A stretch of 64,000 bases of DNA, taken from positions 1 to 64,000 of the forward strand of contig CALWSF010000012.1 of NCBI GenBank assembly GCA_944384125.1. The letters are read 5' to 3'. Under the pieces are notes generated by a model. That model was given only the letters and a program-made list of their open reading frames with translations. It was not told the DNA's origin and did no database searches. This document shows, piece after piece, positions 1 through 64,000 of this stretch (positions are counted from its first letter, which is position 1; each line of letters opens with the position of its first letter). Origin of the DNA: an uncultured Lachnospiraceae bacterium. GTDB lineage: Bacteria; Bacillota; Clostridia; Lachnospirales; Lachnospiraceae. The position numbers were made by a program, and so were the translations under genes.

Positions 1-2
1 AT

Positions 3-75
<73 letters not shown>

Positions 76-86
76 TTGAAAATAAT

Positions 87-159
87 GGGGTATTAGCTCA
101 GTCGGTAGAGCACTTGACTTTTAATCAAGTTGTCCGGGGTTCGAATCCCCGATGCCTCA
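87..159 (+). tRNA. tRNA-Lys (TTT)
   Basis: The anticodon stem CTTGA/TCAAG holds the loop CTTTTAA with anticodon TTT, and the T-arm carries TTCGAAT. The acceptor stem GGGGTAT/ATGCCTC pairs through all 7 positions but needs two G-T wobbles (positions 2 and 5). CCA is not encoded. A strong terminator follows at 210-252. Confidence 0.96.
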
Positions 160-209
160 CGCGAACAGGAAGCCAGAGAATGAGAAATTCTGTTTCCTGA
201 AGTCAGAAG

Positions 210-252
210 TACGAAGGTAAACTCTTGAGTAAGAGGGTGCCTTCGTATTTTT
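210..252 (+). terminator. Rho-independent terminator after the tRNAs
   Basis: The arms TACGAAGG and CCTTCGTA close a hairpin that is extended by CTCTT/AAGAG, and five T follow directly. It most likely ends the two-tRNA transcript. Confidence 0.85.
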
Positions 253-327
253 ATGCCACATCTGTCTTTATATGGGAATGGAAAGGAAAGTGTTAAAGGG
301 ATTAAACAGATTCCTGAATAATTCTGG

Positions 328-356
328 TTGCATAACCGGAAAAAGATAGTTATCAT
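328..356 (+). promoter_or_regulatory. Sigma-A-type promoter upstream of a candidate small RNA
   Basis: TTGCAT at 328-333 and TATCAT at 351-356 are separated by exactly 17 bp. It lies in the 535-bp region between tRNA-Lys and the GGDEF/EAL gene and points at the hairpin with T-tail at 459-520. Confidence 0.45.
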
Positions 357-362
357 AATATT

Positions 363-520
363 ACAGACAGGCATGGATTTACCTTTGTGCGGAAGCGGAT
401 CTTGGTTTTTGGGTAAGACCAGCCATTCCTAAGTAAAAAATATTACGATGACATAAGGGACACAGCTTGAAATAATCTGATGGAATAGTTGTCAGATGTT
501 TTTAAGTTGTGTCTTTTTTT
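363..520 (+). ncRNA. Candidate small RNA or tiny-ORF transcript
   Basis: The interval runs from the predicted start behind the 328-356 promoter to the end of the terminator hairpin, about 158 nt. It contains a 19-codon ORF (373-432) with only a weak ribosome site, so a non-coding or regulatory RNA is the likelier reading. I do not recognise a known riboswitch class. Apart from this element and the terminator at 210-252, I see nothing in 160-694. Confidence 0.3.
459..520 (+). terminator. Long hairpin terminator
   Basis: GACACAGCTTGAAA pairs with TTTTAAGTTGTGTC over 14 positions with two G-U wobbles. An inner ATCTGA/TCAGAT stem extends it, and seven T follow at 514-520. It ends transcription before the GGDEF/EAL gene. 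Confidence 0.75.
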
Positions 521-694
521 GAGTGGAAACATAAGATAATACGTTTGTTCATAAAAAAAGAGATAAATTCGGGAAAGTCTGAAATGTTTTTAATAAAATA
601 TTAACTGTTACATGATATAAAATGAATGAGATACGGGCCTGATGCTGTAAAACAAAAAATAAATAGAAGTGTTTTATTAAAAGGGGGAGATTCT

Positions 695-3600
695 GTGAAT
701 ATGCTTTTTGAATTTCTTGAAACACTGGATGAACTGGTCTATATTTCTGATATCCAGACATATGACGTTATTTATATGAATAAGAAACTGAGGGATTCGT
801 TGGGGGGTGCCTTTCATAAGGAATATATGGAAGAGAAATGTTATCGTGTTTTACAGGGGTATTCCAGTCCATGTCCTTTTTGTACGAACTCTCTTTTAAG
901 AAAAGGAAAAATTGTTTCCTGGACGCATAAAAATCCTGTATTGGACAAGCGGTATCTCGTCAAGGACTCCATGCTGATGTATGAAGGGCGGCAGTGCCGG
1001 ATCGAAATGGCTATAGATGTGGATACTGAAGTGGAAAATACAAAGTCATATTATTATGCACGGAGTGAAAGTATCCTGAATGAATGCCTTCAGCAGGTTT
1101 TTTCTACAACCAGTCCAGAAGAAGCGATAGAAAGAGTTATTACTTATTTGGGAAAAACCTTTTTGTGTGATCGTGCCTATGTATTTGAACAGGAGGGAAA
1201 TATTGTAAATAATACGTATGAATGGTGTGCGCCGGGAGTATCCCGCCAGAAAAACATTCTCCAAAACCTTTCTGCGTCAATTTTCAGTGACTGGGATAAA
1301 AAATTTAAGGAAGGCAAGATGGTAAATATTTGGGATCTGGAAGAAATCCGGGACAAAGATCCTTATCTGTATGCTACCCTTAAGCCTCAGAATATTTCTA
1401 AAATGATTGCAGCTCCGTTGGCATATAATCATGACATTATTGGATTTGTAGGTGTTGATAATCCCGATGAGAATATGTTTTCGCTGATACAATCTACACT
1501 GAAGGTAATAGGATATTCTATTGTTGCTCTGCTGAAGCGCAGAGATTTGATAAAGCATCTGAATAAACTGAGTTTTCATGATGCACTCACAGAAGCATAT
1601 AACAGGAATGCGCTGTTCGAGCATGGAAGCCGGCTGGAAAATGCGAAGACAGCAGGCGTGATTTACTGTGATATTTCGGGACTTAAGCAAAGAAATGACA
1701 CGTTAGGACACAGTGCGGGCGATCAGATGATCAGGGATACATACGAATTACTTAAAAATGCACTTAACACAGAGTGGATTTACCGTACCGGTGGCGATGA
1801 GTTTGTGGTAGTGATGGTCAATGTGAGCCAATCAGAATTTTCAGAAAAAATATCACAGCTTCGTATAATGATTCAGCAGGGAAAGCATCATGTTGCCATT
1901 GGATATGCATGGTCGGATCGGGCACCGTTTTCTCTGGAAAGTTTAATTTCGCAGGCTGATAAGGTAATGTATCAGGATAAGAAGGAGTATTATAATTCCA
2001 ATTATCGGATACAGGACAGAAATCAAAGGGAATGTTTGCGTTTAAATGAGATAGCTCCGGAAAAACAGGACAATGTTTTTTATCAGTTTCTGGAAAATAC
2101 ATACTGCGATATGGAAATGGTATTTCAGTCATTTACCAGGCATAATTCTACAGGATATTTGTTTTTTGGCGATATGCAAAAGGATCTGTTCTACATCTCT
2201 GATAATATGCGGGATGGATTTGGGTTTGAAAGCAACGTGGTGCCGGGACTGCTGCGGGAATGGTCCCAGCGCATCGCTACAGACAAAGCAAGAGAATTAT
2301 ACTGGCATGAAATAAATTCAGTTTTAGAAGAAAAGCGCAATGTGTATGATCTGAGATATCAGGTACGGGACATAAATGGGAAGGTAATCTGGGTACGCTG
2401 TTACGGTATGATAAAATGGAATGCTGATTTGAGTCTGCCATTGTTTTTTACCGGCAGAATTACGTATCAGGATAATGAATTTGTTGTGGATCCCGTCACG
2501 AATTTTCCCAGGGAATTTGTTATGTTCCGCCGTCTGGATCAAATTAAAAAAAATCGCCAGATGGTCTATGTCATAGGTTTTAGTTATAATCATATCGGGG
2601 AAATCAATAATACGAGAGGACGCACATACAGTGATCATCTCATGCGCAATATTGCAGAAAGTCTTGTGGAAAAGCTTTCGGATAAAATGTCTTTTTACCG
2701 CCTTGAGGGAATACGCTATGTAGCTATTGTTGAACCATCCTGTCAGGGCAGCGAGCAGGAGCTGGTGCAGCAGATTCAGGATATCATATCGAAATGTTAT
2801 CAGGTAATGGGGATTTCTGTGAGAAAACCCTGTTCTCTTGCGCTGATGAGATATCCGCAGAATTTTGTTTCTCCCACAGACTTTCTGGAGCAGATGGTTT
2901 CATTGATAAAAATTTCAAAAAGAAATGATACCAACCAGATTGTGGAGTATGCCGAAAATGGTATTCAGCAGGTAAAGCGTATGTCCAACATGGCTTTGGA
3001 GCTGAGCAGAGATGTGCTGGCTGGAATGAAGCATTTCCGCTTGGTAATTCAACCTGTGATTTCTGTTGAGGATGGTTCCATTCTGGGAGGAGAAACGCTT
3101 TTGCGCTGGAAATTCCAGGGGGAGGATATTTCGCCTGAAATTTTTATTCCCATACTGGAACGGGAAAATATGATTCATCAGGTAGGGCGATGGGTTTTTG
3201 AGGAGACTGTCAGTACATGTCTGGGAATCATTTCCCATTATCCTGATTTTTACCTGACATATAATGTGAGCCTTCATCAGATGTCAGATGTAAAGTTAAC
3301 AAAATTCATGAAAGAAATACTGGTAAAATACCAACTGGATGGTTCGCATCTGGTAGCTGAGATGACAGAAAGCTTTATGGATGAGCAACCGGAAAAACTT
3401 CTTAAGTTTGTCGAAATGTGTGATGACATGGGCATTCGCATTGCTCTGGATGATTTCGGGAGCGGTTATTCCTCTCTTCGAATGCTTTTGCAGTACCCAT
3501 CCAACATAATTAAGCTGGATCGCTCATTACTGGAAGAAATGATGGAATCAGATGACAAAAAGAATTTTATTTCCAGTATTGTATATGCGTGTCACAGGTT

Positions 3601-3766
3601 CGGCAAGAAGGTCTGTATGGAAGGGGTGGAAACACCTGAGCAGGATTCCATGATAAAGGATTCCGGATGTGATATGATTCAGGGGTACTATTACTATAAG
3701 CCAATGGAGGTCAGTGAAATTTACCGGTTGCTGGTTGAAAAAAGAAAAGCTGCTATTGATCAGTAG
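695..3766 (+). CDS. Multidomain GGDEF/EAL cyclic-di-GMP protein
   Basis: This protein of 1023 residues probably makes or, more likely, degrades cyclic di-GMP in the cytoplasm. Domains in order: a PAS-like head with a Cys motif (C49, C60, C63), a GAF domain (about 120-290), a GGDEF domain with intact GGDEF at 366-370, a second PAS (about 485-615), a degenerate GGDEF in which the signature is replaced by LEGIR, and a C-terminal EAL domain. The EAL signature reads ETL at 800-802, but the DDFGSGYSSL loop, the NVS asparagine, the KLD lysine and the EGVE glutamate are present, so phosphodiesterase activity is plausible. The GTG start at 695 is preferred because GGGGGAG lies 5 nt upstream; an in-frame ATG lies at 626 without a ribosome site. 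There are no membrane segments. Its end overlaps the convergent YibE/F gene by 14 bp. Confidence 0.9.
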   Translation: MNMLFEFLETLDELVYISDIQTYDVIYMNKKLRDSLGGAFHKEYMEEKCYRVLQGYSSPCPFCTNSLLRKGKIVSWTHKNPVLDKRYLVKDSMLMYEGRQCRIEMAIDVDTEVENTKSYYYARSESILNECLQQVFSTTSPEEAIERVITYLGKTFLCDRAYVFEQEGNIVNNTYEWCAPGVSRQKNILQNLSASIFSDWDKKFKEGKMVNIWDLEEIRDKDPYLYATLKPQNISKMIAAPLAYNHDIIGFVGVDNPDENMFSLIQSTLKVIGYSIVALLKRRDLIKHLNKLSFHDALTEAYNRNALFEHGSRLENAKTAGVIYCDISGLKQRNDTLGHSAGDQMIRDTYELLKNALNTEWIYRTGGDEFVVVMVNVSQSEFSEKISQLRIMIQQGKHHVAIGYAWSDRAPFSLESLISQADKVMYQDKKEYYNSNYRIQDRNQRECLRLNEIAPEKQDNVFYQFLENTYCDMEMVFQSFTRHNSTGYLFFGDMQKDLFYISDNMRDGFGFESNVVPGLLREWSQRIATDKARELYWHEINSVLEEKRNVYDLRYQVRDINGKVIWVRCYGMIKWNADLSLPLFFTGRITYQDNEFVVDPVTNFPREFVMFRRLDQIKKNRQMVYVIGFSYNHIGEINNTRGRTYSDHLMRNIAESLVEKLSDKMSFYRLEGIRYVAIVEPSCQGSEQELVQQIQDIISKCYQVMGISVRKPCSLALMRYPQNFVSPTDFLEQMVSLIKISKRNDTNQIVEYAENGIQQVKRMSNMALELSRDVLAGMKHFRLVIQPVISVEDGSILGGETLLRWKFQGEDISPEIFIPILERENMIHQVGRWVFEETVSTCLGIISHYPDFYLTYNVSLHQMSDVKLTKFMKEILVKYQLDGSHLVAEMTESFMDEQPEKLLKFVEMCDDMGIRIALDDFGSGYSSLRMLLQYPSNIIKLDRSLLEEMMESDDKKNFISSIVYACHRFGKKVCMEGVETPEQDSMIKDSGCDMIQGYYYYKPMEVSEIYRLLVEKRKAAIDQ

Positions 3767-4904
3767 GGCTCTGTTTTTTCTGCCCTGCCAGTAAAATACC
3801 TGCCATAAGTGCTGTAAACGGTGCGACTGTTACGAGACCGAAGCTTCCCACAACTGTATCCAGAATTTCTGAAGAAACATATTTGTAATTTAAAATATGA
3901 TCAATGGGCGTTCCCTGGGCCATAAATACCATTAAAAGGGAGATGTATCCTCCGGAATAAGCAAGAAGCAGAGTGGTGGTCATTGTTCCCATGGCTGCGC
4001 GTCCCACATTCATGCCTGACAGGATGGCATCTTTCCTCGTAATATCAGGCTTTTTTGCGACAACTTCAGATACGGCGGATGTGATGTCAACAGAAAGGTC
4101 CATCATTGCACCGGAAGCTCCGATAAAAATACTGCTCATAAAGATAGAAGTTAAATCAAGATCCTGATAACCGCTGTACAGGAGAGATTCTGCATTGGGC
4201 ATGACAGCTCCATGAATTTTAAACATGTCAGTAAAAATTATGCCGAGCACACAGGTTGTCAGAACTCCCAGAAGGGCTCCGAGTGTTGCGGCTGTTGTGC
4301 GTCTGTCTGCTCCGTAAACAAAAAAAATGATTATAAAAGTCAGAAGAGCAGTAATCAGGATACCAACCCAAATGGGATTATAGCCTTTCAGATAACAGGG
4401 TACAAGGATTTTCCATATCACAAGAACTGTTATAATAAAGGAAAGTATTGCCTGAAGGCCGTTTTTTCCGGCAAAAAAGATCAGAAAAACTGCAAAAATG
4501 AAGAGAAGAAGAAATTCCTTGTTCAGTCGGTAGTGATCAGACATGACAACGGAATTGACAGAGTCCCCCTGATAGCTGATAGTTACCAGCGCTTTATCGC
4601 CTGCCTTATAAATTTTATCCTGTTCCAGGGAGCCGCTGAGAAAGTTGACGCCTGTCAGTGTTTCTCCTTTAAAAATTCCGTTTTTAATGAGAAGAGTACA
4701 GGATTGCTCCCCCGACTGTACAAGGCCCGAAGTGATGATATTGGAATTGTCTGTTTCTTTTACCTCGCCAACGGCCCGCTCGGTTCCTTTATAAATAAGA
4801 GCATCCTCATAGCCTGTGGGAATGACTGTGAGGATGCAGATAAGAATCAGGCCGAAAATAGCTGTAAGCAGAAAGTTTTTCTGCCTGGAAAAAAGCGCTT
4901 TCAT
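3753..4904 (-). CDS. YibE/F family membrane protein
   Basis: This 383-residue protein has an N-terminal membrane helix, a soluble extracytoplasmic domain (about 30-125), and a C-terminal half of about seven membrane segments with the family's conserved stretches around YGADRRTTAATLGALLG and FIGASGAMMDLSVDI. YibE/F proteins are a family of multipass proteins of uncertain function. The start has GGAG 9 nt upstream. It lies 76 bp downstream of the alkaline phosphatase gene on the same strand with a hairpin between them, and runs into the 3' end of the GGDEF/EAL gene. Confidence 0.88.
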   Translation of the reverse strand: MKALFSRQKNFLLTAIFGLILICILTVIPTGYEDALIYKGTERAVGEVKETDNSNIITSGLVQSGEQSCTLLIKNGIFKGETLTGVNFLSGSLEQDKIYKAGDKALVTISYQGDSVNSVVMSDHYRLNKEFLLLFIFAVFLIFFAGKNGLQAILSFIITVLVIWKILVPCYLKGYNPIWVGILITALLTFIIIFFVYGADRRTTAATLGALLGVLTTCVLGIIFTDMFKIHGAVMPNAESLLYSGYQDLDLTSIFMSSIFIGASGAMMDLSVDITSAVSEVVAKKPDITRKDAILSGMNVGRAAMGTMTTTLLLAYSGGYISLLMVFMAQGTPIDHILNYKYVSSEILDTVVGSFGLVTVAPFTALMAGILLAGQKKQSPTDQ

Positions 4905-4938
4905 GCATGTTTGCTCCTTTTTGTCAGATTTTCATTTT

Positions 4939-4966
4939 ATGCCTGCCGCATGGAAACGGCAGGCAT
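4939..4966 (-). terminator. Hairpin between the phosphatase and YibE/F genes
   Basis: ATGCCTGCCG and CGGCAGGCAT form a perfect 10-bp stem with an 8-nt loop. On the minus strand the tail is AAAATG, not a T-run, so it may be a weak terminator or an mRNA stability element. Confidence 0.45.
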
Positions 4967-4980
4967 ATTCTTACTTTCTT

Positions 4981-6618
4981 TTAATTAACACCTGTCAGAG
5001 CTGCCATCTTATTATAGATGTCAGTATTATCATAGTAGCCGTCAAATGTTTCGGCGCCTGCGCCCTGAACGAGAACCTCAACAGGAAGTCCGGTATGTGC
5101 ATATGATCCGAAATTAATACCGCTCTTATTGTTGAGTATATGAGTAATGGTAACGGTCAGCGGCTCATAGCTGCCGTATTTGATATATTCTTCCTGACCG
5201 AATTCTTCTTCCTCGCCGGTGCGGGACATTGTTGTCTCGTAGGCAGATTTAAGAAGGCTATATTCATAATCTGTCATTTCAAGAGCGCCGGAATTGTTGG
5301 ACTCAGGATGGAGATCAGCGCTGTCCTTCTGCTGAACAGCCTCGTTTCCTCCTTCTGCCGGAGCAGCCAGTCCGAAAAGCTCTGTAATATCTTCCATCAC
5401 AGTATTAAAATCAGTTTTATTCTCCTTGTAGGATGACACATAATCGGAGTCATATTTTGCATAGGAAATTTTCTGGTTGTTAAAGTTTGTGAGGAAAGTG
5501 TCATAATCAGTTCCTGCAAATCCGATAGTAAGTCCGCCTGTCTCATGATCGCCTGTTACAATTATCAGGGTTTCATCGGGATGCTCGTTATAAAATTCCA
5601 CCGCTTTTTCTACTGCGTCATCGAGAGCAATGGTATCTTTGATAGTGGATGCCGCATCATTTGCATGACAGGCCCAGTCGATTTTTCCGCCTTCGATCAT
5701 CATGAAAAATCCGGTGTCATTTTCAAGAACTTCGATTCCCTTTTCTACATAATCGGCGAGCGCCCACTCATCTTCAGCACGGTCGAGTTCATATGAGATG
5801 GCATCGTCGTCTGCCAGAGTCTCAGCGATAACGATGGCTTTGCCGTCTTCCGCCCTGAGGGCTTCCGCCTCATCCTGTGTGCGGATAACCTTATAACCGG
5901 CATCCTCTGCCAGAGAATAAAGATCAGTCTGGTCTTCTTTGGCACCGGTTGGCTGTTTCAGAGCCCCGCCTGCGAAATAGTCAAAATTGCTGGCGATCAT
6001 TTCCTGGCCGATTTCATAGTAGCTGTTGCGTGATTCCTGATGTGCGTAGAAAGCTGCCGGAGTTGCGTGATTTAAATTTACGCTTGATATAATGCCTATT
6101 TTGTAGTCTTTCTGTTTTTTGAGCTTTTCAGCTATTGTCTCATATGTCTGGGTAAAATCTTCGCTTACGTTAATACTTCCGCTCCATGTTTTATGTCCGG
6201 TGGCAATGGATGTTGCTGTTGATGCAGAGTCGGGTGCAAAGGATGTGCTGTCGTATGTCTGCGCTGAACCGGCTATCTGGAAGTTCATCATGGCAAGCTG
6301 ATTTTTACTCGACAGGATTTCTTTTTCTTCTCCGTTTACGGATACTTTATTTCCCTCCTGTGAGTTGGCGCTCACAAAATAGTTTGTAAGCTGAACCTGG
6401 GGATAGCTCATTCCGTCTCCGATAAATAAAAATACATATTTTGGTGTCTGGGTTTCAGTCTGTGCGGCGGTTTCTTCTGCAGTTTCCTGTGCGTTTTCAG
6501 TCTGTGCGGCAGTCGCGGATGTATCAGCGGCACTCTGAGAAGTCTGTGTACTGCAACCGGTCATGGCTGACAGTGCAACAGATCCTGCCATTAATACAGA
6601 TACGAATTTCTTTTTCAT
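4981..6618 (-). CDS. Alkaline phosphatase, lipoprotein
   Basis: This 545-residue secreted phosphatase releases phosphate from phosphomonoesters using bound Zn/Mg. It shows the family's metal ligands and nucleophile: FLFIGDGMS near residue 60, DSASTATS with the nucleophilic Ser next to Asp, MMIEGGKIDWACH, VTGDHETGG, and a C-terminal YAHTG His. The N-terminus is a lipoprotein signal (MKKKF.., lipobox MTGC) followed by an Ala/Thr/Glu-rich linker, so it should be tethered to the outside of the membrane. The frame opens further upstream (to 6852), but the Met at 6618 has GGAG at the right distance and begins the signal peptide. Confidence 0.93.
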   Translation of the reverse strand: MKKKFVSVLMAGSVALSAMTGCSTQTSQSAADTSATAAQTENAQETAEETAAQTETQTPKYVFLFIGDGMSYPQVQLTNYFVSANSQEGNKVSVNGEEKEILSSKNQLAMMNFQIAGSAQTYDSTSFAPDSASTATSIATGHKTWSGSINVSEDFTQTYETIAEKLKKQKDYKIGIISSVNLNHATPAAFYAHQESRNSYYEIGQEMIASNFDYFAGGALKQPTGAKEDQTDLYSLAEDAGYKVIRTQDEAEALRAEDGKAIVIAETLADDDAISYELDRAEDEWALADYVEKGIEVLENDTGFFMMIEGGKIDWACHANDAASTIKDTIALDDAVEKAVEFYNEHPDETLIIVTGDHETGGLTIGFAGTDYDTFLTNFNNQKISYAKYDSDYVSSYKENKTDFNTVMEDITELFGLAAPAEGGNEAVQQKDSADLHPESNNSGALEMTDYEYSLLKSAYETTMSRTGEEEEFGQEEYIKYGSYEPLTVTITHILNNKSGINFGSYAHTGLPVEVLVQGAGAETFDGYYDNTDIYNKMAALTGVN

Positions 6619-6838
6619 ACGAAAACTCCTTTTTCTGAATTTTATGAATAAAAACAACCTGATTATAAAGGACACATTGTAAAAACTGTCAGATAAAACA
6701 TGTAAAATGTTCGTAAGAGTATTGGAATATGTTTCAAATTTCTTTGTCCGTTCTGGAAAGATGTGTATCCGGTCGGCGAAACAGAGGAAAATAATTGCAT
6801 GGGAATACACTAAAAAGATAAGTTTATGCATTGTTAAG

Positions 6839-6867
6839 TTGTTTTTCGGCATTTCAGCTGATATACT
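6839..6867 (+). promoter_or_regulatory. Promoter of the MBL-fold lipoprotein operon
   Basis: TTGTTT (6839-6844) and TATACT (6862-6867) have a 17-bp spacer. This places the transcript start about 30 nt before the ATG at 6902. The 283-bp region also holds the divergent promoter of the phosphatase gene, whose -10 may be TATAAT on the minus strand (plus 6662-6667). Confidence 0.7.
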
Positions 6868-6901
6868 AAAAAGTAACTTTGTGATAAAGAGGTGGTATCA
6901 T

Positions 6902-8008
6902 ATGGCTGCAAATAAGCCAGAAAAAATAAAGAAAAAAAGGAAAAGAATAATTCTGCCGCTTATATTGCTGGCGGCATTTGTTTTCGTGCTGTCTGGCTGC
7001 GGTGGACAGACCGGTAAAAGCACAGAGAAAGACACTGTCTCGGAAAACAGTGCGGGCGTTGCTGCGGATGTCACAGATGCTTACGGGCAAAGTGAAGCGG
7101 AAACGGAGACGGCGAAAGACGAGACATATCCCGTATATCGGGAAGAGGATATGGCGCAGACGGGCGATGATATACCTTTGGATGATCCATATTTTGACGG
7201 CGGAACTCTGATGCTTCTTGACAGTGCGGATGGGGGACAGAATCTGTCATGTGTGCTGCAGACTGCCGAAGGTTCTGTAATCGTTGTGGACGGAGGGCGT
7301 GACGCTGACAGTGAACATCTGATTGAGGTAATAAAGAGGATGGGCGGAACAGTGAATGCCTGGCTTATTACCCATCCGCATAATGATCATGTGGGGGCAT
7401 TGACAGAGATTCTTGGTATGGATCCGCTTCCACTGAACATAGAGAAAATATATTATTGCTTTCTGGAAAGAGATTATTATGAACAGGGAGAAAATCAGGG
7501 CAGAATGGCGGACTATGATAATCTGATGGCTGCATTTGAAAATCTGCCGGAGGGAGTACTCTGTTCGCCGCTCAGTCAGTGGCAGGAGATTGTGGTAAAT
7601 GGCGCCCTTATTACGGTAATGAATGAACCCTTTGCCTGTGAGCAGAATACTTTTAACAATTCATCAGTAGGCTATCGGATAGATATGGGAGGAAAACGTA
7701 TCTTATTTCTTGGCGATATGGGATGGCAGGCCGGTGATAATCTTCTTGAAGTCTGCCCGCGGGAGGAGCTGAGAGCGGATGTAGTTCAGATGGCTCATCA
7801 CGGACAGTCAGGTGTGGAAAAGAATGTATATGAGGCGATTTTGCCGGAAGTGTGTCTGTGGCCTACTCCTCAGTGGCTGTGGGATAATGAGCTTGACGGT
7901 GTGGCGGGGGCCGGCCCATACTGGACCCAGGAAGTAAGAACCTGGATGAAAGATCTGGGAGTTAAGAGAAATCTGTGCATAAAGGACGGAGATCAGATAC
8001 TCCGCTAG
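6902..8008 (+). CDS. Metallo-beta-lactamase-fold lipoprotein, ComEC/Rec2 C-domain type
   Basis: This 368-residue secreted hydrolase resembles the metallo-beta-lactamase domain of ComEC. The metal site is visible: H158, H160, D162, H163 in THPHNDH, then FLGDMGW and MAHHGQSG. The N-terminus is a Lys/Arg-rich region, one hydrophobic stretch and a lipobox LSGC, then an acidic linker to about residue 85. The ATG at 6902 follows GGTGG by 6 nt; the open frame reaches back to 6707 without a ribosome site. It heads a run with the genes at 8035 and 9974 (gaps of 26 and 25 bp). The substrate is unknown; related free-standing proteins are suspected nucleases or phosphodiesterases. Confidence 0.85.
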   Translation: MAANKPEKIKKKRKRIILPLILLAAFVFVLSGCGGQTGKSTEKDTVSENSAGVAADVTDAYGQSEAETETAKDETYPVYREEDMAQTGDDIPLDDPYFDGGTLMLLDSADGGQNLSCVLQTAEGSVIVVDGGRDADSEHLIEVIKRMGGTVNAWLITHPHNDHVGALTEILGMDPLPLNIEKIYYCFLERDYYEQGENQGRMADYDNLMAAFENLPEGVLCSPLSQWQEIVVNGALITVMNEPFACEQNTFNNSSVGYRIDMGGKRILFLGDMGWQAGDNLLEVCPREELRADVVQMAHHGQSGVEKNVYEAILPEVCLWPTPQWLWDNELDGVAGAGPYWTQEVRTWMKDLGVKRNLCIKDGDQILR

Positions 8009-8034
8009 AATCGGCTTACGAAGGAGGAGAATGG

Positions 8035-9948
8035 GTGAAACGGCATATCCTTTTGAAAAAGACGATAAACATGGCAAGAACGGGGGATGCGGAGAGCTTT
8101 GAAAATTTTTATATTCTGACTGTCCAGAATACGTATGGAAAGATCTGTGTACTTACGAAAGACAGAGAAATGGCGGAGCAGATACTGACGGAAGTGTATG
8201 TTTCTCTGTATCAGAAGGTACACACATTACCTCCGGATGAAATGGAGCTTCAGGCACGGATGGAGGAGGAGATTTACCGGGCAGCAGAAAAGTATCTGGA
8301 TTCAGAGCCGGAAAAAACAGATATAGAGAGTGTGTGTGAAAAACTCAGTGAGGATCAGGCTGCTACGCTGTGGATGGACATTGAGGAATCTGCGGGGATT
8401 GACAAAGATGATGCGGAGGAAGAGAGATGGTCTTCCTTTGTATTTGTGTTTCTGCGTATTGCGGCAGCAGCGGCAGCCGTTATTATTACGGGGATCGGCC
8501 TGTTTGTTACCTGGCGTTATACTGTGGGAAGAGCGGATAGTTTTTCACATCCGGCTCAGGAAAGTTCTGTTGTGCAGGAAAGCAGTACCATGTCAGAAGA
8601 AGAACTTATTATCAGCGGGGAGCGGGAGGAACCTGGATGGAGCCTGACACGGGAGGGAAAACTTCGTTATGTCAGAAAGGATGGAACTCTTGCGGAAGGA
8701 TCGGTAGCCATTGGCAAGCAGATGATGACGTTTTCCGGAAGCGGAGAGCTGACACTGATTGGGAGTAATCCGGTCGTTGCGGAGAATGCGGATGTTTCTT
8801 TTGATGAGGATGTAAAATATGAGGTAAGGGACGGAAATGTTTACAGGACGGATCCCGAGAGCGGCGAGGAGAGCTGTGTTATTCTGAATGGACATGTTTC
8901 CCAGGCAGATGTAAGATGCGGCTATATCTGGTATATTTGCATGTATCAGATACCTAATTCGGATCAGATAAGAACAACCGTCAACAGGGCACTGCCGGAC
9001 GGGAGCGGGAATACGGAGGTTTATGTCACGGCAAATACGCTGGAGACACAGAGCTTTCAGGTTACGGATGAGGGAATTTATTACCTGTCTGAGGGGAAGC
9101 TGTTCCGGCTTAATTTTTCCAGTAACAGAACAGAGTATCTTGCCGGACAGGTGGAATATTATTTTGCCTGGGATGATACTGCTTATTACATGCAGGATCG
9201 TACTCTGGAAAGTGTTTCCAGGGGATACTCCTATTCCGGTATGGAAGCCGGATTTCAGATTGAGACAGAAGAGGCCGGATTTGTTCTCCTCAACTCGGAA
9301 GGAGAATTGCCTGTGGAGTCCGGAAACGGCGAGGTTCAGGTCGGGGATCGGATTTATCGGCTGGAGGAGGGATATATAGCTTCTGTCCGGCCTGCGGAAC
9401 GCAAAAAAGGGGAGTACAGTTATTTTATTGATGAAAGCGGAACGGATCACAAGATTTACCGTACAGATTCTGCCGGCACAAGAGGTCTGATTCCTCAGGA
9501 GGGAATCAGTGCGGACAGCCTTTGTATAGCAGGGGAATGGCTGTATTACAGTGCACGCACTGCCCAGTATGGAGCAGAGTGCGAGAGTCAGATTTATCGT
9601 GTCAATCTGGAGACAATGGAACTGGAAGCAGTGGGAGAAAAGTTCCGGGGACAGATGAGAAATCTTTACTATTTTGAAAGCATGCAGGAGATTTACGGCG
9701 AATATATTCCGTCAGTGGCAGATCCGGAGGATATTCACGGAAAAATTGCCCGGATTACAGAAAATGGGACAGAAATCGTAAATGATTTATCAGTACGTCC
9801 GGAAAATGACAGCAGTGATATGCTGGAACCGGTTATGGCGGGGGAAAATACTCTTTTATGTCTTTATCATACCTGCAGCTATGATATGTCTTCCGGACAG
9901 CTGGCATGGGAGTCTACACAGCCTCTGGTAATAGAACTTCCGAGATGA
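8035..9948 (+). CDS. Membrane protein with sigma-region-2-like head and DUF5050-like extracellular domain
   Basis: This 637-residue protein has three parts. Residues 1-70 resemble region 2 of sigma-70/ECF factors (GDAESFENFY.., then a REMAEQILTEVYVSLYQ stretch), without a recognisable region 4. One membrane helix follows at about 140-165. The remaining 470 residues are extracellular and built of repeated short beta segments ending in YR/VN-type motifs, like the DUF5050 propeller proteins. The GTG at 8035 follows GGAGGAG and is preferred over an upstream in-frame start. The role is unknown; the layout suggests a membrane-bound sensor or an anti-sigma-like derivative. It sits between the MBL lipoprotein and the decarboxylase. 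Confidence 0.7.
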   Translation: MKRHILLKKTINMARTGDAESFENFYILTVQNTYGKICVLTKDREMAEQILTEVYVSLYQKVHTLPPDEMELQARMEEEIYRAAEKYLDSEPEKTDIESVCEKLSEDQAATLWMDIEESAGIDKDDAEEERWSSFVFVFLRIAAAAAAVIITGIGLFVTWRYTVGRADSFSHPAQESSVVQESSTMSEEELIISGEREEPGWSLTREGKLRYVRKDGTLAEGSVAIGKQMMTFSGSGELTLIGSNPVVAENADVSFDEDVKYEVRDGNVYRTDPESGEESCVILNGHVSQADVRCGYIWYICMYQIPNSDQIRTTVNRALPDGSGNTEVYVTANTLETQSFQVTDEGIYYLSEGKLFRLNFSSNRTEYLAGQVEYYFAWDDTAYYMQDRTLESVSRGYSYSGMEAGFQIETEEAGFVLLNSEGELPVESGNGEVQVGDRIYRLEEGYIASVRPAERKKGEYSYFIDESGTDHKIYRTDSAGTRGLIPQEGISADSLCIAGEWLYYSARTAQYGAECESQIYRVNLETMELEAVGEKFRGQMRNLYYFESMQEIYGEYIPSVADPEDIHGKIARITENGTEIVNDLSVRPENDSSDMLEPVMAGENTLLCLYHTCSYDMSSGQLAWESTQPLVIELPR

Positions 9949-9973
9949 TTCTTAGGAACAGGAAAAAGATGGT

Positions 9974-11395
9974 ATGCTTATTGACAGATTAAGAGAGTAC
10001 GGGCAGACGGATTATTACCCTTTCCACATGCCCGGTCACAAAAGACAGATTAAGATGGGGATAACTTCTTTCCCCAATCCGTTTTCTGTGGATATCACAG
10101 AGATAGAGGGATTTGATAATTTACATCACGCAGAAGGAATTCTGCGGGCATCTATGGACTATGCGGCGTCCGTATATGGGTCAGACAGGAGCTGGTATCT
10201 GGTAAACGGCAGCACAGGCGGCATCCTGAGTGCAATCTGCGCTGCTGTAAATCCAGGAGAAAAAATCCTGATGGCCAGGAATTCCCACAAGGCAGCTTAC
10301 AATGCTGTGGCTGTGCACCGTCTGGCTCCGGTTTATGTGTATCCTGATGTGATTAAGGAATTGGGGATACAGGGAGGCGTGCGCCCTGAGGCAGTGAAGG
10401 CTGTGCTTGAACGGGAGAAAAATATAAAGTGTATTTATATAACGTCGCCCACTTACGAGGGAATTGTTTCAGATGTGAGAGAGATTGCGCAGCTGGCGCA
10501 CAGGCATGGTATTTTGCTGATTGTGGATGAGGCTCACGGTGCACATTTTCCTTTCGGAGAATCTTTTCCGGAGTCGGCTCTGGACTGCGGCGCAGATATC
10601 GTGATTCAGAGTCTGCATAAGACACTTCCTTCGCTGACTCAGACGGCTATCATGCATCTTAAAAGCAGTCTGATAAGCCCTGAGCAGGTTGAGCGGTATC
10701 TGACAGTGTTTCAGAGTTCCAGTCCGTCCTATGTCTTTTTATCTTCAATTGATGCCTGTGTTCGCTATATGGCCGGGAGAGGAAAGGAAGATGTAAAACG
10801 GTACGAAGAAAGGCTGAGCCGGTTTTATAACCGGATTGAGAGGCTTGAGAATCTGAAATATCTGGATGACAGAATCTGCGGAAAATACGGAGTATATGGG
10901 CGGGATCCGTCGAAACTGGTGTTTTTTCCTCCGGCCTTTCTTAAAGCTGATTCGGGCCCTGAACTGGCGTCCGTTTTAAGAGAGAAATATCATCTTGAAG
11001 CGGAGATGGCCTGCTGTTCCTATGCTCTTTTCATGACTTCTCTTATGGACACGGAGGAAGGCTTTGAGCGTCTTTTGCAGGCACTTTATGAAATTGATGC
11101 GCAGACTGTGCAGGCGGCCGGAGCTGCGCAGGATGGAAGCAAGGAAATTCCCGTGCCGTCTGCCGCTGTGAAAATTCCGGCGGATGCCTGGTGCAGGGAA
11201 GGGGAAAAAGTTTTGCTGAGCCATGCTGCAGGACGCATATCGGGGACATTTGTTGTTGTATATCCCCCTGGGATTCCGCTTCTGGTGCCGGGAGAGAGGA
11301 TAGATTCACAGATGACAGAGCAGATTGAGAAAAACAGACAGCTGGGAATCACAGTAGAGGGAATAGACGGAGACAGTATCCGTGTTTTGCTGTAG
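9974..11395 (+). CDS. Orn/Lys/Arg decarboxylase family protein (YaaO-like)
   Basis: This 473-residue PLP enzyme belongs to the fold type I basic amino acid decarboxylases. Visible marks are the N-terminal PFHMPGHK motif, the VNGSTGG phosphate loop, VDEAHGAHF, and the PLP lysine at about K216 in SLHKTL; the C-terminal domain carries the AGRISG and YPPGIPLLVPGE segments of the family. The length and its place directly upstream of the nucleotide kinase-holB group match Bacillus yaaO. Which amino acid it decarboxylates cannot be told from the sequence. Confidence 0.92.
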   Translation: MLIDRLREYGQTDYYPFHMPGHKRQIKMGITSFPNPFSVDITEIEGFDNLHHAEGILRASMDYAASVYGSDRSWYLVNGSTGGILSAICAAVNPGEKILMARNSHKAAYNAVAVHRLAPVYVYPDVIKELGIQGGVRPEAVKAVLEREKNIKCIYITSPTYEGIVSDVREIAQLAHRHGILLIVDEAHGAHFPFGESFPESALDCGADIVIQSLHKTLPSLTQTAIMHLKSSLISPEQVERYLTVFQSSSPSYVFLSSIDACVRYMAGRGKEDVKRYEERLSRFYNRIERLENLKYLDDRICGKYGVYGRDPSKLVFFPPAFLKADSGPELASVLREKYHLEAEMACCSYALFMTSLMDTEEGFERLLQALYEIDAQTVQAAGAAQDGSKEIPVPSAAVKIPADAWCREGEKVLLSHAAGRISGTFVVVYPPGIPLLVPGERIDSQMTEQIEKNRQLGITVEGIDGDSIRVLL

Positions 11396-11427
11396 GGAAG
11401 CCAGGAGATGGAGTGATTTGACAGAAA

Positions 11428-12033
11428 ATGGGAAAAATATTTTATATTATAGGAAAAAGTGCATCAGGAAAAGATACCATATACAGGGAGCTTCAGAAAA
11501 TATTTAAAAATCTGAGGACAGTGGTTCCCTACACGACCCGTCCGGTCCGGAACGGGGAAAAGGATGGGGTTGAATACCATTTTATTTCCGAAAAGAGAAT
11601 GATGGAGCTGGAAGAAAGCGGAAGACTGATAGAAAAAAGAACTTATGAGACGGCAGTCGGTCCCTGGAGCTATGGAACAGCGGATGACGGACAGATTGAT
11701 CTGGACAGATTTGATTACCTGATGATTGGCACTCTGGAGTCATACCGGAGCACACGGGACTATTTCGGACATAATATGATAATTCCGCTTTATATTGAGG
11801 TGGAAGACGGAGTGCGTCTGGAGCGGGCTCTGAACAGAGAAAGGCAGCAGAAGGAGCCCAAATATGATGAGCTCTGCCGCCGATTTCTGGCGGATACTGC
11901 TGATTTCGCCGGAGAGAAGCTGGACGGGGCCGGAATCACGAAAAAGTATGAAAATTCTGATCTGGATGTCTGTATTGCAAAACTGAAGGAAACGATTTTT
12001 CAATATGCCCTCCCGTCAACACTGAAGGGGTAA
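11428..12033 (+). CDS. Guanylate-kinase-like nucleotide kinase
   Basis: The 201-residue protein has a P-loop GKSASGKDT near residue 10 and the guanylate kinase signature TTRPVRNGEKDGVEYHF, so it most likely phosphorylates a nucleoside monophosphate with ATP. The C-terminal third is less conserved than in housekeeping Gmk. It occupies the position where Bacillus has thymidylate kinase (tmk), between the decarboxylase and holB. The ATG at 11428 has only a distant purine tract upstream, and no better start is open. Confidence 0.82.
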   Translation: MGKIFYIIGKSASGKDTIYRELQKIFKNLRTVVPYTTRPVRNGEKDGVEYHFISEKRMMELEESGRLIEKRTYETAVGPWSYGTADDGQIDLDRFDYLMIGTLESYRSTRDYFGHNMIIPLYIEVEDGVRLERALNRERQQKEPKYDELCRRFLADTADFAGEKLDGAGITKKYENSDLDVCIAKLKETIFQYALPSTLKG

Positions 12034-12077
12034 AAGGGCAACATTTTCAAAACGCTCTAGGCATTGCTTTTATCTTG

Positions 12078-12086
12078 TGTTATACT
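12078..12086 (+). promoter_or_regulatory. Extended -10 promoter for holB
   Basis: TGTTATACT matches an extended -10 element (TGnTATAAT-like). No convincing -35 lies 17 bp upstream. The site is in the 97-bp gap before holB and would give a 5' leader of about 38 nt. Confidence 0.5.
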
Positions 12087-12130
12087 TTTTAATATTAATT
12101 ACGGCGCTGCCGCTTTTTAGGAGGAAAATT

Positions 12131-13120
12131 ATGAGCGGTTTTCATGATATAATCGGACATGAAAAGGTTAAGGAGCATCTTCAGAGAGCGATTGAGTATC
12201 ACAGGGTGTCCCATGCCTATATATTATCCGGCGAAGAAGGAATGGGGAGAAAGACCCTTGCCAAGGCGTTTGCCATGACGCTTCTCTGTGAAAAAAGCGA
12301 CAAGGAGCCGTGCATGCAGTGTCATTCCTGCAAGCAGATACTGTCGGGAAATCATCCTGATGTGATCTGGGTTTCTCATGAAAAACCGGGAACCATAGGC
12401 GTTGATGACATTCGCCTTCAGGTTAATGACACGGTACAGATAAAGCCGTACAATGGCGGATACAAAATATATATGATTGATGAGGCGGAAAAAATGACGG
12501 TTCAGGCGCAGAATGCGCTTCTTAAAACCATAGAAGAGCCACCGGCGTATGTGGTTATTATTCTTATGACAACGAACCAGGAAGCATTTCTGCCTACGAT
12601 TTTGTCGCGATGTATTCAGCTTAAACTGCGGCCTCTTAAAGATGCGGTAGTAAGCGCTTATCTGACAGAGTCCATGGAACTGCCTGAGAGCAAGGCGGAT
12701 GTATATGCGGCTTTTGCCAGGGGTAATCTGGGAAAGGCTATAAATCTTGCCACATCAGAAAAGTTTGCGCTTCTTTACCGGGAAGTGCTTACACTTCTTA
12801 AAAATATAAAAGAGATGGATATTCCCATGCTTCTGGATTATATACGGAAGCTGCAGGAAGACGAACTGGATCTGTATGAATGTCTTGATTTCATGCAGCT
12901 CTGGTACAGAGATATTCTGATGTTTAAAGTAACAAAGGACATTAATACCCTTATTTTTAAGGATGAATATTCAGTTGTGAGCGGTCTCTGCCAGAGAAGC
13001 TCATATGAGGGGCTGGAGCAGATCTTAAGTGCAATAGAAAAGGCAAAGGTCCGTCTGGAGGCCAATGTTAATAAGGATTTGGCTCTGGAGCTCATGCTTC
13101 TGACCATGAAGGAGAATTGA
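12131..13120 (+). CDS. holB: DNA polymerase III delta-prime subunit
   Basis: This 329-residue AAA+ protein is the clamp-loader delta-prime subunit. It has a P-loop-like GEEGMGRKT near residue 30, a four-Cys zinc module around CMQCHSCKQ, the IDEAEKMT Walker-B-like segment followed by QNALLKTIEEPP, and the SRC motif at ILSRCIQ. The Walker A loop deviates from GxxGxGKT, as is common in this subunit. The ATG at 12131 follows AGGAGG by 7 nt; the open frame begins at 12077 without a ribosome site. It is followed by the PSP1 gene with a 3-nt gap, as in Bacillus holB-yaaT. Confidence 0.93.
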   Translation: MSGFHDIIGHEKVKEHLQRAIEYHRVSHAYILSGEEGMGRKTLAKAFAMTLLCEKSDKEPCMQCHSCKQILSGNHPDVIWVSHEKPGTIGVDDIRLQVNDTVQIKPYNGGYKIYMIDEAEKMTVQAQNALLKTIEEPPAYVVIILMTTNQEAFLPTILSRCIQLKLRPLKDAVVSAYLTESMELPESKADVYAAFARGNLGKAINLATSEKFALLYREVLTLLKNIKEMDIPMLLDYIRKLQEDELDLYECLDFMQLWYRDILMFKVTKDINTLIFKDEYSVVSGLCQRSSYEGLEQILSAIEKAKVRLEANVNKDLALELMLLTMKEN

Positions 13121-13123
13121 TAT

Positions 13124-14035
13124 ATGATAAAGGTAATAGGAGTCCGATTCCGTAAGGCCGGGAAAGTATATTATTTTGATCCGGCCGGGATGGAAATTCA
13201 GACAGGAGATCACGTAATCGTGGAGACCTCCCGGGGAATCGAGTTTGGAGAAGTCGTGCTGGGGATTCGGGAGGTTGAAGAAAAAAAGGTTATTCAGCCT
13301 TTGAAGGCGGTTATCCGCATGGCAAATAAAAATGACGAAGAGACAGAGCAGAAGAACAAGGTTCGTGAGAAGGAAGCTTTCCAGATCTGCCTGGAAAAAA
13401 TCAGAAAGCATCAGCTTGAGATGAAGCTGATTGATGCGGAATATACATTTGACAATAATAAACTGCTCTTTTATTTCACAGCAGACGGACGAATCGATTT
13501 CCGGGAACTGGTCAAGGATCTGGCATCTGTATTTAAGACGCGTATTGAACTGCGCCAGATCGGAGTCAGGGATGAAACGAAAATTATGGGGGGAATCGGC
13601 ATCTGCGGAAGACCGCTGTGCTGCCATTCTTATCTCTCCGAGTTTGTTCCAGTATCTATCAAGATGGCGAAGGAGCAGAATCTTTCTCTCAATCCCACCA
13701 AAATATCGGGTGTCTGCGGAAGGCTGATGTGCTGCCTCAAGAATGAAGAGGAGACGTATGAGGTTCTGAACAGCCGTCTGCCCGGTATCGGAGATTATGT
13801 TACAACGGATGACGGACTCAAGGGAGAGGTTCACAGTGTCAGTGTTCTCCGGCAGCTTGTCAAGGTTGTTGTGACAGTGGATCGGGACGAAAAGGAGATT
13901 CGTGAGTATCGGGTGGACCAGCTCAAATTCAAACCCAGAAAAAAGAAGGATAAGGGCGGTGTTAATGATGCTGAGCTGAAGGCACTGGAGGCACTGGAGA
14001 AAAAGGAAGGAAAGTCGAAGCTGAATGATAATTAA
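13124..14035 (+). CDS. PSP1/YaaT family protein (RicT-like)
   Basis: This 303-residue protein has the PSP1 domain at the N-terminus (KVIGVRFRKAGKVYYFDP) and the Cys-rich C-terminal signature CGRPLCC..GVCGRLMCCL. In Bacillus the homologue YaaT/RicT acts with YlbF and YmcA to control RNase Y processing and binds an Fe-S cluster through such cysteines. The start lies 3 nt after the holB stop, and its end overlaps the next gene by 11 bp, indicating tight co-translation. Confidence 0.93.
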   Translation: MIKVIGVRFRKAGKVYYFDPAGMEIQTGDHVIVETSRGIEFGEVVLGIREVEEKKVIQPLKAVIRMANKNDEETEQKNKVREKEAFQICLEKIRKHQLEMKLIDAEYTFDNNKLLFYFTADGRIDFRELVKDLASVFKTRIELRQIGVRDETKIMGGIGICGRPLCCHSYLSEFVPVSIKMAKEQNLSLNPTKISGVCGRLMCCLKNEEETYEVLNSRLPGIGDYVTTDDGLKGEVHSVSVLRQLVKVVVTVDRDEKEIREYRVDQLKFKPRKKKDKGGVNDAELKALEALEKKEGKSKLNDN

Positions 14036-14756
14036 TGCAGGAGAACGAATCGATGAACTTCATCGAAACGGGTATCAGATTATTCAGAAGACAGACGGAT
14101 TCTGTTTTGGAATGGATGCGGTTCTTCTGTCCGGTTTTGCAGCCGTGAAGGACGGAGAAAATGCGCTGGATCTCGGAACGGGAACGGGAATTATTCCGAT
14201 ACTTCTGGAGGCTAAAACAGCAGGAAGGCATTTTTCCGGGCTTGAGATACAGCATGAGATGGCGGACATGGCATCCCGCAGTGTGGCGCTCAACAGGCTG
14301 GAGGACAGGATTGACATTATAGAAGGGGATATCAGAGAGGCGAGCCGGATTTTCGGCAGGGCCTCTTTTGATGTGGTAACATCAAATCCTCCGTATATGA
14401 ATGACAGCCATGGACTGAAAAATCCTGATTTGCCCAGGGCTATCGCACGTCATGAGATTCTCTGTACACTGGAGGATGTGATACGGGAGACGGCCGCTCT
14501 TCTCCGTTTTGGCGGGCGGTTTTACATGGTGCACCGTCCCCGCCGTCTGGTCGATATTATCTGTCTGCTCCGGCAGTATGGACTGGAACCGAAAAGATTA
14601 AAATTTGTCCATCCATTTGCTGATAAGGAAGCCAATATGGTACTGGTAGAAGCTGTGCGCGGCGGCCGCACTATGATGAAGGTGGAGAAACCTCTCATTG
14701 TGTATCGGGAGCAGGGGGTATACACCAGTGAGATCTATGATATATATGGGTATTGA
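14025..14756 (+). CDS. tRNA1(Val) A37 N6-methyltransferase-like protein (YabB/TrmN6)
   Basis: This 243-residue SAM-dependent methyltransferase has the SAM loop DLGTGTGIIP near residue 50 and the N6-adenine catalytic motif NPPY near residue 120. The N-terminus aligns with the YabB/TrmN6 pattern (ERID..IIQ..D.FCFGMDAVLL). It probably modifies a tRNA adenine. The order yaaT-yabB-rsmI is conserved in Bacillota. It overlaps the yaaT-like gene by 11 bp. Confidence 0.88.
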   Translation: MIINAGERIDELHRNGYQIIQKTDGFCFGMDAVLLSGFAAVKDGENALDLGTGTGIIPILLEAKTAGRHFSGLEIQHEMADMASRSVALNRLEDRIDIIEGDIREASRIFGRASFDVVTSNPPYMNDSHGLKNPDLPRAIARHEILCTLEDVIRETAALLRFGGRFYMVHRPRRLVDIICLLRQYGLEPKRLKFVHPFADKEANMVLVEAVRGGRTMMKVEKPLIVYREQGVYTSEIYDIYGY

Positions 14757-14772
14757 TGAGGAGAGATGACAT

Positions 14773-15612
14773 ATGACGGGGAAATTATACCTGTGCGCCA
14801 CGCCCATCGGAAATCTGGATGATATTACACTGCGGGTTCTGGAAACTCTGCGTTCGGTGGATCTGATTGCGGCGGAGGATACGCGGCACAGTATCAAGCT
14901 GCTGAATCACTTTGACATAAAAACGCCCATGACCAGCTACCATGAGTATAACAGAGTGGAGAAGGCCAGGCAGCTGGTGGAGAAGCTGAGGGAGGGCAAG
15001 CAGATTGCTTTAATTACTGATGCGGGAACACCGGGGATTTCTGATCCCGGCGAGGAGCTGGTAAGGCAGTGCTGTGATGCGGGGATTGAGGTTACTTCTC
15101 TACCCGGGCCGGCGGCCTGCATAACAGCTCTGACTATTTCCGGGCTGCCTACAAGACGTTTTTGTTTTGAGGCGTTTCTTCCGCCTGACAGGAAGGAACG
15201 TCAGTGGATTCTTGAAGAGCTGAAAACGGAGACGCGGACTATTATTATATACGAGGCGCCGCATCATCTTCTCAGAACTTTAAAAGAGCTCTATGAGGCT
15301 CTGGGAGAGCGGAAGGCAGTTGTCTGCCGGGAGCTGACTAAAAAGCATGAGACGGCACTCAGACGGAATCTGAGCGAGATTACGGCCTATTATGAGGAGA
15401 ATGAACCGAGAGGAGAATGTGTGATCGTAATTCAGGGGCGCTCCATCGGGGAAATGAAACGGGAAGAAAATGCTCAGTGGCAGCAGATGTCGGTGCAGGA
15501 GCATATGGATTATTATCTGTCCCGGGGAATTGAGAAAAAAGAGGCCATGAAGCTGGTGGCCAGAGATCGTGGCATCGGGAAGAGGGAGGTCTATCAGGCG
15601 CTGCTGGACTAA
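14773..15612 (+). CDS. rsmI: 16S rRNA (cytidine1402-2'-O)-methyltransferase
   Basis: The 279-residue protein has the tetrapyrrole-methylase fold of RsmI: LYLCATPIGNLDDITLR at the start, AEDTRHS near residue 38, the DAGTPGISDPG loop near residue 82, and LPGPAACITAL. It methylates the ribose of C1402 in 16S rRNA. The start has GAGGAG upstream. It is the last gene of the run and is followed by a strong terminator. Confidence 0.96.
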   Translation: MTGKLYLCATPIGNLDDITLRVLETLRSVDLIAAEDTRHSIKLLNHFDIKTPMTSYHEYNRVEKARQLVEKLREGKQIALITDAGTPGISDPGEELVRQCCDAGIEVTSLPGPAACITALTISGLPTRRFCFEAFLPPDRKERQWILEELKTETRTIIIYEAPHHLLRTLKELYEALGERKAVVCRELTKKHETALRRNLSEITAYYEENEPRGECVIVIQGRSIGEMKREENAQWQQMSVQEHMDYYLSRGIEKKEAMKLVARDRGIGKREVYQALLD

Positions 15613-15660
15613 GAGGAAAATTTCCGGTTTTTGGCGCGCTGACATTGAGGCTGAAAGAAA

Positions 15661-15694
15661 AATCCTGCAGAGGGCGTTATTCTGCAGGATTTTT
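15661..15694 (+). terminator. Bidirectional terminator between rsmI and glgB
   Basis: AATCCTGCAGA and TCTGCAGGATT form a perfect 11-bp stem with a 9-nt loop. T-runs exist on both strands (ATTTTTG on plus, GATTTTTC on minus), so it can end both convergent transcripts. Confidence 0.85.
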
Positions 15695-15729
15695 GTATAT
15701 TAATCTGAATATTCCTGACGTTTAAATAA

Positions 15730-17673
15730 TCAGAAACGGAAAACGGCTGTTCCGTACGGAGGAAGCGGGTAGGAAAAAGAATACGGCTGTCCGTCGCATT
15801 CGCTTTTTACAGAGCGGTAGACGGTTGTTTTCTCTCCGCGTTTGTAAAATCCGTGTGTCTGATCCAGAACAAGGGTAAAGTTACCCCGTTTTGGAACACC
15901 GACGCGGTAATCACTCCGCTCCATTGGTGTGAAATTGCAGACGAAAAGAAGATTCTTTTTATGTGTTTCATCACGGCGGATGAAGCTGAAAATACTCCGA
16001 TCCCCGTCGTTGGCATTGATCCACTGGAAGCCGTCATAATCCTGATCCAGCCGGTAAAGAGCCGGGTATTTCCGGTACAGTGTGAGAAGACTTTTTACAT
16101 AGGCCTGCAGATCGGCATGGAGCGGTTCATTCAGGAGGTACCAGTCCAGAGAGACTTTTTCATCCCACTCATGGAACTGTGCGAAATCCTGTCCCATAAA
16201 CAGAAGTTTTTTGCCCGGATGTCCCAGCATGAAAGTGTAGCCTGCCTTGAGGTTTGCAAATTTATCTTCATATATGCCGGGCATTTTGTTGATCATGGAG
16301 CATTTCAGATGAACAACTTCATCATGGGACAGAACGAGAATAAAATTCTCGCTTGTGCAGTATGTAATACCGAAAGTCATTTTATTGTGATTAAATTTGC
16401 GGAAATAGGGATCAAGCTTCATATATTCGAGAAAATCATGCATCCACCCCATATTCCATTTGAAAGTAAATCCCAGTCCGTCATCTTCCGGGCGCCTGGT
16501 AACGTTGGGCCACGCTGTGGATTCCTCTGCGATAATGATGGAGCCGTCGTTTCGTCCCCGGATAATGCTGTTCAGATGCTTGAAAAATTCGATTGCCTCC
16601 AGGTTTTTATTATCCCCGTAGATATTGGGAACCCACTGGCCGTCCTGCCGCCCGTAATCCAGATACAGCATGGAAGCCACCGCGTCAACCCGCAGTCCGT
16701 CGATATGGTATTCCTCCAGCCAGTAGAGAGCGTTTGCAATCAGAAAGTTGGAAACCTCGTTTTTTCCATAGTCAAAAACTTTTGTTCCCCAGTCAGGATG
16801 TTCTCCTTTTCTGGGATCGGCATATTCATATAGGGGCTGTCCGTCAAAGCAGGCCAGTCCGTGGGAATCCCGTGGAAAATGGGCCGGAACCCAGTCCAGG
16901 ATCACGCCGATGCCATGTCTGTGCAGATAATTTACGAAGTACATAAATTCTTTTGGAGAGCCATAGCGGGAGGTTGGAGCAAAATAACCGGTTACCTGGT
17001 AGCCCCAGGAGCCGTCATAGGGATGCTCTGCAATACCCATGAGTTCCACATGAGTATAGCCCATTTCTTTGACATAGTCTGTCAGTTCGTGAGCTGCCTC
17101 CATATATGTATAATACCCGTCTTTTTCACGCCGTTTCTTTTTTTTCCATGAACCCAGATGAACTTCGTAGATGGCAAGCGGAGAAGTGACGGGATCCGAT
17201 TCGGCTCTTTTTTTCATCCAGACAGAGTCTGTCCAGGAAAAACCGCTGATATCTGTGGTAACGGAAGCTGTTCCGGGGCGGTATTCTGCACTGAATGCGT
17301 AGGGATCTGCCTTAAAGAGAGTGTTTCCTTCAGGAGTACGGATTGCAAATTTGTAAAGCTGTCCCTCTCCGAGACCGGGGATAAAGGTTTCAAATATACC
17401 GCCGTTTCCTGCCGGCTTCATGGGGTGGCTTTCTTCATTCCACTCATTGAAATCTCCGACCACACTGACGGAAGCGGCGTGAGGAGCCCATACGGCAAAA
17501 TAGTAACCGGACTGATCCTGATATGTATAGGGATGTGCCCCCATTTTATTGTATATCTGGTAGTGTCGCCCTTCGCCAAACAGATACTGATCCAGTTCAC
17601 TCATAACGCCCGGGGTATTCCCCTTAACGGTTTCTTTTCCGGATGATGATTTTGTTTTTCTGCTACCCTTCAT
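15730..17673 (-). CDS. glgB: 1,4-alpha-glucan (glycogen) branching enzyme
   Basis: The 647-residue GH13 enzyme has an N-terminal CBM48 domain (about 45-135, VWAPHAASVSVVGDFNEW) and a TIM barrel with D330 in DGLRVDA as nucleophile, E383 in AEEST as acid/base and the later LSHDEVVH aspartate. It makes alpha-1,6 branches in glycogen. It starts 5 bp after the upstream GH13 gene and is probably co-transcribed with it. No other glycogen synthesis genes are in the window. Confidence 0.95.
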   Translation of the reverse strand: MKGSRKTKSSSGKETVKGNTPGVMSELDQYLFGEGRHYQIYNKMGAHPYTYQDQSGYYFAVWAPHAASVSVVGDFNEWNEESHPMKPAGNGGIFETFIPGLGEGQLYKFAIRTPEGNTLFKADPYAFSAEYRPGTASVTTDISGFSWTDSVWMKKRAESDPVTSPLAIYEVHLGSWKKKKRREKDGYYTYMEAAHELTDYVKEMGYTHVELMGIAEHPYDGSWGYQVTGYFAPTSRYGSPKEFMYFVNYLHRHGIGVILDWVPAHFPRDSHGLACFDGQPLYEYADPRKGEHPDWGTKVFDYGKNEVSNFLIANALYWLEEYHIDGLRVDAVASMLYLDYGRQDGQWVPNIYGDNKNLEAIEFFKHLNSIIRGRNDGSIIIAEESTAWPNVTRRPEDDGLGFTFKWNMGWMHDFLEYMKLDPYFRKFNHNKMTFGITYCTSENFILVLSHDEVVHLKCSMINKMPGIYEDKFANLKAGYTFMLGHPGKKLLFMGQDFAQFHEWDEKVSLDWYLLNEPLHADLQAYVKSLLTLYRKYPALYRLDQDYDGFQWINANDGDRSIFSFIRRDETHKKNLLFVCNFTPMERSDYRVGVPKRGNFTLVLDQTHGFYKRGEKTTVYRSVKSECDGQPYSFSYPLPPYGTAVFRF

Positions 17674-17678
17674 ATCAT

Positions 17679-19034
17679 TTACCCCTCCGTTATTCTGAGG
17701 ATAACAGCACGGTTACCCTCTAATGATATCTGAATTTTACCATTTTCGATATTAAAAATTTTATCTGACAGAAGATCCCTGCACTCTGTCTGTGTGGTGC
17801 TGACAGGAAGAGGAACCTGGACTGCGGCAGGTTCACTGTCGTTGTTGGCGGCTGTAATGATGGCATGTCCTTCTCCCAGGCGGGCAAAGGCATACTGCCT
17901 GTTGGTCAGAAGGAGTTCTTTGTACAGGCCTGTATGAAGCGCGCCGTTTTCAGCGTGAATCCGGCCGAGTGTGCGTATCAGGCGTGTCAGAGCGTTTTCC
18001 CGCGATTCCAGTCCGTCGGCCGGTATGGCAGGGCGAAGTGCAGAATCTGAGCATGAATCCCGCAGTCCTTCAATTCCCCATTCACTTCCGTAATATACGG
18101 AGGGAATTCCGGGAAGTGTGTATAGAAGCACATAGACCGGGAAAAGATGTTCTTTAAAATTCAGCTTGCTGGCGATGCGGTTTTCATCATGGTTGTCTAC
18201 AAATGTGTAGAGTGAACGTCCTACGGCCTCCAGACGGCGCACGTTGTGAGCCAGCTCAAAGTAGTTATGATCATTGTGAGCAGAATATATGCTTTTGTGC
18301 ATCTCGTAGTTTGTAACAGAATGGAGCATCTCCCGGTTGACCCATCTGGAATAATCGCCATGGATAACCTCTCCCATCAGCCAGAAATCGGGCTTTATTT
18401 CATCAGCCAGCTTTCGCAGCTCTGCCATAAAGGAAAAATCGAGGACATTGGCGCAGTCCAGCCGCAGTCCGTCAATGTCAAATGTGTTTGTCCAGAATGA
18501 AACTGTGTCAAGAAGATATCTGCGAACTTCAGGTTCATTAAGATTCAGGCAGGGCAGCTCTGTAATACCATGCCAGCAGTCATAACAGAAGGGATCGCCC
18601 ATGGAATTGTGGCAGTCAAATCGGACATTCCGGTACCAGTTCCGGAACGGAGAGCTGCTTCCATTTCTGAGCAGATCCTGAAAGGCAAAAAATTCTCTTC
18701 CTGTATGGTTAAATACACTGTCAATCACAACACGTATTCCGTTTTCATGACAAAGTGCCGTAAACTGCCGGAAGTCTTCATTTGTCCCCAATCGCCTGTC
18801 TATCCGGTAAAAATCTCTTGTATCATATCCATGAGATGTGGATTCAAACAGCGGTCCGATGTAGACTGCGCTGATATTTAACTTTTTTATATGAGGGATC
18901 CAGGCAGATAATTCCTGAAATCTGTGGGATGCAGGAACTTCGGTGTCTGCCGGGGAAAAGTTGACAGTCGGGGCACCTGTCATTCCAAGGGGGTACATAT
19001 GATAAAAAACGGCTTTTTCGTACCAGGTACTCAT
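17679..19034 (-). CDS. GH13 alpha-amylase-family glycosidase
   Basis: This 451-residue single-barrel GH13 enzyme has catalytic D193 (DGLRLDC), E222 (LMGEV) and D283 (FVDNHDENR), plus DSVFNHTG near 106. It lacks a signal peptide, so it acts inside the cell on maltodextrin or glycogen fragments. It is followed by glgB after 5 bp, which fits intracellular alpha-glucan turnover. Exact specificity (maltodextrin glucosidase, neopullulanase or amylase) cannot be read from the motifs. Confidence 0.92.
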   Translation of the reverse strand: MSTWYEKAVFYHMYPLGMTGAPTVNFSPADTEVPASHRFQELSAWIPHIKKLNISAVYIGPLFESTSHGYDTRDFYRIDRRLGTNEDFRQFTALCHENGIRVVIDSVFNHTGREFFAFQDLLRNGSSSPFRNWYRNVRFDCHNSMGDPFCYDCWHGITELPCLNLNEPEVRRYLLDTVSFWTNTFDIDGLRLDCANVLDFSFMAELRKLADEIKPDFWLMGEVIHGDYSRWVNREMLHSVTNYEMHKSIYSAHNDHNYFELAHNVRRLEAVGRSLYTFVDNHDENRIASKLNFKEHLFPVYVLLYTLPGIPSVYYGSEWGIEGLRDSCSDSALRPAIPADGLESRENALTRLIRTLGRIHAENGALHTGLYKELLLTNRQYAFARLGEGHAIITAANNDSEPAAVQVPLPVSTTQTECRDLLSDKIFNIENGKIQISLEGNRAVILRITEG

Positions 19035-19068
19035 AAAGATATCCTCCTTATGGCCGTTTCCGCTCAGA

Positions 19069-19389
19069 TTACAGTGTTTTTTGCTGTTCCGGCTCCTGGC
19101 TTTTGATGCGGCGCAGAAGAAACTGATACCGCAGCTGCGCTGCCTTCAGCTCATAGATATAGCAATCGATAAGAGTTGGATCAACTACCTGCTCAAAATG
19201 GTTGAGAGCGGTATCGATGCTTCCGATTGCCAGCTGAAGCTGGGCGAGAAGTTCCGGATCTGTCTGTTCTGGCGCTTTTTTCCGTGAAATGGAAGAAGGA
19301 ACAGATAAACCGGAAGACCGGGCCGGTAAATTTGCGGATCGGCTTTTTTGATTCAGGCGGGTTCGCCTGACCGCTTCAGATGATTTCAT
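19069..19389 (-). CDS. DUF2508 (YaaL-like) protein
   Basis: The 106-residue protein is basic at the N-terminus, followed by a helical domain with the DUF2508 pattern (FEQVVDPTLIDCYIYELKAAQLRYQFLL). In Bacillus yaaL sits by recR and bofA and its function is unknown; that context is absent here. The Met at 19389 has a GGAG site 8 nt upstream, and the longer frame to 19452 does not. It lies between the ArsR and GH13 genes on the same strand. Confidence 0.75.
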   Translation of the reverse strand: MKSSEAVRRTRLNQKSRSANLPARSSGLSVPSSISRKKAPEQTDPELLAQLQLAIGSIDTALNHFEQVVDPTLIDCYIYELKAAQLRYQFLLRRIKSQEPEQQKTL

Positions 19390-19425
19390 ATTAACCACTC
19401 CTGTCAGTTTGATTTTATCGTCAGT

Positions 19426-19457
19426 ATGCACAGGAATGGAAAAATTATGCACAGGAA
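19426..19457. repeat. Two 11-bp direct repeats, 21-bp period
   Basis: ATGCACAGGAA occurs at 19426-19436 and 19447-19457, two helical turns apart, in the 98-bp gap between the ArsR and DUF2508 genes. On the minus strand the second copy contains TGTGCATAA, one base from a DnaA box. It may be a binding site. Confidence 0.45.
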
Positions 19458-19487
19458 GCGGATTTGATAATTGGTTTCGGTTTGTTT

Positions 19488-19856
19488 TTATTCAATCTTC
19501 ATCAGCTTCCGGAGCTCGGTGCCAAGCTGCATGAGGCGACGGGTTCCGTCAGCGATGGAAAGGTAGTAGTAATTGCATGTGCCTTCACGCCGGACAGAAA
19601 TAAGGCCGGCTGTTTTGAGAATTTTCAGATGATGAGAGACAGCAGGACGGGACAGGCTCGTTTTCTCAGTGATTTGCCGGACATTCAGGCCATGCAGGCG
19701 GAGATTCTGTGCGGAGAAATCATCGCCGCAGTTTTTGCAGGCAGCATCCGTGAGGGCCTCAATGATGGTCAGTCTCATCTCATCGCCCAGAGCGATAAAC
19801 AGGGGCATACACTCGTTAAATTGTTTTTTCAGCTGGGACTCATTGCAGTCATCCAC
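19488..19856 (-). CDS. ArsR-family winged-helix regulator
   Basis: This 122-residue DNA-binding protein has the ArsR fold: IALGDEMRLTIIEAL at about 21-36, the recognition helix in SRPAVSHHLKILKTAGLI at about 70-87, and a wing ending in YYYLS. It has a CKNC pair (about residues 40-43) that could bind metal, but not the classical ELCVCDL motif of ArsR/CadC. The ribosome site GGAGG is 9 nt upstream. A strong promoter and two dyads lie just upstream, suggesting autoregulation. It heads the minus-strand run to glgB. Confidence 0.88.
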   Translation of the reverse strand: MDDCNESQLKKQFNECMPLFIALGDEMRLTIIEALTDAACKNCGDDFSAQNLRLHGLNVRQITEKTSLSRPAVSHHLKILKTAGLISVRREGTCNYYYLSIADGTRRLMQLGTELRKLMKIE

Positions 19857-19872
19857 GGTATCGCCTCCTTTG

Positions 19873-19888
19873 GTTTAAAAATTTAAAC
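19873..19888. promoter_or_regulatory. Candidate operator: GTTTAAA dyad
   Basis: GTTTAAA-AA-TTTAAAC is a perfect 7-bp inverted repeat in the 5' leader of the ArsR gene, just downstream of its -10. A second dyad, CCATTTT/AAAATGG, fills the spacer of the same promoter (19902-19918). Both are suited to autorepression. Confidence 0.5.
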
Positions 19889-19895
19889 TAATAGT

Positions 19896-19924
19896 ATTTT
19901 ACCATTTTTTCAAAATGGCGTCAA
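19896..19924 (-). promoter_or_regulatory. Promoter of the arsR gene and downstream run
   Basis: On the minus strand TTGACG (plus 19919-19924) and TAAAAT (plus 19896-19901) are 17 bp apart. The spacer is itself a perfect inverted repeat with arms of 7 bp. Confidence 0.75.
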
Positions 19925-20004
19925 CGCGGGGAAACAGAGAGAAAACAGGAATTAATAGATAAAAATTATGAGCTATTTTTGTTGATTTTTTTTTAAATTA
20001 GGAG

Positions 20005-20033
20005 TTGACTTTTGGGGTAAAACTGTTCATAAT
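20005..20033 (+). promoter_or_regulatory. Promoter of the Tad pilus operon
   Basis: TTGACT (20005-20010), a 17-bp spacer and CATAAT (20028-20033) lie back to back with the divergent arsR promoter. The leader to the first gene is about 130 nt and contains a repeated GGTTTCCGG (20075-20097). Confidence 0.7.
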
Positions 20034-20168
20034 AAAATAACATTTTAAATTCTTATCCGGCCATTTCTCGTGTCGGTTTCCGGAATAGGTTTCCGGTATT
20101 CTTTAATCTTTGATCTGATTTTTCTGATTTTATCCAACCGTTTATTTTCAGCAGAATTATTAGATTTT

Positions 20169-20732
20169 ATGTGGAGTGTTTTTGTGTATTTGCGGAAAGG
20201 GGGTAATATAATCTTTTTGCTTCTTTTTGTGTATCTGCTTGGCTGTGCTCTGTGGGATTGGAGCAGGAGGCGTATTCCCAACTGGTGGACAGTTCTGTGG
20301 TGGATGGTGTTGGGGGTATGCTGTGTATGGAAGGGAGATATCTCTTTGCCGGCAGCGATTTTTACATATCTTACATCAGCGATTCTGCCGGCGGTAATTT
20401 TTTTCCCACTCTATATGGCCCGTATGACGGGGGCCGGCGATATTAAAATGCTTTCTGTGATTACCGGAGCGGCGGGAATCTGGGAAGGTTTCCATATTAT
20501 CTTTTTCGGTTTGACGGCGGCAGCTGTCTGGTCTTTTATCTATATGGTGCGCAGGCACATTCTATTGAAACGTATCTATTATTTCCTGAGTTATATAAAA
20601 AGCCTGCGGGGAGCAGAGGAAATCCCTCCTTACTGCGGGAGAGGAGAGAGTGACAGAGAAATACAGATCTGCCTGGCTCCCTTTATCTTCGCAGGTTATT
20701 TACTGCGGTATGCAGTGGGAGGTGTCTTATGA
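20169..20732 (+). CDS. Prepilin peptidase (A24, TadV/CpaA type), first copy
   Basis: This integral membrane aspartic peptidase would cleave the leader of Flp-type prepilins. Both catalytic aspartates are visible: one in ALWDWSRRRIPNW and one in the GxGD motif TGAGDIKM. About five or six membrane segments are present. The start is uncertain: ATG at 20169 lacks a ribosome site, while TTG at 20217 follows AAAGGGGGT by about 13 nt and would begin at the first membrane helix; GTG at 20070 is a longer option. It is the first gene of the Tad operon and overlaps the next by 4 bp. Confidence 0.82.
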   Translation: MWSVFVYLRKGGNIIFLLLFVYLLGCALWDWSRRRIPNWWTVLWWMVLGVCCVWKGDISLPAAIFTYLTSAILPAVIFFPLYMARMTGAGDIKMLSVITGAAGIWEGFHIIFFGLTAAAVWSFIYMVRRHILLKRIYYFLSYIKSLRGAEEIPPYCGRGESDREIQICLAPFIFAGYLLRYAVGGVL

Positions 20733-21742
20733 GACGTATTCTGGCGATTTATGATGAAGATCCTGTCTATGCGGCCCGTTTTGCAGATGTGGTCAATGGA
20801 AAGGAAAAAATACCTTTTGAGGCAGTGGCGTTTTCTTCTGTGGAAAAACTTGACCGTTTTGCAGGAAAATATCCGGTGGAGCTGCTTCTTTTGGGAGAAG
20901 GAGCGGAAAACGGGGAGGCAGAACGGATTACTGCGACGCAGCGGGTTATTCTTACAGGGACAAAGAAAGTGCCGCAGGAAGGAAAGTATCCCTGTGTCTA
21001 TAAGTTTCAGTCCGTGGATGCTATTTTACGGGAGATTATGGCTTTTTGCGGCGAGCAGACAGAAGCGTGTGTAGAGATATCGGCAGGGAAGGCAGCCAAA
21101 GTGATAGGAGTGTTTTCTCCGCTGGGAAGATGCCGGAAGACATCTCTGGCCATTGTGCTTGGAAAACTGATGGCGCAGGACTGCAGAACATTATACCTGA
21201 ATCTTGAGGCAAACTCAGGCCTGTCTTTTCTGACAGGGACGGAGTATCATCGGGGGATGTCGGATCTTCTGTATTACTGGAAAATGGGAAATTATAACGG
21301 GATGCGATTAAGCAGTGCCGTATATTCGATGGGAGAACTGGATTATGTGCCGCCTGTGCGCTATCCGGAGGATCTGGAACAGGCAGGAGCAGAATCTCTG
21401 GCAGCGCTGATAGAGACAATTGCAAAGGAGAATGATTATGAAATTCTGGTAATAGATGCCGGAGATTTTCGCAGTGCGGTGCTTCCTGTTCTGGCGGTTT
21501 GTTCTGTTGTATATATGCCTGTGCTGGAGGATCGCGTATCAGCGGCAAAGCTGCAGGAATTTGAAATGTATCTTACTAAAACAGATAATGAAGTGCTGAT
21601 GGAAAAAATCAAACGGCTGAAGCTTCCGGAGCCGGTTGGTTTTATGGGAAAGGATAATTATATTGATCAGCTTCTGTGGGGAGAACTGGGGGATTATGTC
21701 AGGCAGTTTCTGAGAGGGGGAAAAGCAGACTGCGGGGAGTGA
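20729..21742 (+). CDS. TadZ/CpaE-like ATPase
   Basis: The 337-residue protein has an N-terminal receiver-like domain (about 1-110) and a ParA/MinD-like ATPase domain. Its Walker A region is deviant (SPLGRCRKTSLAI near residue 128). TadZ/CpaE proteins place the Tad assembly machine in the cell. Ribosome site GGAGGTG. It overlaps the peptidase gene by 4 bp. Confidence 0.82.
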   Translation: MRRILAIYDEDPVYAARFADVVNGKEKIPFEAVAFSSVEKLDRFAGKYPVELLLLGEGAENGEAERITATQRVILTGTKKVPQEGKYPCVYKFQSVDAILREIMAFCGEQTEACVEISAGKAAKVIGVFSPLGRCRKTSLAIVLGKLMAQDCRTLYLNLEANSGLSFLTGTEYHRGMSDLLYYWKMGNYNGMRLSSAVYSMGELDYVPPVRYPEDLEQAGAESLAALIETIAKENDYEILVIDAGDFRSAVLPVLAVCSVVYMPVLEDRVSAAKLQEFEMYLTKTDNEVLMEKIKRLKLPEPVGFMGKDNYIDQLLWGELGDYVRQFLRGGKADCGE

Positions 21743-21749
21743 TGAGAAA

Positions 21750-21765
21750 GGGCGGGCGGGGCGGG
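21750..21765 (+). other. Perfect G-quadruplex motif between tadZ and tadA
   Basis: Four runs of three or four G are separated by single C residues on the coding strand. The whole 156-bp gap 21743-21898 is strongly purine-rich on this strand, with further G-runs at 21779-21842, and no gene is seen in it. The motif would be present in the mRNA ahead of tadA. Confidence 0.7.
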
Positions 21766-21898
21766 AATTGCTTTGTATGGGGGGAAAGTGTACGGAGGCG
21801 GGAAGGAGGAAGGGGCGGGAAGGAGACAGGGGAGGACGGAGGGAAGCAGCAGTGAGCGGCGGCGTAGACAGAGCAAATAAAAGCGGAGGAGGTGCTGT

Positions 21899-23128
21899 GT
21901 GAGGAGAGAGGAGGCGCGTCAGCGAAAACGGAGAATCAGAGAACAGCTGGTCAGGCAGCTGGAGGGACGGATGCAGGTGGGGGACGATGAACTTTGGGAC
22001 ATGATTAATCAGGCGGTTCTCGAAGAAGGAGAACAAAATTATCTCCCTCTTCAGGATCGGATGAGTCTGGGAAAGGAATTGTTTGACTCTTTCCGCCGCC
22101 TGGATATTCTTCAGGAGCTGGTGGAGGATCCGAAGATTACAGAGATCATGGTAAATGGAACGGAGCCGATTTTTGTGGAGAAAGCGGGGGAGATCAGCCA
22201 GCTGGACAGGCAGTTTGATTCTGTGGAACAGCTGGAAGATCTGATTCAGCAGATTGTAAGTCGGGTTAACCGGACAGTTAATCTGTCTTCTCCCATTGCT
22301 GATGCGCGCCTGGAAGACGGCTCAAGGGTACATGTTGTACTGGCGCCGATTGCGATTAACGGCCCTGCACTGACCATACGGAAGTTTCCGGAGCCGATTA
22401 CAATGGAGCGGCTGGTAAAACTGGGAAGTATCAGCGAAGAGGCAGCAGGATTTTTGAAGGAAGCGGTGGCTGCGGGATACAATATTTTTATCAGCGGCGG
22501 AACCGGTTCGGGAAAAACCACATTTCTCAATGCGCTGTCTGCTTATATACCCAGGGAAGAGCGGATTGTGACAATTGAGGATTCTGCTGAGCTTCAGATC
22601 CGTCATGTACCGAATCTTGTGCGTCTGGAGACGAGAGACGACAACCGGGACGGCTCAACAGAGATATCCATGCGGGATCTCATCCGTGCCAGTCTCAGGA
22701 TGCGTCCTGACCGCATAATCGTGGGAGAGGTAAGGGGAGGAGAAGCGCTGGAGATGCTTCAGGCCATGAATACAGGGCATGATGGCTCTCTGTCTACCGG
22801 ACATGGAAACAGCGCACATGATATGCTGATCCGTTTGGAGACGATGGTGCTGATGGCGGCAGATCTTCCGCTTGCGGCAGTTCGCAGTCAGATTGTATCG
22901 GCACTGGATTTAATGGTTCATGTAGGGCGTATGCGGGATAAGAGCAGAAAGGTATTGGAAATTTCGGAGGTGTTGGGAGTTGAGGAGGGAGAAATCAGGC
23001 TGGCTCCCATCTATCAGTTCAGGGAGAATGCTGTTCAGAAAAATAATGGTATTGTGGAAGGGAGGCTTTGGAAGGTCGGAGAGATCAGGCACAGGGAAAA
23101 GTTCTGTGCCCGGGGAATTGCTCTGTGA
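21899..23128 (+). CDS. tadA: TadA/CpaF secretion ATPase
   Basis: This 409-residue hexameric ATPase powers Tad pilus assembly. It shows the Walker A loop SGGTGSGKTTF near residue 200, the Asp box TIEDSAELQ, Walker B in RPDRIIVGEVRGGE, and the His box TGHDGSLSTGH. The GTG start at 21899 follows GGAGGAGGTG by 4 nt. The following tadB reading frame starts inside its last 23 nt. Confidence 0.95.
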   Translation: MRREEARQRKRRIREQLVRQLEGRMQVGDDELWDMINQAVLEEGEQNYLPLQDRMSLGKELFDSFRRLDILQELVEDPKITEIMVNGTEPIFVEKAGEISQLDRQFDSVEQLEDLIQQIVSRVNRTVNLSSPIADARLEDGSRVHVVLAPIAINGPALTIRKFPEPITMERLVKLGSISEEAAGFLKEAVAAGYNIFISGGTGSGKTTFLNALSAYIPREERIVTIEDSAELQIRHVPNLVRLETRDDNRDGSTEISMRDLIRASLRMRPDRIIVGEVRGGEALEMLQAMNTGHDGSLSTGHGNSAHDMLIRLETMVLMAADLPLAAVRSQIVSALDLMVHVGRMRDKSRKVLEISEVLGVEEGEIRLAPIYQFRENAVQKNNGIVEGRLWKVGEIRHREKFCARGIAL

Positions 23129-23861
23129 TTACACGAAGTATGCGCTGTCTTTAGGGGAATGGGCACGGTATATTCTGGAGGGAGCTGCCGCCTGTGCTCT
23201 GACAGCGTATGTGTTTTACCGCTCGAAGACGGTATTTCTGCTTTTTCTCCCGGCGGCACTGATAAGGCCGGTTTTAATGAAAAGAAAGTTACTCAGGTTC
23301 CGTCAGGAGGAACTCAGAAGAGAGTTTAAGGAAGCAATTCTCATTCTGGCTTCTGCACTGTCGGCAGGCTATTCCATTGAAAATGCTTTTTCAGTCAGTC
23401 AGAGAGATCTGGAGGAGCTGTATGGGAGAGATGCCATGATCACAAAAGAATTTTCCTATATTTCGGAGCAGATTAAAATGAATCGGACGGTGGAAGAGCT
23501 GTTTGCCTCTTTTGCGGCAAGAAGCGGACTGGAAGAGATCAGGAATTTTTCTGTGATTTTTGGAGTTTCAAAAAGAAGTCGGGGAGAACTGGTTTCAGTT
23601 GTGAATCACGTGACACATATTATTTCTGACCGGATACAGGTGCAGGAAGAGATTATGGTTATGACGGCTGAGAAACAGTTTGAGCAGAAGGTAATGAATA
23701 TAATGCCATTTTTTATTGTGCTGTATGTGGATTTATCTTCTCCGGGATTTTTTTCTCAGATGTATGAAACACTGGCAGGCCGGATCATTATGACGTGCTG
23801 TCTGGTCGTGTATCTCACAGCCTGTCTGCTGTCTGCCCGGATTTTGAAAATAGAAGTGTGA
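23106..23861 (+). CDS. tadB: TadB-like inner-membrane platform protein
   Basis: This 251-residue protein of the type II secretion F superfamily has two N-terminal membrane helices (about 18-50), a cytoplasmic T2SSF domain (about 75-190) and two C-terminal helices. With TadC it forms the membrane platform under TadA. No ATG fits; GTG at 23106 has AGGG 9 nt upstream and overlaps tadA by 23 nt, consistent with coupled translation. An ATG at 23046 would give a longer head without family similarity. Confidence 0.85.
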   Translation: MPGELLCDYTKYALSLGEWARYILEGAAACALTAYVFYRSKTVFLLFLPAALIRPVLMKRKLLRFRQEELRREFKEAILILASALSAGYSIENAFSVSQRDLEELYGRDAMITKEFSYISEQIKMNRTVEELFASFAARSGLEEIRNFSVIFGVSKRSRGELVSVVNHVTHIISDRIQVQEEIMVMTAEKQFEQKVMNIMPFFIVLYVDLSSPGFFSQMYETLAGRIIMTCCLVVYLTACLLSARILKIEV

Positions 23862-23876
23862 AAGAACAGGCGGAGG

Positions 23877-23907
23877 CTGTGGCGGGAAGGAGGGGGCGGG
23901 GCGGAGG
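23877..23907 (+). other. G-rich tract before the tadC-like gene
   Basis: The 54-bp gap contains runs GGG, GGGGG and GGGG with short spacers, followed by the GGAGG ribosome site. Only three runs reach three G, so a three-tetrad quadruplex is not assured. Confidence 0.5.
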
Positions 23908-23915
23908 TGTTTTGC

Positions 23916-25121
23916 ATGGTGGATAAACGGCAGATGCTATGTCTTGTTTTGGGGATAATAGCGGCAGTATCCGGATTTTTTGTGGATAATACAGACGGAG
24001 AACTTACGGATGGAAGGAAACTTGAGCGGGGGTTTTATGGAGAGGGGGAAAGAAAGAAGGAAATCTGGGTGTCCGGATTGTCTGAGAAGGAGACGCGGAT
24101 AGAGATAGAGCTTGGAGACAGGAATTTCGATGCGGCGGCAGCTGAGCGAAGTTTTGAAGCTGCTGCCGGCCGGCTGGGGGAAATGCTTCCCGGGGAGAAT
24201 CTGTCCCTGAAAGAAGTAAGAAAAAATCTGCTTATGCCTGTATGGCTGGAGGAGTATGGCATATCAGTTTCATGGGAGTCTGAAAACCCGCAGGTAATAG
24301 GAACAGATGGGACTGTTTTTGGGGAAGACTGTCCGGAAGAGGGAGAAGAAATTATTGTAAAGGCTGAAATGATGGCAGGGGAATATACCAGAGAGCTCAG
24401 CTGGAGCATAATGGTTTTTCCGCCGGATTATACGGAGGACGAAAAACGGCGGCAGGAGTTCCGGCAGCTTCTCTGCCGGATGGATGAGGAGCAGCAGACA
24501 TCAGAACAGTTTGTTCTCCCGGATGAGTATGAAGGAAGAAAGCTTTCTTACCGGGTAAGGAGGGGGCGTGAATATCTTATTTTTCCGGTTCTAGGTGCAG
24601 CTGCAGCTGTATTGATCCCATTTCGTGACCGTCAGAAAGAAAAGGAAAGAAAACGGGAGAGGGAGAGACGTATGATGCTGGATTACCCTCAGATTGTATC
24701 TAAGCTGGCAGTATTTTACGGTGCCGGACTGCCTGTTCGGCGTGCCTGGGAAAAAATAGTCAGGGATTATGAAGAAAAGGGGGCAAAGTGTGAAGCATAT
24801 GCGGAAATGGCCAGGACGTATCACATGATGGAGCGGGGGACACCGGAACTTCAGGCATATGCAGAGTTTGGAAACAGGTGCCACTGCAGGGCCTATAGAA
24901 AACTGGCGGGTATTCTTGAGCAGAACGTAAGGAATGGTTCGGGGGAGCTTCGAAAAGCTCTGGAAACAGAACTGGAATCTGCCTTTGAAGAACAGAAAGC
25001 GGCTGCGCGCAAAATGGGAGAGGAGGCTTCAACAAAACTTCTGGTGCCGCTTTTTCTGATGCTGCTTATTGTGATGATTATAGTAACAGTTCCTGCATTC
25101 CTTTCTTTTGGGGTTGGATGA
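23916..25121 (+). CDS. tadC: TadC-like platform protein with an Ig-like extracytoplasmic insert
   Basis: The 401-residue protein has a first membrane helix (about 5-22), then some 170 acidic residues ending in a bacterial Ig-like module with the pattern YGISVSWESENPQVIGTDGTV, then a second helix (about 205-222), a short T2SSF-like cytoplasmic domain (about 240-370) and a last membrane helix. Usual TadC proteins are about 300 residues and lack the insert. ATG at 23916 has GGAGG 9 nt upstream. Confidence 0.8.
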   Translation: MVDKRQMLCLVLGIIAAVSGFFVDNTDGELTDGRKLERGFYGEGERKKEIWVSGLSEKETRIEIELGDRNFDAAAAERSFEAAAGRLGEMLPGENLSLKEVRKNLLMPVWLEEYGISVSWESENPQVIGTDGTVFGEDCPEEGEEIIVKAEMMAGEYTRELSWSIMVFPPDYTEDEKRRQEFRQLLCRMDEEQQTSEQFVLPDEYEGRKLSYRVRRGREYLIFPVLGAAAAVLIPFRDRQKEKERKRERERRMMLDYPQIVSKLAVFYGAGLPVRRAWEKIVRDYEEKGAKCEAYAEMARTYHMMERGTPELQAYAEFGNRCHCRAYRKLAGILEQNVRNGSGELRKALETELESAFEEQKAAARKMGEEASTKLLVPLFLMLLIVMIIVTVPAFLSFGVG

Positions 25122-25162
25122 CAGGTTTGACGGGGACCAGAGAAAATACGGGAGGTGTCAGA

Positions 25163-25357
25163 ATGAAGGTTTCAATGAATTATCTGTGCAGAAATATTGT
25201 GTCGTTCTTCAGGGAGGAGGATGGTGTCGGGGTAATCGAAATCGTGCTGATTCTGGTGGTGTTAATAGGTCTGGTAATCATTTTTAAAAAGCAGATAAAT
25301 GAGCTTTTGGAAAATGTATTTAAACAGATTAACAGCAAGTCAAAGGAGGTGTATTAA
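25163..25357 (+). CDS. Flp1-type major pilin precursor
   Basis: This 64-residue prepilin has a basic leader of about 22 residues, a cleavage site EEDG/VGVIE with Glu at +5, and a hydrophobic assembly helix of about 20 residues, followed by a short polar tail. It is the likely structural subunit processed by the operon's A24 peptidases. The ATG at 25163 follows GGGAGGTG by 6 nt. Confidence 0.88.
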   Translation: MKVSMNYLCRNIVSFFREEDGVGVIEIVLILVVLIGLVIIFKKQINELLENVFKQINSKSKEVY

Positions 25358-25366
25358 GAAGCCGGT

Positions 25367-27244
25367 ATGAGCGGAGGAATAACAGTATTTTTAAGTCTCA
25401 TACTGACATGTATCTGTGCGCTGACCGCCGGGCTGTTTGAGTCGGCCCGGCTGGCCGGCTGCGGCTGGTATATGCAGCTTGCACTGGACTCAGCAGTTGA
25501 TTCTCTTATGAGCTGTTATCATCAGGATGTGTGGGAAAAATACAGGATTTTTGTTCTGGAATGCAGTGATCAGGAGCTTCTGGAGGCAGAGCTCAGGCCA
25601 TATTTTCAGTCATATATGGATGCAGCGCCTTTTTATTCCTCAGATAATACGGTTCCTGAGGTAAAGAGCACATCACTGATTACAGAGGGAGAGGGCAGAT
25701 ATTTTGAAAAACAGGTACTGGATTATATGAAACTGGGGATTTGGAACACTGAAACAGACCCTTCTGTGATTGCTGAAACGGCAGGCGATTTTCTGGAGGC
25801 GGAGAGTTTTCAGGGAGTAGCGGAAATATGCCAGAGCGGCGGAAGAGAGGTGCTTGGGCTGGAAGAAACAGCTGCCGGGATAGGGGCATGTCTGGAGCGA
25901 CAGGAAAAATATCTGGAATCTGCAGAGAGTGCGCTGGCGGATGGAGATGGAGGAACATTTTTCCGGGAGGCAAACCGCCTGATAGAAGAGATAAAAAGAA
26001 TTCCCGCTCTGACGGACGAATATGACAGACAGGCAGCACTGCTGGAGAAGGAGATGGAGCGGGCACAGACAAGGTTCAGTGAGGAGAGCCGGAATCTGAA
26101 GGCCGATTCGGCAGCATTGCTTACAGAGGAAATGGACTGTTACTACTCATATATCTCGGCGGATGGCGAGAGACGCCAGGAAATTCTTAAAGCAAAAGAA
26201 GAGGCCGCAGAAAACGAAAAAGTTATTGAACGGGCAATCCGAAGGGCAGAAGAGATACAGGAATATATAGACAGCCGGGAGGATGAGGAGGACGAAGATG
26301 AAGAGGATGAAGCTGCTTTGTGGAGGCCGGTTCTGGATATTACCAGACTTTTCAGGCATAATAAGGAATTTCGCAGTCAGGGAATCAAAGACAGAGAGAA
26401 AACAGGAGTACTGGAAGGCCTGAGTCGTCTGGCCGGAACGGATCTGCTCTCTGTCTGTGTTCCGAATGGAACAGATATTTCTGACGCAATTGTAAGAAAT
26501 GAGGATTTTCCATCGCGTATATCCATGGGAGACGATAACGGAATATTTCCGGCGGAAAATCTGCTGGAGAGCGGTATAAACCGTGTCCTTTTTAATGAAT
26601 ATGCCGCGCATTATTTTACGCGTTTCGGAATGGAAACAGACGCCGTGTTCTGTTATGAGCAGGAATATCTGCTCTGCGGTATGAATTCGGATCGGGATAA
26701 TCTGAAAAATGTTGTAAACCGGCTGATTGCAGTAAGAGAAGCGATGAATCTGATGGTGCTTCTGACAGATGCACAGAAACGTGAGGAGGCCAGAATTCTT
26801 GCACTTGCCATTACGGGAGCAGCAGGATTTTCCCCGCTTTCCTCGGTTGTTGCCTTTTTTATAATGACAGTGTGGGCATTTGCCGAAGCAGTCGAGGATG
26901 TGAGAACACTTTTAGACGGAGGAAAAGTACCGCTCATAAAGAGAGCAGATGAATGGAAAATATCTCTTGCTTCTCTTGCAGAGACAGGTGCTGGAGTATG
27001 GGACAGAGAAAAAGACAGAAACAGCCCGGGACGGGGGATGGATTATCAGCAATGGCTGAAGGCTTTTTTTCTGATTACTCCCAAAAATCAGCTCTGTTAC
27101 CGTATGATGGATATGATACAGAAAAATATTTCTGTCAGCCAGAAAGGGTTTAAAATGAATAATTGTCTGTTCCGGGTTGAGGCGGAAGTTACAGGAGGAG
27201 GAGCTTTTATTCCGGTAAATCGGGAGGCCCGAAAAGAATATTGA
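25367..27244 (+). CDS. DUF5702 protein of the Tad locus (TadG/TadE-like)
   Basis: This 625-residue protein begins directly with a hydrophobic pilin-like helix (ITVFLSLILTCICALTAGLFESAR) and continues as a long, largely helical extracytoplasmic region with a coiled-coil-like stretch (about 170-300) and an acidic DEEDEDEEDE run near 305. DUF5702 proteins are found in Clostridia Tad loci and are presumed minor pilins or tip proteins. The nearest ribosome site, AGGAGGTG, is 14 to 16 nt upstream at the end of the pilin gene. Confidence 0.82.
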   Translation: MSGGITVFLSLILTCICALTAGLFESARLAGCGWYMQLALDSAVDSLMSCYHQDVWEKYRIFVLECSDQELLEAELRPYFQSYMDAAPFYSSDNTVPEVKSTSLITEGEGRYFEKQVLDYMKLGIWNTETDPSVIAETAGDFLEAESFQGVAEICQSGGREVLGLEETAAGIGACLERQEKYLESAESALADGDGGTFFREANRLIEEIKRIPALTDEYDRQAALLEKEMERAQTRFSEESRNLKADSAALLTEEMDCYYSYISADGERRQEILKAKEEAAENEKVIERAIRRAEEIQEYIDSREDEEDEDEEDEAALWRPVLDITRLFRHNKEFRSQGIKDREKTGVLEGLSRLAGTDLLSVCVPNGTDISDAIVRNEDFPSRISMGDDNGIFPAENLLESGINRVLFNEYAAHYFTRFGMETDAVFCYEQEYLLCGMNSDRDNLKNVVNRLIAVREAMNLMVLLTDAQKREEARILALAITGAAGFSPLSSVVAFFIMTVWAFAEAVEDVRTLLDGGKVPLIKRADEWKISLASLAETGAGVWDREKDRNSPGRGMDYQQWLKAFFLITPKNQLCYRMMDMIQKNISVSQKGFKMNNCLFRVEAEVTGGGAFIPVNREARKEY

Positions 27245-27357
27245 GCGGCGGTTGCGAAAAAAGAAGTCTTTATACTGAGATCCGGTCCGGGGAGGCGGAT
27301 GGGAGCGTCTTTTTCAACAAAAAAATATGTGCCTCTCCAAGTACGTGATAAAAGCCG

Positions 27358-27378
27358 GTTCCGGCGCAGAGCCGGAAC
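27358..27378 (+). other. Perfect 8-bp hairpin in the 225-bp gap after the DUF5702 gene
   Basis: GTTCCGGC-GCAGA-GCCGGAAC has no T-tail, so it is more likely an mRNA stability or processing element than a terminator. A 32-codon ORF (27299-27397) with GGGGAGG three nt upstream spans it; coding use is doubtful. Confidence 0.5.
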
Positions 27379-27469
27379 AGTCATGAATGAAAAATGAAAA
27401 AGGCGCTGCCCTCTGTCTCTCCGGAAAATGGATTGCGTGTGGCTACGGAAGCTGTGAAAGGAGTGAATT

Positions 27470-28276
27470 GTGCAGAAAAATATGAATGCAAGCCTGACAG
27501 TAGAGGCCGCCATGAGTCTTACGCTGTTTTTCTTTGCTGTAGTTCTCCTGTCTGTTCCTATGGAAATTCTGAGCATACAGAGAAAAGTGCAGATGGTTCT
27601 GGAAGAAACGGCCAGAGATTTAAGCTGGCAGGCGTATATACCATACAGATTGTCCCAGGGAGATGATTCTCTTAATACGGATGAAGGGACGGAGATTCTG
27701 ACAGGGGCTTTGCTGCCTTTTTATCTGAGAGATCGGATTAAAAAGGTGGTCGGGAACAAGGCAGAAGAGATAAGCTGTGTGGGGAGTTCTGTCTCAGAAG
27801 ATGGAGAAATAATTGATTTGAGAGCGTCTTACACAATTAATTTTCCATTTTTTTCTGTTTTTTCTCCCGGAGAGATCAGGATGCTTTCCCGGAGCAGGAG
27901 GAGAGGATGGGTTGGTGTGGAAGCAGGATATTTTTCAGGCAGAGCCGGGGGGACGGAAGATGAAACGATTGTTTATGTGGGTGCGGGGGGAACCCGTTAT
28001 CATATATCGGCGAACTGCCATTACATATCAAATCAGATTACGGCTGTAGCTTATGAGGATGTATCCGGTCAGAGAAATTCGGAAGGAAAGCGGTATACAG
28101 CCTGCCGTATCTGTGGCTTTTCTGCCCGGAAAGGACAGCCTGTATATGTTTTGCCGGGAGGAGAGCATTATCACAGCCGCCAGGATTGTTCTTCACTGGC
28201 ATATTATGTGAGAGCCGTTCCGCTTTCATCCGTTGAATATCTGGGGGCATGTTCATATTGCGGAGGAGGTTTATGA
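27470..28276 (+). CDS. TadE-like pseudopilin with two C-terminal Cys/His modules
   Basis: The 268-residue protein starts with a pilin-like segment (SLTVEAAMSL, then a hydrophobic helix to about residue 35). The last 100 residues hold two related modules, each with a VYV..GG..YH start, one Cys, and a closing ACxxCG or ACxYCG pair (about 162-220 and 221-268), likely zinc-binding. The GTG at 27470 follows AAGGAG by 7 nt. The gene overlaps the next by 4 bp. Confidence 0.8.
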   Translation: MQKNMNASLTVEAAMSLTLFFFAVVLLSVPMEILSIQRKVQMVLEETARDLSWQAYIPYRLSQGDDSLNTDEGTEILTGALLPFYLRDRIKKVVGNKAEEISCVGSSVSEDGEIIDLRASYTINFPFFSVFSPGEIRMLSRSRRRGWVGVEAGYFSGRAGGTEDETIVYVGAGGTRYHISANCHYISNQITAVAYEDVSGQRNSEGKRYTACRICGFSARKGQPVYVLPGGEHYHSRQDCSSLAYYVRAVPLSSVEYLGACSYCGGGL

Positions 28277-28761
28277 GCGGAGAAAAATGGATATTTACAT
28301 GTTTTTTGGCGGCGGCTGCCTGGCAGGATTTAAAAGAAAGACGGGTGTCTGCAGGGCTTCTGGCTGCCGGCTGTGCGGCGGGAGCGGCGCTGCAGGTGCT
28401 CCGATGGCTGAAAATACCCTGGCTTCCCGGTTTTGCCTGTCAGGGAGCAGAAGGTCTGCCGGCTGCGCTTCTGTTGTTTGTGCCGGGAGTAATTCTGTTA
28501 TTTATTTCCAGGACAACAAAAGGAGGAGTGGGGGCAGGAGACGGCTTCTTTTTTCTGATGGCAGCGTTTTATCTGGAGGGAGAGGAAATGGCATTGCTGT
28601 TATCGGGCGGATTGTTTTTCTGCAGTATTTGCAGTCTGGCAATTATGCTGTGGGGTAAAATAAACGGGGTGGATGTAAGAAAAAAGCGGCTGCCGTTTCT
28701 GACGTTTCTCCTTCCGGTCTGGGCGGTGCTGATTTTTATGTTTTCGGGAAAACAGCAGTAA
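28273..28761 (+). CDS. Prepilin peptidase (A24 type), second copy
   Basis: This 162-residue membrane protein has the two aspartates of A24 peptidases, in WQDLKERRVS near residue 20 and in the GxGD motif GVGAGDGFFF near residue 96. About five membrane segments are present. The ATG at 28273 sits on the previous stop (ATGA) and follows GGAGGAGG. It differs clearly in sequence from the first copy, so the two may process different pilins (Flp1 and TadE-like). Confidence 0.82.
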   Translation: MSGEKWIFTCFLAAAAWQDLKERRVSAGLLAAGCAAGAALQVLRWLKIPWLPGFACQGAEGLPAALLLFVPGVILLFISRTTKGGVGAGDGFFFLMAAFYLEGEEMALLLSGGLFFCSICSLAIMLWGKINGVDVRKKRLPFLTFLLPVWAVLIFMFSGKQQ

Positions 28762-28785
28762 AGGTGCCGGATTGGGGGGGCGAAT

Positions 28786-29184
28786 ATGAAAATGAAAAGA
28801 GAGGTCTGGCTGGAGGCAAGTTATACGGTGGAAGCATCTCTGGTAATGGCAGTTGCCGTTTTTTTTCTGGCGGCGCTTCTTACCGGGATATTTGAGGTGC
28901 ATAGCCGTGTGGCAGGCCAGTTTGTTTTGCAGGAGACATTAGAGCGCTGTGTGTCATGGGAAGGGGAAATTCCGGGAAAAGAAGAACAGGTATCAGATGC
29001 GTTTAAAGATGATCAGCTCAGCCGTCTCAGGAGTTTTTTCTGGTGTGGGAAAGCGGGCATGGATATAAAGGAGAGCGCGGATGGGTTTGAGGGATGGGTT
29101 GATACGGGAACAGAGACAGAAATTCATGTAAAAAAATATGATCCTGAAGGAAAGCTGCGGCTTTTCAGGGCATTCGGAATATGA
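28786..29184 (+). CDS. TadE-like minor pseudopilin
   Basis: The 132-residue protein has the TadE-type N-terminus (EASYTVEASLVMA and a hydrophobic helix to about 38) followed by a short extracytoplasmic domain. The Glu in TVEAS matches the conserved pseudopilin Glu. A run of seven G lies just upstream and serves as, or hides, the ribosome site. It overlaps the next gene by 4 bp. Confidence 0.8.
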   Translation: MKMKREVWLEASYTVEASLVMAVAVFFLAALLTGIFEVHSRVAGQFVLQETLERCVSWEGEIPGKEEQVSDAFKDDQLSRLRSFFWCGKAGMDIKESADGFEGWVDTGTETEIHVKKYDPEGKLRLFRAFGI

Positions 29185-30662
29185 GACGGGAGGACAATGT
29201 GACAGTCGGTTATATCAGGGAAATAAACCGTAATTACATGATAATAGATGCGCCTGAAGAAATTAATGAGTATGAATGTATTATGCTTGAGGAAAACAGA
29301 ATTGACGGACTTCTGAGATTTCGTCTGAGACAGCTTGAGGAAAAAAGAGAGTTCTGCTATGAAATAACGTCAAAACAGCCCATATCAAGAATTCTGGAAA
29401 AAAGAAAAATAACAGGCGGGGAAATACGCCGCCTGCTGACTGAAATAGCAGCGCTGCTCGGCAGAATTGAGGATTACCTTCTCCGGGAGGAGGCGCTTTT
29501 ACTGGAGCCGGAGTATGTTTATCTGGAACCGGATGACTTTTCTGTAAGTCTGTGTATGCTGCCGGGACACTGCTGCGATTTTACTGCAGCGTTATCACAT
29601 TTTTTGAAATATATTCTGGAGCGGACAGACCATTCGGATCAGGAGGCAGTTGTTCTGGCATATAACTTATATCAGACCAGTCTGAAGGAAAATTATGGGA
29701 TGGGTGATCTGATGCGTCATCTGTCGGACAGGGAGGATTTTGTGTTTGGCGGGAAAGGGACAGCTTTTCCCGGAAAGAGGCAGCCTGTTTTGGATGAAAG
29801 TCGGGAATTGAGGGAGCCGCCCGAAAGTGATTCAAAAAATGAACATATTGTATTAAAAAATGAAGCCCCTGATAAAAAAAGAGAGAGTTTTACATCGGAA
29901 AAAATATCGGCGTTAAATTGGGGAAATGAACAAAAGGGAAAAAAGAACGGATGGGCAATACGAACAATGTGCAGTTCTGCCGTGTCCGCCTGCAGCGGCA
30001 TTCTGTTCTGGTATATGACCGGAAATTTTTTTCCGGAGACAATATGCGCAGTAATTATTGTATTCCTTCTGTCTTTGTACATAACGGGAATTAAGAAAAG
30101 AAATCAAAATACATATTATGAAGAAAAAATGGAAAAATGCCAGGAATCGGTCTGGGAAATACGGCCGGTAACGGAAGAAGAGTTTCAGAACAGAATAAGC
30201 CAGGAAAAAAATAAGGAAATGGATTTGGCAAGAGAAGAAGGGACAGCACTGCTTGCTGAAGCGGGAATAGTGACCGTGCCAGCTGTTCTGAAGCCGATGG
30301 AAAGCGGAGAGGAAAATATTGAAATATCTTACGTACCGTTTATAATTGGAAAGAGCAGAGATCTTGCAGACTGGTGTCTGAAGAAGCCGACAGTCAGCCG
30401 GCTGCATGTTCGTGTAGACAGGCGTGAAAATGTATATATAATCACAGATTTGAATTCTACAAACGGTACGGCGGTAAATGGTTACTTGCTTCAGGCAAAT
30501 GAAACTGTCAGTGTAAAAAACGGAGATATCATTTATCTTGCTGATGCGGGGTTTACATTTTATGAAGGAACGGATCGTTTTGCTTTTTCAGACTCAGGAT
30601 ATTCCCGTGTTACAAAAGCAGACATAAACAGACAGGATTTTTCTGAAAATTTCAATATGTGA
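29181..30662 (+). CDS. DUF6382-FHA domain membrane protein
   Basis: This 493-residue protein has an N-terminal DUF6382 domain (about 1-190), a polar linker, two membrane helices (about 255-305) and a C-terminal FHA domain (about 385-465) with GKS, SRLHVRV and NSTNGTAVNG motifs that bind phosphothreonine. It closes the Tad operon and suggests Ser/Thr-phosphorylation control of the pilus; no kinase is in the window. Confidence 0.85.
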   Translation: MRREDNVTVGYIREINRNYMIIDAPEEINEYECIMLEENRIDGLLRFRLRQLEEKREFCYEITSKQPISRILEKRKITGGEIRRLLTEIAALLGRIEDYLLREEALLLEPEYVYLEPDDFSVSLCMLPGHCCDFTAALSHFLKYILERTDHSDQEAVVLAYNLYQTSLKENYGMGDLMRHLSDREDFVFGGKGTAFPGKRQPVLDESRELREPPESDSKNEHIVLKNEAPDKKRESFTSEKISALNWGNEQKGKKNGWAIRTMCSSAVSACSGILFWYMTGNFFPETICAVIIVFLLSLYITGIKKRNQNTYYEEKMEKCQESVWEIRPVTEEEFQNRISQEKNKEMDLAREEGTALLAEAGIVTVPAVLKPMESGEENIEISYVPFIIGKSRDLADWCLKKPTVSRLHVRVDRRENVYIITDLNSTNGTAVNGYLLQANETVSVKNGDIIYLADAGFTFYEGTDRFAFSDSGYSRVTKADINRQDFSENFNM

Positions 30663-30666
30663 CAAA

Positions 30667-30718
30667 AAACGCTAAATTGATGTAAGGATTTTTTACTGTA
30701 CATCAATTTGGCGTTTTT
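30667..30718 (+). terminator. Terminator of the Tad operon
   Basis: Arms of about 17 bp (AACGCTAAATTGATGTA with TACATCAATTTGGCGTT, one G-U wobble) enclose a 14-nt loop and are followed by TTTTT. Confidence 0.92.
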
Positions 30719-30749
30719 GCAAAAATTCATAGAAGTGAAGCTTTTGCTG

Positions 30750-30758
30750 TGCTATAAT
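30750..30758 (+). promoter_or_regulatory. Extended -10 promoter for the rhomboid operon
   Basis: TGCTATAAT is a consensus extended -10. The -35 region is weak, as usual for this class. The leader to the ATG at 30860 is about 95 nt. Confidence 0.6.
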
Positions 30759-30859
30759 AAGAACAAGCCGAGCAGGAAAAACGCATAAATATTAGCGGCT
30801 GGCCAGATAATACAGGACAGAACTTGCGGTTGTCTGCTCTGTCTGAAGGATATTTAAAA

Positions 30860-31480
30860 ATGCGCGAACACAAAAGAACGGCCTATGTCAATGGAGCCAT
30901 AATTATTATAAATATTGTTTATTTTCTTTATCTTGAACTGGCAGGATCATCGACAGATACACTTTTTATGCTGAAAAAAGGTGCTATGTATGTTCCGCTT
31001 ATTGTTGACGGCGGGCAGTATTATAGACTTCTGACGTGTATTTTTATGCATTTTGGTATACAGCATCTTATTAACAATATACTGGTGCTGTTTATTTTGG
31101 GAGATAACCTTGAGAGAGCTTTGGGACGGGTAAAATACCTCGTTTTTTACCTGCTCTGCGGCGTGGGTGCCAACGTGTTTTCCATGATTGTCGAGATGGC
31201 GACGCCAGGACGCTGGGCTGTATCGGCGGGGGCCTCCGGGGCTATTTTCGGTGTTGTCGGGGGACTTATTTATATAGTGGGAGTAAACCGGGGAAGGCTG
31301 GAAGATCTGACCAGCCGGCAATTAATACTGCTTGCGGTAGTTACGCTTTACCATGGTTTCACGAGCACAGGTGTGGGGAATGCCGCGCATGTGGGCGGCC
31401 TTGTAATCGGTATTTTTCTGGGCATGGTATTTTACAGAAAGCCCGGCAAAAATAAAAAAGATATCTACGGATATGAGTGA
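30860..31480 (+). CDS. Rhomboid family intramembrane serine protease
   Basis: This 206-residue membrane protease has six predicted helices, the HFGIQHLINN segment in helix 2, the catalytic Ser in GASGAIFG and the catalytic His in NAAHVGGL. Substrates are unknown. ATG at 30860 has AAGGA 9 nt upstream; an in-frame TTG lies at 30824. It heads a run with the HIT and sigma factor genes. Confidence 0.93.
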   Translation: MREHKRTAYVNGAIIIINIVYFLYLELAGSSTDTLFMLKKGAMYVPLIVDGGQYYRLLTCIFMHFGIQHLINNILVLFILGDNLERALGRVKYLVFYLLCGVGANVFSMIVEMATPGRWAVSAGASGAIFGVVGGLIYIVGVNRGRLEDLTSRQLILLAVVTLYHGFTSTGVGNAAHVGGLVIGIFLGMVFYRKPGKNKKDIYGYE

Positions 31481-31495
31481 GAAGGAGTGATAGGC

Positions 31496-31918
31496 ATGGT
31501 AGATAGGGAGTGTATTTTCTGCAAAATTGCTGCCGGAGAAATTCCTGCAGCCACTGTATATGAGGATGAGGATTTCAGGGTTATCCTGGATCTTGGTCCG
31601 GCCACACGGGGGCATGCACTGATACTGCCAAAGGAGCATTTTAAGGATTTGTGTGAACTTGATGAAAAGGTAGCTGCCCGGGTGCTGCCGCTGGCAGGCA
31701 AAGTCGGAGTGGCAATGAAAAAGGCGCTGGGATGTTCAGGATTCAACGTGGTGCAGAACAATGGTGCTTCTGCCGGGCAGACAGTTTTTCATTTTCACGT
31801 ACATATTATTCCAAGATATGAAGACGGACCTGCAATCGTAACATGGGATCCGGGCAAGGCAGATTCGCAGGAGCTGGCGGAAATAAGCAGCCTCATCCGC
31901 AGTGAGATGTCCCTGTAG
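31496..31918 (+). CDS. HIT family nucleotide-binding protein
   Basis: The 140-residue protein has CIFCKIAAGEIP at the start (zinc-binding Cys pair) and the histidine triad HFHVHIIP near residue 98. HIT proteins hydrolyse nucleoside phosphoramidates or dinucleotides. ATG at 31496 has AAGGAG 8 nt upstream. It follows the rhomboid gene by 15 bp. Confidence 0.95.
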   Translation: MVDRECIFCKIAAGEIPAATVYEDEDFRVILDLGPATRGHALILPKEHFKDLCELDEKVAARVLPLAGKVGVAMKKALGCSGFNVVQNNGASAGQTVFHFHVHIIPRYEDGPAIVTWDPGKADSQELAEISSLIRSEMSL

Positions 31919-31927
31919 GTGGATATC

Positions 31928-32479
31928 ATGCAGCAGGATGAGACAAGGCTATTGCAGGAGCTGTATGAGGAGTATCTCGTTCCGCTGAAAAAGGTTGCAG
32001 TTAAAATAGGGATTGAAACAGACGATATAGAAGATCTGGTGCAGGAAACTTTTATCGAGTTTTACGTCAGATATCCGCTGAATCTTCCGCCCAGGGTTAA
32101 GACGGTAATGTTAAACCGTATTCTCAGGAGCAGATGGATTGACGGAAAGAGAAAACTGCGGCGCCGTGAGGTGCTTAGAATTGATGATCCGGACGATGAA
32201 CAGCCAATAACGAAAGCGCTTCTGGACAATGATGATCTTTTGGGACTTCTGGATCAGGAGGTTCAGGAAAAGGAACTGTATCATGCCATAAGGGAATGTA
32301 TCAGGAAGATGAAGCAGGATTGGCGTGATGTTATCATTCTTCGGATTATTGAAGGATTGTCTACAGAGGAAACCTGCAAAGTGCTGGGGATTTCCGATAC
32401 AGTGTGTCGTACCAGATTATCCAGAGCCAAAAAAGATTTGCGCAGGAGACTTGAAAGAATGAAATTCTTTGATGATTAA
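31928..32479 (+). CDS. ECF-type sigma-70 family RNA polymerase sigma factor
   Basis: The 183-residue protein has region 2 (about 8-80, with DDIEDLVQETFIEFYVRY) and region 4 (about 125-180, with GLSTEETCKVLGISDTVCRTRLSRAKKDL). The start is ATG 31928 after GGTGG, or GTG 31919. A membrane protein with anti-sigma features lies 1.4 kb downstream beyond murG, and could be its partner. Confidence 0.9.
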   Translation: MQQDETRLLQELYEEYLVPLKKVAVKIGIETDDIEDLVQETFIEFYVRYPLNLPPRVKTVMLNRILRSRWIDGKRKLRRREVLRIDDPDDEQPITKALLDNDDLLGLLDQEVQEKELYHAIRECIRKMKQDWRDVIILRIIEGLSTEETCKVLGISDTVCRTRLSRAKKDLRRRLERMKFFDD

Positions 32480-32530
32480 TCTCAGACTAAGTGGGGCAAA
32501 TCTTTCGGCTCCGGAAAAATGCACTTTATA

Positions 32531-33601
32531 TCAGGCATTGTCCATGCAGTCATGTATGAGACCCATGATGGTCGACACGGCGTTGTTTAAATGACTTTCA
32601 GCCATTTTATCAATGTAGCTCTGACGGTTTGCGTAAGTTTCATGGATTGCGTGGCTGAGAGTGTCAGATGTGAGCACCTCTTCTTCCAGTACGACGCTGA
32701 AGCCCTGGTTGGAGAATGAATTGGCGTTCAGGATCTGATCGCCCCGGCTGGCTGCAGCGGAAAGCGGAATCAGGATATTCGGTTTGCGCAGTGCAAGAAT
32801 TTCACAGATAGAGTTTGCGCCTGCGCGGGAGATAACAAGATCTGCTGCGGCAAAGAGATGACGCAGGGGTTTGTCAACATACTCATACTGTACATATCCC
32901 TTTGTTCCAATCAATGTTTCATCCAGATTGCCTTTACCGCAGATATGTACAATCTGGAATGTTTTCAGGAGTTCGGGAAGGATGCCGCGGACTGCCTGGT
33001 TAACTGTAACGGAGCCGAGACTGCCCCCGATGACAAGAATAACGGGACGTTCGGAGCTCAGATGGGCGTACTGCAGGCCGGCTAAACGGTCGCCCCTGAG
33101 AAGTTCTTCACGAATGGGAGAACCTGTCAGAACAGCTTTTTCTTCCGGGAGATATTTTAAAGTTTCCGGAAAATTACAGCAGACTTTTTCAGCGGCTGGG
33201 ATACAGATTTTGTTTGCCAGACCGGGAGTCATATCAGACTCATGTATAATAATTGGAATTTTATAGTGCTTGGCAGCCAGAACAACTGGTACGGCAACGA
33301 AGCCACCCTTGGAAAATACGACATCAGGTTTATATTTTTTTATCAATTTTCGTGCCTCCGCATAGCCTTTGAGGACACGCAGCGGATCGGAAAAGTTTTT
33401 CAGGTCAAAATAGCGGCGGAGTTTTCCGGAGGAAATTCCGTCGTAGGGAATGCCGGCACCTTCGATCAGCCGGCGTTCGATACCATTATAGGAGCCGATG
33501 TAGTGGATTTCGAAATCTTCCTTTTGAAGTGCAGGAAGAAGGGCGAGATTGGGTGTGACATGGCCGGCAGTTCCGCCTCCGGTCAGGATGATTTTTTTCA
33601 T
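32531..33601 (-). CDS. murG: Lipid II synthase MurG (GlcNAc transferase)
   Basis: This 356-residue GT28 enzyme adds GlcNAc to lipid I at the inner face of the membrane. It has the N-terminal GGGTAGHVTPN loop, the IHESDMTPGLAN segment, the GGSLGSVTVN motif and RAGANSICEILAL. The Met at 33601 has GGAGGG upstream; the open frame to 33661 is not used. It is a single gene, apart from the usual dcw cluster, and is oriented against both neighbours. Confidence 0.95.
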   Translation of the reverse strand: MKKIILTGGGTAGHVTPNLALLPALQKEDFEIHYIGSYNGIERRLIEGAGIPYDGISSGKLRRYFDLKNFSDPLRVLKGYAEARKLIKKYKPDVVFSKGGFVAVPVVLAAKHYKIPIIIHESDMTPGLANKICIPAAEKVCCNFPETLKYLPEEKAVLTGSPIREELLRGDRLAGLQYAHLSSERPVILVIGGSLGSVTVNQAVRGILPELLKTFQIVHICGKGNLDETLIGTKGYVQYEYVDKPLRHLFAAADLVISRAGANSICEILALRKPNILIPLSAAASRGDQILNANSFSNQGFSVVLEEEVLTSDTLSHAIHETYANRQSYIDKMAESHLNNAVSTIMGLIHDCMDNA

Positions 33602-33724
33602 AAAAGTTCCCTCCAAAAAGAGTAAGTAACGGATACAAATTTTGTGCCCGCCATTCTGCAAAGTGGACTGGCGCAGAGCAGGGGAACACCTCAGGGAGGC
33701 AATTTGTACGCACTGGATATATTT

Positions 33725-33755
33725 AGTATACTAAACAGAAATTATAAAAAGTCAA
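33725..33755 (-). promoter_or_regulatory. Probable murG promoter overlapping a 14-bp palindrome
   Basis: On the minus strand TTGACT and TATACT are separated by 19 bp, longer than ideal. The -10 is embedded in the perfect palindrome TTTAGTATACTAAA (33722-33735), a possible operator. Confidence 0.45.
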
Positions 33756-33876
33756 CCCCAAAGTCTTTGTTAAAACTGCAAACAGGCGGTGCCTGGTGGA
33801 TACAGCTTCGGGAAGTGTACCATTTAAGGAAATTTTGATATGAGACTGACAGGAGGGCCGGAACAGGAGGGAAAAA

Positions 33877-34704
33877 GTGGAAAAGGCTCACGGCGAACAG
33901 GGAAGAGAAGATAAAATTGAGAAGCTAATAAAAGAGTCATTTGGAGTTGATGACGAGACGCTGCTTCATGATTTTTTGCGTGCTCAGATAGAAGTAAAAG
34001 ACAGTCAGGTTCCACCGGAACCGGAAAATGGTTTCCAGATGCTGCTCGAAAAAATAGAGAGCAGGGGTCTTAAGGCATGTGAAGCGGACAGGTATGAAGA
34101 TACTGCGGCCTGTGAGGAGCCAAAAAGCCGGCGCCGTCTTAAACCTATGCTGAAAGTTGCACTGGCGGCGGCAGTTATAGCTGTTATGATGATGGCCATG
34201 GGTATAAGTGCAGGAGCGAGGAGAAGTTACAGTTATACGGTAAGGCAGAGAGACAGTATCAGGAATGATCTAGTGCTTAGTAATGTGGATGTAATTTTAA
34301 CGGAAGATCCATTGAATAATGCTTATAATCAGATATGGAAAGAAACAGGTATTAATGTTCTTAAATTGGCATATATTCCGGCGGAAATGGAGTATATAAA
34401 AACAGAAATAGAGAAAACCAATGCAGTCGTATATTTTAATTATAAAGGAAAAAAGTTTAAAGTTGTTCAACAAATTTCTAGGACAGGGGCCTCGGCTAAT
34501 ATTATTTCCGATCGAAAAAAAATAACACAGGTGTATAATACTTGGCTAAAAAAAGATATTGTGATAGAAAAAGGAGTAACAGATGAAGGAGAAATAGAGT
34601 ATAGCTCCTATATTATAAATAAAGATACATATTATCAATTGTCAGGAATTATAGACGGAAAAGAGTTTGAGAAAATAGTTCAAGATGTTTACTTAGAAAA
34701 TTAG
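33877..34704 (+). CDS. Membrane-anchored anti-sigma-like protein with DUF4367-type domain
   Basis: The 275-residue protein has a charged cytoplasmic part (about 1-85), one membrane helix (about 92-112) and an extracytoplasmic domain of DUF4367 type (about 120-275, with VLKLAYIPAEMEYIKTE). This layout is typical of anti-sigma factors of Clostridia. The GTG at 33877 follows GGAGGG by 6 nt. From about 34260 the coding sequence becomes much richer in A and T than its neighbours. Confidence 0.72.
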   Translation: MEKAHGEQGREDKIEKLIKESFGVDDETLLHDFLRAQIEVKDSQVPPEPENGFQMLLEKIESRGLKACEADRYEDTAACEEPKSRRRLKPMLKVALAAAVIAVMMMAMGISAGARRSYSYTVRQRDSIRNDLVLSNVDVILTEDPLNNAYNQIWKETGINVLKLAYIPAEMEYIKTEIEKTNAVVYFNYKGKKFKVVQQISRTGASANIISDRKKITQVYNTWLKKDIVIEKGVTDEGEIEYSSYIINKDTYYQLSGIIDGKEFEKIVQDVYLEN

Positions 34705-34715
34705 GGGAGATGTTT

Positions 34716-35246
34716 ATGAGAAGAAAATGGAAAATTATGATAAGCATAATTTTAATGGTGGTACTTAATGTTATTCCTGCACAAGCAGATATAGATTCTT
34801 ATTATGGTGTTCCAATTGAAAAAGCAGATTATGAAATTACGCAGTATATATCGGATAGTGTAGCTATAGCTAAATCAATTGGTCAGGAGAGAGGAAGTGT
34901 TATAGATACAGCAATAGCGCAAATTACTAATTTGGGTGGTGGAGATGTTGATGTTGTATTAATAACCACTGCTCATGTCGAGTGCGAAGAAATTAAAAAC
35001 CTTGCTATTCTTGAGCGGCAAGAAGGCAATTCTTGGAAAGAAATTTCACGTTATGAATTTACAGCATTGAAGGAAGATTTTCCCACAGAGGATCTATCTG
35101 GAATGACTAATGAATTCACAATTGAAAATTTAGATACGGATTATTATTATCGAATTAGAGGAGTTCATTGTGTTTGGGCGGAGGGAAAATCTCAGATATT
35201 TGTTACCCTTACCCCTGGCGTATTGGTAACAGAATATGAATACTAA
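34716..35246 (+). CDS. Small secreted protein of unknown function
   Basis: The 176-residue protein has a signal peptide (MRRKWK, then a hydrophobic stretch ending PAQA). The mature part is mostly beta-strand, with a segment of paired strands around TTAHVECEEIKNLAILER and a fibronectin-like YYYRIRGVH near the end. ATG at 34716 follows GGGGAG by 6 nt. It is co-directional with the DUF4367 gene 11 bp upstream and shares its high A+T content. I do not recognise the family with certainty. Confidence 0.72.
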   Translation: MRRKWKIMISIILMVVLNVIPAQADIDSYYGVPIEKADYEITQYISDSVAIAKSIGQERGSVIDTAIAQITNLGGGDVDVVLITTAHVECEEIKNLAILERQEGNSWKEISRYEFTALKEDFPTEDLSGMTNEFTIENLDTDYYYRIRGVHCVWAEGKSQIFVTLTPGVLVTEYEY

Positions 35247-35353
35247 TAACTGTAGTAAAAGTTTATTCCTTGAACAATCTAGAGAGTAAAAAAATGAGAG
35301 AAGAATACTAATTACAGCCTTTTCTTCACGTACTCGCTGAGTTTATTATTTAG

Positions 35354-35403
35354 AAAAAGACCCTCAATTATGGATTTTAATTCATAGCTGGGGGTCTTTT
35401 TTC
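35354..35403 (+). terminator. Bidirectional terminator
   Basis: AAAAAGACCC and GGGTCTTTTTT close a hairpin over an imperfect inner stem (ATTATG/CATAGC). T-runs on both strands suit the convergent ends of the secreted-protein gene and the TSCPD gene. Confidence 0.8.
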
Positions 35404-35405
35404 TC

Positions 35406-35660
35406 TTACCCCTTATTCACAGAAGCTTTATATTCCTTCAGGGCTCTTGCGAGCTGGTCCGGGCAGGATGTAGGGCGGAATCCGCAGTTGATGCCTTCGG
35501 TACGGGCGATTACCTCGTCAATATCCATGCCCTCTACGAGACGGGCAACGCCCTGTGTGTTTCCGGAGCATCCTCCCGTAAATTTTACGTTCTTTAATTT
35601 GTTGTCTTCTACTTCAAAGCTGATTTCACGGGAACAGACTCCCTGTGTCTTATATTTCAT
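35406..35660 (-). CDS. TSCPD domain protein (TIGR03905 type)
   Basis: The 84-residue protein has the domain's signatures: CSREISFE, GGCSGNTQGV with a conserved Cys, INCGFRPTSCPDQLA with the name-giving TSCPD. The four cysteines suggest metal binding. The function is not established. Ribosome site GGAGGG 7 nt upstream. Confidence 0.9.
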   Translation of the reverse strand: MKYKTQGVCSREISFEVEDNKLKNVKFTGGCSGNTQGVARLVEGMDIDEVIARTEGINCGFRPTSCPDQLARALKEYKASVNKG

Positions 35661-35696
35661 AGAGCAATCCCTCCGATTGATTAATGATTGAAACTG

Positions 35697-35726
35697 ATTA
35701 TAGCTTTATTTTAAAGCAGTTGTCAA
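35697..35726 (-). promoter_or_regulatory. Promoter of the TSCPD gene
   Basis: On the minus strand TTGACA (plus 35721-35726) and TATAAT (plus 35697-35702) have an 18-bp spacer. The -35 overlaps the opposing mtnN -35. Confidence 0.8.
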
Positions 35727-35748
35727 GTTCCTGCAAATAAATTATAAT
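35720..35748 (+). promoter_or_regulatory. Promoter of mtnN
   Basis: TTGTCA (35720-35725) and TATAAT (35743-35748) have a 17-bp spacer. The leader is about 90 nt. Confidence 0.8.
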
Positions 35749-35843
35749 AGGAGCACTTGGAAATGGCCGATAAAGCCGGTTCTAATACATATTTCAAAAG
35801 TGTTCAAGTCAAATAAATAATCAACAGAAAAGGAGAGTGCCAT

Positions 35844-36542
35844 ATGCTGGGAATAATAGGAGCAATGGATGAAGAAGTTGCCAAAATCAAGGAAGCGATG
35901 ACGGATGTGTCAGTTACAACGGTGGCCGGGATGGATTTTTACCAGGGAAAGCTTGGCGGTAAGGATACCGTAGTTGTACGTTCCGGAATCGGAAAGGTAA
36001 ATGCAGGGATGTGCAGCCAGATTCTGGCGGATAGATTTGGAATTACAGCCATCATTAATACGGGAATTGCAGGCTCTCTGCGTCCGGAAATAAATATCGG
36101 GGATGTTGTGCTTTCTGAAGATGCCGTGCAGCATGATATGGATGCCAGCGGTTTCGGGTATCGGATTGGTCAGATTCCGAGAGTGGATACATTTTCCTTT
36201 AAAGCGGATGAGAAGCTTATCAGTCTGGCGCTGGAATGCAATAAAAAGGTTAATCCGGATATTCAGGCATTTACAGGCCGCGTGGTAAGCGGTGATCAGT
36301 TTATTTCGGACAAAGCAAAAAAGGAATGGCTGATTGAACAGTTTGGAGGAAGCTGTACGGAAATGGAGGGAGCGGCCATTGCTCAGGCTGCATACATGAA
36401 CGGAATTCCCTATCTGGTTATCAGGGCAATCTCTGATAAGGCAGATGACAGTGCCGGTATGGATTATGCAGTTTTTGAGGAGCAGGCAATCCGCCACTCA
36501 GTAAATCTTTTACTGGAGATGGCTTCCCGGTACGAGGCGTAA
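35844..36542 (+). CDS. mtnN: 5'-methylthioadenosine/S-adenosylhomocysteine nucleosidase
   Basis: The 232-residue hydrolase recycles MTA and SAH by releasing adenine. It has the N-terminal IGAMDEEVAKIK with the catalytic Glu, GIGKVNAG, the FTGRVVSGDQF segment, the MEGAA glutamate that binds ribose and ISDKADD with the catalytic Asp. Ribosome site AAAGGAGAG. Confidence 0.96.
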   Translation: MLGIIGAMDEEVAKIKEAMTDVSVTTVAGMDFYQGKLGGKDTVVVRSGIGKVNAGMCSQILADRFGITAIINTGIAGSLRPEINIGDVVLSEDAVQHDMDASGFGYRIGQIPRVDTFSFKADEKLISLALECNKKVNPDIQAFTGRVVSGDQFISDKAKKEWLIEQFGGSCTEMEGAAIAQAAYMNGIPYLVIRAISDKADDSAGMDYAVFEEQAIRHSVNLLLEMASRYEA

Positions 36543-36615
36543 GGCGGAGAAAAGCTTTAATAAAACGGAACATGAAGTATCTGAAGCCGTTCTGCCAGCG
36601 GCTTTACATGAACCT

Positions 36616-36653
36616 GAAAATCGAATCAGGGCATAATTTGACGAACGATTTTC
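36616..36653 (+). terminator. Possible weak terminator after mtnN
   Basis: GAAAATCG and CGATTTTC are perfect 8-bp arms with a 22-nt loop, followed by CCCCTTTC. The rest of the 261-bp gap 36543-36803 shows no gene; a TATAAT at 36689-36694 may be a -10 for the next gene. Confidence 0.35.
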
Positions 36654-36803
36654 CCCTTTCTCATCTTCCCAAAGCCGTTTCTGGTGGCTATAATAAAAGC
36701 CATCCGGAACAGCGGCTGTGCAGCGCAGATATACCGGGCGGACAGGCCCGGCAGGCGTAGAGCGGAAGCCGGAATAAATCCGGAGAGAAAGGGGAGCTTT
36801 TTT

Positions 36804-37829
36804 ATGCTGGAATTCTTACAAACAGGAAAAGCATTGTCCGTTCTTGCTGCGATCGGAATTATCGGATTTGTCAGCAAACTGATTACACGGAGCCTCTACA
36901 AAAGATTACTGAAAGATTCGGAAAACATGGCGATGACCAGGAACAAAAACCTGAAGATACTGAAACAAAAGCTGGAAAATACATATCGTCTTAACCAGAA
37001 CATTGTAAATACTGAGGCTTACCTGGACAAGCTGATGTATGGATTTCGTTTTATGCATTTTTCTCTGGATACGTGGAACAATCTGTCTCTCCAGATGATA
37101 CTTCTGGGGCTTCTGGCCGGCGGAACAGGTTCATTTCTGTCGTACTGGTATCGTCTGGATTCGTATTATATTGTGCTGTATGCTTCTGTGGGTGCGCTTA
37201 TGGGACTGTTCCTGGCTTTTGTGGACAGCAGCTTTAATATTACGCAGAAGCAGCAGAAACTTGAGACAGTTCTCCTGGAATATGTGGACAATTCGGTGTT
37301 TGTTCGTGCGGCGCGGGAAAATGCGGGACGTGATAATTCGGCTCGTGACAATCAGATGGTTCAGGACAGGGAGCGCCTTGTACGGGAAAATGGTCTGAAG
37401 GATGGAATTGTTCAGGAAGATGAAGCGCATCGTTCCGTTGTGCGTCCGCTTCATGGGCGGAATTCAAAAGCTGAGGAGCTGCTGAGAACTGTCAGGAATA
37501 TGAAAGATGAGGATGAGACGGCTTCCTCTCTGGGAGGAGAGCTGTCGGCTCGTCAGGGGACGGAGCGGCTGAAAGGAGAGCGGGGAAAAACACTGCGCGC
37601 ATCGGAGCGGTCTGCGGCCAAGGGAGGCCCGGATGAGGAGCGCCGCAGGGATGGTCGGGAAAAAGACAGTCAGATGCAGCGGGATATAGATTATCTGAAG
37701 CAAAGTCTTGATCAGATTGCGGCCAGCCGTGATAAATCCCGGACTGATAAGGACTGGACAAAAAATCTGAGCAGTGAGGAGGCCAAGCTTCTTGGAGAGA
37801 TTATGAGAGAGTATTTTTCCGGTTCATAA
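36804..37829 (+). CDS. Membrane protein of unknown function with charged C-terminal tail
   Basis: The 341-residue protein has an N-terminal membrane helix (about 9-27), a helical segment, two more helices at about 95-150, and a long cytoplasmic tail of about 170 residues rich in Arg, Glu, Asp and Ser with coiled-coil tendency. ATG at 36804 follows GGGGAG; the open frame from 36684 has no ribosome site. It precedes pgi, which has its own promoter. I do not recognise a family. Confidence 0.72.
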   Translation: MLEFLQTGKALSVLAAIGIIGFVSKLITRSLYKRLLKDSENMAMTRNKNLKILKQKLENTYRLNQNIVNTEAYLDKLMYGFRFMHFSLDTWNNLSLQMILLGLLAGGTGSFLSYWYRLDSYYIVLYASVGALMGLFLAFVDSSFNITQKQQKLETVLLEYVDNSVFVRAARENAGRDNSARDNQMVQDRERLVRENGLKDGIVQEDEAHRSVVRPLHGRNSKAEELLRTVRNMKDEDETASSLGGELSARQGTERLKGERGKTLRASERSAAKGGPDEERRRDGREKDSQMQRDIDYLKQSLDQIAASRDKSRTDKDWTKNLSSEEAKLLGEIMREYFSGS

Positions 37830-37859
37830 AAAGATCTGGCATCCAGGGCAGGAAAATCG

Positions 37860-37888
37860 TTGATAATTGGTCTCCGGATTGCTATAAT
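37860..37888 (+). promoter_or_regulatory. Promoter of pgi
   Basis: TTGATA (37860-37865), a 17-bp spacer and TATAAT (37883-37888), with TGC directly before the -10 (extended). This is one of the best sigma-A matches in the window. Confidence 0.85.
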
Positions 37889-37965
37889 AATATAGACAAG
37901 TTTTTATCAATGTTGGGGAAGCTGCCGGAGCGCAGCCCCATGTGAGGGAAAAGGAGACGAAAAGA

Positions 37966-39315
37966 ATGGGAAGAGATGTGATCTTTGATTGTTCAAAAGC
38001 AGCTGATTTTATTCGTCAGGAGGAGTTTGATTATATAAAAACGAGTGTTCTTGCCGCCAGAGATACACTGGTTGGAAAAAGCGGGGCAGGCAATGATTAT
38101 CTTGGATGGATTGATCTTCCGGTGGATTATGATAAGGAAGAGTTCGCCCGTATTAAAGAAGCGGCGGCGAAAATCCAGAAAGATTCGGATGTCCTTCTTG
38201 TAATCGGCATTGGCGGTTCCTATCTGGGAGCCAGAGCGGCGATAGAGTTCTTATCCCACAGCTTTTATAATAATCTGCCGAAGAGCAGGCGGACTACTCC
38301 CGAAATTTATTTTGTGGGAAACAGTATCAGCAGTAAATATATCAAGGATCTGACAGATCTTTTAGAGGGAAAGGATTTCTCTATTAATATTATTTCCAAA
38401 TCCGGCACGACGACGGAACCGGCTATTGCTTTCCGTGTGTTCAAGAAATTGCTGGAGGAGAAATACGGAGCCGAGGAAGCTAAAAAGCGTATTTATGCCA
38501 CAACGGATAAGGCAAAGGGTGCTCTCAAAAATCTGGCAAATGAGGAAGGATATGAGTCCTTTGTTGTGCCGGATGATGTAGGCGGACGTTATTCTGTACT
38601 TACAGCGGTAGGTCTGCTTCCCATTGCAGTCAGCGGAGCAGATATTGATCAGCTGATGGCAGGTGCGGCATACGGCAGAGAGAAAGCACTCAATGCAGCT
38701 TTTGAGGATAACGCAGCACTGCTTTATGCAGCGGCACGCAATATTCTCTACCGTAAGGGAAAAAGTGTGGAGATTGTGGCAAATTATGAGCCGAGTCTTC
38801 ACTATGTATCAGAATGGTGGAAGCAGCTTTATGGTGAGAGTGAAGGAAAGGATCAGAAGGGAATCTATCCGGCTTCCGTTGATCTCACGACGGATCTTCA
38901 CTCCATGGGACAGTTTATTCAGGATGGCTCCAGAATTATGTTTGAAACCGTTATGGAGGTAGAAGAATCTCCGGCGGAAATAGTGCTGGAAAAAGAAGCT
39001 GTTGATACAGACGGAATGAATTATCTGGCAGGAAAGACCGTAGATTTCGTGAACAAGAGCGCGATGAACGGAACGATTCTGGCACATACGGATGGCAATG
39101 TGCCCAACTTCCTGGTAAAGATTCCGGGCATGGATGCATACAGCCTCGGCCAGCTGTTCTACTTCTTTGAGTTTGCCTGCGGAGTCAGCGGATATCTTAT
39201 GGGAGTTAATCCGTTTAATCAGCCGGGAGTAGAGAGTTATAAGAAAAATATGTTTGCGCTGCTTGGAAAGCCCGGGTTTGAAAAAGAGAGAGAAGAGCTT
39301 TTAAAGCGCCTTTAA
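37966..39315 (+). CDS. pgi: Glucose-6-phosphate isomerase
   Basis: The 449-residue enzyme interconverts glucose-6-phosphate and fructose-6-phosphate. Conserved features are [14 protein letters not shown], the phosphate-binding [10 protein letters not shown], the [14 protein letters not shown] loop and the catalytic Glu near [13 protein letters not shown]. The length fits the bacterial short type. ATG at 37966 has AAGGAGA upstream; an in-frame ATG at 37942 does not. Confidence 0.97.
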
Positions 39316-39373
39316 ATAAATTTTTTGAAAATGACAGATATTGATATGCAGCGACAGGCTGCAGAAAATTGTT

Positions 39374-39413
39374 CAGGAAAATGCCGCACAGATACCCGTG
39401 CGGCATTTTCCTG
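39374..39413 (+). terminator. Hairpin terminator after pgi
   Basis: A perfect 16-bp stem (CAGGAAAATGCCGCAC with GTGCGGCATTTTCCTG) encloses an 8-nt loop. The T-run lies inside the stem and the tail is weak, but the hairpin is very stable. Confidence 0.7.
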
Positions 39414-39510
39414 TTGAAATCATATTTGAAAGATATGGCTATATTCTCACATTAATCGCAGGAATATTGCCCGAACGGCAGAAAAGTAATGTACAGCAAA
39501 ACTATCATCA

Positions 39511-39519
39511 TGGTACAAT
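39511..39519 (+). promoter_or_regulatory. Possible extended -10 for the small gene at 39573
   Basis: TGGTACAAT resembles an extended -10 (TGn then TACAAT). No good -35 lies upstream. Confidence 0.35.
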
Positions 39520-39572
39520 AAGAGCTGTAAAAATAAGTATATGCAATGGAAAAGAGCGAAGAGGAGAGCAGT

Positions 39573-39839
39573 ATGTTTCGGCTGTGGGGAAAAATAATAA
39601 AGGATAATCGGATGCTGCAGGATACAGTTGTGAGTAACGGGGATTATTCCATGTCGCGGACGGCAATGGTTCTGGATGCAGTAGATCAGATGTGTTATAT
39701 TTTTGATCTGGGTCATCCTGTGTGGCTGGATAAGACGATAGAGGAGTTTAAACGCCATGATAAAGCGAGATTTACGCAGGATAATTTTGTTGAGGCTATA
39801 GAGTTTGATTATCTGGAAATTCAGGTATTGGAAGAATAA
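39573..39839 (+). CDS. Small conserved-looking protein of unknown function
   Basis: The 88-residue soluble protein has a helix-rich pattern and a DLGHPVWLDKTIEEFKRHDKARF segment that looks structured. ATG at 39573 follows AGGAGAG by 6 nt; the in-frame ATG at 39546 lacks a ribosome site. It has good codon use, an own ribosome site and a promoter-like region, so it is probably real. The function is unknown. Confidence 0.72.
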   Translation: MFRLWGKIIKDNRMLQDTVVSNGDYSMSRTAMVLDAVDQMCYIFDLGHPVWLDKTIEEFKRHDKARFTQDNFVEAIEFDYLEIQVLEE

Positions 39840-39891
39840 AGCTGCTGCACGATTCTGTGCGCAGCTCCTTTTGTGCGGGCGGGAAAAGGGC

Positions 39892-39920
39892 GTGACAAGC
39901 CCTGTAAAATATGGTAGAGT
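39892..39920 (+). promoter_or_regulatory. Promoter candidate of the CofE-like gene
   Basis: GTGACA (39892-39897), a 17-bp spacer and TAGAGT (39915-39920). Confidence 0.45.
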
Positions 39921-39962
39921 TATTGTTGAAAAATGCTGAATACACAGGATGGAGGGGTATAG

Positions 39963-41162
39963 ATGGAACGATTGATAGGTACTGTTTCCCGCGGGGTGCG
40001 TGCACCGATTATCCGCCAGGGAGATGATCTGGTTCAGATTGTAACAGATTCAGTTCTGGCTGCTGCAAAAAGTGAAGGATTTGAGCTGCGTGACAGGGAT
40101 GTTGTCGCTGTGACGGAGGCAGTTGTTGCCCGGGCTCAGGGAAATTATGCAACGGTGGAGCAGATAGCGCAGGATGTCAGAAAAAAGTTTAAGGATGCCA
40201 CAGTGGGAGTTATTTTTCCCATTCTGAGCCGGAACCGTTTTGCAATTTGCCTCAAGGGAATCGCCATGGGGTGTCGGAAGGTGGTTCTGATGCTCAGCTA
40301 TCCGTCTGATGAAGTGGGAAATCATCTGATCTCGGAGGAAGAGCTGGATGAAAGCGGAGTCAACCCCTGGAGCGACGTTCTCACGGAGGCAGAATACAGA
40401 CGTCTTTTCGGCCACAAAACCCATCCGTTTACTGGTGTGGATTATGTGGAATACTATAAAAATCTGATTGAGGACTGCGGTGCAGAGGCGGAAATTATTT
40501 TCGCCAATAATCCGCGTGCCATTTTGAATTATACGAAGTATGTTTTAAACTGTGATATACACACAAGGGCAAGAACAAAACGCCATCTGCTGAAAGCCGG
40601 TGCAAAACAGGTATATTCTCTGGATGAGATTATGACAGAAAGTATAGATGGAAGCGGATATAATGACAAATATGGCCTTCTGGGTTCCAATAAGGCGACG
40701 GAACATTCCGTGAAACTGTTCCCTATTAACTGCAGTGAATTTGTTGAGGCTGTGCAGAAGAAACTTGCAGAAGCAACCGGAAAACAGATTGAGGTAATGG
40801 TGTATGGGGACGGAGCGTTTAAGGATCCGGTAGGAAAGATATGGGAACTGGCTGATCCGGTTGTATCTCCGGCTTATACAAAGGGACTGGAGGGTACTCC
40901 CAATGAGATAAAATTAAAATATCTGGCGGACAATGATTTTGCAGACCTCTCAGGCGATGAACTGAAAGCAGCGATTTCCGATTATATACGGAAGAAAGAT
41001 GCCAGAGCGGAAAGTCTGACAGGCAATATGGTCTCTCAGGGAACGACCCCGAGAAGGCTTACGGATCTTATCGGCTCTCTTTGCGATCTGACGTCCGGAA
41101 GCGGCGATAAGGGTACTCCTATCGTTCTCATACAGGGCTATTTTGACAATTATACGAAATAA
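39963..41162 (+). CDS. Coenzyme F420-0:L-glutamate ligase (CofE)-like protein
   Basis: The 399-residue protein resembles the CofE family (GDRDDVVAVTEAVVARAQGN-like segment: DRDVVAVTEAVVARAQG near 43, SRNRFAICLKGIA near 90, GDGAFKDPVGKIWELADPV near 282). CofE adds glutamate to F420 in archaea and actinobacteria. Gut Clostridia are not known to make F420, so the substrate is probably another molecule with a phosphate or lactyl group. It has its own promoter candidate and a GGAGG ribosome site. Confidence 0.8.
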   Translation: MERLIGTVSRGVRAPIIRQGDDLVQIVTDSVLAAAKSEGFELRDRDVVAVTEAVVARAQGNYATVEQIAQDVRKKFKDATVGVIFPILSRNRFAICLKGIAMGCRKVVLMLSYPSDEVGNHLISEEELDESGVNPWSDVLTEAEYRRLFGHKTHPFTGVDYVEYYKNLIEDCGAEAEIIFANNPRAILNYTKYVLNCDIHTRARTKRHLLKAGAKQVYSLDEIMTESIDGSGYNDKYGLLGSNKATEHSVKLFPINCSEFVEAVQKKLAEATGKQIEVMVYGDGAFKDPVGKIWELADPVVSPAYTKGLEGTPNEIKLKYLADNDFADLSGDELKAAISDYIRKKDARAESLTGNMVSQGTTPRRLTDLIGSLCDLTSGSGDKGTPIVLIQGYFDNYTK

Positions 41163-41227
41163 CGTTTTATCATTCGCGGGTCGGATCGTCCGTGCAGCGG
41201 ACGGTCCGGGACATCCGGGAGGGAACT

Positions 41228-42322
41228 ATGACACAGACGATAACAGATTTTAAGTTATTTCTGGAGGACGCGAAGCAGGCTGTAACGGAACTTTCGGAGT
41301 TCAGCGGAAAAGAAAATGCGCTCCGGCAGGAGGAACAGCGGCTGGAGCGGACACTGGAGGCCGAAAAGAAGGCAGTAAATGATTCTGTAAATGCTACGGT
41401 AAAAAAACGGAGAGAGGAAATTGCACGCAGTTATGATAACGAAATCGGAAAGCTGCAGGAAAAACTCCGGAAAACCCGTAGCCGGAGAGAAAGAGCAAAA
41501 AATCAGGGGATAAAGGATCGGATAAAAGAAGAGACGATGGAGCTACATGAACATAATCGTGAGCTCAAAGTCAGAATGCGCACATTGTTTCAGGCGGACA
41601 GGGTACCGTTTTATTGCGGCAGCGGATTTTACTATGCTCTTTATTTCCCGAGAGGAATTAAAGAAATTCTGACACTTCTGATTACTTTTTCCGTATGTTT
41701 TCTGGCGATTCCATATGGAATATATATGGCTCTGCCGCAGAAAAAAACGCTTTTTCTTGTTCTTATTTATGGTGCAGCCGTCTTTATTTTCGGAGGAATT
41801 TATGTGCTGGTTGGAAATGTGACAAAGGATCGGCATATGAAAGCCCTGAAGGAAGGCAGAACAATCCGGAGCCTTATGGCATCCAACAGACGGAAAATCC
41901 GTGTGGTTACGGCATCTATCAGAAAGGACCGGGACGAGGCCATCTACAATCTGGAAAAATATGATGATGAGATTGCACAGATGGAGCAGGAACTGGAGCA
42001 GGTTACCCAGAAGAAAAAAGAGGCGCTGGGAACCTTTGAAAATGTGACAAAAACAATTATAACAGATGAGATTGTGGGGAACAGCCGTCAGAGGCTGGAA
42101 GAGCTTGCACAGGCTCATCAGGAAGTGCAGGACCGCCTGCGTTATACGGAAAAGGTTCTGAAGGAAAAGAAAATATTTATCACAGACACATATGAAAGTT
42201 ATCTGGGGAAGGAATTTCTTTATCCCGATAAACTGGATGAGCTCAAAAAAATCATGGAAAGTGACGCAGCCGTAAATTTGAGTGAGGCCATGGAAATCTA
42301 TCGCAGTCATAACAGAAAATAA
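41228..42322 (+). CDS. Coiled-coil membrane protein of unknown function
   Basis: The 364-residue protein has an N-terminal coiled coil (about 25-118), two membrane helices (about 145-165 and 172-195), and a C-terminal coiled coil (about 200-300). Both ends would lie in the cytoplasm. ATG at 41228 follows GGGAGGGA. A stem (GGATCGTCCG/CGGACGGTCC, 41182-41206) precedes the ribosome site. No catalytic motif is visible and the family is not recognised. Confidence 0.7.
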   Translation: MTQTITDFKLFLEDAKQAVTELSEFSGKENALRQEEQRLERTLEAEKKAVNDSVNATVKKRREEIARSYDNEIGKLQEKLRKTRSRRERAKNQGIKDRIKEETMELHEHNRELKVRMRTLFQADRVPFYCGSGFYYALYFPRGIKEILTLLITFSVCFLAIPYGIYMALPQKKTLFLVLIYGAAVFIFGGIYVLVGNVTKDRHMKALKEGRTIRSLMASNRRKIRVVTASIRKDRDEAIYNLEKYDDEIAQMEQELEQVTQKKKEALGTFENVTKTIITDEIVGNSRQRLEELAQAHQEVQDRLRYTEKVLKEKKIFITDTYESYLGKEFLYPDKLDELKKIMESDAAVNLSEAMEIYRSHNRK

Positions 42323-42361
42323 GCACACTCTCTGGAAAGTGCTGAACATAAGAACGGTCAG

Positions 42362-42420
42362 GATGCCGCTGCAATTTTGGAGGAAGGGGTTCCTTCCTTC
42401 TGGAGAATTGCGGCGGCATC
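42362..42420 (+). terminator. Long hairpin terminator
   Basis: GATGCCGCTGCAATT pairs with AATTGCGGCGGCATC (one G-U). An inner GGAAGG/CCTTCC stem extends it. The tail GCATATTTT is a moderate T-tract. Confidence 0.7.
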
Positions 42421-42534
42421 GCATATTTTCCGCAGCCGCTGTTTATAATAGAGTATAAGCGGCCATGGACAAGACACAGCTTGTTGTCAGGAAAATGTAT
42501 CCGGGCCGCAAACCAGCAGACAGGCGGTAGATTT

Positions 42535-43134
42535 ATGAAAATATGGGAATGGAAATTGCTCCGGAATGATCAGGAGGTATATTACTATAATTCCTCCCGG
42601 GAGGCAGTCTCGGAGGAATTTGCGCAGCGGCTGTGCCGGCTTATAAGGGAGGAAAAGGAAAGAAAAGAAAAACGCCGTGTTGTATTTCTCTGCATTGGAA
42701 CAGATCGATCGACAGGAGACAGCCTCGGACCGCTGATAGGTTATAAGCTGAAGCAGATGAGGCTGTCCGGCGCTGTTGTGTTTGGAACGCTTGACAGGCC
42801 GGTTCATGCAATGAATCTGGAAAATTATCTGGAAGTATTGAAAACCTGTTATCAGGATGCTCTCATAATTGCGGTGGATGCATCTGTGGGAAACCATGAG
42901 CATATCGGCTATGTGACACTGGGAAAAGGCGCTCTTAAACCGGGGCTGGGAGTCAGCAAAGAACTTCGGGCGGTTGGAGATATATTTATTACCGGGATTG
43001 TGGGAAGCTGCGGGAATTATGATCCGCTTATGCTTCAGAGTGTCCGCCTGTCCATTGTGATGCAGATGGCGGACTGTATTGCCCGCAGTATCGGGCTTGT
43101 CGAAAACTTATCTGTGGGTGCGGCCATTGTTTGA
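42535..43134 (+). CDS. yyaC: Spore protease YyaC (DUF1256)
   Basis: This 199-residue protein matches the YyaC/DUF1256 family, related to the GPR spore protease: VFLCIGTDRSTGDSLGPLIG near 45, FGTLDRPVHAMNL near 80, AVDASVG and a GVSKELRAVGDI segment. It indicates a spore-forming lineage. ATG at 42535 follows AGGCGG. The expected sporulation-specific promoter was not identified with confidence. Confidence 0.9.
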   Translation: MKIWEWKLLRNDQEVYYYNSSREAVSEEFAQRLCRLIREEKERKEKRRVVFLCIGTDRSTGDSLGPLIGYKLKQMRLSGAVVFGTLDRPVHAMNLENYLEVLKTCYQDALIIAVDASVGNHEHIGYVTLGKGALKPGLGVSKELRAVGDIFITGIVGSCGNYDPLMLQSVRLSIVMQMADCIARSIGLVENLSVGAAIV

Positions 43135-43154
43135 CAAGTTTTTTGTAACGCCTG

Positions 43155-43163
43155 TGCTATGAT
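43155..43163 (+). promoter_or_regulatory. Extended -10 promoter before the LysM gene
   Basis: TGCTATGAT is an extended -10. TTGACA at 43131-43136 is 21 bp from it, too far for a classical pair. Confidence 0.5.
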
Positions 43164-43198
43164 TTTTTAGATTAAAAAAATGATAGCGGGGTGAGTCC

Positions 43199-44581
43199 AT
43201 GGGAGAATTATATGATCCGTATCCCAGACTGCCGAAAAATATACGGCAGATTGGCGATCGGGATGATGTGGTAAAGCTGTATGTGGAAGATTATGTTAAT
43301 ACGTATTTAAAGCGTCTTTTTCCGGCGGGAGGACAGGACCTCCGAATCGGACTGCTTCTGGGAACTTCTGAGACGTATGAAGGAGTTCCGTACCTGTTTG
43401 TGGACGGGGCGATGGAGATGGAAGATGTTGTCTCATCAGGAGAGCGGATTGTTTTTTCAGAAGCGTCATGGAAAAAGGCGTACCAGAGAATGGAAGAGAC
43501 TTTTCCAAAGAGGACCGTGCAGGGGTGGTTTATATGCGGTGCACCCGGCTGCATTTTGAGTCCTCTTAATTATTGGCGTCAGCACAATCAGTATTTTGGC
43601 GGAAAGAACCAGCTCATGTATTTAAACAGCGGGGTAGACGGGGACGAAGCTCTCTACATCACGTCGGAGGACGGATTCTACCGTCTGAAGGGCTACAGCA
43701 TTTATTATGAGCGAAATCAGATGATGCAGGACTATATGATTCTGCGCAAAGATGCCCACCGGGTTGAGAGTGGTGCCGGAGACCGGGTAATCCGTGATTT
43801 CAGGAGCCGTATGGAAGGAAGAAAGCAGGAGGCTGTATCCCGCCACAGCACCATACGTACACTGTCTGCACTGTGCGGGATGCTGTCAATTGCCGTGCTT
43901 GCAGGCGGAGTTGTTATGTTTAATAATTATCAGAAGATGAAGGAGATGGAAAGCGTTCTGGTTTCTGTGCTTCCCAGTGGAGTAAGAGGAATGGCTTCCC
44001 AGACGGGAACGGGAGAAGGGCCGGTTGTCGAGGAGATAGAGGGAAGTGTATATCCTGTGGAGACGGATGATGCAGGCGGGTCCGCAGCAGGAATTCTGCC
44101 TGGCGGGGAGACGGTGGCGCCACAGGAAATTCCCCAGGCTGATTCGGGGGATTTGGAGCTTTCGGGAACAGAGGCTGAAGAAGCAGGAAGTTTTGATTCC
44201 GGGAATGCGGTTCTTCAGAGCGTTGAAGCCAGGAGCGAGGCAGAGGCGGAGACAGCAGAATCGGAAGATAATGATTCACAGGAGAGCGAACCGCAGATCC
44301 TTCCGGAGCCCGAGGTACAGCGTGACATGGATATGTCTCAGAACACCGGAACCGGGGGAAATTCCACTGCAGAAAAAGATTATCCTGTGACAGATATGAA
44401 ACCTGGAGAGCTCTATGAAATCGGAGACGGAGAGACTCTTTTTGGAATTTGCTTCAAGCTGTACGGAAACCTGGATTACCTGGATGACATACGTGCACTC
44501 AATAAGCTGGACGATGCTGACAGGATCATGGCCGGTCAGACTCTGATTCTGCCCGATACTTCCGGCAGCGAGACACAGTGA
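43199..44581 (+). CDS. Membrane protein with JAB/MPN-like N-domain and C-terminal LysM
   Basis: The 460-residue protein has an N-terminal cytoplasmic domain (about 15-170) whose pattern (LRIGLLLG.., then QGWFICGAPGC) resembles a JAB/MPN fold without the metal-binding His-x-His. A membrane helix follows (about 222-243), then a 150-residue Glu/Ser/Gly-rich linker, and a LysM domain (about 402-458, GETLFGICFKLYGN..) that would bind peptidoglycan outside. ATG at 43199 follows GGGGTGAG. Confidence 0.75.
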   Translation: MGELYDPYPRLPKNIRQIGDRDDVVKLYVEDYVNTYLKRLFPAGGQDLRIGLLLGTSETYEGVPYLFVDGAMEMEDVVSSGERIVFSEASWKKAYQRMEETFPKRTVQGWFICGAPGCILSPLNYWRQHNQYFGGKNQLMYLNSGVDGDEALYITSEDGFYRLKGYSIYYERNQMMQDYMILRKDAHRVESGAGDRVIRDFRSRMEGRKQEAVSRHSTIRTLSALCGMLSIAVLAGGVVMFNNYQKMKEMESVLVSVLPSGVRGMASQTGTGEGPVVEEIEGSVYPVETDDAGGSAAGILPGGETVAPQEIPQADSGDLELSGTEAEEAGSFDSGNAVLQSVEARSEAEAETAESEDNDSQESEPQILPEPEVQRDMDMSQNTGTGGNSTAEKDYPVTDMKPGELYEIGDGETLFGICFKLYGNLDYLDDIRALNKLDDADRIMAGQTLILPDTSGSETQ

Positions 44582-44820
44582 GACTGAAAACAACAGAAAC
44601 AGGAGCAGATGCAGGCACAGACAGGACAGGCTGCGTACTTTTCGGGAGGGCAGCCAGGTAAAAAAGATAATGCGGAACGAAGGAAAATAGTGTATAATCG
44701 TAACAGTTCAGTGCTGATGTTGCGGAAAAGGCAGCCAAAATGGCATGAAAACAGAGATACGGCCGGCAGGCTGCTGTTTTAATTCCGGATGGCTGGCTGT
44801 GTGACAGGAGATAAAAAGGA

Positions 44821-46104
44821 ATGAGTGGTATTAACTCGATCGAGCGGGAACAAAAGAAAAGAAGGCTGCGGCGGCGTATTATAGAGCCAGGAACAGCACC
44901 TGCCGGTTCTGGAAGGGGCGGGAGCCATCGGGAAAACGAAGAGGAGATCGTGCGAAAAGCGGAACGCCGGACAAGAAGAAAGCGTTTTCGGATCGCACTG
45001 ATTATCATTACGATCGGAGTGGCTGCCGTATTTTCCGTTTTGTTTTATAAAGAGAATCATCGATATACCGGATATAGCGTAGTCTGGGAAAAGGAGATTC
45101 CTGCCAGTGAGAGCAGTTTTACGGAGTACGTGAAATTCGGCGATAACGTTTTAAAATATACAAAGGACGGGGCTTCCTATATTGACCGGTCAGGAAATGC
45201 CGTCTGGTCCATGAGTTATCAGATGAAGTCGCCTGTGTGCAGTGTCAACGGGGATTTTGCGGTTATCGGCGATCAGCAGGGGAATGATATTTACATCTGT
45301 GATAAAAGCGGCTGTCAGGGACAGGCGACGACGCTTCTTCCCATTCTTCGAATCAGTGTTTCGGCATATGGGGTCACAGCGGCTCTTGTGGAGGACAGTA
45401 CAGCGTCTTATGTGACTTTTTTTAAAAAGGATGGGACAGAGCTCGACTGGGCAATCAAAACTGTCATGTCGGGAAATGGATATCTGATGGATGTTTCGCT
45501 GTCGCCGGAGGGAACGCAGGTCATGCTTTCTGATGTGTTCCTTCAGGATGGGACACTTAAAAACAGAATTGTTTTTTACAATTTTTCTGAATATGGAAAA
45601 AGTTATCCGGATCGTCTGGTTGGAGGATTTGATGGACTGGGAGACAATCTCTGTCCCCGTGTGCGCTTCCTGGATGAGGGGCATGCCTGTGCATTTGCGG
45701 ATAACCAGCTTCTGTTTTTCTCGCTGGAAAATGTGACAAGCCCTCAGCTGGCTGCACAGGTACCCATTTCAGGCGAGATTCAGGGGATAGCATATACAGA
45801 TTCTTATGTCGCTGTTGTTTCAAATTATCCGGAAGGGGAAAATGACAGTCTGCTGAATGTCTACCATTCTGACGGTTCCCTTGCATTCTCTCAGGGATTT
45901 ACATACGCCTGGCAGCAGCTGGATATTGACGGCGATTTTGTGATGCTGTATAATGACAGCTCCTGCCGGATTTACAGTGCCTCCGGAAAGGAAAGGTTCT
46001 CGGGTGAGTTTGATTTTTCGGTATCAAAGATAACCCGGGGAAGCCGTTTCAACACCCTTCTTGTAACAGGAGGAAACACTATGCGGGAACTGATGCTTAA
46101 ATAG
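44821..46104 (+). CDS. DUF5711 family membrane-anchored beta-propeller-like protein
   Basis: The 427-residue protein has a strongly basic cytoplasmic N-terminus (to about 58), one membrane helix (about 59-78) and an extracytoplasmic domain of repeated beta segments (WEKEIPASES, AVWSMSYQM, etc.), matching the DUF5711 pattern. The function is unknown. The 239-bp gap upstream (44582-44820) holds a TATAAT at 44693-44698 without a clear -35 and nothing else I can support. Confidence 0.8.
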   Translation: MSGINSIEREQKKRRLRRRIIEPGTAPAGSGRGGSHRENEEEIVRKAERRTRRKRFRIALIIITIGVAAVFSVLFYKENHRYTGYSVVWEKEIPASESSFTEYVKFGDNVLKYTKDGASYIDRSGNAVWSMSYQMKSPVCSVNGDFAVIGDQQGNDIYICDKSGCQGQATTLLPILRISVSAYGVTAALVEDSTASYVTFFKKDGTELDWAIKTVMSGNGYLMDVSLSPEGTQVMLSDVFLQDGTLKNRIVFYNFSEYGKSYPDRLVGGFDGLGDNLCPRVRFLDEGHACAFADNQLLFFSLENVTSPQLAAQVPISGEIQGIAYTDSYVAVVSNYPEGENDSLLNVYHSDGSLAFSQGFTYAWQQLDIDGDFVMLYNDSSCRIYSASGKERFSGEFDFSVSKITRGSRFNTLLVTGGNTMRELMLK

Positions 46105-46180
46105 ACGAAAGCCATTAACTGCTTGAAGAAGACAGTAGCTGCAAAGCAGTATTTATTATGGAATAGTGGAGGAAATACAA

Positions 46181-48169
46181 ATGAATCAAATTGATACCTT
46201 ATCAGTCAATGCAATTCGTATTCTGTCAGCAGATGCGATCCAGAAAGCAAACTCCGGTCATCCCGGACTTCCTCTGGGATGTGCACCGATTGGCTATGAG
46301 CTGTGGGCTCATCAGATGAATCACAATCCGGCAAACCCTGACTGGCCCAACCGGGATCGGTTCATTCTGTCCGGCGGTCACGGATCGATGCTTTTATACT
46401 CTCTTCTGCATCTTTTCGGATATGGCGATTTGTCTGTGGAAGATTTAAAGAATTTCCGCCAGCTTGGCTCAAAAACCCCCGGTCATCCTGAGTATGGACA
46501 TACAGTAGGAGTAGAGGCAACGACGGGCCCTCTGGGGGCCGGTATGGCCATGGCAGTTGGTATGGCCATGGCGGAGGAACATCTGGCTTCTGTGTTTAAC
46601 AGGGATGAATATCCGGTGGTAGATCACTACACATATGTTTTGGGCGGCGACGGCTGTATGATGGAGGGGATTTCCTCTGAGGCATTCTCTCTGGCGGGAA
46701 CGCTGGGGCTTTCCAAGCTAATTGTGCTGTATGATTCCAATGGAATCTCCATTGAGGGGAGTACGGATATAGCTTTCTGCGAGAACGTAGAGGAGCGGAT
46801 GCAGGCATTTGGTTTCCAGACAATTACTGTAGAAAACGGAAATGATATCAATGCGATTGGGCTGGCCATTGAGGCGGCACGAAGAGATACAAAACGCCCG
46901 TCCTTTATAACTATAAAGACTGAGATTGGCTATGGCTGTCCGGCCAAACAGGGAAAGGCCAGCGCACACGGAGAGCCGCTGGGAGCTGAAAATGTTGCGG
47001 CACTGAGAGAAACACTTAAATGGCCCTCAGAGGAGCCATTTTTTGTACCGGAGGAGGTGTATCGCCATTTTTCAGATATTGCCCGTGAAAAAGCGGAGGC
47101 GGAGGCCGCATGGAATGTGATGTTTGCGGCATACTGCGGGGAATATCCGGAGATGGAGACATTGTGGAATCAGTATCATGACAAAAATGCGGCCAGAGCA
47201 ATCTGGGATGATGAGGGATTCTGGACGAGGCAGGAGAAGCCGGAGGCCAGCCGGGCGATTTCAGGCCGCCTTATAAATTATCTTAAGGACAGAATGCCCA
47301 ATCTCATCGGCGGCTCAGCGGATCTGGCACCGTCAAATAAAACATATATGAACGGAGCTGGGGATTTTTCAGCAGAGAACAGAAGCGGAAGAAATCTTCA
47401 TTTCGGAGTGCGGGAACTGGCAATGACGGCAATCGGAAACGGAATCATGCTTCACGGCGGGCTCAGAGCTTTTGTCTCCACGTTTTTTGTTTTCAGTGAT
47501 TACTGTAAACCCATGGCGCGTCTGTCATCACTGATGGGCGTACCGCTGACATTTGTATTTACCCACGACAGTATCGGTGTTGGCGAAGATGGTCCTACCC
47601 ATGAGCCGATAGAACAGCTGGCAGCGTTCAGGGCCATGCCCAATTTCCATGTTTTCCGTCCCTGTGATGCGACAGAGACAGAGGCTGCGTGGTACAGTGC
47701 GGTCACATCGCAGAGTACGCCTACAGCTTTGGTCCTGACAAGACAGAATCTGGATCCTGTGTCAGGAAGCAGCCGGGAGGCGGCACTGAAGGGCGGTTAT
47801 GTGGTAGATGACTGCGAAGGCACACCGGACGCCATTCTTATGGCATCGGGCTCTGAAGTGGGAATTGCGCTGAAGGCGAAAGCGCAGCTGGAATCAGAAG
47901 GCCGTCATATCAGGGTTGTGTCTGTGCCGTGTATGGATCTTTTTGAAGAGCAGAGTGCTGAATACAGGGAGTCTGTTTTGCCCGGTTCAGTACGCCGGAG
48001 AGTGGCAGTAGAGGCGCTCAGCGGTTTTGGATGGGAGCGGTACACGGGTCTGGATGGTTCGGTTGTGGCGATGCAGAGTTTTGGTGCCAGCGGACCGGCG
48101 GCAGAGCTGTTTGATAAATTCGGTTTTACTGCAGAGCATGTTGCTGATGCCGTGCGGGCATTATTTTAA
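46181..48169 (+). CDS. tkt: Transketolase
   Basis: The 662-residue thiamine-diphosphate enzyme of the pentose phosphate pathway has ANSGHPGLPLG near the start, the GDGCMMEG-SSEAFSLAG ThDP motif near 157, and the C-terminal GVGEDGPTHEP segment with the conserved His. The length is usual for the full-length bacterial enzyme. ATG at 46181 follows GGAGG. It fits with the nearby pgi and glucokinase in central sugar metabolism. Confidence 0.97.
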   Translation: MNQIDTLSVNAIRILSADAIQKANSGHPGLPLGCAPIGYELWAHQMNHNPANPDWPNRDRFILSGGHGSMLLYSLLHLFGYGDLSVEDLKNFRQLGSKTPGHPEYGHTVGVEATTGPLGAGMAMAVGMAMAEEHLASVFNRDEYPVVDHYTYVLGGDGCMMEGISSEAFSLAGTLGLSKLIVLYDSNGISIEGSTDIAFCENVEERMQAFGFQTITVENGNDINAIGLAIEAARRDTKRPSFITIKTEIGYGCPAKQGKASAHGEPLGAENVAALRETLKWPSEEPFFVPEEVYRHFSDIAREKAEAEAAWNVMFAAYCGEYPEMETLWNQYHDKNAARAIWDDEGFWTRQEKPEASRAISGRLINYLKDRMPNLIGGSADLAPSNKTYMNGAGDFSAENRSGRNLHFGVRELAMTAIGNGIMLHGGLRAFVSTFFVFSDYCKPMARLSSLMGVPLTFVFTHDSIGVGEDGPTHEPIEQLAAFRAMPNFHVFRPCDATETEAAWYSAVTSQSTPTALVLTRQNLDPVSGSSREAALKGGYVVDDCEGTPDAILMASGSEVGIALKAKAQLESEGRHIRVVSVPCMDLFEEQSAEYRESVLPGSVRRRVAVEALSGFGWERYTGLDGSVVAMQSFGASGPAAELFDKFGFTAEHVADAVRALF

Positions 48170-48265
48170 AAACGCCGTTTTGGGAACGGGAAATCCGTGC
48201 AGAATGAAAGTTGCCGGACTGGCCGGAGAACGGAGGAAGAGCCGGAGGCAGAGAGGGCTGAACAG

Positions 48266-49210
48266 ATGAAAAAAAAATGTATCGGAATAGATGTGGGCGG
48301 AACTACAGTCAAAGTGGGAATTTTTGAAACAGACGGAACACTTCTTCGCAAATGGGAGGTACCCAGCCGGAAAGAGGAGAATGGGAAGTATATTATCCCG
48401 GATGTGGTTGAGTCCATTAAAAAGGTTCTGAAAGAAGAAAAAATTGCCATGGAGGATGTAACGGGTGCGGGGATGGGCATTCCCGGCCCGGTCCTTCCGG
48501 ACGGATATGTGGAAGTGTGTGTAAATCTCGGATGGCGCGATATGAATCCGCAGAAAATGCTCAGTGATCTTTTAGGCGGCATGCCGGTGTGCAGCGGCAA
48601 TGATGCCAATGTTGCGGCACTGGGAGAAATGTGGCAGGGCGGCGGAAAAGGCTATCGGGATATAGTGATGGTAACACTGGGGACCGGTGTCGGCGGCGGA
48701 GTGATTCTGAATGAGAAAATTGTTGCCGGGCGCCACGGACTGGCCGGCGAGATTGGACATATTCATATTCGTGAGGGAGAAAAGGAAGCCTGCAACTGTA
48801 AAGGGCATGGTTGTGTGGAGCAGATTGCCTCTGCGACGGGGATTGCCAGAGAGGCAAGGAGAGCCATGGCGGCCAGAACGGATGAATCGCTCATGCGCAA
48901 ATGGGGAGACGATATTACCGCCAAAAATGTTCTTGATGCCGCCAAGGAAGGAGATGCTCTGGCGCTTGAAGTTATGGATACAGTCTGCTACTATCTGGGA
49001 TGGGCGCTGGCCACAGTGTCTATGACAGTGGATCCGGAGGTGTTTGTTATCGGGGGAGGCGTTTCCAAAGCCGGAACATTTCTGACGGATATGATAGAAA
49101 AGCATTACAGAAAGCTCACGCCTATCTCGGAAAATAAGGCGGGAATCCGGCTGGCAACACTGGGAAATGACGCGGGCATTTACGGAGCTGCCCGTCTGGT
49201 GCTGGGATAA
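48266..49210 (+). CDS. ROK family glucokinase
   Basis: The 314-residue kinase has the ATP loop IGIDVGGTTVKVG, the catalytic Asp in GNDANVAALGE, TLGTGVGGGVI and the ROK zinc/substrate signature HIHI..CNCKGHGCVEQIAS. It most likely phosphorylates glucose. ATG at 48266 follows GAGAGGG by about 9 nt. Confidence 0.93.
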   Translation: MKKKCIGIDVGGTTVKVGIFETDGTLLRKWEVPSRKEENGKYIIPDVVESIKKVLKEEKIAMEDVTGAGMGIPGPVLPDGYVEVCVNLGWRDMNPQKMLSDLLGGMPVCSGNDANVAALGEMWQGGGKGYRDIVMVTLGTGVGGGVILNEKIVAGRHGLAGEIGHIHIREGEKEACNCKGHGCVEQIASATGIAREARRAMAARTDESLMRKWGDDITAKNVLDAAKEGDALALEVMDTVCYYLGWALATVSMTVDPEVFVIGGGVSKAGTFLTDMIEKHYRKLTPISENKAGIRLATLGNDAGIYGAARLVLG

Positions 49211-49231
49211 ACAGTATCATACGGCAAATGG

Positions 49232-49265
49232 CTGCTGTCGGGTTTGTCTGAGAACCTGACGGCAG
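49232..49265 (+). terminator. Hairpin after the glucokinase gene
   Basis: CTGCTGTCGGGTT and AACCTGACGGCAG form an imperfect 13-position stem around an 8-nt loop. The tail CGTTTCC is weak. Confidence 0.5.
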
Positions 49266-49339
49266 CGTTTCCGGGGAAGGGCAGCATATAATGAGAGAAA
49301 AGGGCGGCTCAGGCGGCCTCAGATTAAAAAGGAGGAAAC

Positions 49340-51007
49340 ATGGCAGTTGAGAAAGCAAAAAAAACGATAGTAATCGGACACAAGAACCCGGATACGGATT
49401 CTATCTGCTCAGCTATCTGCTATGCAAATTTAAAACATCTCCAGACAGGCGGGCAGTATATACCGGGGCGTGCGGGACACGTAAATTCCGAAACGAAATT
49501 TGTCCTTGACTACTTTAAAGTTGCCGCACCCAGGGAGATAGATACGGTTAAAACACAGGTAAAGGATATTGAGATCCGGGAGACCAAGGGTGTCAACAGA
49601 AATATCTCTCTGAAAAAAGCATGGAATCTGATGCAGGACAATAATGTTGTTACGATTCCGGCTGTTACGGAAGATAATGTGCTGGAAGGCCTTATTACGG
49701 TAGGAGATATCACGCGATCTTACATGAACGTATATGACAGCAGTATTCTGTCAAAGGCATGCACGCAGTATTCCAACATTATCGAAACACTGGAAGGTGC
49801 CATGCTGATTGGGGATGAGAATGCCTATTTCCGTGAGGGCAAGGTTCTTATCGCGGCAGCAAACCCGGATATGATGGAGTACTATATAGAAAAAAATGAT
49901 CTGGTCATTCTTGGAAACAGATATGAGTCGCAGCTGTGCGCCATTGAGATGGAGGCAGGCTGCATTATTGTCTGCGAGGGTGCCGGTGTTTCAATGACTA
50001 TCAAAAAACTGGCGCAGGAGCGCGGCTGTACGGTTATCACGACGCCGTATGATACCTATACGGCTGCCCGTCTTATTAACCAGAGCATGCCTATCAGCTA
50101 TTTTATGAAGACGGAGAATCTGATTACCTTTGATACGGAGGATTACATCGATGATATCAAAGAAGTTATGGCAAACAAGCGTCATCGTGATTTTCCGATC
50201 CTTGACAAGAATGGTAAATACAAGGGAATGATTTCCCGCCGGAATCTGCTGGGAGCGCGGGGGAAAAATGTGATCCTGGTGGATCACAACGAGCGGAGCC
50301 AGGCGGTAGACGGCATGGAGAATGCCAATATTCTGGAAATTATTGATCATCACCGTCTCGGAACGGTTGAGACAATGGCTCCCGTATTTTTCAGGAATCA
50401 GCCGCTGGGCTGTACGGCAACAATCATTTACCAGATGTACAATGAGTCGGGAATCCCCATTGATCAGAAAATTGCGGGACTGCTGTGCAGCGCCATAATT
50501 TCTGATACGCTCCTGTTCCGCTCTCCAACGTGTACACCTGTGGATCAGGCAGCCGCGCTGGCGCTGGCGGAGATTGCCGGCGTAAATGCCGAGGAGCTGG
50601 CAAACAAAATGTTTGCGGCCGGGAGCAAGCTGAAAGGAAAGAGCGATGCGGAAATTTTTTATCAGGATTTCAAGAAATTTTCCGCAGGAAAGATTTCTTT
50701 CGGCGTAGGCCAGATCACGTCGCTGAATGCGGATGAGCTTGAGGGGCTGAAAGACAGAATGCTTTCCTATATGGAAAAGGCCAGAGAAGAGGAAAAGGTT
50801 GACGTGATGTTTTTTATGCTGACCAATATTCTGGCGGAAGCGACAGATCTTTTGTGCGTGGGCCAGGGTGCCGAGCAGATGGTAAGGGATGCTTTCCATG
50901 TTGGCGGAGATGAGGGCGGAGAAAAAACGCCGATTATTCGTCTGGCCGGTCTTGTGTCCAGAAAGAAACAGCTGGTTCCCGGACTGATGGTGGCGATCGA
51001 GCAGTAA
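49340..51007 (+). CDS. ppaC: Manganese-dependent inorganic pyrophosphatase with CBS-DRTGG insert
   Basis: This 555-residue family II pyrophosphatase has the N-terminal GHKNPDTDSICSA and DHHRLG metal motifs, interrupted by about 240 residues holding two CBS halves (VTIPAVTEDN.. and DFPILDKNGKYKG) and a DRTGG-type domain between them. Such CBS-PPases are regulated by adenine nucleotides. The C-terminal DHHA2 domain ends with RKKQLVPGL. Confidence 0.96.
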   Translation: MAVEKAKKTIVIGHKNPDTDSICSAICYANLKHLQTGGQYIPGRAGHVNSETKFVLDYFKVAAPREIDTVKTQVKDIEIRETKGVNRNISLKKAWNLMQDNNVVTIPAVTEDNVLEGLITVGDITRSYMNVYDSSILSKACTQYSNIIETLEGAMLIGDENAYFREGKVLIAAANPDMMEYYIEKNDLVILGNRYESQLCAIEMEAGCIIVCEGAGVSMTIKKLAQERGCTVITTPYDTYTAARLINQSMPISYFMKTENLITFDTEDYIDDIKEVMANKRHRDFPILDKNGKYKGMISRRNLLGARGKNVILVDHNERSQAVDGMENANILEIIDHHRLGTVETMAPVFFRNQPLGCTATIIYQMYNESGIPIDQKIAGLLCSAIISDTLLFRSPTCTPVDQAAALALAEIAGVNAEELANKMFAAGSKLKGKSDAEIFYQDFKKFSAGKISFGVGQITSLNADELEGLKDRMLSYMEKAREEEKVDVMFFMLTNILAEATDLLCVGQGAEQMVRDAFHVGGDEGGEKTPIIRLAGLVSRKKQLVPGLMVAIEQ

Positions 51008-51051
51008 AAACAGGTTGGAAGTAATTTTGCAGAAATGATGGGAGAATACAG

Positions 51052-51327
51052 ATGACCTTTGTATATCCGGCGATTTTTACGCCAAAAGAGGACGGGAGCG
51101 GCTACACGGCAGAATTTCTGGATTTGGAGGACTGCCGGGCAGAAGGACCGGATCTTGAAGATGCGGTGGAAAATGCCCGTGAGGCAGCTTATAACTGGAT
51201 CTGTGTGGAGCTGGAGGAGGGAGGAGAACTTCCTCCTCAGACACATCAGGAGGATGTGGAAGTTCTGCCGGGCAGCATAATCAAGCAGATTATGGTGCGC
51301 GTCAAGCTGCTTCCGGACAATGACTGA
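51052..51327 (+). CDS. HicB-like antitoxin-fold protein
   Basis: The 91-residue protein has the HicB partial RNase-H-like fold (FTPKEDGSGYTAEFLDLEDCRAEGPDLEDAVENAREAA region). No C-terminal DNA-binding domain is clear and no hicA toxin lies beside it, so it may be a stand-alone member. It overlaps or abuts the flavin reductase gene. Confidence 0.82.
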   Translation: MTFVYPAIFTPKEDGSGYTAEFLDLEDCRAEGPDLEDAVENAREAAYNWICVELEEGGELPPQTHQEDVEVLPGSIIKQIMVRVKLLPDND

Positions 51328-51349
51328 CAAAAGGGGCGGGTACAGACAG

Positions 51350-51973
51350 ATGAAGCCGACAGAAAAAGCCCGGTGGAAACCGGGAAATATGCTTTATCCT
51401 GTTCCGGCTGTTCTTGTGACAGCTGCAGACAGGGAGGGAAACAGCAATATTATTACTATTGCCTGGACGGGAACCGTGTGCACAAATCCGCCTATGGTAT
51501 ATATATCTGTGCGTCCGGAGCGGTATTCCTATTCCATGATCAGGGAAACGGGAGAGTTTGTGATTAACCTTGCCACAGAAAAGCTGGCTTTTGCGGCAGA
51601 TTACTGTGGTGTGCGTTCCGGCCGTGATACTGATAAATGGAAGGATACAGGACTTACAAAAATGCCGTCATCCACAGTCAGAGTTCCTATGATTGCAGAG
51701 AGCCCCATCAGCATCGAATGCCGTGTCACGGAGATTCGGGAGCTTGGCTCACATCATATGTTTCTGGCGCAGGTTGAGGCAGTTAATGTAGATGAAAAAT
51801 GGCTGGATCCTGGCGGAAAGCTGGAGCTTTGCAGGGCAAAGCCGCTTGTGTATTCTCATGGCGGCTATTACGGGCTCTCAGATCTTCTGGGGACTTTCGG
51901 ATACAGCGTGAGAAAGAAAAAAGGGAAAAATACGGCAGCAAAACGGGTTAGGAGACAGAAGGATGAACGATAA
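51350..51973 (+). CDS. Flavin reductase family protein
   Basis: The 207-residue protein has the flavin reductase-like FMN-binding fold (NMLYPVPAVLVTAADREGNSN start, TIAWTGTVCTNPPMVYISVRPERYSY). It may be a flavoredoxin-type electron carrier. The start at 51350 gives the usual family N-terminus; an in-frame ATG at 51320 lies inside the hicB-like gene. It overlaps the next gene by 11 bp. Confidence 0.9.
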   Translation: MKPTEKARWKPGNMLYPVPAVLVTAADREGNSNIITIAWTGTVCTNPPMVYISVRPERYSYSMIRETGEFVINLATEKLAFAADYCGVRSGRDTDKWKDTGLTKMPSSTVRVPMIAESPISIECRVTEIRELGSHHMFLAQVEAVNVDEKWLDPGGKLELCRAKPLVYSHGGYYGLSDLLGTFGYSVRKKKGKNTAAKRVRRQKDER

Positions 51974-52505
51974 TATAACACTGATCGGCATGCCGGCTGC
52001 TGGAAAGAGCACAGTAGGAGTGCTTCTTGCCAAGCGCCTCGGTTATTCCTTTGTGGACGTGGATCTGATTATACAGGAAAAGGAAGGAAAAAGGCTTAAG
52101 GAGATCATAAGCGAAAAAGGGCTGGATGGTTTTCTGGAGGTTGAGAACCGGATTAATGCCGAAGTATGCGCCAGCCGTTCTGTCATAGCGCCTGGGGGCA
52201 GTGTGATTTACGGAAAAGAGGCAATGGAAAATCTGTCATCTCTCGGACTCATTGTCTATCTGAAAATCAGCTATGAAGAACTTCTGAGCAGACTGGGCGA
52301 TGTGGTAGATCGCGGCGTTGCACTGCGTGAGGGAATGACACTCAAAGATCTTTATGATGAGCGGGTAGTATATTTCGAGAAATACGCAGATATAACTGTG
52401 GACGAGGCAGGCAAAAGTCTGGGCGATGTGGTGGATGAGCTGCGAACTCTCATGGAAGAGAGAGGATATGTACTCGGAAACATGGGAAACCATCAGACAT
52501 CATAA
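51963..52505 (+). CDS. Shikimate-kinase-like protein
   Basis: The 180-residue kinase has the P-loop GMPAAGKST near residue 8, the Mg-binding DVD pair near 33, a PGGS segment and a LID-like DRGVALREG. The shikimate-binding Arg of the usual FR motif is Leu here (GFLEVE), and GGG is PGGS. It may be a shikimate kinase with altered substrate binding or a relative with another substrate. Ribosome site GGAGAC inside the preceding gene; 11-bp overlap. Confidence 0.8.
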   Translation: MNDNITLIGMPAAGKSTVGVLLAKRLGYSFVDVDLIIQEKEGKRLKEIISEKGLDGFLEVENRINAEVCASRSVIAPGGSVIYGKEAMENLSSLGLIVYLKISYEELLSRLGDVVDRGVALREGMTLKDLYDERVVYFEKYADITVDEAGKSLGDVVDELRTLMEERGYVLGNMGNHQTS

Positions 52506-52574
52506 CAGCAAGCAGGAGACGGCTTGTTTTAAAACAGGCAGATATACAGGATGGATGAAAGGGAGTGCCGGAAA

Positions 52575-53504
52575 ATGGGAAAAATTTATGAGGGAATTGA
52601 AGAACTGATAGGTCATACACCGCTTGTAAAATTAAACCGCCTTGCGGCTGCGGAGGAAACGGGAGCTGCAATTCTTGCAAAGCTTGAGCTTTTTAATCCG
52701 GCAGGCAGTGCTAAAGACAGAGTGGGACTGCAGATGATTCTGGATGCGGAAGAGGCAGGTCTCATAAAACCGGGCAGTGTTATCATTGAACCGACCAGCG
52801 GAAATACGGGAGTTGGCCTTGCGGCTGCGGCTGCAGCCAGGGGATATCATACCCGGATTGTCATGCCGGACAGTATGAGCGAGGAGCGGAGGAAGCTGCT
52901 GAAAGCCCATGGAGCAGAGCTGATCCTGACCGATGGGGCCAAAGGAATGGCAGGGGCCATTGAGAAGGCGGAGGAGCTTCACCGGGAAATGCCGGGCAGC
53001 TGGATTGCCGGACAGTTTACCAATCCATCCAATTCCAGAGCACATTACCTGACAACCGGACCGGAGATATGGGACGATACAGAGGGAAAAGTGGATATAT
53101 TTGTGTCAGCAGTGGGAACCGGCGGCACAATTACAGGTACGGCGCACTATCTGAAGGAGAAAAATCCGTCTGTTCATATTGTGGCAGTGGAGCCGGCGGG
53201 TTCCCCTGTACTTTCCGGCGGAAAACCGGGACGCCACAATCTTCAGGGAATAGGTGCGGGATTTATTCCGGAAGTACTGGACACAGAATGTTATGATGAA
53301 ATTGTGACGGTTCACGAGGAAGATGCTTACCGCATGAGCCGGCTTCTGGCGGAAAAAGAAGGATTTCTTGTGGGAATCTCATCCGGCGCTGCACTCTGGG
53401 CGGCAGTTCAGGTTGCAAAAAGACCGGAAAATTCCGGAAAACAGGTGGTTGTGCTTCTTCCTGATACGGGTGAACGTTACCTGTCTACGGAGCTTTTTGC
53501 GTGA
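52575..53504 (+). CDS. cysK: Cysteine synthase (O-acetylserine sulfhydrylase)
   Basis: The 309-residue PLP enzyme makes cysteine from O-acetylserine and sulfide. It has [12 protein letters not shown], the PLP Lys in [11 protein letters not shown] near 43, the [10 protein letters not shown] loop, the [15 protein letters not shown] phosphate loop, and SSGAAL near the end. ATG at 52575 follows GGGAGTG by 8 nt. Confidence 0.96.
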
Positions 53505-53575
53505 TGTCATGTCAGATACGCAGGGACAGGCATTGTCCGGCGTATTAAAAAAGCATTAATATTTGCCTGAATCTA

Positions 53576-53604
53576 TTGATAGCCGGACAGATATTCTGTA
53601 TGAT
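53576..53604 (+). promoter_or_regulatory. Promoter of a miniature transcription unit
   Basis: TTGATA (53576-53581), a 17-bp spacer and TATGAT (53599-53604). It lies in the 330-bp gap between cysK and the CNNM gene. Confidence 0.7.
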
Positions 53605-53654
53605 ATAGTCACATTTTTGTGTGAGACTTTACAGAAACTGAGGTGCAATAACAG

Positions 53655-53729
53655 ATGGACGACGGCTCTGCTGACGGGGACGCGGATAATAGAAATAATA
53701 TAAAAATGCAGAATACGAAAGGGGCATGA
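53655..53729 (+). CDS. Possible 24-residue acidic peptide
   Basis: The ORF starts with ATG 9 nt after GAGGTG and begins MDDGSADGDADN. It ends inside the left arm of the hairpin at 53718-53759. The peptide has no signal or membrane segment. It may be a leader peptide, a small protein or accidental in a small RNA. It lies completely within the promoter-to-terminator unit. Confidence 0.35.
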   Translation: MDDGSADGDADNRNNIKMQNTKGA

Positions 53730-53759
53730 TCTGTTTTTAAAAACAGGTCATGCCTCTTT
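53718..53759 (+). terminator. Terminator-like hairpin before the CNNM gene
   Basis: AAAGGGGCATGATCTGTTTTT pairs along almost its full length with AAAAACAGGTCATGCCTCTTT, leaving almost no loop. The T-tract is at the end of the right arm, so termination strength is uncertain. Confidence 0.6.
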
Positions 53760-53834
53760 GTGCTGTAATTGACCTCATATACAGGAATGTCTGCACAGAA
53801 AAAATATATTATTCAGAAAAAGGAGAAGGATTAT

Positions 53835-55181
53835 ATGGGAGAATTGCCACAACAGCTGTTAATACAGGCAGCACTGATTTTATTAAACGCGTTTTTTGCG
53901 TCAGCTGAGATTGCTGTCATATCGCTGAATACGGCAAAATTAAAGAAACTGCAGGAAAATGGAGACAAAACGGCAGGAAAGCTGCTGCGGCTGGCGGAAC
54001 AGCCGTCAGGTTTTCTTTCCACTATACAGATTGGCATAACACTTGCCGGATTTCTGGGAAGTGCTTTTGCGGCGGAAAACTTTTCTGACGGTCTGACCCG
54101 GTGGATCTGTGATGATCTGGGTATAGCGGTTCTGCCGGAACGGATGGTATCGACAGTTTCAGTCATTATTATAACAATTATACTGTCCTATTTTACGCTG
54201 ATTCTGGGAGAACTGGTTCCGAAACGAATTGCCATGCAGAAACCCTATGAAGTGGCCAAAATAGCCTGTGGCGTGGTAACTGCCATTGCGTTTCTGATGC
54301 GCCCGGTAATTGCATTCCTGGCATTTTCCACTAACACAGTTTTGAAATGCCTGCATATGAAGACAGAGGCGGAGGAAGATCAGGTTACGGAAGATGAGAT
54401 ACGTCTGATGATAGACCTGGGAAAAGAAAACGGGGCTATTGATGAGGAAGAAAAGACCTGGCTGCAGAATGTGTTTGAGTTCGGCGACACTACGGTAGAA
54501 GAGGCGATGACAAGGGAGTTTGATGTGGAATCTCTTTCAGTAACAGACAGTGAGGAGGCGGTCCTCCGGAAAATACGGGATACAGGGCTTTCGCGTTTCC
54601 CCGTGTATGATGAGGCAGGAGAAGATATTCTGGGAATTCTCTATGCGAGAGAGTATCTGCTGAATATAAGCGGAGGAAAGAAAAAGCCGCTGAGAGAACT
54701 GCTGCATGTGCCGTATTTTGTTCCGGAGTCTATTCACACTGATCAGCTGTTCCGTGATATGCAGCAGAAAAAAGTACACATGGCGATAGTGGTAGATGAA
54801 TATGGTAATATCAGCGGTATTATCACAATGGAGGATCTTCTGGAAGAAATTGTGGGAAATATCTATGATGAATTTGATCAGGAGGAAGAGCCGGAGGCTG
54901 AAAAGCTTGGAGAAAACAAATGGAGATTTCCGGGAGACACGCCGGTAGAAGAAATCGGAGAGGCATTGGGAGTGCAGCTTCCGGAATCCGATGATTATGA
55001 TACCATAGGAGGACTTATTCTCAATTGTCTGGGCTCTGTTCCCGGAGACGGTACGGTAGTGGATGTCGAGACGGGAGGAATTGCAATACGGGCGGAAAGA
55101 ATAAAAGGGCGCCGGATTGAATCAGTTATTGTGGAAAGACTCAGGCCGGCCGAAGAAAATGAGAAAGAGGCAGTCTCATAA
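53835..55181 (+). CDS. CNNM/CorC-type membrane protein (hemolysin family)
   Basis: The 448-residue protein has an N-terminal CNNM (DUF21) domain with about four membrane helices (to about 165), two CBS domains (about 195-320) and a C-terminal CorC_HlyC domain (about 340-430, with GDTPVEEIGEALGVQLP and YDTIGGLILNCLGSVPGDG). Relatives export or regulate Mg2+ or other divalent ions. ATG at 53835 follows AAGGAG; a longer frame opens at 53769. Confidence 0.93.
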   Translation: MGELPQQLLIQAALILLNAFFASAEIAVISLNTAKLKKLQENGDKTAGKLLRLAEQPSGFLSTIQIGITLAGFLGSAFAAENFSDGLTRWICDDLGIAVLPERMVSTVSVIIITIILSYFTLILGELVPKRIAMQKPYEVAKIACGVVTAIAFLMRPVIAFLAFSTNTVLKCLHMKTEAEEDQVTEDEIRLMIDLGKENGAIDEEEKTWLQNVFEFGDTTVEEAMTREFDVESLSVTDSEEAVLRKIRDTGLSRFPVYDEAGEDILGILYAREYLLNISGGKKKPLRELLHVPYFVPESIHTDQLFRDMQQKKVHMAIVVDEYGNISGIITMEDLLEEIVGNIYDEFDQEEEPEAEKLGENKWRFPGDTPVEEIGEALGVQLPESDDYDTIGGLILNCLGSVPGDGTVVDVETGGIAIRAERIKGRRIESVIVERLRPAEENEKEAVS

Positions 55182-55238
55182 AGCGTTTGTGAAAAGAAAG
55201 GGTTTTGTCTGTTATTTTAATAAAATTAAAAATAATGG

Positions 55239-55267
55239 TTGCAAATTTCAAAAAAACCCAATAAAAT
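55239..55267 (+). promoter_or_regulatory. Promoter of the DUF1576 leader
   Basis: TTGCAA (55239-55244), a 17-bp spacer and TAAAAT (55262-55267). The transcript would start near 55274, giving a leader of about 136 nt. Confidence 0.65.
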
Positions 55268-55308
55268 AATTAAGTAAATATTTTTAGCGTTTTTTTAACA
55301 GAAAAACA

Positions 55309-55408
55309 GGTATGCAAAAGTAACTATTCAGCCTTCTTTTGCTCCGCGGGCCAGCCCCCACGTGGCAAGGCAATAGATTTTGCATACCTTTTTTGAAAGG
55401 TGTGCATG
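55309..55408 (+). promoter_or_regulatory. Structured 5' leader, candidate riboswitch
   Basis: The outer helix P1 pairs GGTATGCAAAA (55309-55319) with TTTTGCATACC (55378-55388). Nested inside are CTATT/AATAG and GCCTT/AAGGC and then GCCA/TGGC. Six T follow P1. The right strand of P1 plus the T-run (55381-55391) can instead pair over 11 positions with 55396-55406, which contains the ribosome site AAAGGTG. The two helices exclude each other, as in a translational switch. No promoter fits between this element and the ATG at 55410, so the gene must be transcribed through it. I do not recognise a known class. Confidence 0.65.
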
Positions 55409-55409
55409 T

Positions 55410-56690
55410 ATGATCAATATGAAATCTCTGTCCAGAGAGAATAAGTTTTTTCTTCTGGCGCTGATTCCAGTTTATTTTATTGTGGTGGGTCTGTGTGTTC
55501 AGCCGCTGGACTCCATTATTCAGGGGCTTTATCATATGATACGGGAACCGGACTTTCTGATTACCGATTATATCGCGGTTGGAGGAATGGGGGCGGCATT
55601 TATAAATGCCGGCGCCATGGCACTGCTCAGTCTGGCTTTTGTTTACTATCTGGACATGGAGATGGATGGACATACAATCACTTCATGTTGTCTGATGTTT
55701 GGATTTTCTCTTTTTGGAAAAAATCTTGTAAATATCTGGGCTATTCTTTTTGGTGTTTTTATCTATGCCAACTACCACAAAACACATCTGTCCCGGTATA
55801 TATATGTGGGAATTTACGGTACCAGCCTGTCGCCCATTATTACCCAGATTATGCATATTGTGGAGATGCCGTTTGCACAGCGCGTATGCCTTTCTTTATT
55901 TGTAGGAATATGCATCGGCTTTGTTCTGCCGCCGCTGTCTACGCATGTTCATTTTTCTCATATGGGTTATTCTCTGTACAATGTGGGATTTTCTGCGGGA
56001 ATTATTGCCACGGTTGTTGTTTCGGCACTTAAGTCTTTTGGAATAGAGACAGAGCAGCGCCTTATATGGTCCAGCGGAAACAATGATCTGCTTCTCGGAC
56101 TTTTATTCGCCCTGTTTGGGGGAATGGCTCTCTCTGCTTTGCTTCTGGGCGGAGAAGATGTGGTCCGATCGTACTGCAGGATTCTGAAAACCTCGGGTAT
56201 AGGCGGAACGGATTATCTGAAAGATGAAGGCGGCCTTGCCGTTGCTCTGAATATGGGCATAAATGGTTTCTTTGCCACTTTTTTTGTTGTTGCGGTAGGA
56301 TCGGAGCTGAACGGCCCCACCATAGGCGGAATTTTTACCATAGTCGGATTTGCCTCAACAGGAAAACATCTGCGAAATATCTGCCCCATTATGATTGGTG
56401 TGTGCCTTGCCAGCCTGACGGGATTCTGGTCGATCAATGATCCGTCAGCGATGCTGGCGCTTCTGTTTTCCACAACGCTGGCGCCTGTGGCCGGAGAATT
56501 CGGAATTTTCTGCGGTATTCTGGCAGGATTTCTTCATACATCTGTGGCGCTGAATATCGGGATTGTGTATGGCGGGATGAATCTTTACAATAACGGATTT
56601 GCCGGTGGTATTGTGGCTATCTTTATGGTTCCGGTTATCCAGTCTATCCGTGATCGGGTCGCAAGAGCAAAGGGCGATCTTTCGCTCTGA
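55410..56690 (+). CDS. DUF1576 family multipass membrane protein
   Basis: The 426-residue protein has about ten to twelve membrane segments and looks like two related halves, each with an N(V/I)G(F/I)..G(I/G) segment (YNVGFSAGII in the first, LYNNGFAGGIV in the second). It is assigned to DUF1576 by its overall pattern; the function is unknown, but transport of a small molecule or ion is plausible. The ATG at 55410 has AAAGGTG 7 nt upstream, within the switching leader. Confidence 0.82.
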   Translation: MINMKSLSRENKFFLLALIPVYFIVVGLCVQPLDSIIQGLYHMIREPDFLITDYIAVGGMGAAFINAGAMALLSLAFVYYLDMEMDGHTITSCCLMFGFSLFGKNLVNIWAILFGVFIYANYHKTHLSRYIYVGIYGTSLSPIITQIMHIVEMPFAQRVCLSLFVGICIGFVLPPLSTHVHFSHMGYSLYNVGFSAGIIATVVVSALKSFGIETEQRLIWSSGNNDLLLGLLFALFGGMALSALLLGGEDVVRSYCRILKTSGIGGTDYLKDEGGLAVALNMGINGFFATFFVVAVGSELNGPTIGGIFTIVGFASTGKHLRNICPIMIGVCLASLTGFWSINDPSAMLALLFSTTLAPVAGEFGIFCGILAGFLHTSVALNIGIVYGGMNLYNNGFAGGIVAIFMVPVIQSIRDRVARAKGDLSL

Positions 56691-56730
56691 TTGCAGTGTC
56701 CGGGCATGTGCAGTGCCGGGGACAGTCAGC

Positions 56731-57495
56731 TTATGTGGCTGTGTTATCTAAAATATTGAGAATATTTGCCAGCTCTTCAGCAGGAATCTGCCCGGGAGCG
56801 GAAGCATGTCCGGCAGTTCCAAATGTTACACAGGAACCTGAGATGGCACCGCCCATTCTGCTCAGCACGCCCAGCCTGCCCATGGACATGGTAATGACAG
56901 GAAAATCAGGAAATCTCTCATTCATGGCAAGAGAGGCTTCCATGAGGGTAAGTACATCCCGCTTTGTATGAGGCATGACGGCATATTTTCCGATATCGGC
57001 TCCCAGCAGATGCATTTTGTCCAGACTGGAAAGGAGATCTTCGCGGGACGGGGTTTTCCGGAAATCGTGGCGTGAGCCGATAACGTATACGCCCTGACGG
57101 TGTGCTGCATGGATCAGGCGTGAAAAAATATCATCGCCCATGGAAAGCTCTGCATCTGCCAGATCAATGAGACCTGTATCAGCAGCTGCGCGGCAGCAGG
57201 CCAGATAGTCATCAGGAGCCATATCTGTATTTCCGCCCTCGGAACGTGTGCGGATGGTAAAAAGAAGAGGGATTTCCCCCAGCGTACGGCGAAGCATCTG
57301 AAGAACCTCCTCCAGGCGGCCGGGAATTAAAAGATCGTCAAAAAAATCGGCCCGCCATTCAGCCAGATCGCAGGGAACCTGCAGGAGTTTTCTGCATTCC
57401 TCTTCCAGGGAAATAATATTTGTCTGTGTCAGCGGTATGCAGATTTTTGGCTTTCCGGTGCCGATCGAAATATTTCTTATCTGAATTGCAGCCAT
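56731..57495 (-). CDS. aroD: Type I 3-dehydroquinate dehydratase
   Basis: The 254-residue TIM-barrel enzyme of the shikimate pathway has the catalytic His in GSRHDFRKTP and the Schiff-base Lys in GKYAVMP, with CIPLTQTN near the start and SMGRLGVLSRMGG near the end. The start at 57495 follows GGAGGAT by 5 nt. It is a single gene with a strong promoter. Confidence 0.95.
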   Translation of the reverse strand: MAAIQIRNISIGTGKPKICIPLTQTNIISLEEECRKLLQVPCDLAEWRADFFDDLLIPGRLEEVLQMLRRTLGEIPLLFTIRTRSEGGNTDMAPDDYLACCRAAADTGLIDLADAELSMGDDIFSRLIHAAHRQGVYVIGSRHDFRKTPSREDLLSSLDKMHLLGADIGKYAVMPHTKRDVLTLMEASLAMNERFPDFPVITMSMGRLGVLSRMGGAISGSCVTFGTAGHASAPGQIPAEELANILNILDNTAT

Positions 57496-57548
57496 AATAT
57501 CCTCCATGTGACAGTGCCGGAAAGTATACCGGCTGATTTTATGTTATC

Positions 57549-57577
57549 AGTATAAAAGGATGTATTATTTCTGTCAA
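57549..57577 (-). promoter_or_regulatory. Promoter of aroD
   Basis: On the minus strand TTGACA (plus 57572-57577), a 17-bp spacer and TATACT (plus 57549-57554) match the consensus closely. Confidence 0.85.
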
Positions 57578-57604
57578 ATAAAAAAGCGGTCTGTTGTGCT
57601 GCTG

Positions 57605-57624
57605 TGTTAAAATACTTTTTAACA
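57605..57624. promoter_or_regulatory. 8-bp dyad upstream of aroD and the antiporter gene
   Basis: TGTTAAAA-TACT-TTTTAACA is a perfect inverted repeat just upstream of the aroD -35, in the 291-bp divergent gap. It may be an operator for either gene. No clear plus-strand promoter could be fixed. Confidence 0.45.
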
Positions 57625-57786
57625 GGATTGCAACACAAATTTACTGACGTTTTTCCGGTGTTTTATAGTAAGATATAAGCACGGCCTGATCTTTGACGGT
57701 AATTTCCGGTACTCCGCCTGGAGACGGCTGTGGCCGGCGCGTGAGGCCGGTCAGGTATTGAGCAATGGATAAAGGAGTGGTTTAAC

Positions 57787-59415
57787 ATCGCAACATCATT
57801 TTTACTTCTGATTATTTCGGCTGTCATTTTTATTTGTATTTTTGGAAGCCGCCTGTCCGGCCGAATCGGCGTTCCTACACTGTTTGTTTTTATGGCTCTG
57901 GGGATGGCGTTTGGCTCTGACGGGATATTTAAAATATCTTTTGATAATTTTGTACTAGCAGAACAGATTTGTTCAGTTGCGCTTATTTTCATTATGTTTT
58001 ATGGCGGTTTTGGAACACGGTGGAGTGAGGCCAGGCCGGTGGCGGGAAAATCAATTCTTCTGTCTTCAGCGGGAGTGGTTCTGACAGCGCTTTTTACCGG
58101 AATCTTCTGTCATTTTGCGCTTAAAATGGATCTTCTGGAAGGACTTCTCCTCGGGGCAGTTTTGGGGTCGACAGACGCAGCCTCCGTCTTTTCGATTCTC
58201 CGCTCAAAAAAACTGAATCTGAAATATGGCACTGCGTCCATGCTGGAGCTGGAAAGCGGAAGCAATGATCCCTTTGCATATATGATGACGGTCGTGATAC
58301 TTTCAGCTATTTCGGGCCCTATGGATATGGGAGGGATGGCTCTGCTGCTGGTCCGGCAGCTGTTTTTCGGCCTTCTGATAGGGGCTGCGGCAGCCTGGCT
58401 GGCAGCCTGGTTTATGAAGCGGTTTGCTTTTTACGGAGAAGGATTTGACACAATTTTTGTTTTTGCTGTGGCCATTGCTTCTTACGCACTCTCTTCTGTG
58501 CTGGGAGGAAACGGATATTTAAGTACATATCTCACAGGAATTATTCTTGGGAACTGTGAGCTGAAAAATCAGAGACCGCTGGTAAGTTTTTTTGATGCTT
58601 TCACAGGGCTGATGCAGATTCTTCTGTTTTTCCTTCTGGGACTGCTGTCATTTCCGTCTCAGATGCCTGCTCTGGTTCTGCCTGCGCTGGCAATTGCTCT
58701 TTTTCTGACGTTTATTGCACGTCCGGCGGCTGTAGGTATTCTGCTTGCCCCTTTCCGGCCTCCCATAGGGCAGTATGCCGTAATTTCCTGGGCAGGGCTG
58801 CGAGGAGCGGCTTCAATTGTTTTTGCCATTATGGTAATGGCGGAGGAAGGCTATGATATGAATTATGATATCTTCCATATTGTGTTCTGCGTAGTGCTTT
58901 TTTCCATTATACTTCAGGGCTCGCTTCTTCCCGCCGTGGCTTCGGGATGTAAAATGATTGATGATAAGGGCAATGTAATGCGGACTTTTTCGGATTATAC
59001 AGAAGATATGCAGATACAGTTTGTCCAGCTTTTTATCGGATCTGAGCATCCGTGGAAGGATAAGAAAATCTGTGATATAGAGCTTCTTCCCGGTCTGTTG
59101 ATTGCTGTGATAAAAAGGGGAGAGAGCGTTGTTGTTCCCAAGGGCCAGACAGTTATAAAGGAAGGCGACACGGTAGTCATGGGAGCTGAGGGATTTGCGG
59201 ACAATCAGGAGATCCTTTTGAGAGAGATACATATGACGCCGGAACACCGGTGGTGCGGCCGGAAAATTTCGGAGGCCAGGTTTTATAAGAATACAATTAT
59301 TGTAATGATAAAGCGTGGCAGTCAGGTACTGATACCGGACGGAGGCACAAAGATACAGGATGGAGATATTGTGGTTGTATATTCACAGAAGCTTCCAACA
59401 GAGGAAAGTGCATAG
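57787..59415 (+). CDS. CPA1-type Na+/K+:H+ antiporter with TrkA-C domains and non-canonical start
   Basis: The protein (about 542 residues) has some twelve membrane helices and two C-terminal TrkA-C-like cytoplasmic domains (after about residue 400), as in NhaP2/CvrA antiporters. Transport-site motifs ELESGSNDP and the conserved LRGAASIVFA are present. The first ATG in frame is at 57892, inside or just after helix 1. Upstream to the stop at 57742 there is no ATG, GTG or TTG in frame, yet the sequence codes a good first helix. ATC at 57787 has AAAGGAG 9 nt upstream and is taken as the probable start. A 6-codon ORF (57765-57785) ends one base before it. Confidence 0.82.
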   Translation: MATSFLLLIISAVIFICIFGSRLSGRIGVPTLFVFMALGMAFGSDGIFKISFDNFVLAEQICSVALIFIMFYGGFGTRWSEARPVAGKSILLSSAGVVLTALFTGIFCHFALKMDLLEGLLLGAVLGSTDAASVFSILRSKKLNLKYGTASMLELESGSNDPFAYMMTVVILSAISGPMDMGGMALLLVRQLFFGLLIGAAAAWLAAWFMKRFAFYGEGFDTIFVFAVAIASYALSSVLGGNGYLSTYLTGIILGNCELKNQRPLVSFFDAFTGLMQILLFFLLGLLSFPSQMPALVLPALAIALFLTFIARPAAVGILLAPFRPPIGQYAVISWAGLRGAASIVFAIMVMAEEGYDMNYDIFHIVFCVVLFSIILQGSLLPAVASGCKMIDDKGNVMRTFSDYTEDMQIQFVQLFIGSEHPWKDKKICDIELLPGLLIAVIKRGESVVVPKGQTVIKEGDTVVMGAEGFADNQEILLREIHMTPEHRWCGRKISEARFYKNTIIVMIKRGSQVLIPDGGTKIQDGDIVVVYSQKLPTEESA

Positions 59416-59424
59416 GAGGAGATT

Positions 59425-59976
59425 ATGGAATTTCTGGATATTGTGGACGGGGAAGGGAAACCTACGGGAAAAACAGTGGAGCGCAGCCGGGCGCATGCAG
59501 AGGGGATTCGTCATCGGACGGCCCATGTATGGCTTTTGCGGCACAGGGCGGGAGAAACAGAGGTGCTGCTCCAGAAAAGAAGTTCCCGGAAAGATTCTTT
59601 TCCGGGATGCTACGATATTTCCAGTGCGGGTCATATCCCGGCCGGGAGCGGTGTAATGGAGTCAGCCTTGCGTGAACTGGAAGAGGAACTGGGAATTGCG
59701 GCTGAGCAGAAGAATCTGATCTGGCTGGGACCTAGAAAAACATTCCACGAAACCAGTTTTTATGGCCGCCCGTTTGTGGATAACTAGGCGTGTTTTGTAT
59801 ATTGCATGTGGATGGATGCAGAGCCGGAGCAGATGAAACTGCAGGAATCGGAAGTGGAGTCGGTTAAGTGGTTTTCTCTTTCAGACTGTCTTAAAATGGT
59901 CAGGGAAAACACAGCACCACATTGTCTTTATGAGGATGAGGTGCTGATGCTTTTTAAAGCAGCCGCAGGTTTTTAA
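59425..59976 (+). pseudogene. NUDIX hydrolase interrupted by an in-frame amber codon
   Basis: The frame starts at ATG 59425 after GGAGG and encodes the Nudix box (GHIPAGSGVMESALRELEEELGI) near residue 75. It is stopped by TAG at 59785-59787 (codon 121). The same frame then continues for 62 codons in clear family sequence (EVESVKWFSLSD, then YEDEVLMLF) to TAA at 59976. The total of 183 residues is the usual length for IDI-like Nudix proteins. A single C-to-T change (CAG to TAG) would explain it. The truncated 120-residue product keeps the Nudix box but loses the C-terminal strands. Confidence 0.82.
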
Positions 59977-60004
59977 TGAAATACTGTTTTATATCAGAAA
60001 ACAT

Positions 60005-60053
60005 AAAAATCCCGTGTGTATGCCTTGTAATTCTGCATACGCACGGGATTTTT
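60005..60053. terminator. Bidirectional terminator between the NUDIX and dnaJ-type genes
   Basis: AAAAATCCCGTGTGTATGC and GCATACGCACGGGATTTTT pair over 19 positions with one wobble. T-runs exist at both ends. Confidence 0.92.
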
Positions 60054-60058
60054 ATGCA

Positions 60059-61129
60059 TCAGGCGGCACTTTTTCCGCCTTTGCCTCCGTCGTGTCCGTT
60101 TTTCTGGCAGAGCCGTTCAAATTCTCTCAGCTTTTCCTCTTCTTCCCGTGTCAGATTCCGGGGAACCTGAATCTGAACGGTAACATACTGATCGCCCCGC
60201 ACAGAAGGAGTTTTCATAGATGCAATTCCTTTTCCTTTCAGTTTGATTTTTGTGCCGCAGGCGGTGCCGGGGCGTATTTTACAGAGAACGTTGCCATACA
60301 GCGTGGATACGAGCGCTTCGCCGCCAAAAACGGCAGTCGTAAACGGGATTTCAACGGATGTGTAAACATCCATTCCCTTTCGCTCATAGCCGGGTTTCTG
60401 TCCCACTGAAATGTGCAGGAGGAGATCTCCGGGCGGACCATTTCCAATACCGGGGTTTCCTTTTCCTCTCAGACGGACGCTTTTGCCGCTCTCGATTCCT
60501 GCCGGAATGTGTACCTGAAGGGATTGTGATGCACCTGTCTGGGGATTTTTCAGTGTAATTATTTTATCGCAGCCAAAGGCGGCTTCATCAAAGGTAACGG
60601 AAACATCTGTCTCCAGATCTGTACCTTTCTGGTGGAAAGCTGCACTGCTTCCGTCTTCGAAAGGACTGCCTGAAGAACTGTAGAACCGGTGGAAGCCGCT
60701 GCCGTAATTTTGTTTATTATGCTGTCCCTGCTTCTGTCCGTGCAGAATGTCGCCAAAGATGTCACTAAAGAAGTCATCCATATTGCCATCTTCAAAATGA
60801 TATTCCTTGTATGTTCCGCCGGATGCATGGCGGGCGCCGCCAAAGTGACTGCGGAAAAAGTCATCTGAATCCTGAGTTCCGTATCCGTTCATCGAATTGG
60901 GATCAAAAGCTGCATGGCCAAACTGATCATACAGTTTTTTCTTTTCCGGATCACTTAAAACGGAATATGCCTCAGAAATTTCCTTGAATTTTTGTTCCGC
61001 ATCGGCATTTCCCTTATTGGAATCAGGGTGATATTTTTTGGCGAGCTTCCGATATGCTTTTTTGATGGCGTCTGCGCCGGCGTCTCTGTTTATGCCAAGA
61101 ATTTCATAATAATCTTTTTTTGCTGCCAT
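60059..61129 (-). CDS. DnaJ-type co-chaperone without zinc finger (CbpA/DjlA-like class B)
   Basis: The 356-residue protein has a J domain (about 4-70) with the HPD motif in YHPDSNKG, a Gly/Phe/Ser-rich linker with [11 protein letters not shown], and two C-terminal beta domains (about 170-330). The four CxxCxGxG zinc motifs of DnaJ are absent. It would stimulate DnaK. ATG at 61129 follows GGAGGTGA. It lies downstream of hsp20 with a terminator between them. Confidence 0.92.
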
Positions 61130-61189
61130 CGCTATCACCTCCTCATACGCTCGATGGTTTTACCGGATTAAAGTATCTTACAGAAAATA

Positions 61190-61227
61190 CGGGTGCCTCA
61201 GGAGAGGGGAAGATCCTGAAGCACCCG
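61190..61227 (-). terminator. Terminator between hsp20 and the dnaJ-type gene
   Basis: CGGGTGCCTCAGGA and TCCTGAAGCACCCG form a 14-position stem with one mismatch. On the minus strand TATTTTC follows. It may be partial, letting some transcripts reach the dnaJ-type gene. Confidence 0.7.
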
Positions 61228-61242
61228 ATAAACTGAAGAATA

Positions 61243-61692
61243 TCAGCCCTCAATAGAGACAAAGTGGTTTTCTTCAACTTCTTTCTGCGCCGGCTTTTTG
61301 GGAATATTCAGTGTAAGAATGCCATTTTCAAATTTTGCGTGAATGTCATTCTCTGTAATATTGTCGCCGATGTAGAAGCGGCGGCTCATGCTGCCGGAAT
61401 AGCGCTCCTGCCGGATGTACTTCGCCGTCTTGCTATTTTCATCTTTTGTATCATTTGCTGCTTCTCTGGATGCACTGACAATGAGCGTTCCGTCTTTAAG
61501 TTCTGCTGTTATTTCTTCCTTTTTGAAGCCTGGAAGATCGATGGATAATTCGTATCCGTTCTCATCTTCCTTAACATCCGTTTTCATAAGCTGGGAAACC
61601 GGCTGGCTGTAAAATGCGCGGTTTAATTCCGGAAAAGACATATTCATCCAGTTATCAAATACGTTATCATTAAAAATGCTCGGTAAAAACAT
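61243..61692 (-). CDS. Small heat shock protein Hsp20/alpha-crystallin
   Basis: The 149-residue holdase has the alpha-crystallin domain (about 40-135) with DVKEDENGYELSIDLPGF, the SRRFYIGDNI strand and the GILTLNIPK motif before a short tail. It carries GGAGAG upstream of the ATG. A consensus promoter with a CIRCE element lies about 150 bp upstream, so HrcA control is likely. Confidence 0.95.
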   Translation of the reverse strand: MFLPSIFNDNVFDNWMNMSFPELNRAFYSQPVSQLMKTDVKEDENGYELSIDLPGFKKEEITAELKDGTLIVSASREAANDTKDENSKTAKYIRQERYSGSMSRRFYIGDNITENDIHAKFENGILTLNIPKKPAQKEVEENHFVSIEG

Positions 61693-61745
61693 AAATCATC
61701 TCTCCTTTTTCTATAATATCTATTTTATTAAAATGTGTGTCCGTT

Positions 61746-61777
61746 CAGGTCTGCAGCAGTGATTTTTCTGAGACCTG
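61746..61777 (-). other. Hairpin in the hsp20 5' leader
   Basis: CAGGTCT/AGACCTG is a perfect 7-bp stem with an 18-nt loop within a leader of about 140 nt. A role in mRNA stability or thermosensing is possible but unproven. Confidence 0.4.
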
Positions 61778-61838
61778 TGTCAACAAAACCGGAGCAGCAG
61801 ATATCTTAATTTGCATACCCTTGTTTTGTTATAGCTGT

Positions 61839-61867
61839 ACTATAACACATATTATTAGCACTGTCAA
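61839..61867 (-). promoter_or_regulatory. Promoter of hsp20
   Basis: On the minus strand TTGACA (plus 61862-61867), a 17-bp spacer and TATAGT (plus 61839-61844). Confidence 0.88.
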
Positions 61868-61881
61868 TAGTCGAGTGCTAA
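61855..61881. promoter_or_regulatory. CIRCE element (HrcA operator)
   Basis: TTAGCACTG-N9-GAGTGCTAA matches the CIRCE consensus TTAGCACTC-N9-GAGTGCTAA with one mismatch. It overlaps the hsp20 -35 on the minus strand, so HrcA would block polymerase at normal temperature. Confidence 0.9.
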
Positions 61882-62018
61882 TTTTTTTGTGAAAAAAATG
61901 TGAAAACCTGACTGAAAAATTATTTCGGGGAAGGGTATGCTGATAATCTCAAAAGTAAAGCCGGAGCAGTAGATTTTTTCCAAAACAGACCGATAATATA
62001 TATAAAGGAGGAATACAA

Positions 62019-63323
62019 ATGTATATCGGTCAAATTGGCACAACTCCCTGGCTGAAAGCTTCATGGCTTAAAAGTGCGGGGTTTTCGCAAATCAGCACAA
62101 AGGTATCTGCCGCTGTCCAGAGGGAACAGGCACAGCAGCAGTCTGAAGCAGTAAACAGAGACAGGTTGGAACTCAGTGCATCTTATTTATGTTTTCCAAA
62201 CCGTCTGAAGGTTCTGGAAACGCCCGAGGCCGTTCAGGCTGAATCTAATTTAGATCTGTCAGCCGATCTTCGCCCCGCTTCAGAAAAGGAGCAGTATACT
62301 GAGGATGATGCCCTGATGAAGCAGTATATGAAACAGTACCGTCTGGATTTTATTAAGGATGGAGATACGTTTGTTCTTGATACATCCAGGCCTGTAAAGC
62401 TGATGACAGAAGGACAGGTCAGCCAGGAGAGTCTGGAGGCTTTTCGTGCCCGGCTGGAAGAGGAGGGACTGGGGGACGAGATTGACTGGCGGGGTGTGCA
62501 GGAGGATTTGATCCATATGGATGTGCGCTTTGACAATGCGCAGAGCTTTGAGAGAAAGGCGGATTATCTGGCTTCCCGCTATGCGGTTTTGAAGGATCGC
62601 ATTCACACTCAGTATACCGGCGAAAAACTTGAGCAGCAAATGCAGATTCTGGATACTCTGTATACCAGTGCCAAAAAGGAAATGGCGGATTCCTATGCTG
62701 AAAATATCGGCGGGTTTTATGAAGAACTGGGGCAGTCCAAAGTCGCCGGGGATATGAAGGAAAGTGTTCTGGCTGTAATTGACAGAAAGATGGAAGAATA
62801 TACCGCGTATCTCGCAGAAAATGATATTTATGCGGATATAACAGATCCGAAGCAGCAATGGCTTAAACAGGATGACGGATATATGGCGGCCAGACTGCGG
62901 GAATGTGCTGCTGTATCATCAGCAAGTGCGTCCAGCACCGGCTCAGAGGCCGTACAGGTTCCCTACAGTGCAGATGATCTTGCTTTCGCCGCTCTCTGTG
63001 CCAAGGGATTTTCAGAGCAAATTAAAAATCCGCAGTGGGATACATCTGAAATTAAAGCGAGTGATGCGGATCTGGGGGAGTATCTTGCCGGACAGTATCA
63101 GTCGCTGGGAGATATGATGGAACAGGCGGGTATCAGTGACAGGATGTCTGATATAGTAAAGGATTCCTTTGAGCCATTTATTGATAAATTTCTGGATGCT
63201 CTGGATAAGAAGATTGATCAGAACCGGGAACGGGTTGCCAAAAAGCCCCGGATGTCTGGTTTCATCCGCACAGAGTATATTAACCGGAATGAAGTATGCA
63301 GAGCTTTTGTGATGTTTCAGTAA
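62019..63323 (+). CDS. Protein of unknown function (434 residues)
   Basis: The protein is soluble, rich in Glu, Ala and Ser, mostly helical, and has no signal peptide or membrane helix. The N-terminus is Gln/Ser-rich, followed by a segment DRLELSAS that resembles the DKVEISAE motif found in anti-sigma-28 (FlgM) and other flagellar-type proteins. ATG at 62019 follows GGAGG. It has no operon partner. I do not recognise a family. Confidence 0.75.
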   Translation: MYIGQIGTTPWLKASWLKSAGFSQISTKVSAAVQREQAQQQSEAVNRDRLELSASYLCFPNRLKVLETPEAVQAESNLDLSADLRPASEKEQYTEDDALMKQYMKQYRLDFIKDGDTFVLDTSRPVKLMTEGQVSQESLEAFRARLEEEGLGDEIDWRGVQEDLIHMDVRFDNAQSFERKADYLASRYAVLKDRIHTQYTGEKLEQQMQILDTLYTSAKKEMADSYAENIGGFYEELGQSKVAGDMKESVLAVIDRKMEEYTAYLAENDIYADITDPKQQWLKQDDGYMAARLRECAAVSSASASSTGSEAVQVPYSADDLAFAALCAKGFSEQIKNPQWDTSEIKASDADLGEYLAGQYQSLGDMMEQAGISDRMSDIVKDSFEPFIDKFLDALDKKIDQNRERVAKKPRMSGFIRTEYINRNEVCRAFVMFQ

Positions 63324-63376
63324 CACCGCATGTATTTCATATATCCGGGCAGATAAACTGGTAAGAGCCGGAATAA

Positions 63377-63416
63377 CATAAGGCTGCATTCTCTTTACGG
63401 GAAATGCAGCCTTATG
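63377..63416 (+). terminator. Hairpin terminator between convergent genes
   Basis: CATAAGGCTGCATT and AATGCAGCCTTATG form a perfect 14-bp stem with a 12-nt loop. The tail CTGTG has few T, so its strength is uncertain. Confidence 0.6.
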
Positions 63417-63466
63417 CTGTGTCACAGATTAATCATTTAATAAGCGGTTTAGGAGTCTGACCGGAC

Positions 63467-63949
63467 TCAGGCAAGGATCTCCTTTATCCAGGCGGTAAGC
63501 TGAGCGGGAGATGGATTGCCATTTAACAGTCTGCCCTTTTTCCAGGTAAGTTCCGGATATGTATCCTGAAGTTTTTTCTCACAGCCTTCAATTGCCGTGC
63601 TGCCGGATGTGGCAAAAGGAATAAGAGTCTTTCCTTTCAGATTACAGTTCTCCACGAAGGTATTGATGATCGTTGGGGCTGAGTACCACCAGATTGGGAA
63701 ACCGATAAAAATGGTATCAAAATCTTCTGTGGCGGGAAGACTGCCTGCGATAGCCGGACGGGAAGCCGGATCGTTCATCTCAATGGTACTGCGGCTTTTT
63801 TTGTCCATCCAGTCAAGATCGGCTTTGGTGTAAGGAACCTCGGGTCTAATCTCATAGAGATCGGCTGAGGCGGCTTCTGCCAGATTTTCAGCGACCTGTT
63901 TTGTTACGCCGCTGCATGAAAAATACGCTACTAATCTCTTGCTGCTCAT
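63467..63949 (-). CDS. Flavodoxin
   Basis: The 160-residue flavoprotein has the FMN phosphate-binding start YFSCSGVTKQVAENLAE, the GFPIWWYSAPTIINTF loop with stacking Trp and Tyr, and FATSGSTAIEGCEK. It transfers electrons in redox pathways or acts as a quinone-type reductase. GGAGG lies upstream of the ATG at 63949. Confidence 0.93.
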   Translation of the reverse strand: MSSKRLVAYFSCSGVTKQVAENLAEAASADLYEIRPEVPYTKADLDWMDKKSRSTIEMNDPASRPAIAGSLPATEDFDTIFIGFPIWWYSAPTIINTFVENCNLKGKTLIPFATSGSTAIEGCEKKLQDTYPELTWKKGRLLNGNPSPAQLTAWIKEILA

Positions 63950-64000
63950 TGTGATTCCTCCATTTCATTATTTTGACAGGCTGTATTCCCGGTTAATAAA

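Follow-up and report, generated by a model that had tools for sequence, protein, structure and literature searches.

The leader of a DUF1576 membrane protein gene in the window, the 64,000-nucleotide stretch of an uncultured Lachnospiraceae bacterium analysed here, is best read as an intrinsic terminator placed close to the promoter, that is, as a transcription attenuator and not as an aptamer (probability about 0.7). The gene (55410..56690, forward strand, as are all features below) encodes 426 amino acids with two DUF1576 copies, and its match to PF07613 covers two stretches at an E value of 5.8e-109, in agreement with the family named in the earlier note on this DNA. As to the function of DUF1576, a search for solved relatives gave nothing better than E 0.22, no NCBIfam model was found, and a literature search on DUF1576 and PF07613 retrieved no paper. 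A CorC-like gene with its stop at 55181 lies upstream. The window begins with two tandem tRNA genes (3-159).

Inspection of the upstream region revealed a sigma-70-type promoter, TTGCAA-17-TAAAAT (55239..55267), whose −35 element TTGCAA (55239-55244), 17-bp spacer, and −10 element TAAAAT (55262-55267) agree with the consensus at 9 of 12 positions. Promoter-like sites numbered 10 over the 2401 bases scanned, compared with 4.3 ± 2.3 in shuffled sequences. Eight genomes of the genus were compared, the window's own (G000) and seven others (G001-G007), and the promoter, in the form TTGCA[AT]-17-TA[AC]AAT, is common to five of them (G000, G001, G005, G006, and G007). No promoter-bearing leader was seen by eye in G002, G003, or G004, and a covariance model of the leader (R1) found no match there either. 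Only 15 nt separate the T tract described below from the ATG at 55410 in the window, so that no further promoter fits there. Both the promoter and the lack of room for a second one had been pointed out in the earlier note, and both observations stand.

Downstream of the promoter, 11 Watson-Crick pairs between 55309..55319 and 55378..55388 form the stem P1, which can be extended by A55308-T55389 and is directly followed by six T residues (55389..55394), the predicted U6 tract of an intrinsic terminator. The stem and tract had been described before, with an aside that together they could terminate transcription. Comparison of the leaders supports this aside: the promoter, P1, and a tract of 6 to 7 T occur together in four of the eight genomes (G000, G001, G006, and G007), with predicted energies of −30.7, −15.5, −18.5, and −17.9 kcal/mol, respectively. 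The distance from the end of the hairpin to the start codon is 22, 22, 25, and 60 nt in the same order. Each of these leaders thus has a stable hairpin directly before a U tract and downstream of the gene's own promoter, the arrangement that defines an intrinsic-terminator attenuator. The segment 55239-55430 folds at −45.3 kcal/mol, compared with −34 ± 3.85 kcal/mol for its shuffles, of which 2 in 200 were as low (z −2.94), and in the window's single sequence both P1 and the alternative helix considered below exceed chance. A simple terminator scan with a loop limit of 8 did not list P1. Among 242 genes with room upstream, at loci chosen for DUF1576 in mixed genera, a terminator-like stem with a T tract starting 12-40 nt before the start codon precedes seven, four of which are DUF1576 genes; with a range of 12-60 nt it precedes 19, eight of them DUF1576 genes.

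The pairing of P1 was examined in the four leaders on a helix shifted outward by one pair (55308-55318 with 55379-55389), in which all 44 cells are paired. Two of the 11 pairs carry two-sided changes, one varies on one side, and eight are invariant. The outermost pair, A-T in the window, reads G-C in G006 and G007, a change weakened by the fact that this pair uses the first T of the window's T tract; the second change is from T-A to G-C in G001. Since 59 of 500 column shuffles reached these values, four sequences are too few to prove covariation of P1. The RNAalifold consensus of the four leaders consists of P1 and nothing else, and a conserved antiterminator helix is absent from it. The earlier note had staked its reading on compensatory changes in P1 and in the helix that competes with it; in these leaders P1 has the two described, one of them outermost, and the alternative helix has none.

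The interior of the hairpin is not conserved. The window is the only place where its 58-nt inner domain (55320..55377) was found: the aligned, shifted P1 encloses 60 nt there, but 14 nt in G001 and 17 nt each in G006 and G007, and a DNA search of the eight genomes returned only the window itself and a stretch of G001 matching 55378-55405. The C/G-rich loop residues once taken for a binding core have no counterpart in G001, G006, G007, or G005, and no aptamer core common to the homologues was found. Neither a match to a known class nor recurrence before related genes was observed. The Rfam search that had been proposed as a check gave no family for the leader, with nothing relevant at the gathering score over the whole window or at E values up to 10 over 55180-55500; the best cmscan score of the leader was 20.2 bits for RF03530 (E 0.22; gathering score 80). 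Model R1 scored its four training members, one per genome, at 96.9-115.4 bits. Across 61 genomes the next match reached 34.6 bits and nothing else exceeded 35 bits; on 52 sources, too, the model gave high scores to the training members only. The G005 leader scores 24 bits. Matches at 25-35 bits were rejected as copies of the leader: judged on their central 200 bases in the given orientation, three of four (L222-L225) resemble ordinary terminators and L225 resembles none. The genomes of L222, L224, and L225 have no DUF1576 match in the family sample. A riboswitch class is expected to retain its core and to recur, and in the searched genomes this leader does neither, so that the riboswitch proposed in the earlier note is not supported. 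Its place is taken by an ordinary attenuator, which is testable.

We propose a transcription start about 7 nt downstream of the −10 element, near 55275, which would give a leader RNA of about 135 nt. Part of this transcription would stop at P1 and U6, where the hairpin is given by sequence and conservation and termination is predicted. Polymerases that read through would enter DUF1576 with P1 intact. P1 would be needed as the terminator stem, and its interior would be free to vary. Initiation at the promoter is probably also under the influence of an OmpR-type response regulator at the tandem TTAACR boxes described below. Passive damping by P1 appears somewhat more likely than regulated read-through.

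The distribution of the leader was examined among relatives of the gene. DUF1576 is carried by all eight genomes of the genus, by 27 of 200 genomes in a family sample, and by 45 of 391 in a class sample, where 41 were over the cut-off; leaders were taken from 37 of the 40 such genomes besides the window's, some with doubtful start codons chosen by script. A contig search yielded 431 loci, and among the best 80, which were kept, the leader of [Clostridium] symbiosum (L045) is like that of G006, and the leader of Clostridium fessum (L044) like that of G001. After removal of leaders with less than 250 nt upstream and of duplicates by the last 150 nt, 102 were kept. By reading, a leader terminator precedes DUF1576 in 7 of 139 leaders (102 + 37), from three lineages; the majority of the DUF1576 genes examined are therefore without one. 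Within the genus, G005 retains the promoter, but its hairpin is unrelated and its T tract interrupted; this and the lack of the leader in G002, G003, and G004 indicate that the leader is not needed in the genus.

Leaders of other sequence were also seen. Two Clostridium species (L079 and L083) have a promoter-like site, a terminator-like hairpin, and a ribosome site before DUF1576, and in another family a distant DUF1576 gene (L177, G533) has a hairpin and T8 directly before its ribosome site, unrelated in sequence. Several Lachnospiraceae (L011, L012, L040, L041, and L042) carry, beside the closer copy, another DUF1576 gene with about 30% identity to that of the window.

Two other accounts of the leader were considered and rejected. 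Leader-peptide attenuation does not fit, as the short frames starting in P1 differ among species and no properly spaced ribosome site was seen by eye. A mobile or repeated element is not indicated: at E 0.001 the eight genus genomes gave no further copy of 55300-55409, and 55275-55409 matched no plasmid or phage.

We also scrutinized the sequence between the −10 element and P1. The best two-half-site match after the −10 element is a degenerate tandem, TTAGCG-N5-TTAACA (55284..55300), a candidate response-regulator box. In all five promoter-bearing leaders, including that of G005, which is without P1, the highest-scoring match to TTAACA-N5-TTAACA is located 12-17 nt downstream of the −10 element, with 10, 10, 11, 11, and 12 of 12 positions matched over the five. 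For G000, G001, G005, G006, and G007, respectively, 16, 2, 0, 0, and 0 of 2000 shuffles reached the score at that offset, and 139, 13, 0, 3, and 0 reached it anywhere in 60 nt. The half-sites stand in tandem near the promoter with an 11-bp period, as OmpR-type targets do, and their occurrence in the five promoter-bearing leaders suggests that such a regulator may also act on the DNA.

The exact form TTAACR-N5-TTAACA has 36 matches in the eight genomes compared with 13 for a reversed control, and DUF1576 leaders account for three of the 36. The loci of 30 matches were read, among which two places occur twice; 27 of these 30 lie outside any ORF longer than 400 nt, and the three flagged include the G005 leader. 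Genes adjacent to the boxes include an OmpR-type response regulator (L155), a DUF5662 gene (L138), a DUF1538 gene, and a glutamate symporter. A gene with a PAP2-like N-terminus lies near the box at L144, L148, L150, L151, L154, and L160, in the window's genome and five others; the PAP2-type assignment comes from Pfam on L148 only, in the window's genome. Judged by sequence, these boxes near membrane-protein and regulator genes, mostly outside long ORFs, make up a candidate OmpR-type regulon. The TTAACR box presumably resembles PhoP or WalR boxes; a literature search on TTAACA, PhoP, and direct repeats found no paper. The phosphate regulon itself was rejected, as the pst promoters read, those of four of five genomes, carry TTTACA-type and not TTAACA sites. 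At the pst promoters L211, L212, L214, and L215, TTAC-like sites were seen by eye about one helical turn away from the TTTACA site, and the combination is possibly a phosphate-regulator box.

The tandem box could be the main point of control of DUF1576, acting on the DNA, with the hairpin as a side feature. This account is compatible with attenuation and is the most serious of the alternatives, though we regard it as tentative. The constant offset of the box, also in the leader without P1, its excess over the reversed control, and its placement mostly outside long ORFs argue for it. The copies in the window and in G001, however, have two mismatches each, 139 of 2000 shuffles reach the window's score somewhere in 60 nt, and the regulator is only putative, the pst promoters having sites of another type. 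If real, a candidate box common to DUF1576 and other membrane-protein genes could hint at when this unstudied family is used.

P1 might instead be the terminator of the upstream gene, with DUF1576 expressed by read-through or by leakage from the promoter. By eye, the stretch from 55181 to P1 shows no other terminator, all transcription from upstream must cross P1, and the upstream neighbour is a CorC-like gene in G000, G005, G006, and G007. We consider this reading improbable, since the conserved promoter sits between the upstream gene and P1, and since G001 retains the leader beside a different gene, for a shikimate kinase. The terminator thus seems to move together with DUF1576, although in G001 a deletion may have removed the CorC-like gene and left its terminator in place.

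A further possibility concerns the 3′ arm of P1 (55378..55388), which is also the left strand of an alternative helix. As the earlier note had it, 55381-55391 can pair with 55396..55406, a stretch made up of the ribosome site AAAGG (55396-55400) and TGTGCA. In the isolated window stretch this helix has −14.3 kcal/mol, and none of 2000 flank shuffles was as low; it is weaker in G001, G006, and G007, where it is equalled by 144, 335, and 313 flank shuffles out of 2000 (G007 with its spacer left out). Its five outer pairs can form in all four P1 leaders (20 of 20 cells), and two positions that differ between species still pair. None of the five has a two-sided change among the four sequences, with wobble changes only, so that the compensatory changes of a translational sequestration switch were not seen; the column shuffle cannot discriminate here (500 of 500 as high), and slid versions pair less well. 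Five of the helix's pairs arise because a CC-U tract adjoins AAAGG, and G005 has the ribosome-site block without a partner strand. The alternative helix is thus possible, best developed in the window, and probably incidental.

A switch without a ligand pocket could nevertheless be built on this shared strand, in which capture of the P1 5′ arm by a small RNA or a protein would shut off translation. The strength of the window's helix and its pairing in all four leaders favour such a switch, but the points just given weigh against it, and opening P1 would also remove the terminator, so that the two effects oppose each other. We hold it to be quite unlikely. Its specific form, in which one strand serves both the terminator and the anti-ribosome-site helix and a trans-acting RNA or protein at the 5′ arm would turn an attenuated, translatable leader into a read-through, untranslatable one, is slightly less likely still; if true, the strand sharing would lock an uncharacterised membrane protein at two levels.

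The same opposition affects the logic by which P1, once formed, had been taken as the ON state. If P1 terminates, opening it would prevent termination yet hide the ribosome site, which makes the proposed logic self-contradictory, and the P1-formed state cannot be both terminated and ON, unless by chance read-through. Both effects agree most simply with an attenuator, fixed or regulated, whose P1 would stay folded in read-through RNA. In full-leader ensembles the mean unpaired probability of the ribosome site is 0.15 in the window, 0.55 in G001, and 0.79 in both G006 and G007; the window's best fold pairs the site with the far 5′ end, so that a formed P1 does not cleanly free the site even in silico. 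A metabolite or ion riboswitch, in which a ligand bound by the inner domain would stabilise P1 and free the ribosome site, is very improbable: the window's leader folds better than its shuffles, its alternative helix is strong, and no more than 3.2 kcal/mol is lost there when the P1 5′ arm is blocked, but opening P1 costs 9.1, 12.8, and 9.8 kcal/mol in G001, G006, and G007, which are without the inner domain, and neither Rfam nor, in 61 genomes, model R1 gave a further strong match.

Several known systems can be set beside the attenuator proposed here. In riboswitches of the Rfam cis-regulatory families with a P1 expression platform, an elaborate interior is joined to a terminator or to an alternative helix over the ribosome site. 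The window's hairpin is similar in having such an interior, an adjoining terminator, and such a helix, but the leader differs in lacking a conserved interior, an Rfam match, and strong further copies in 61 genomes. The bglG/LicT-type antiterminator leaders (RF03530) are the family that gave the best cmscan score, which is nevertheless far below the gathering score. Attenuators formed by promoter-proximal intrinsic terminators in 5′ UTRs are represented by 3′ ends located in 5′ UTRs of E. coli (PMC7815308) and by Rli51 before mpl of Listeria (PMC11394854). The DUF1576 leader differs from these in that no regulator or antiterminator is known to act on it, that its termination is predicted from sequence, and that its sequence was found in four genomes of one genus. 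It shares with them the order of a promoter, a short leader, a hairpin with a U tract, a ribosome site, and the gene.
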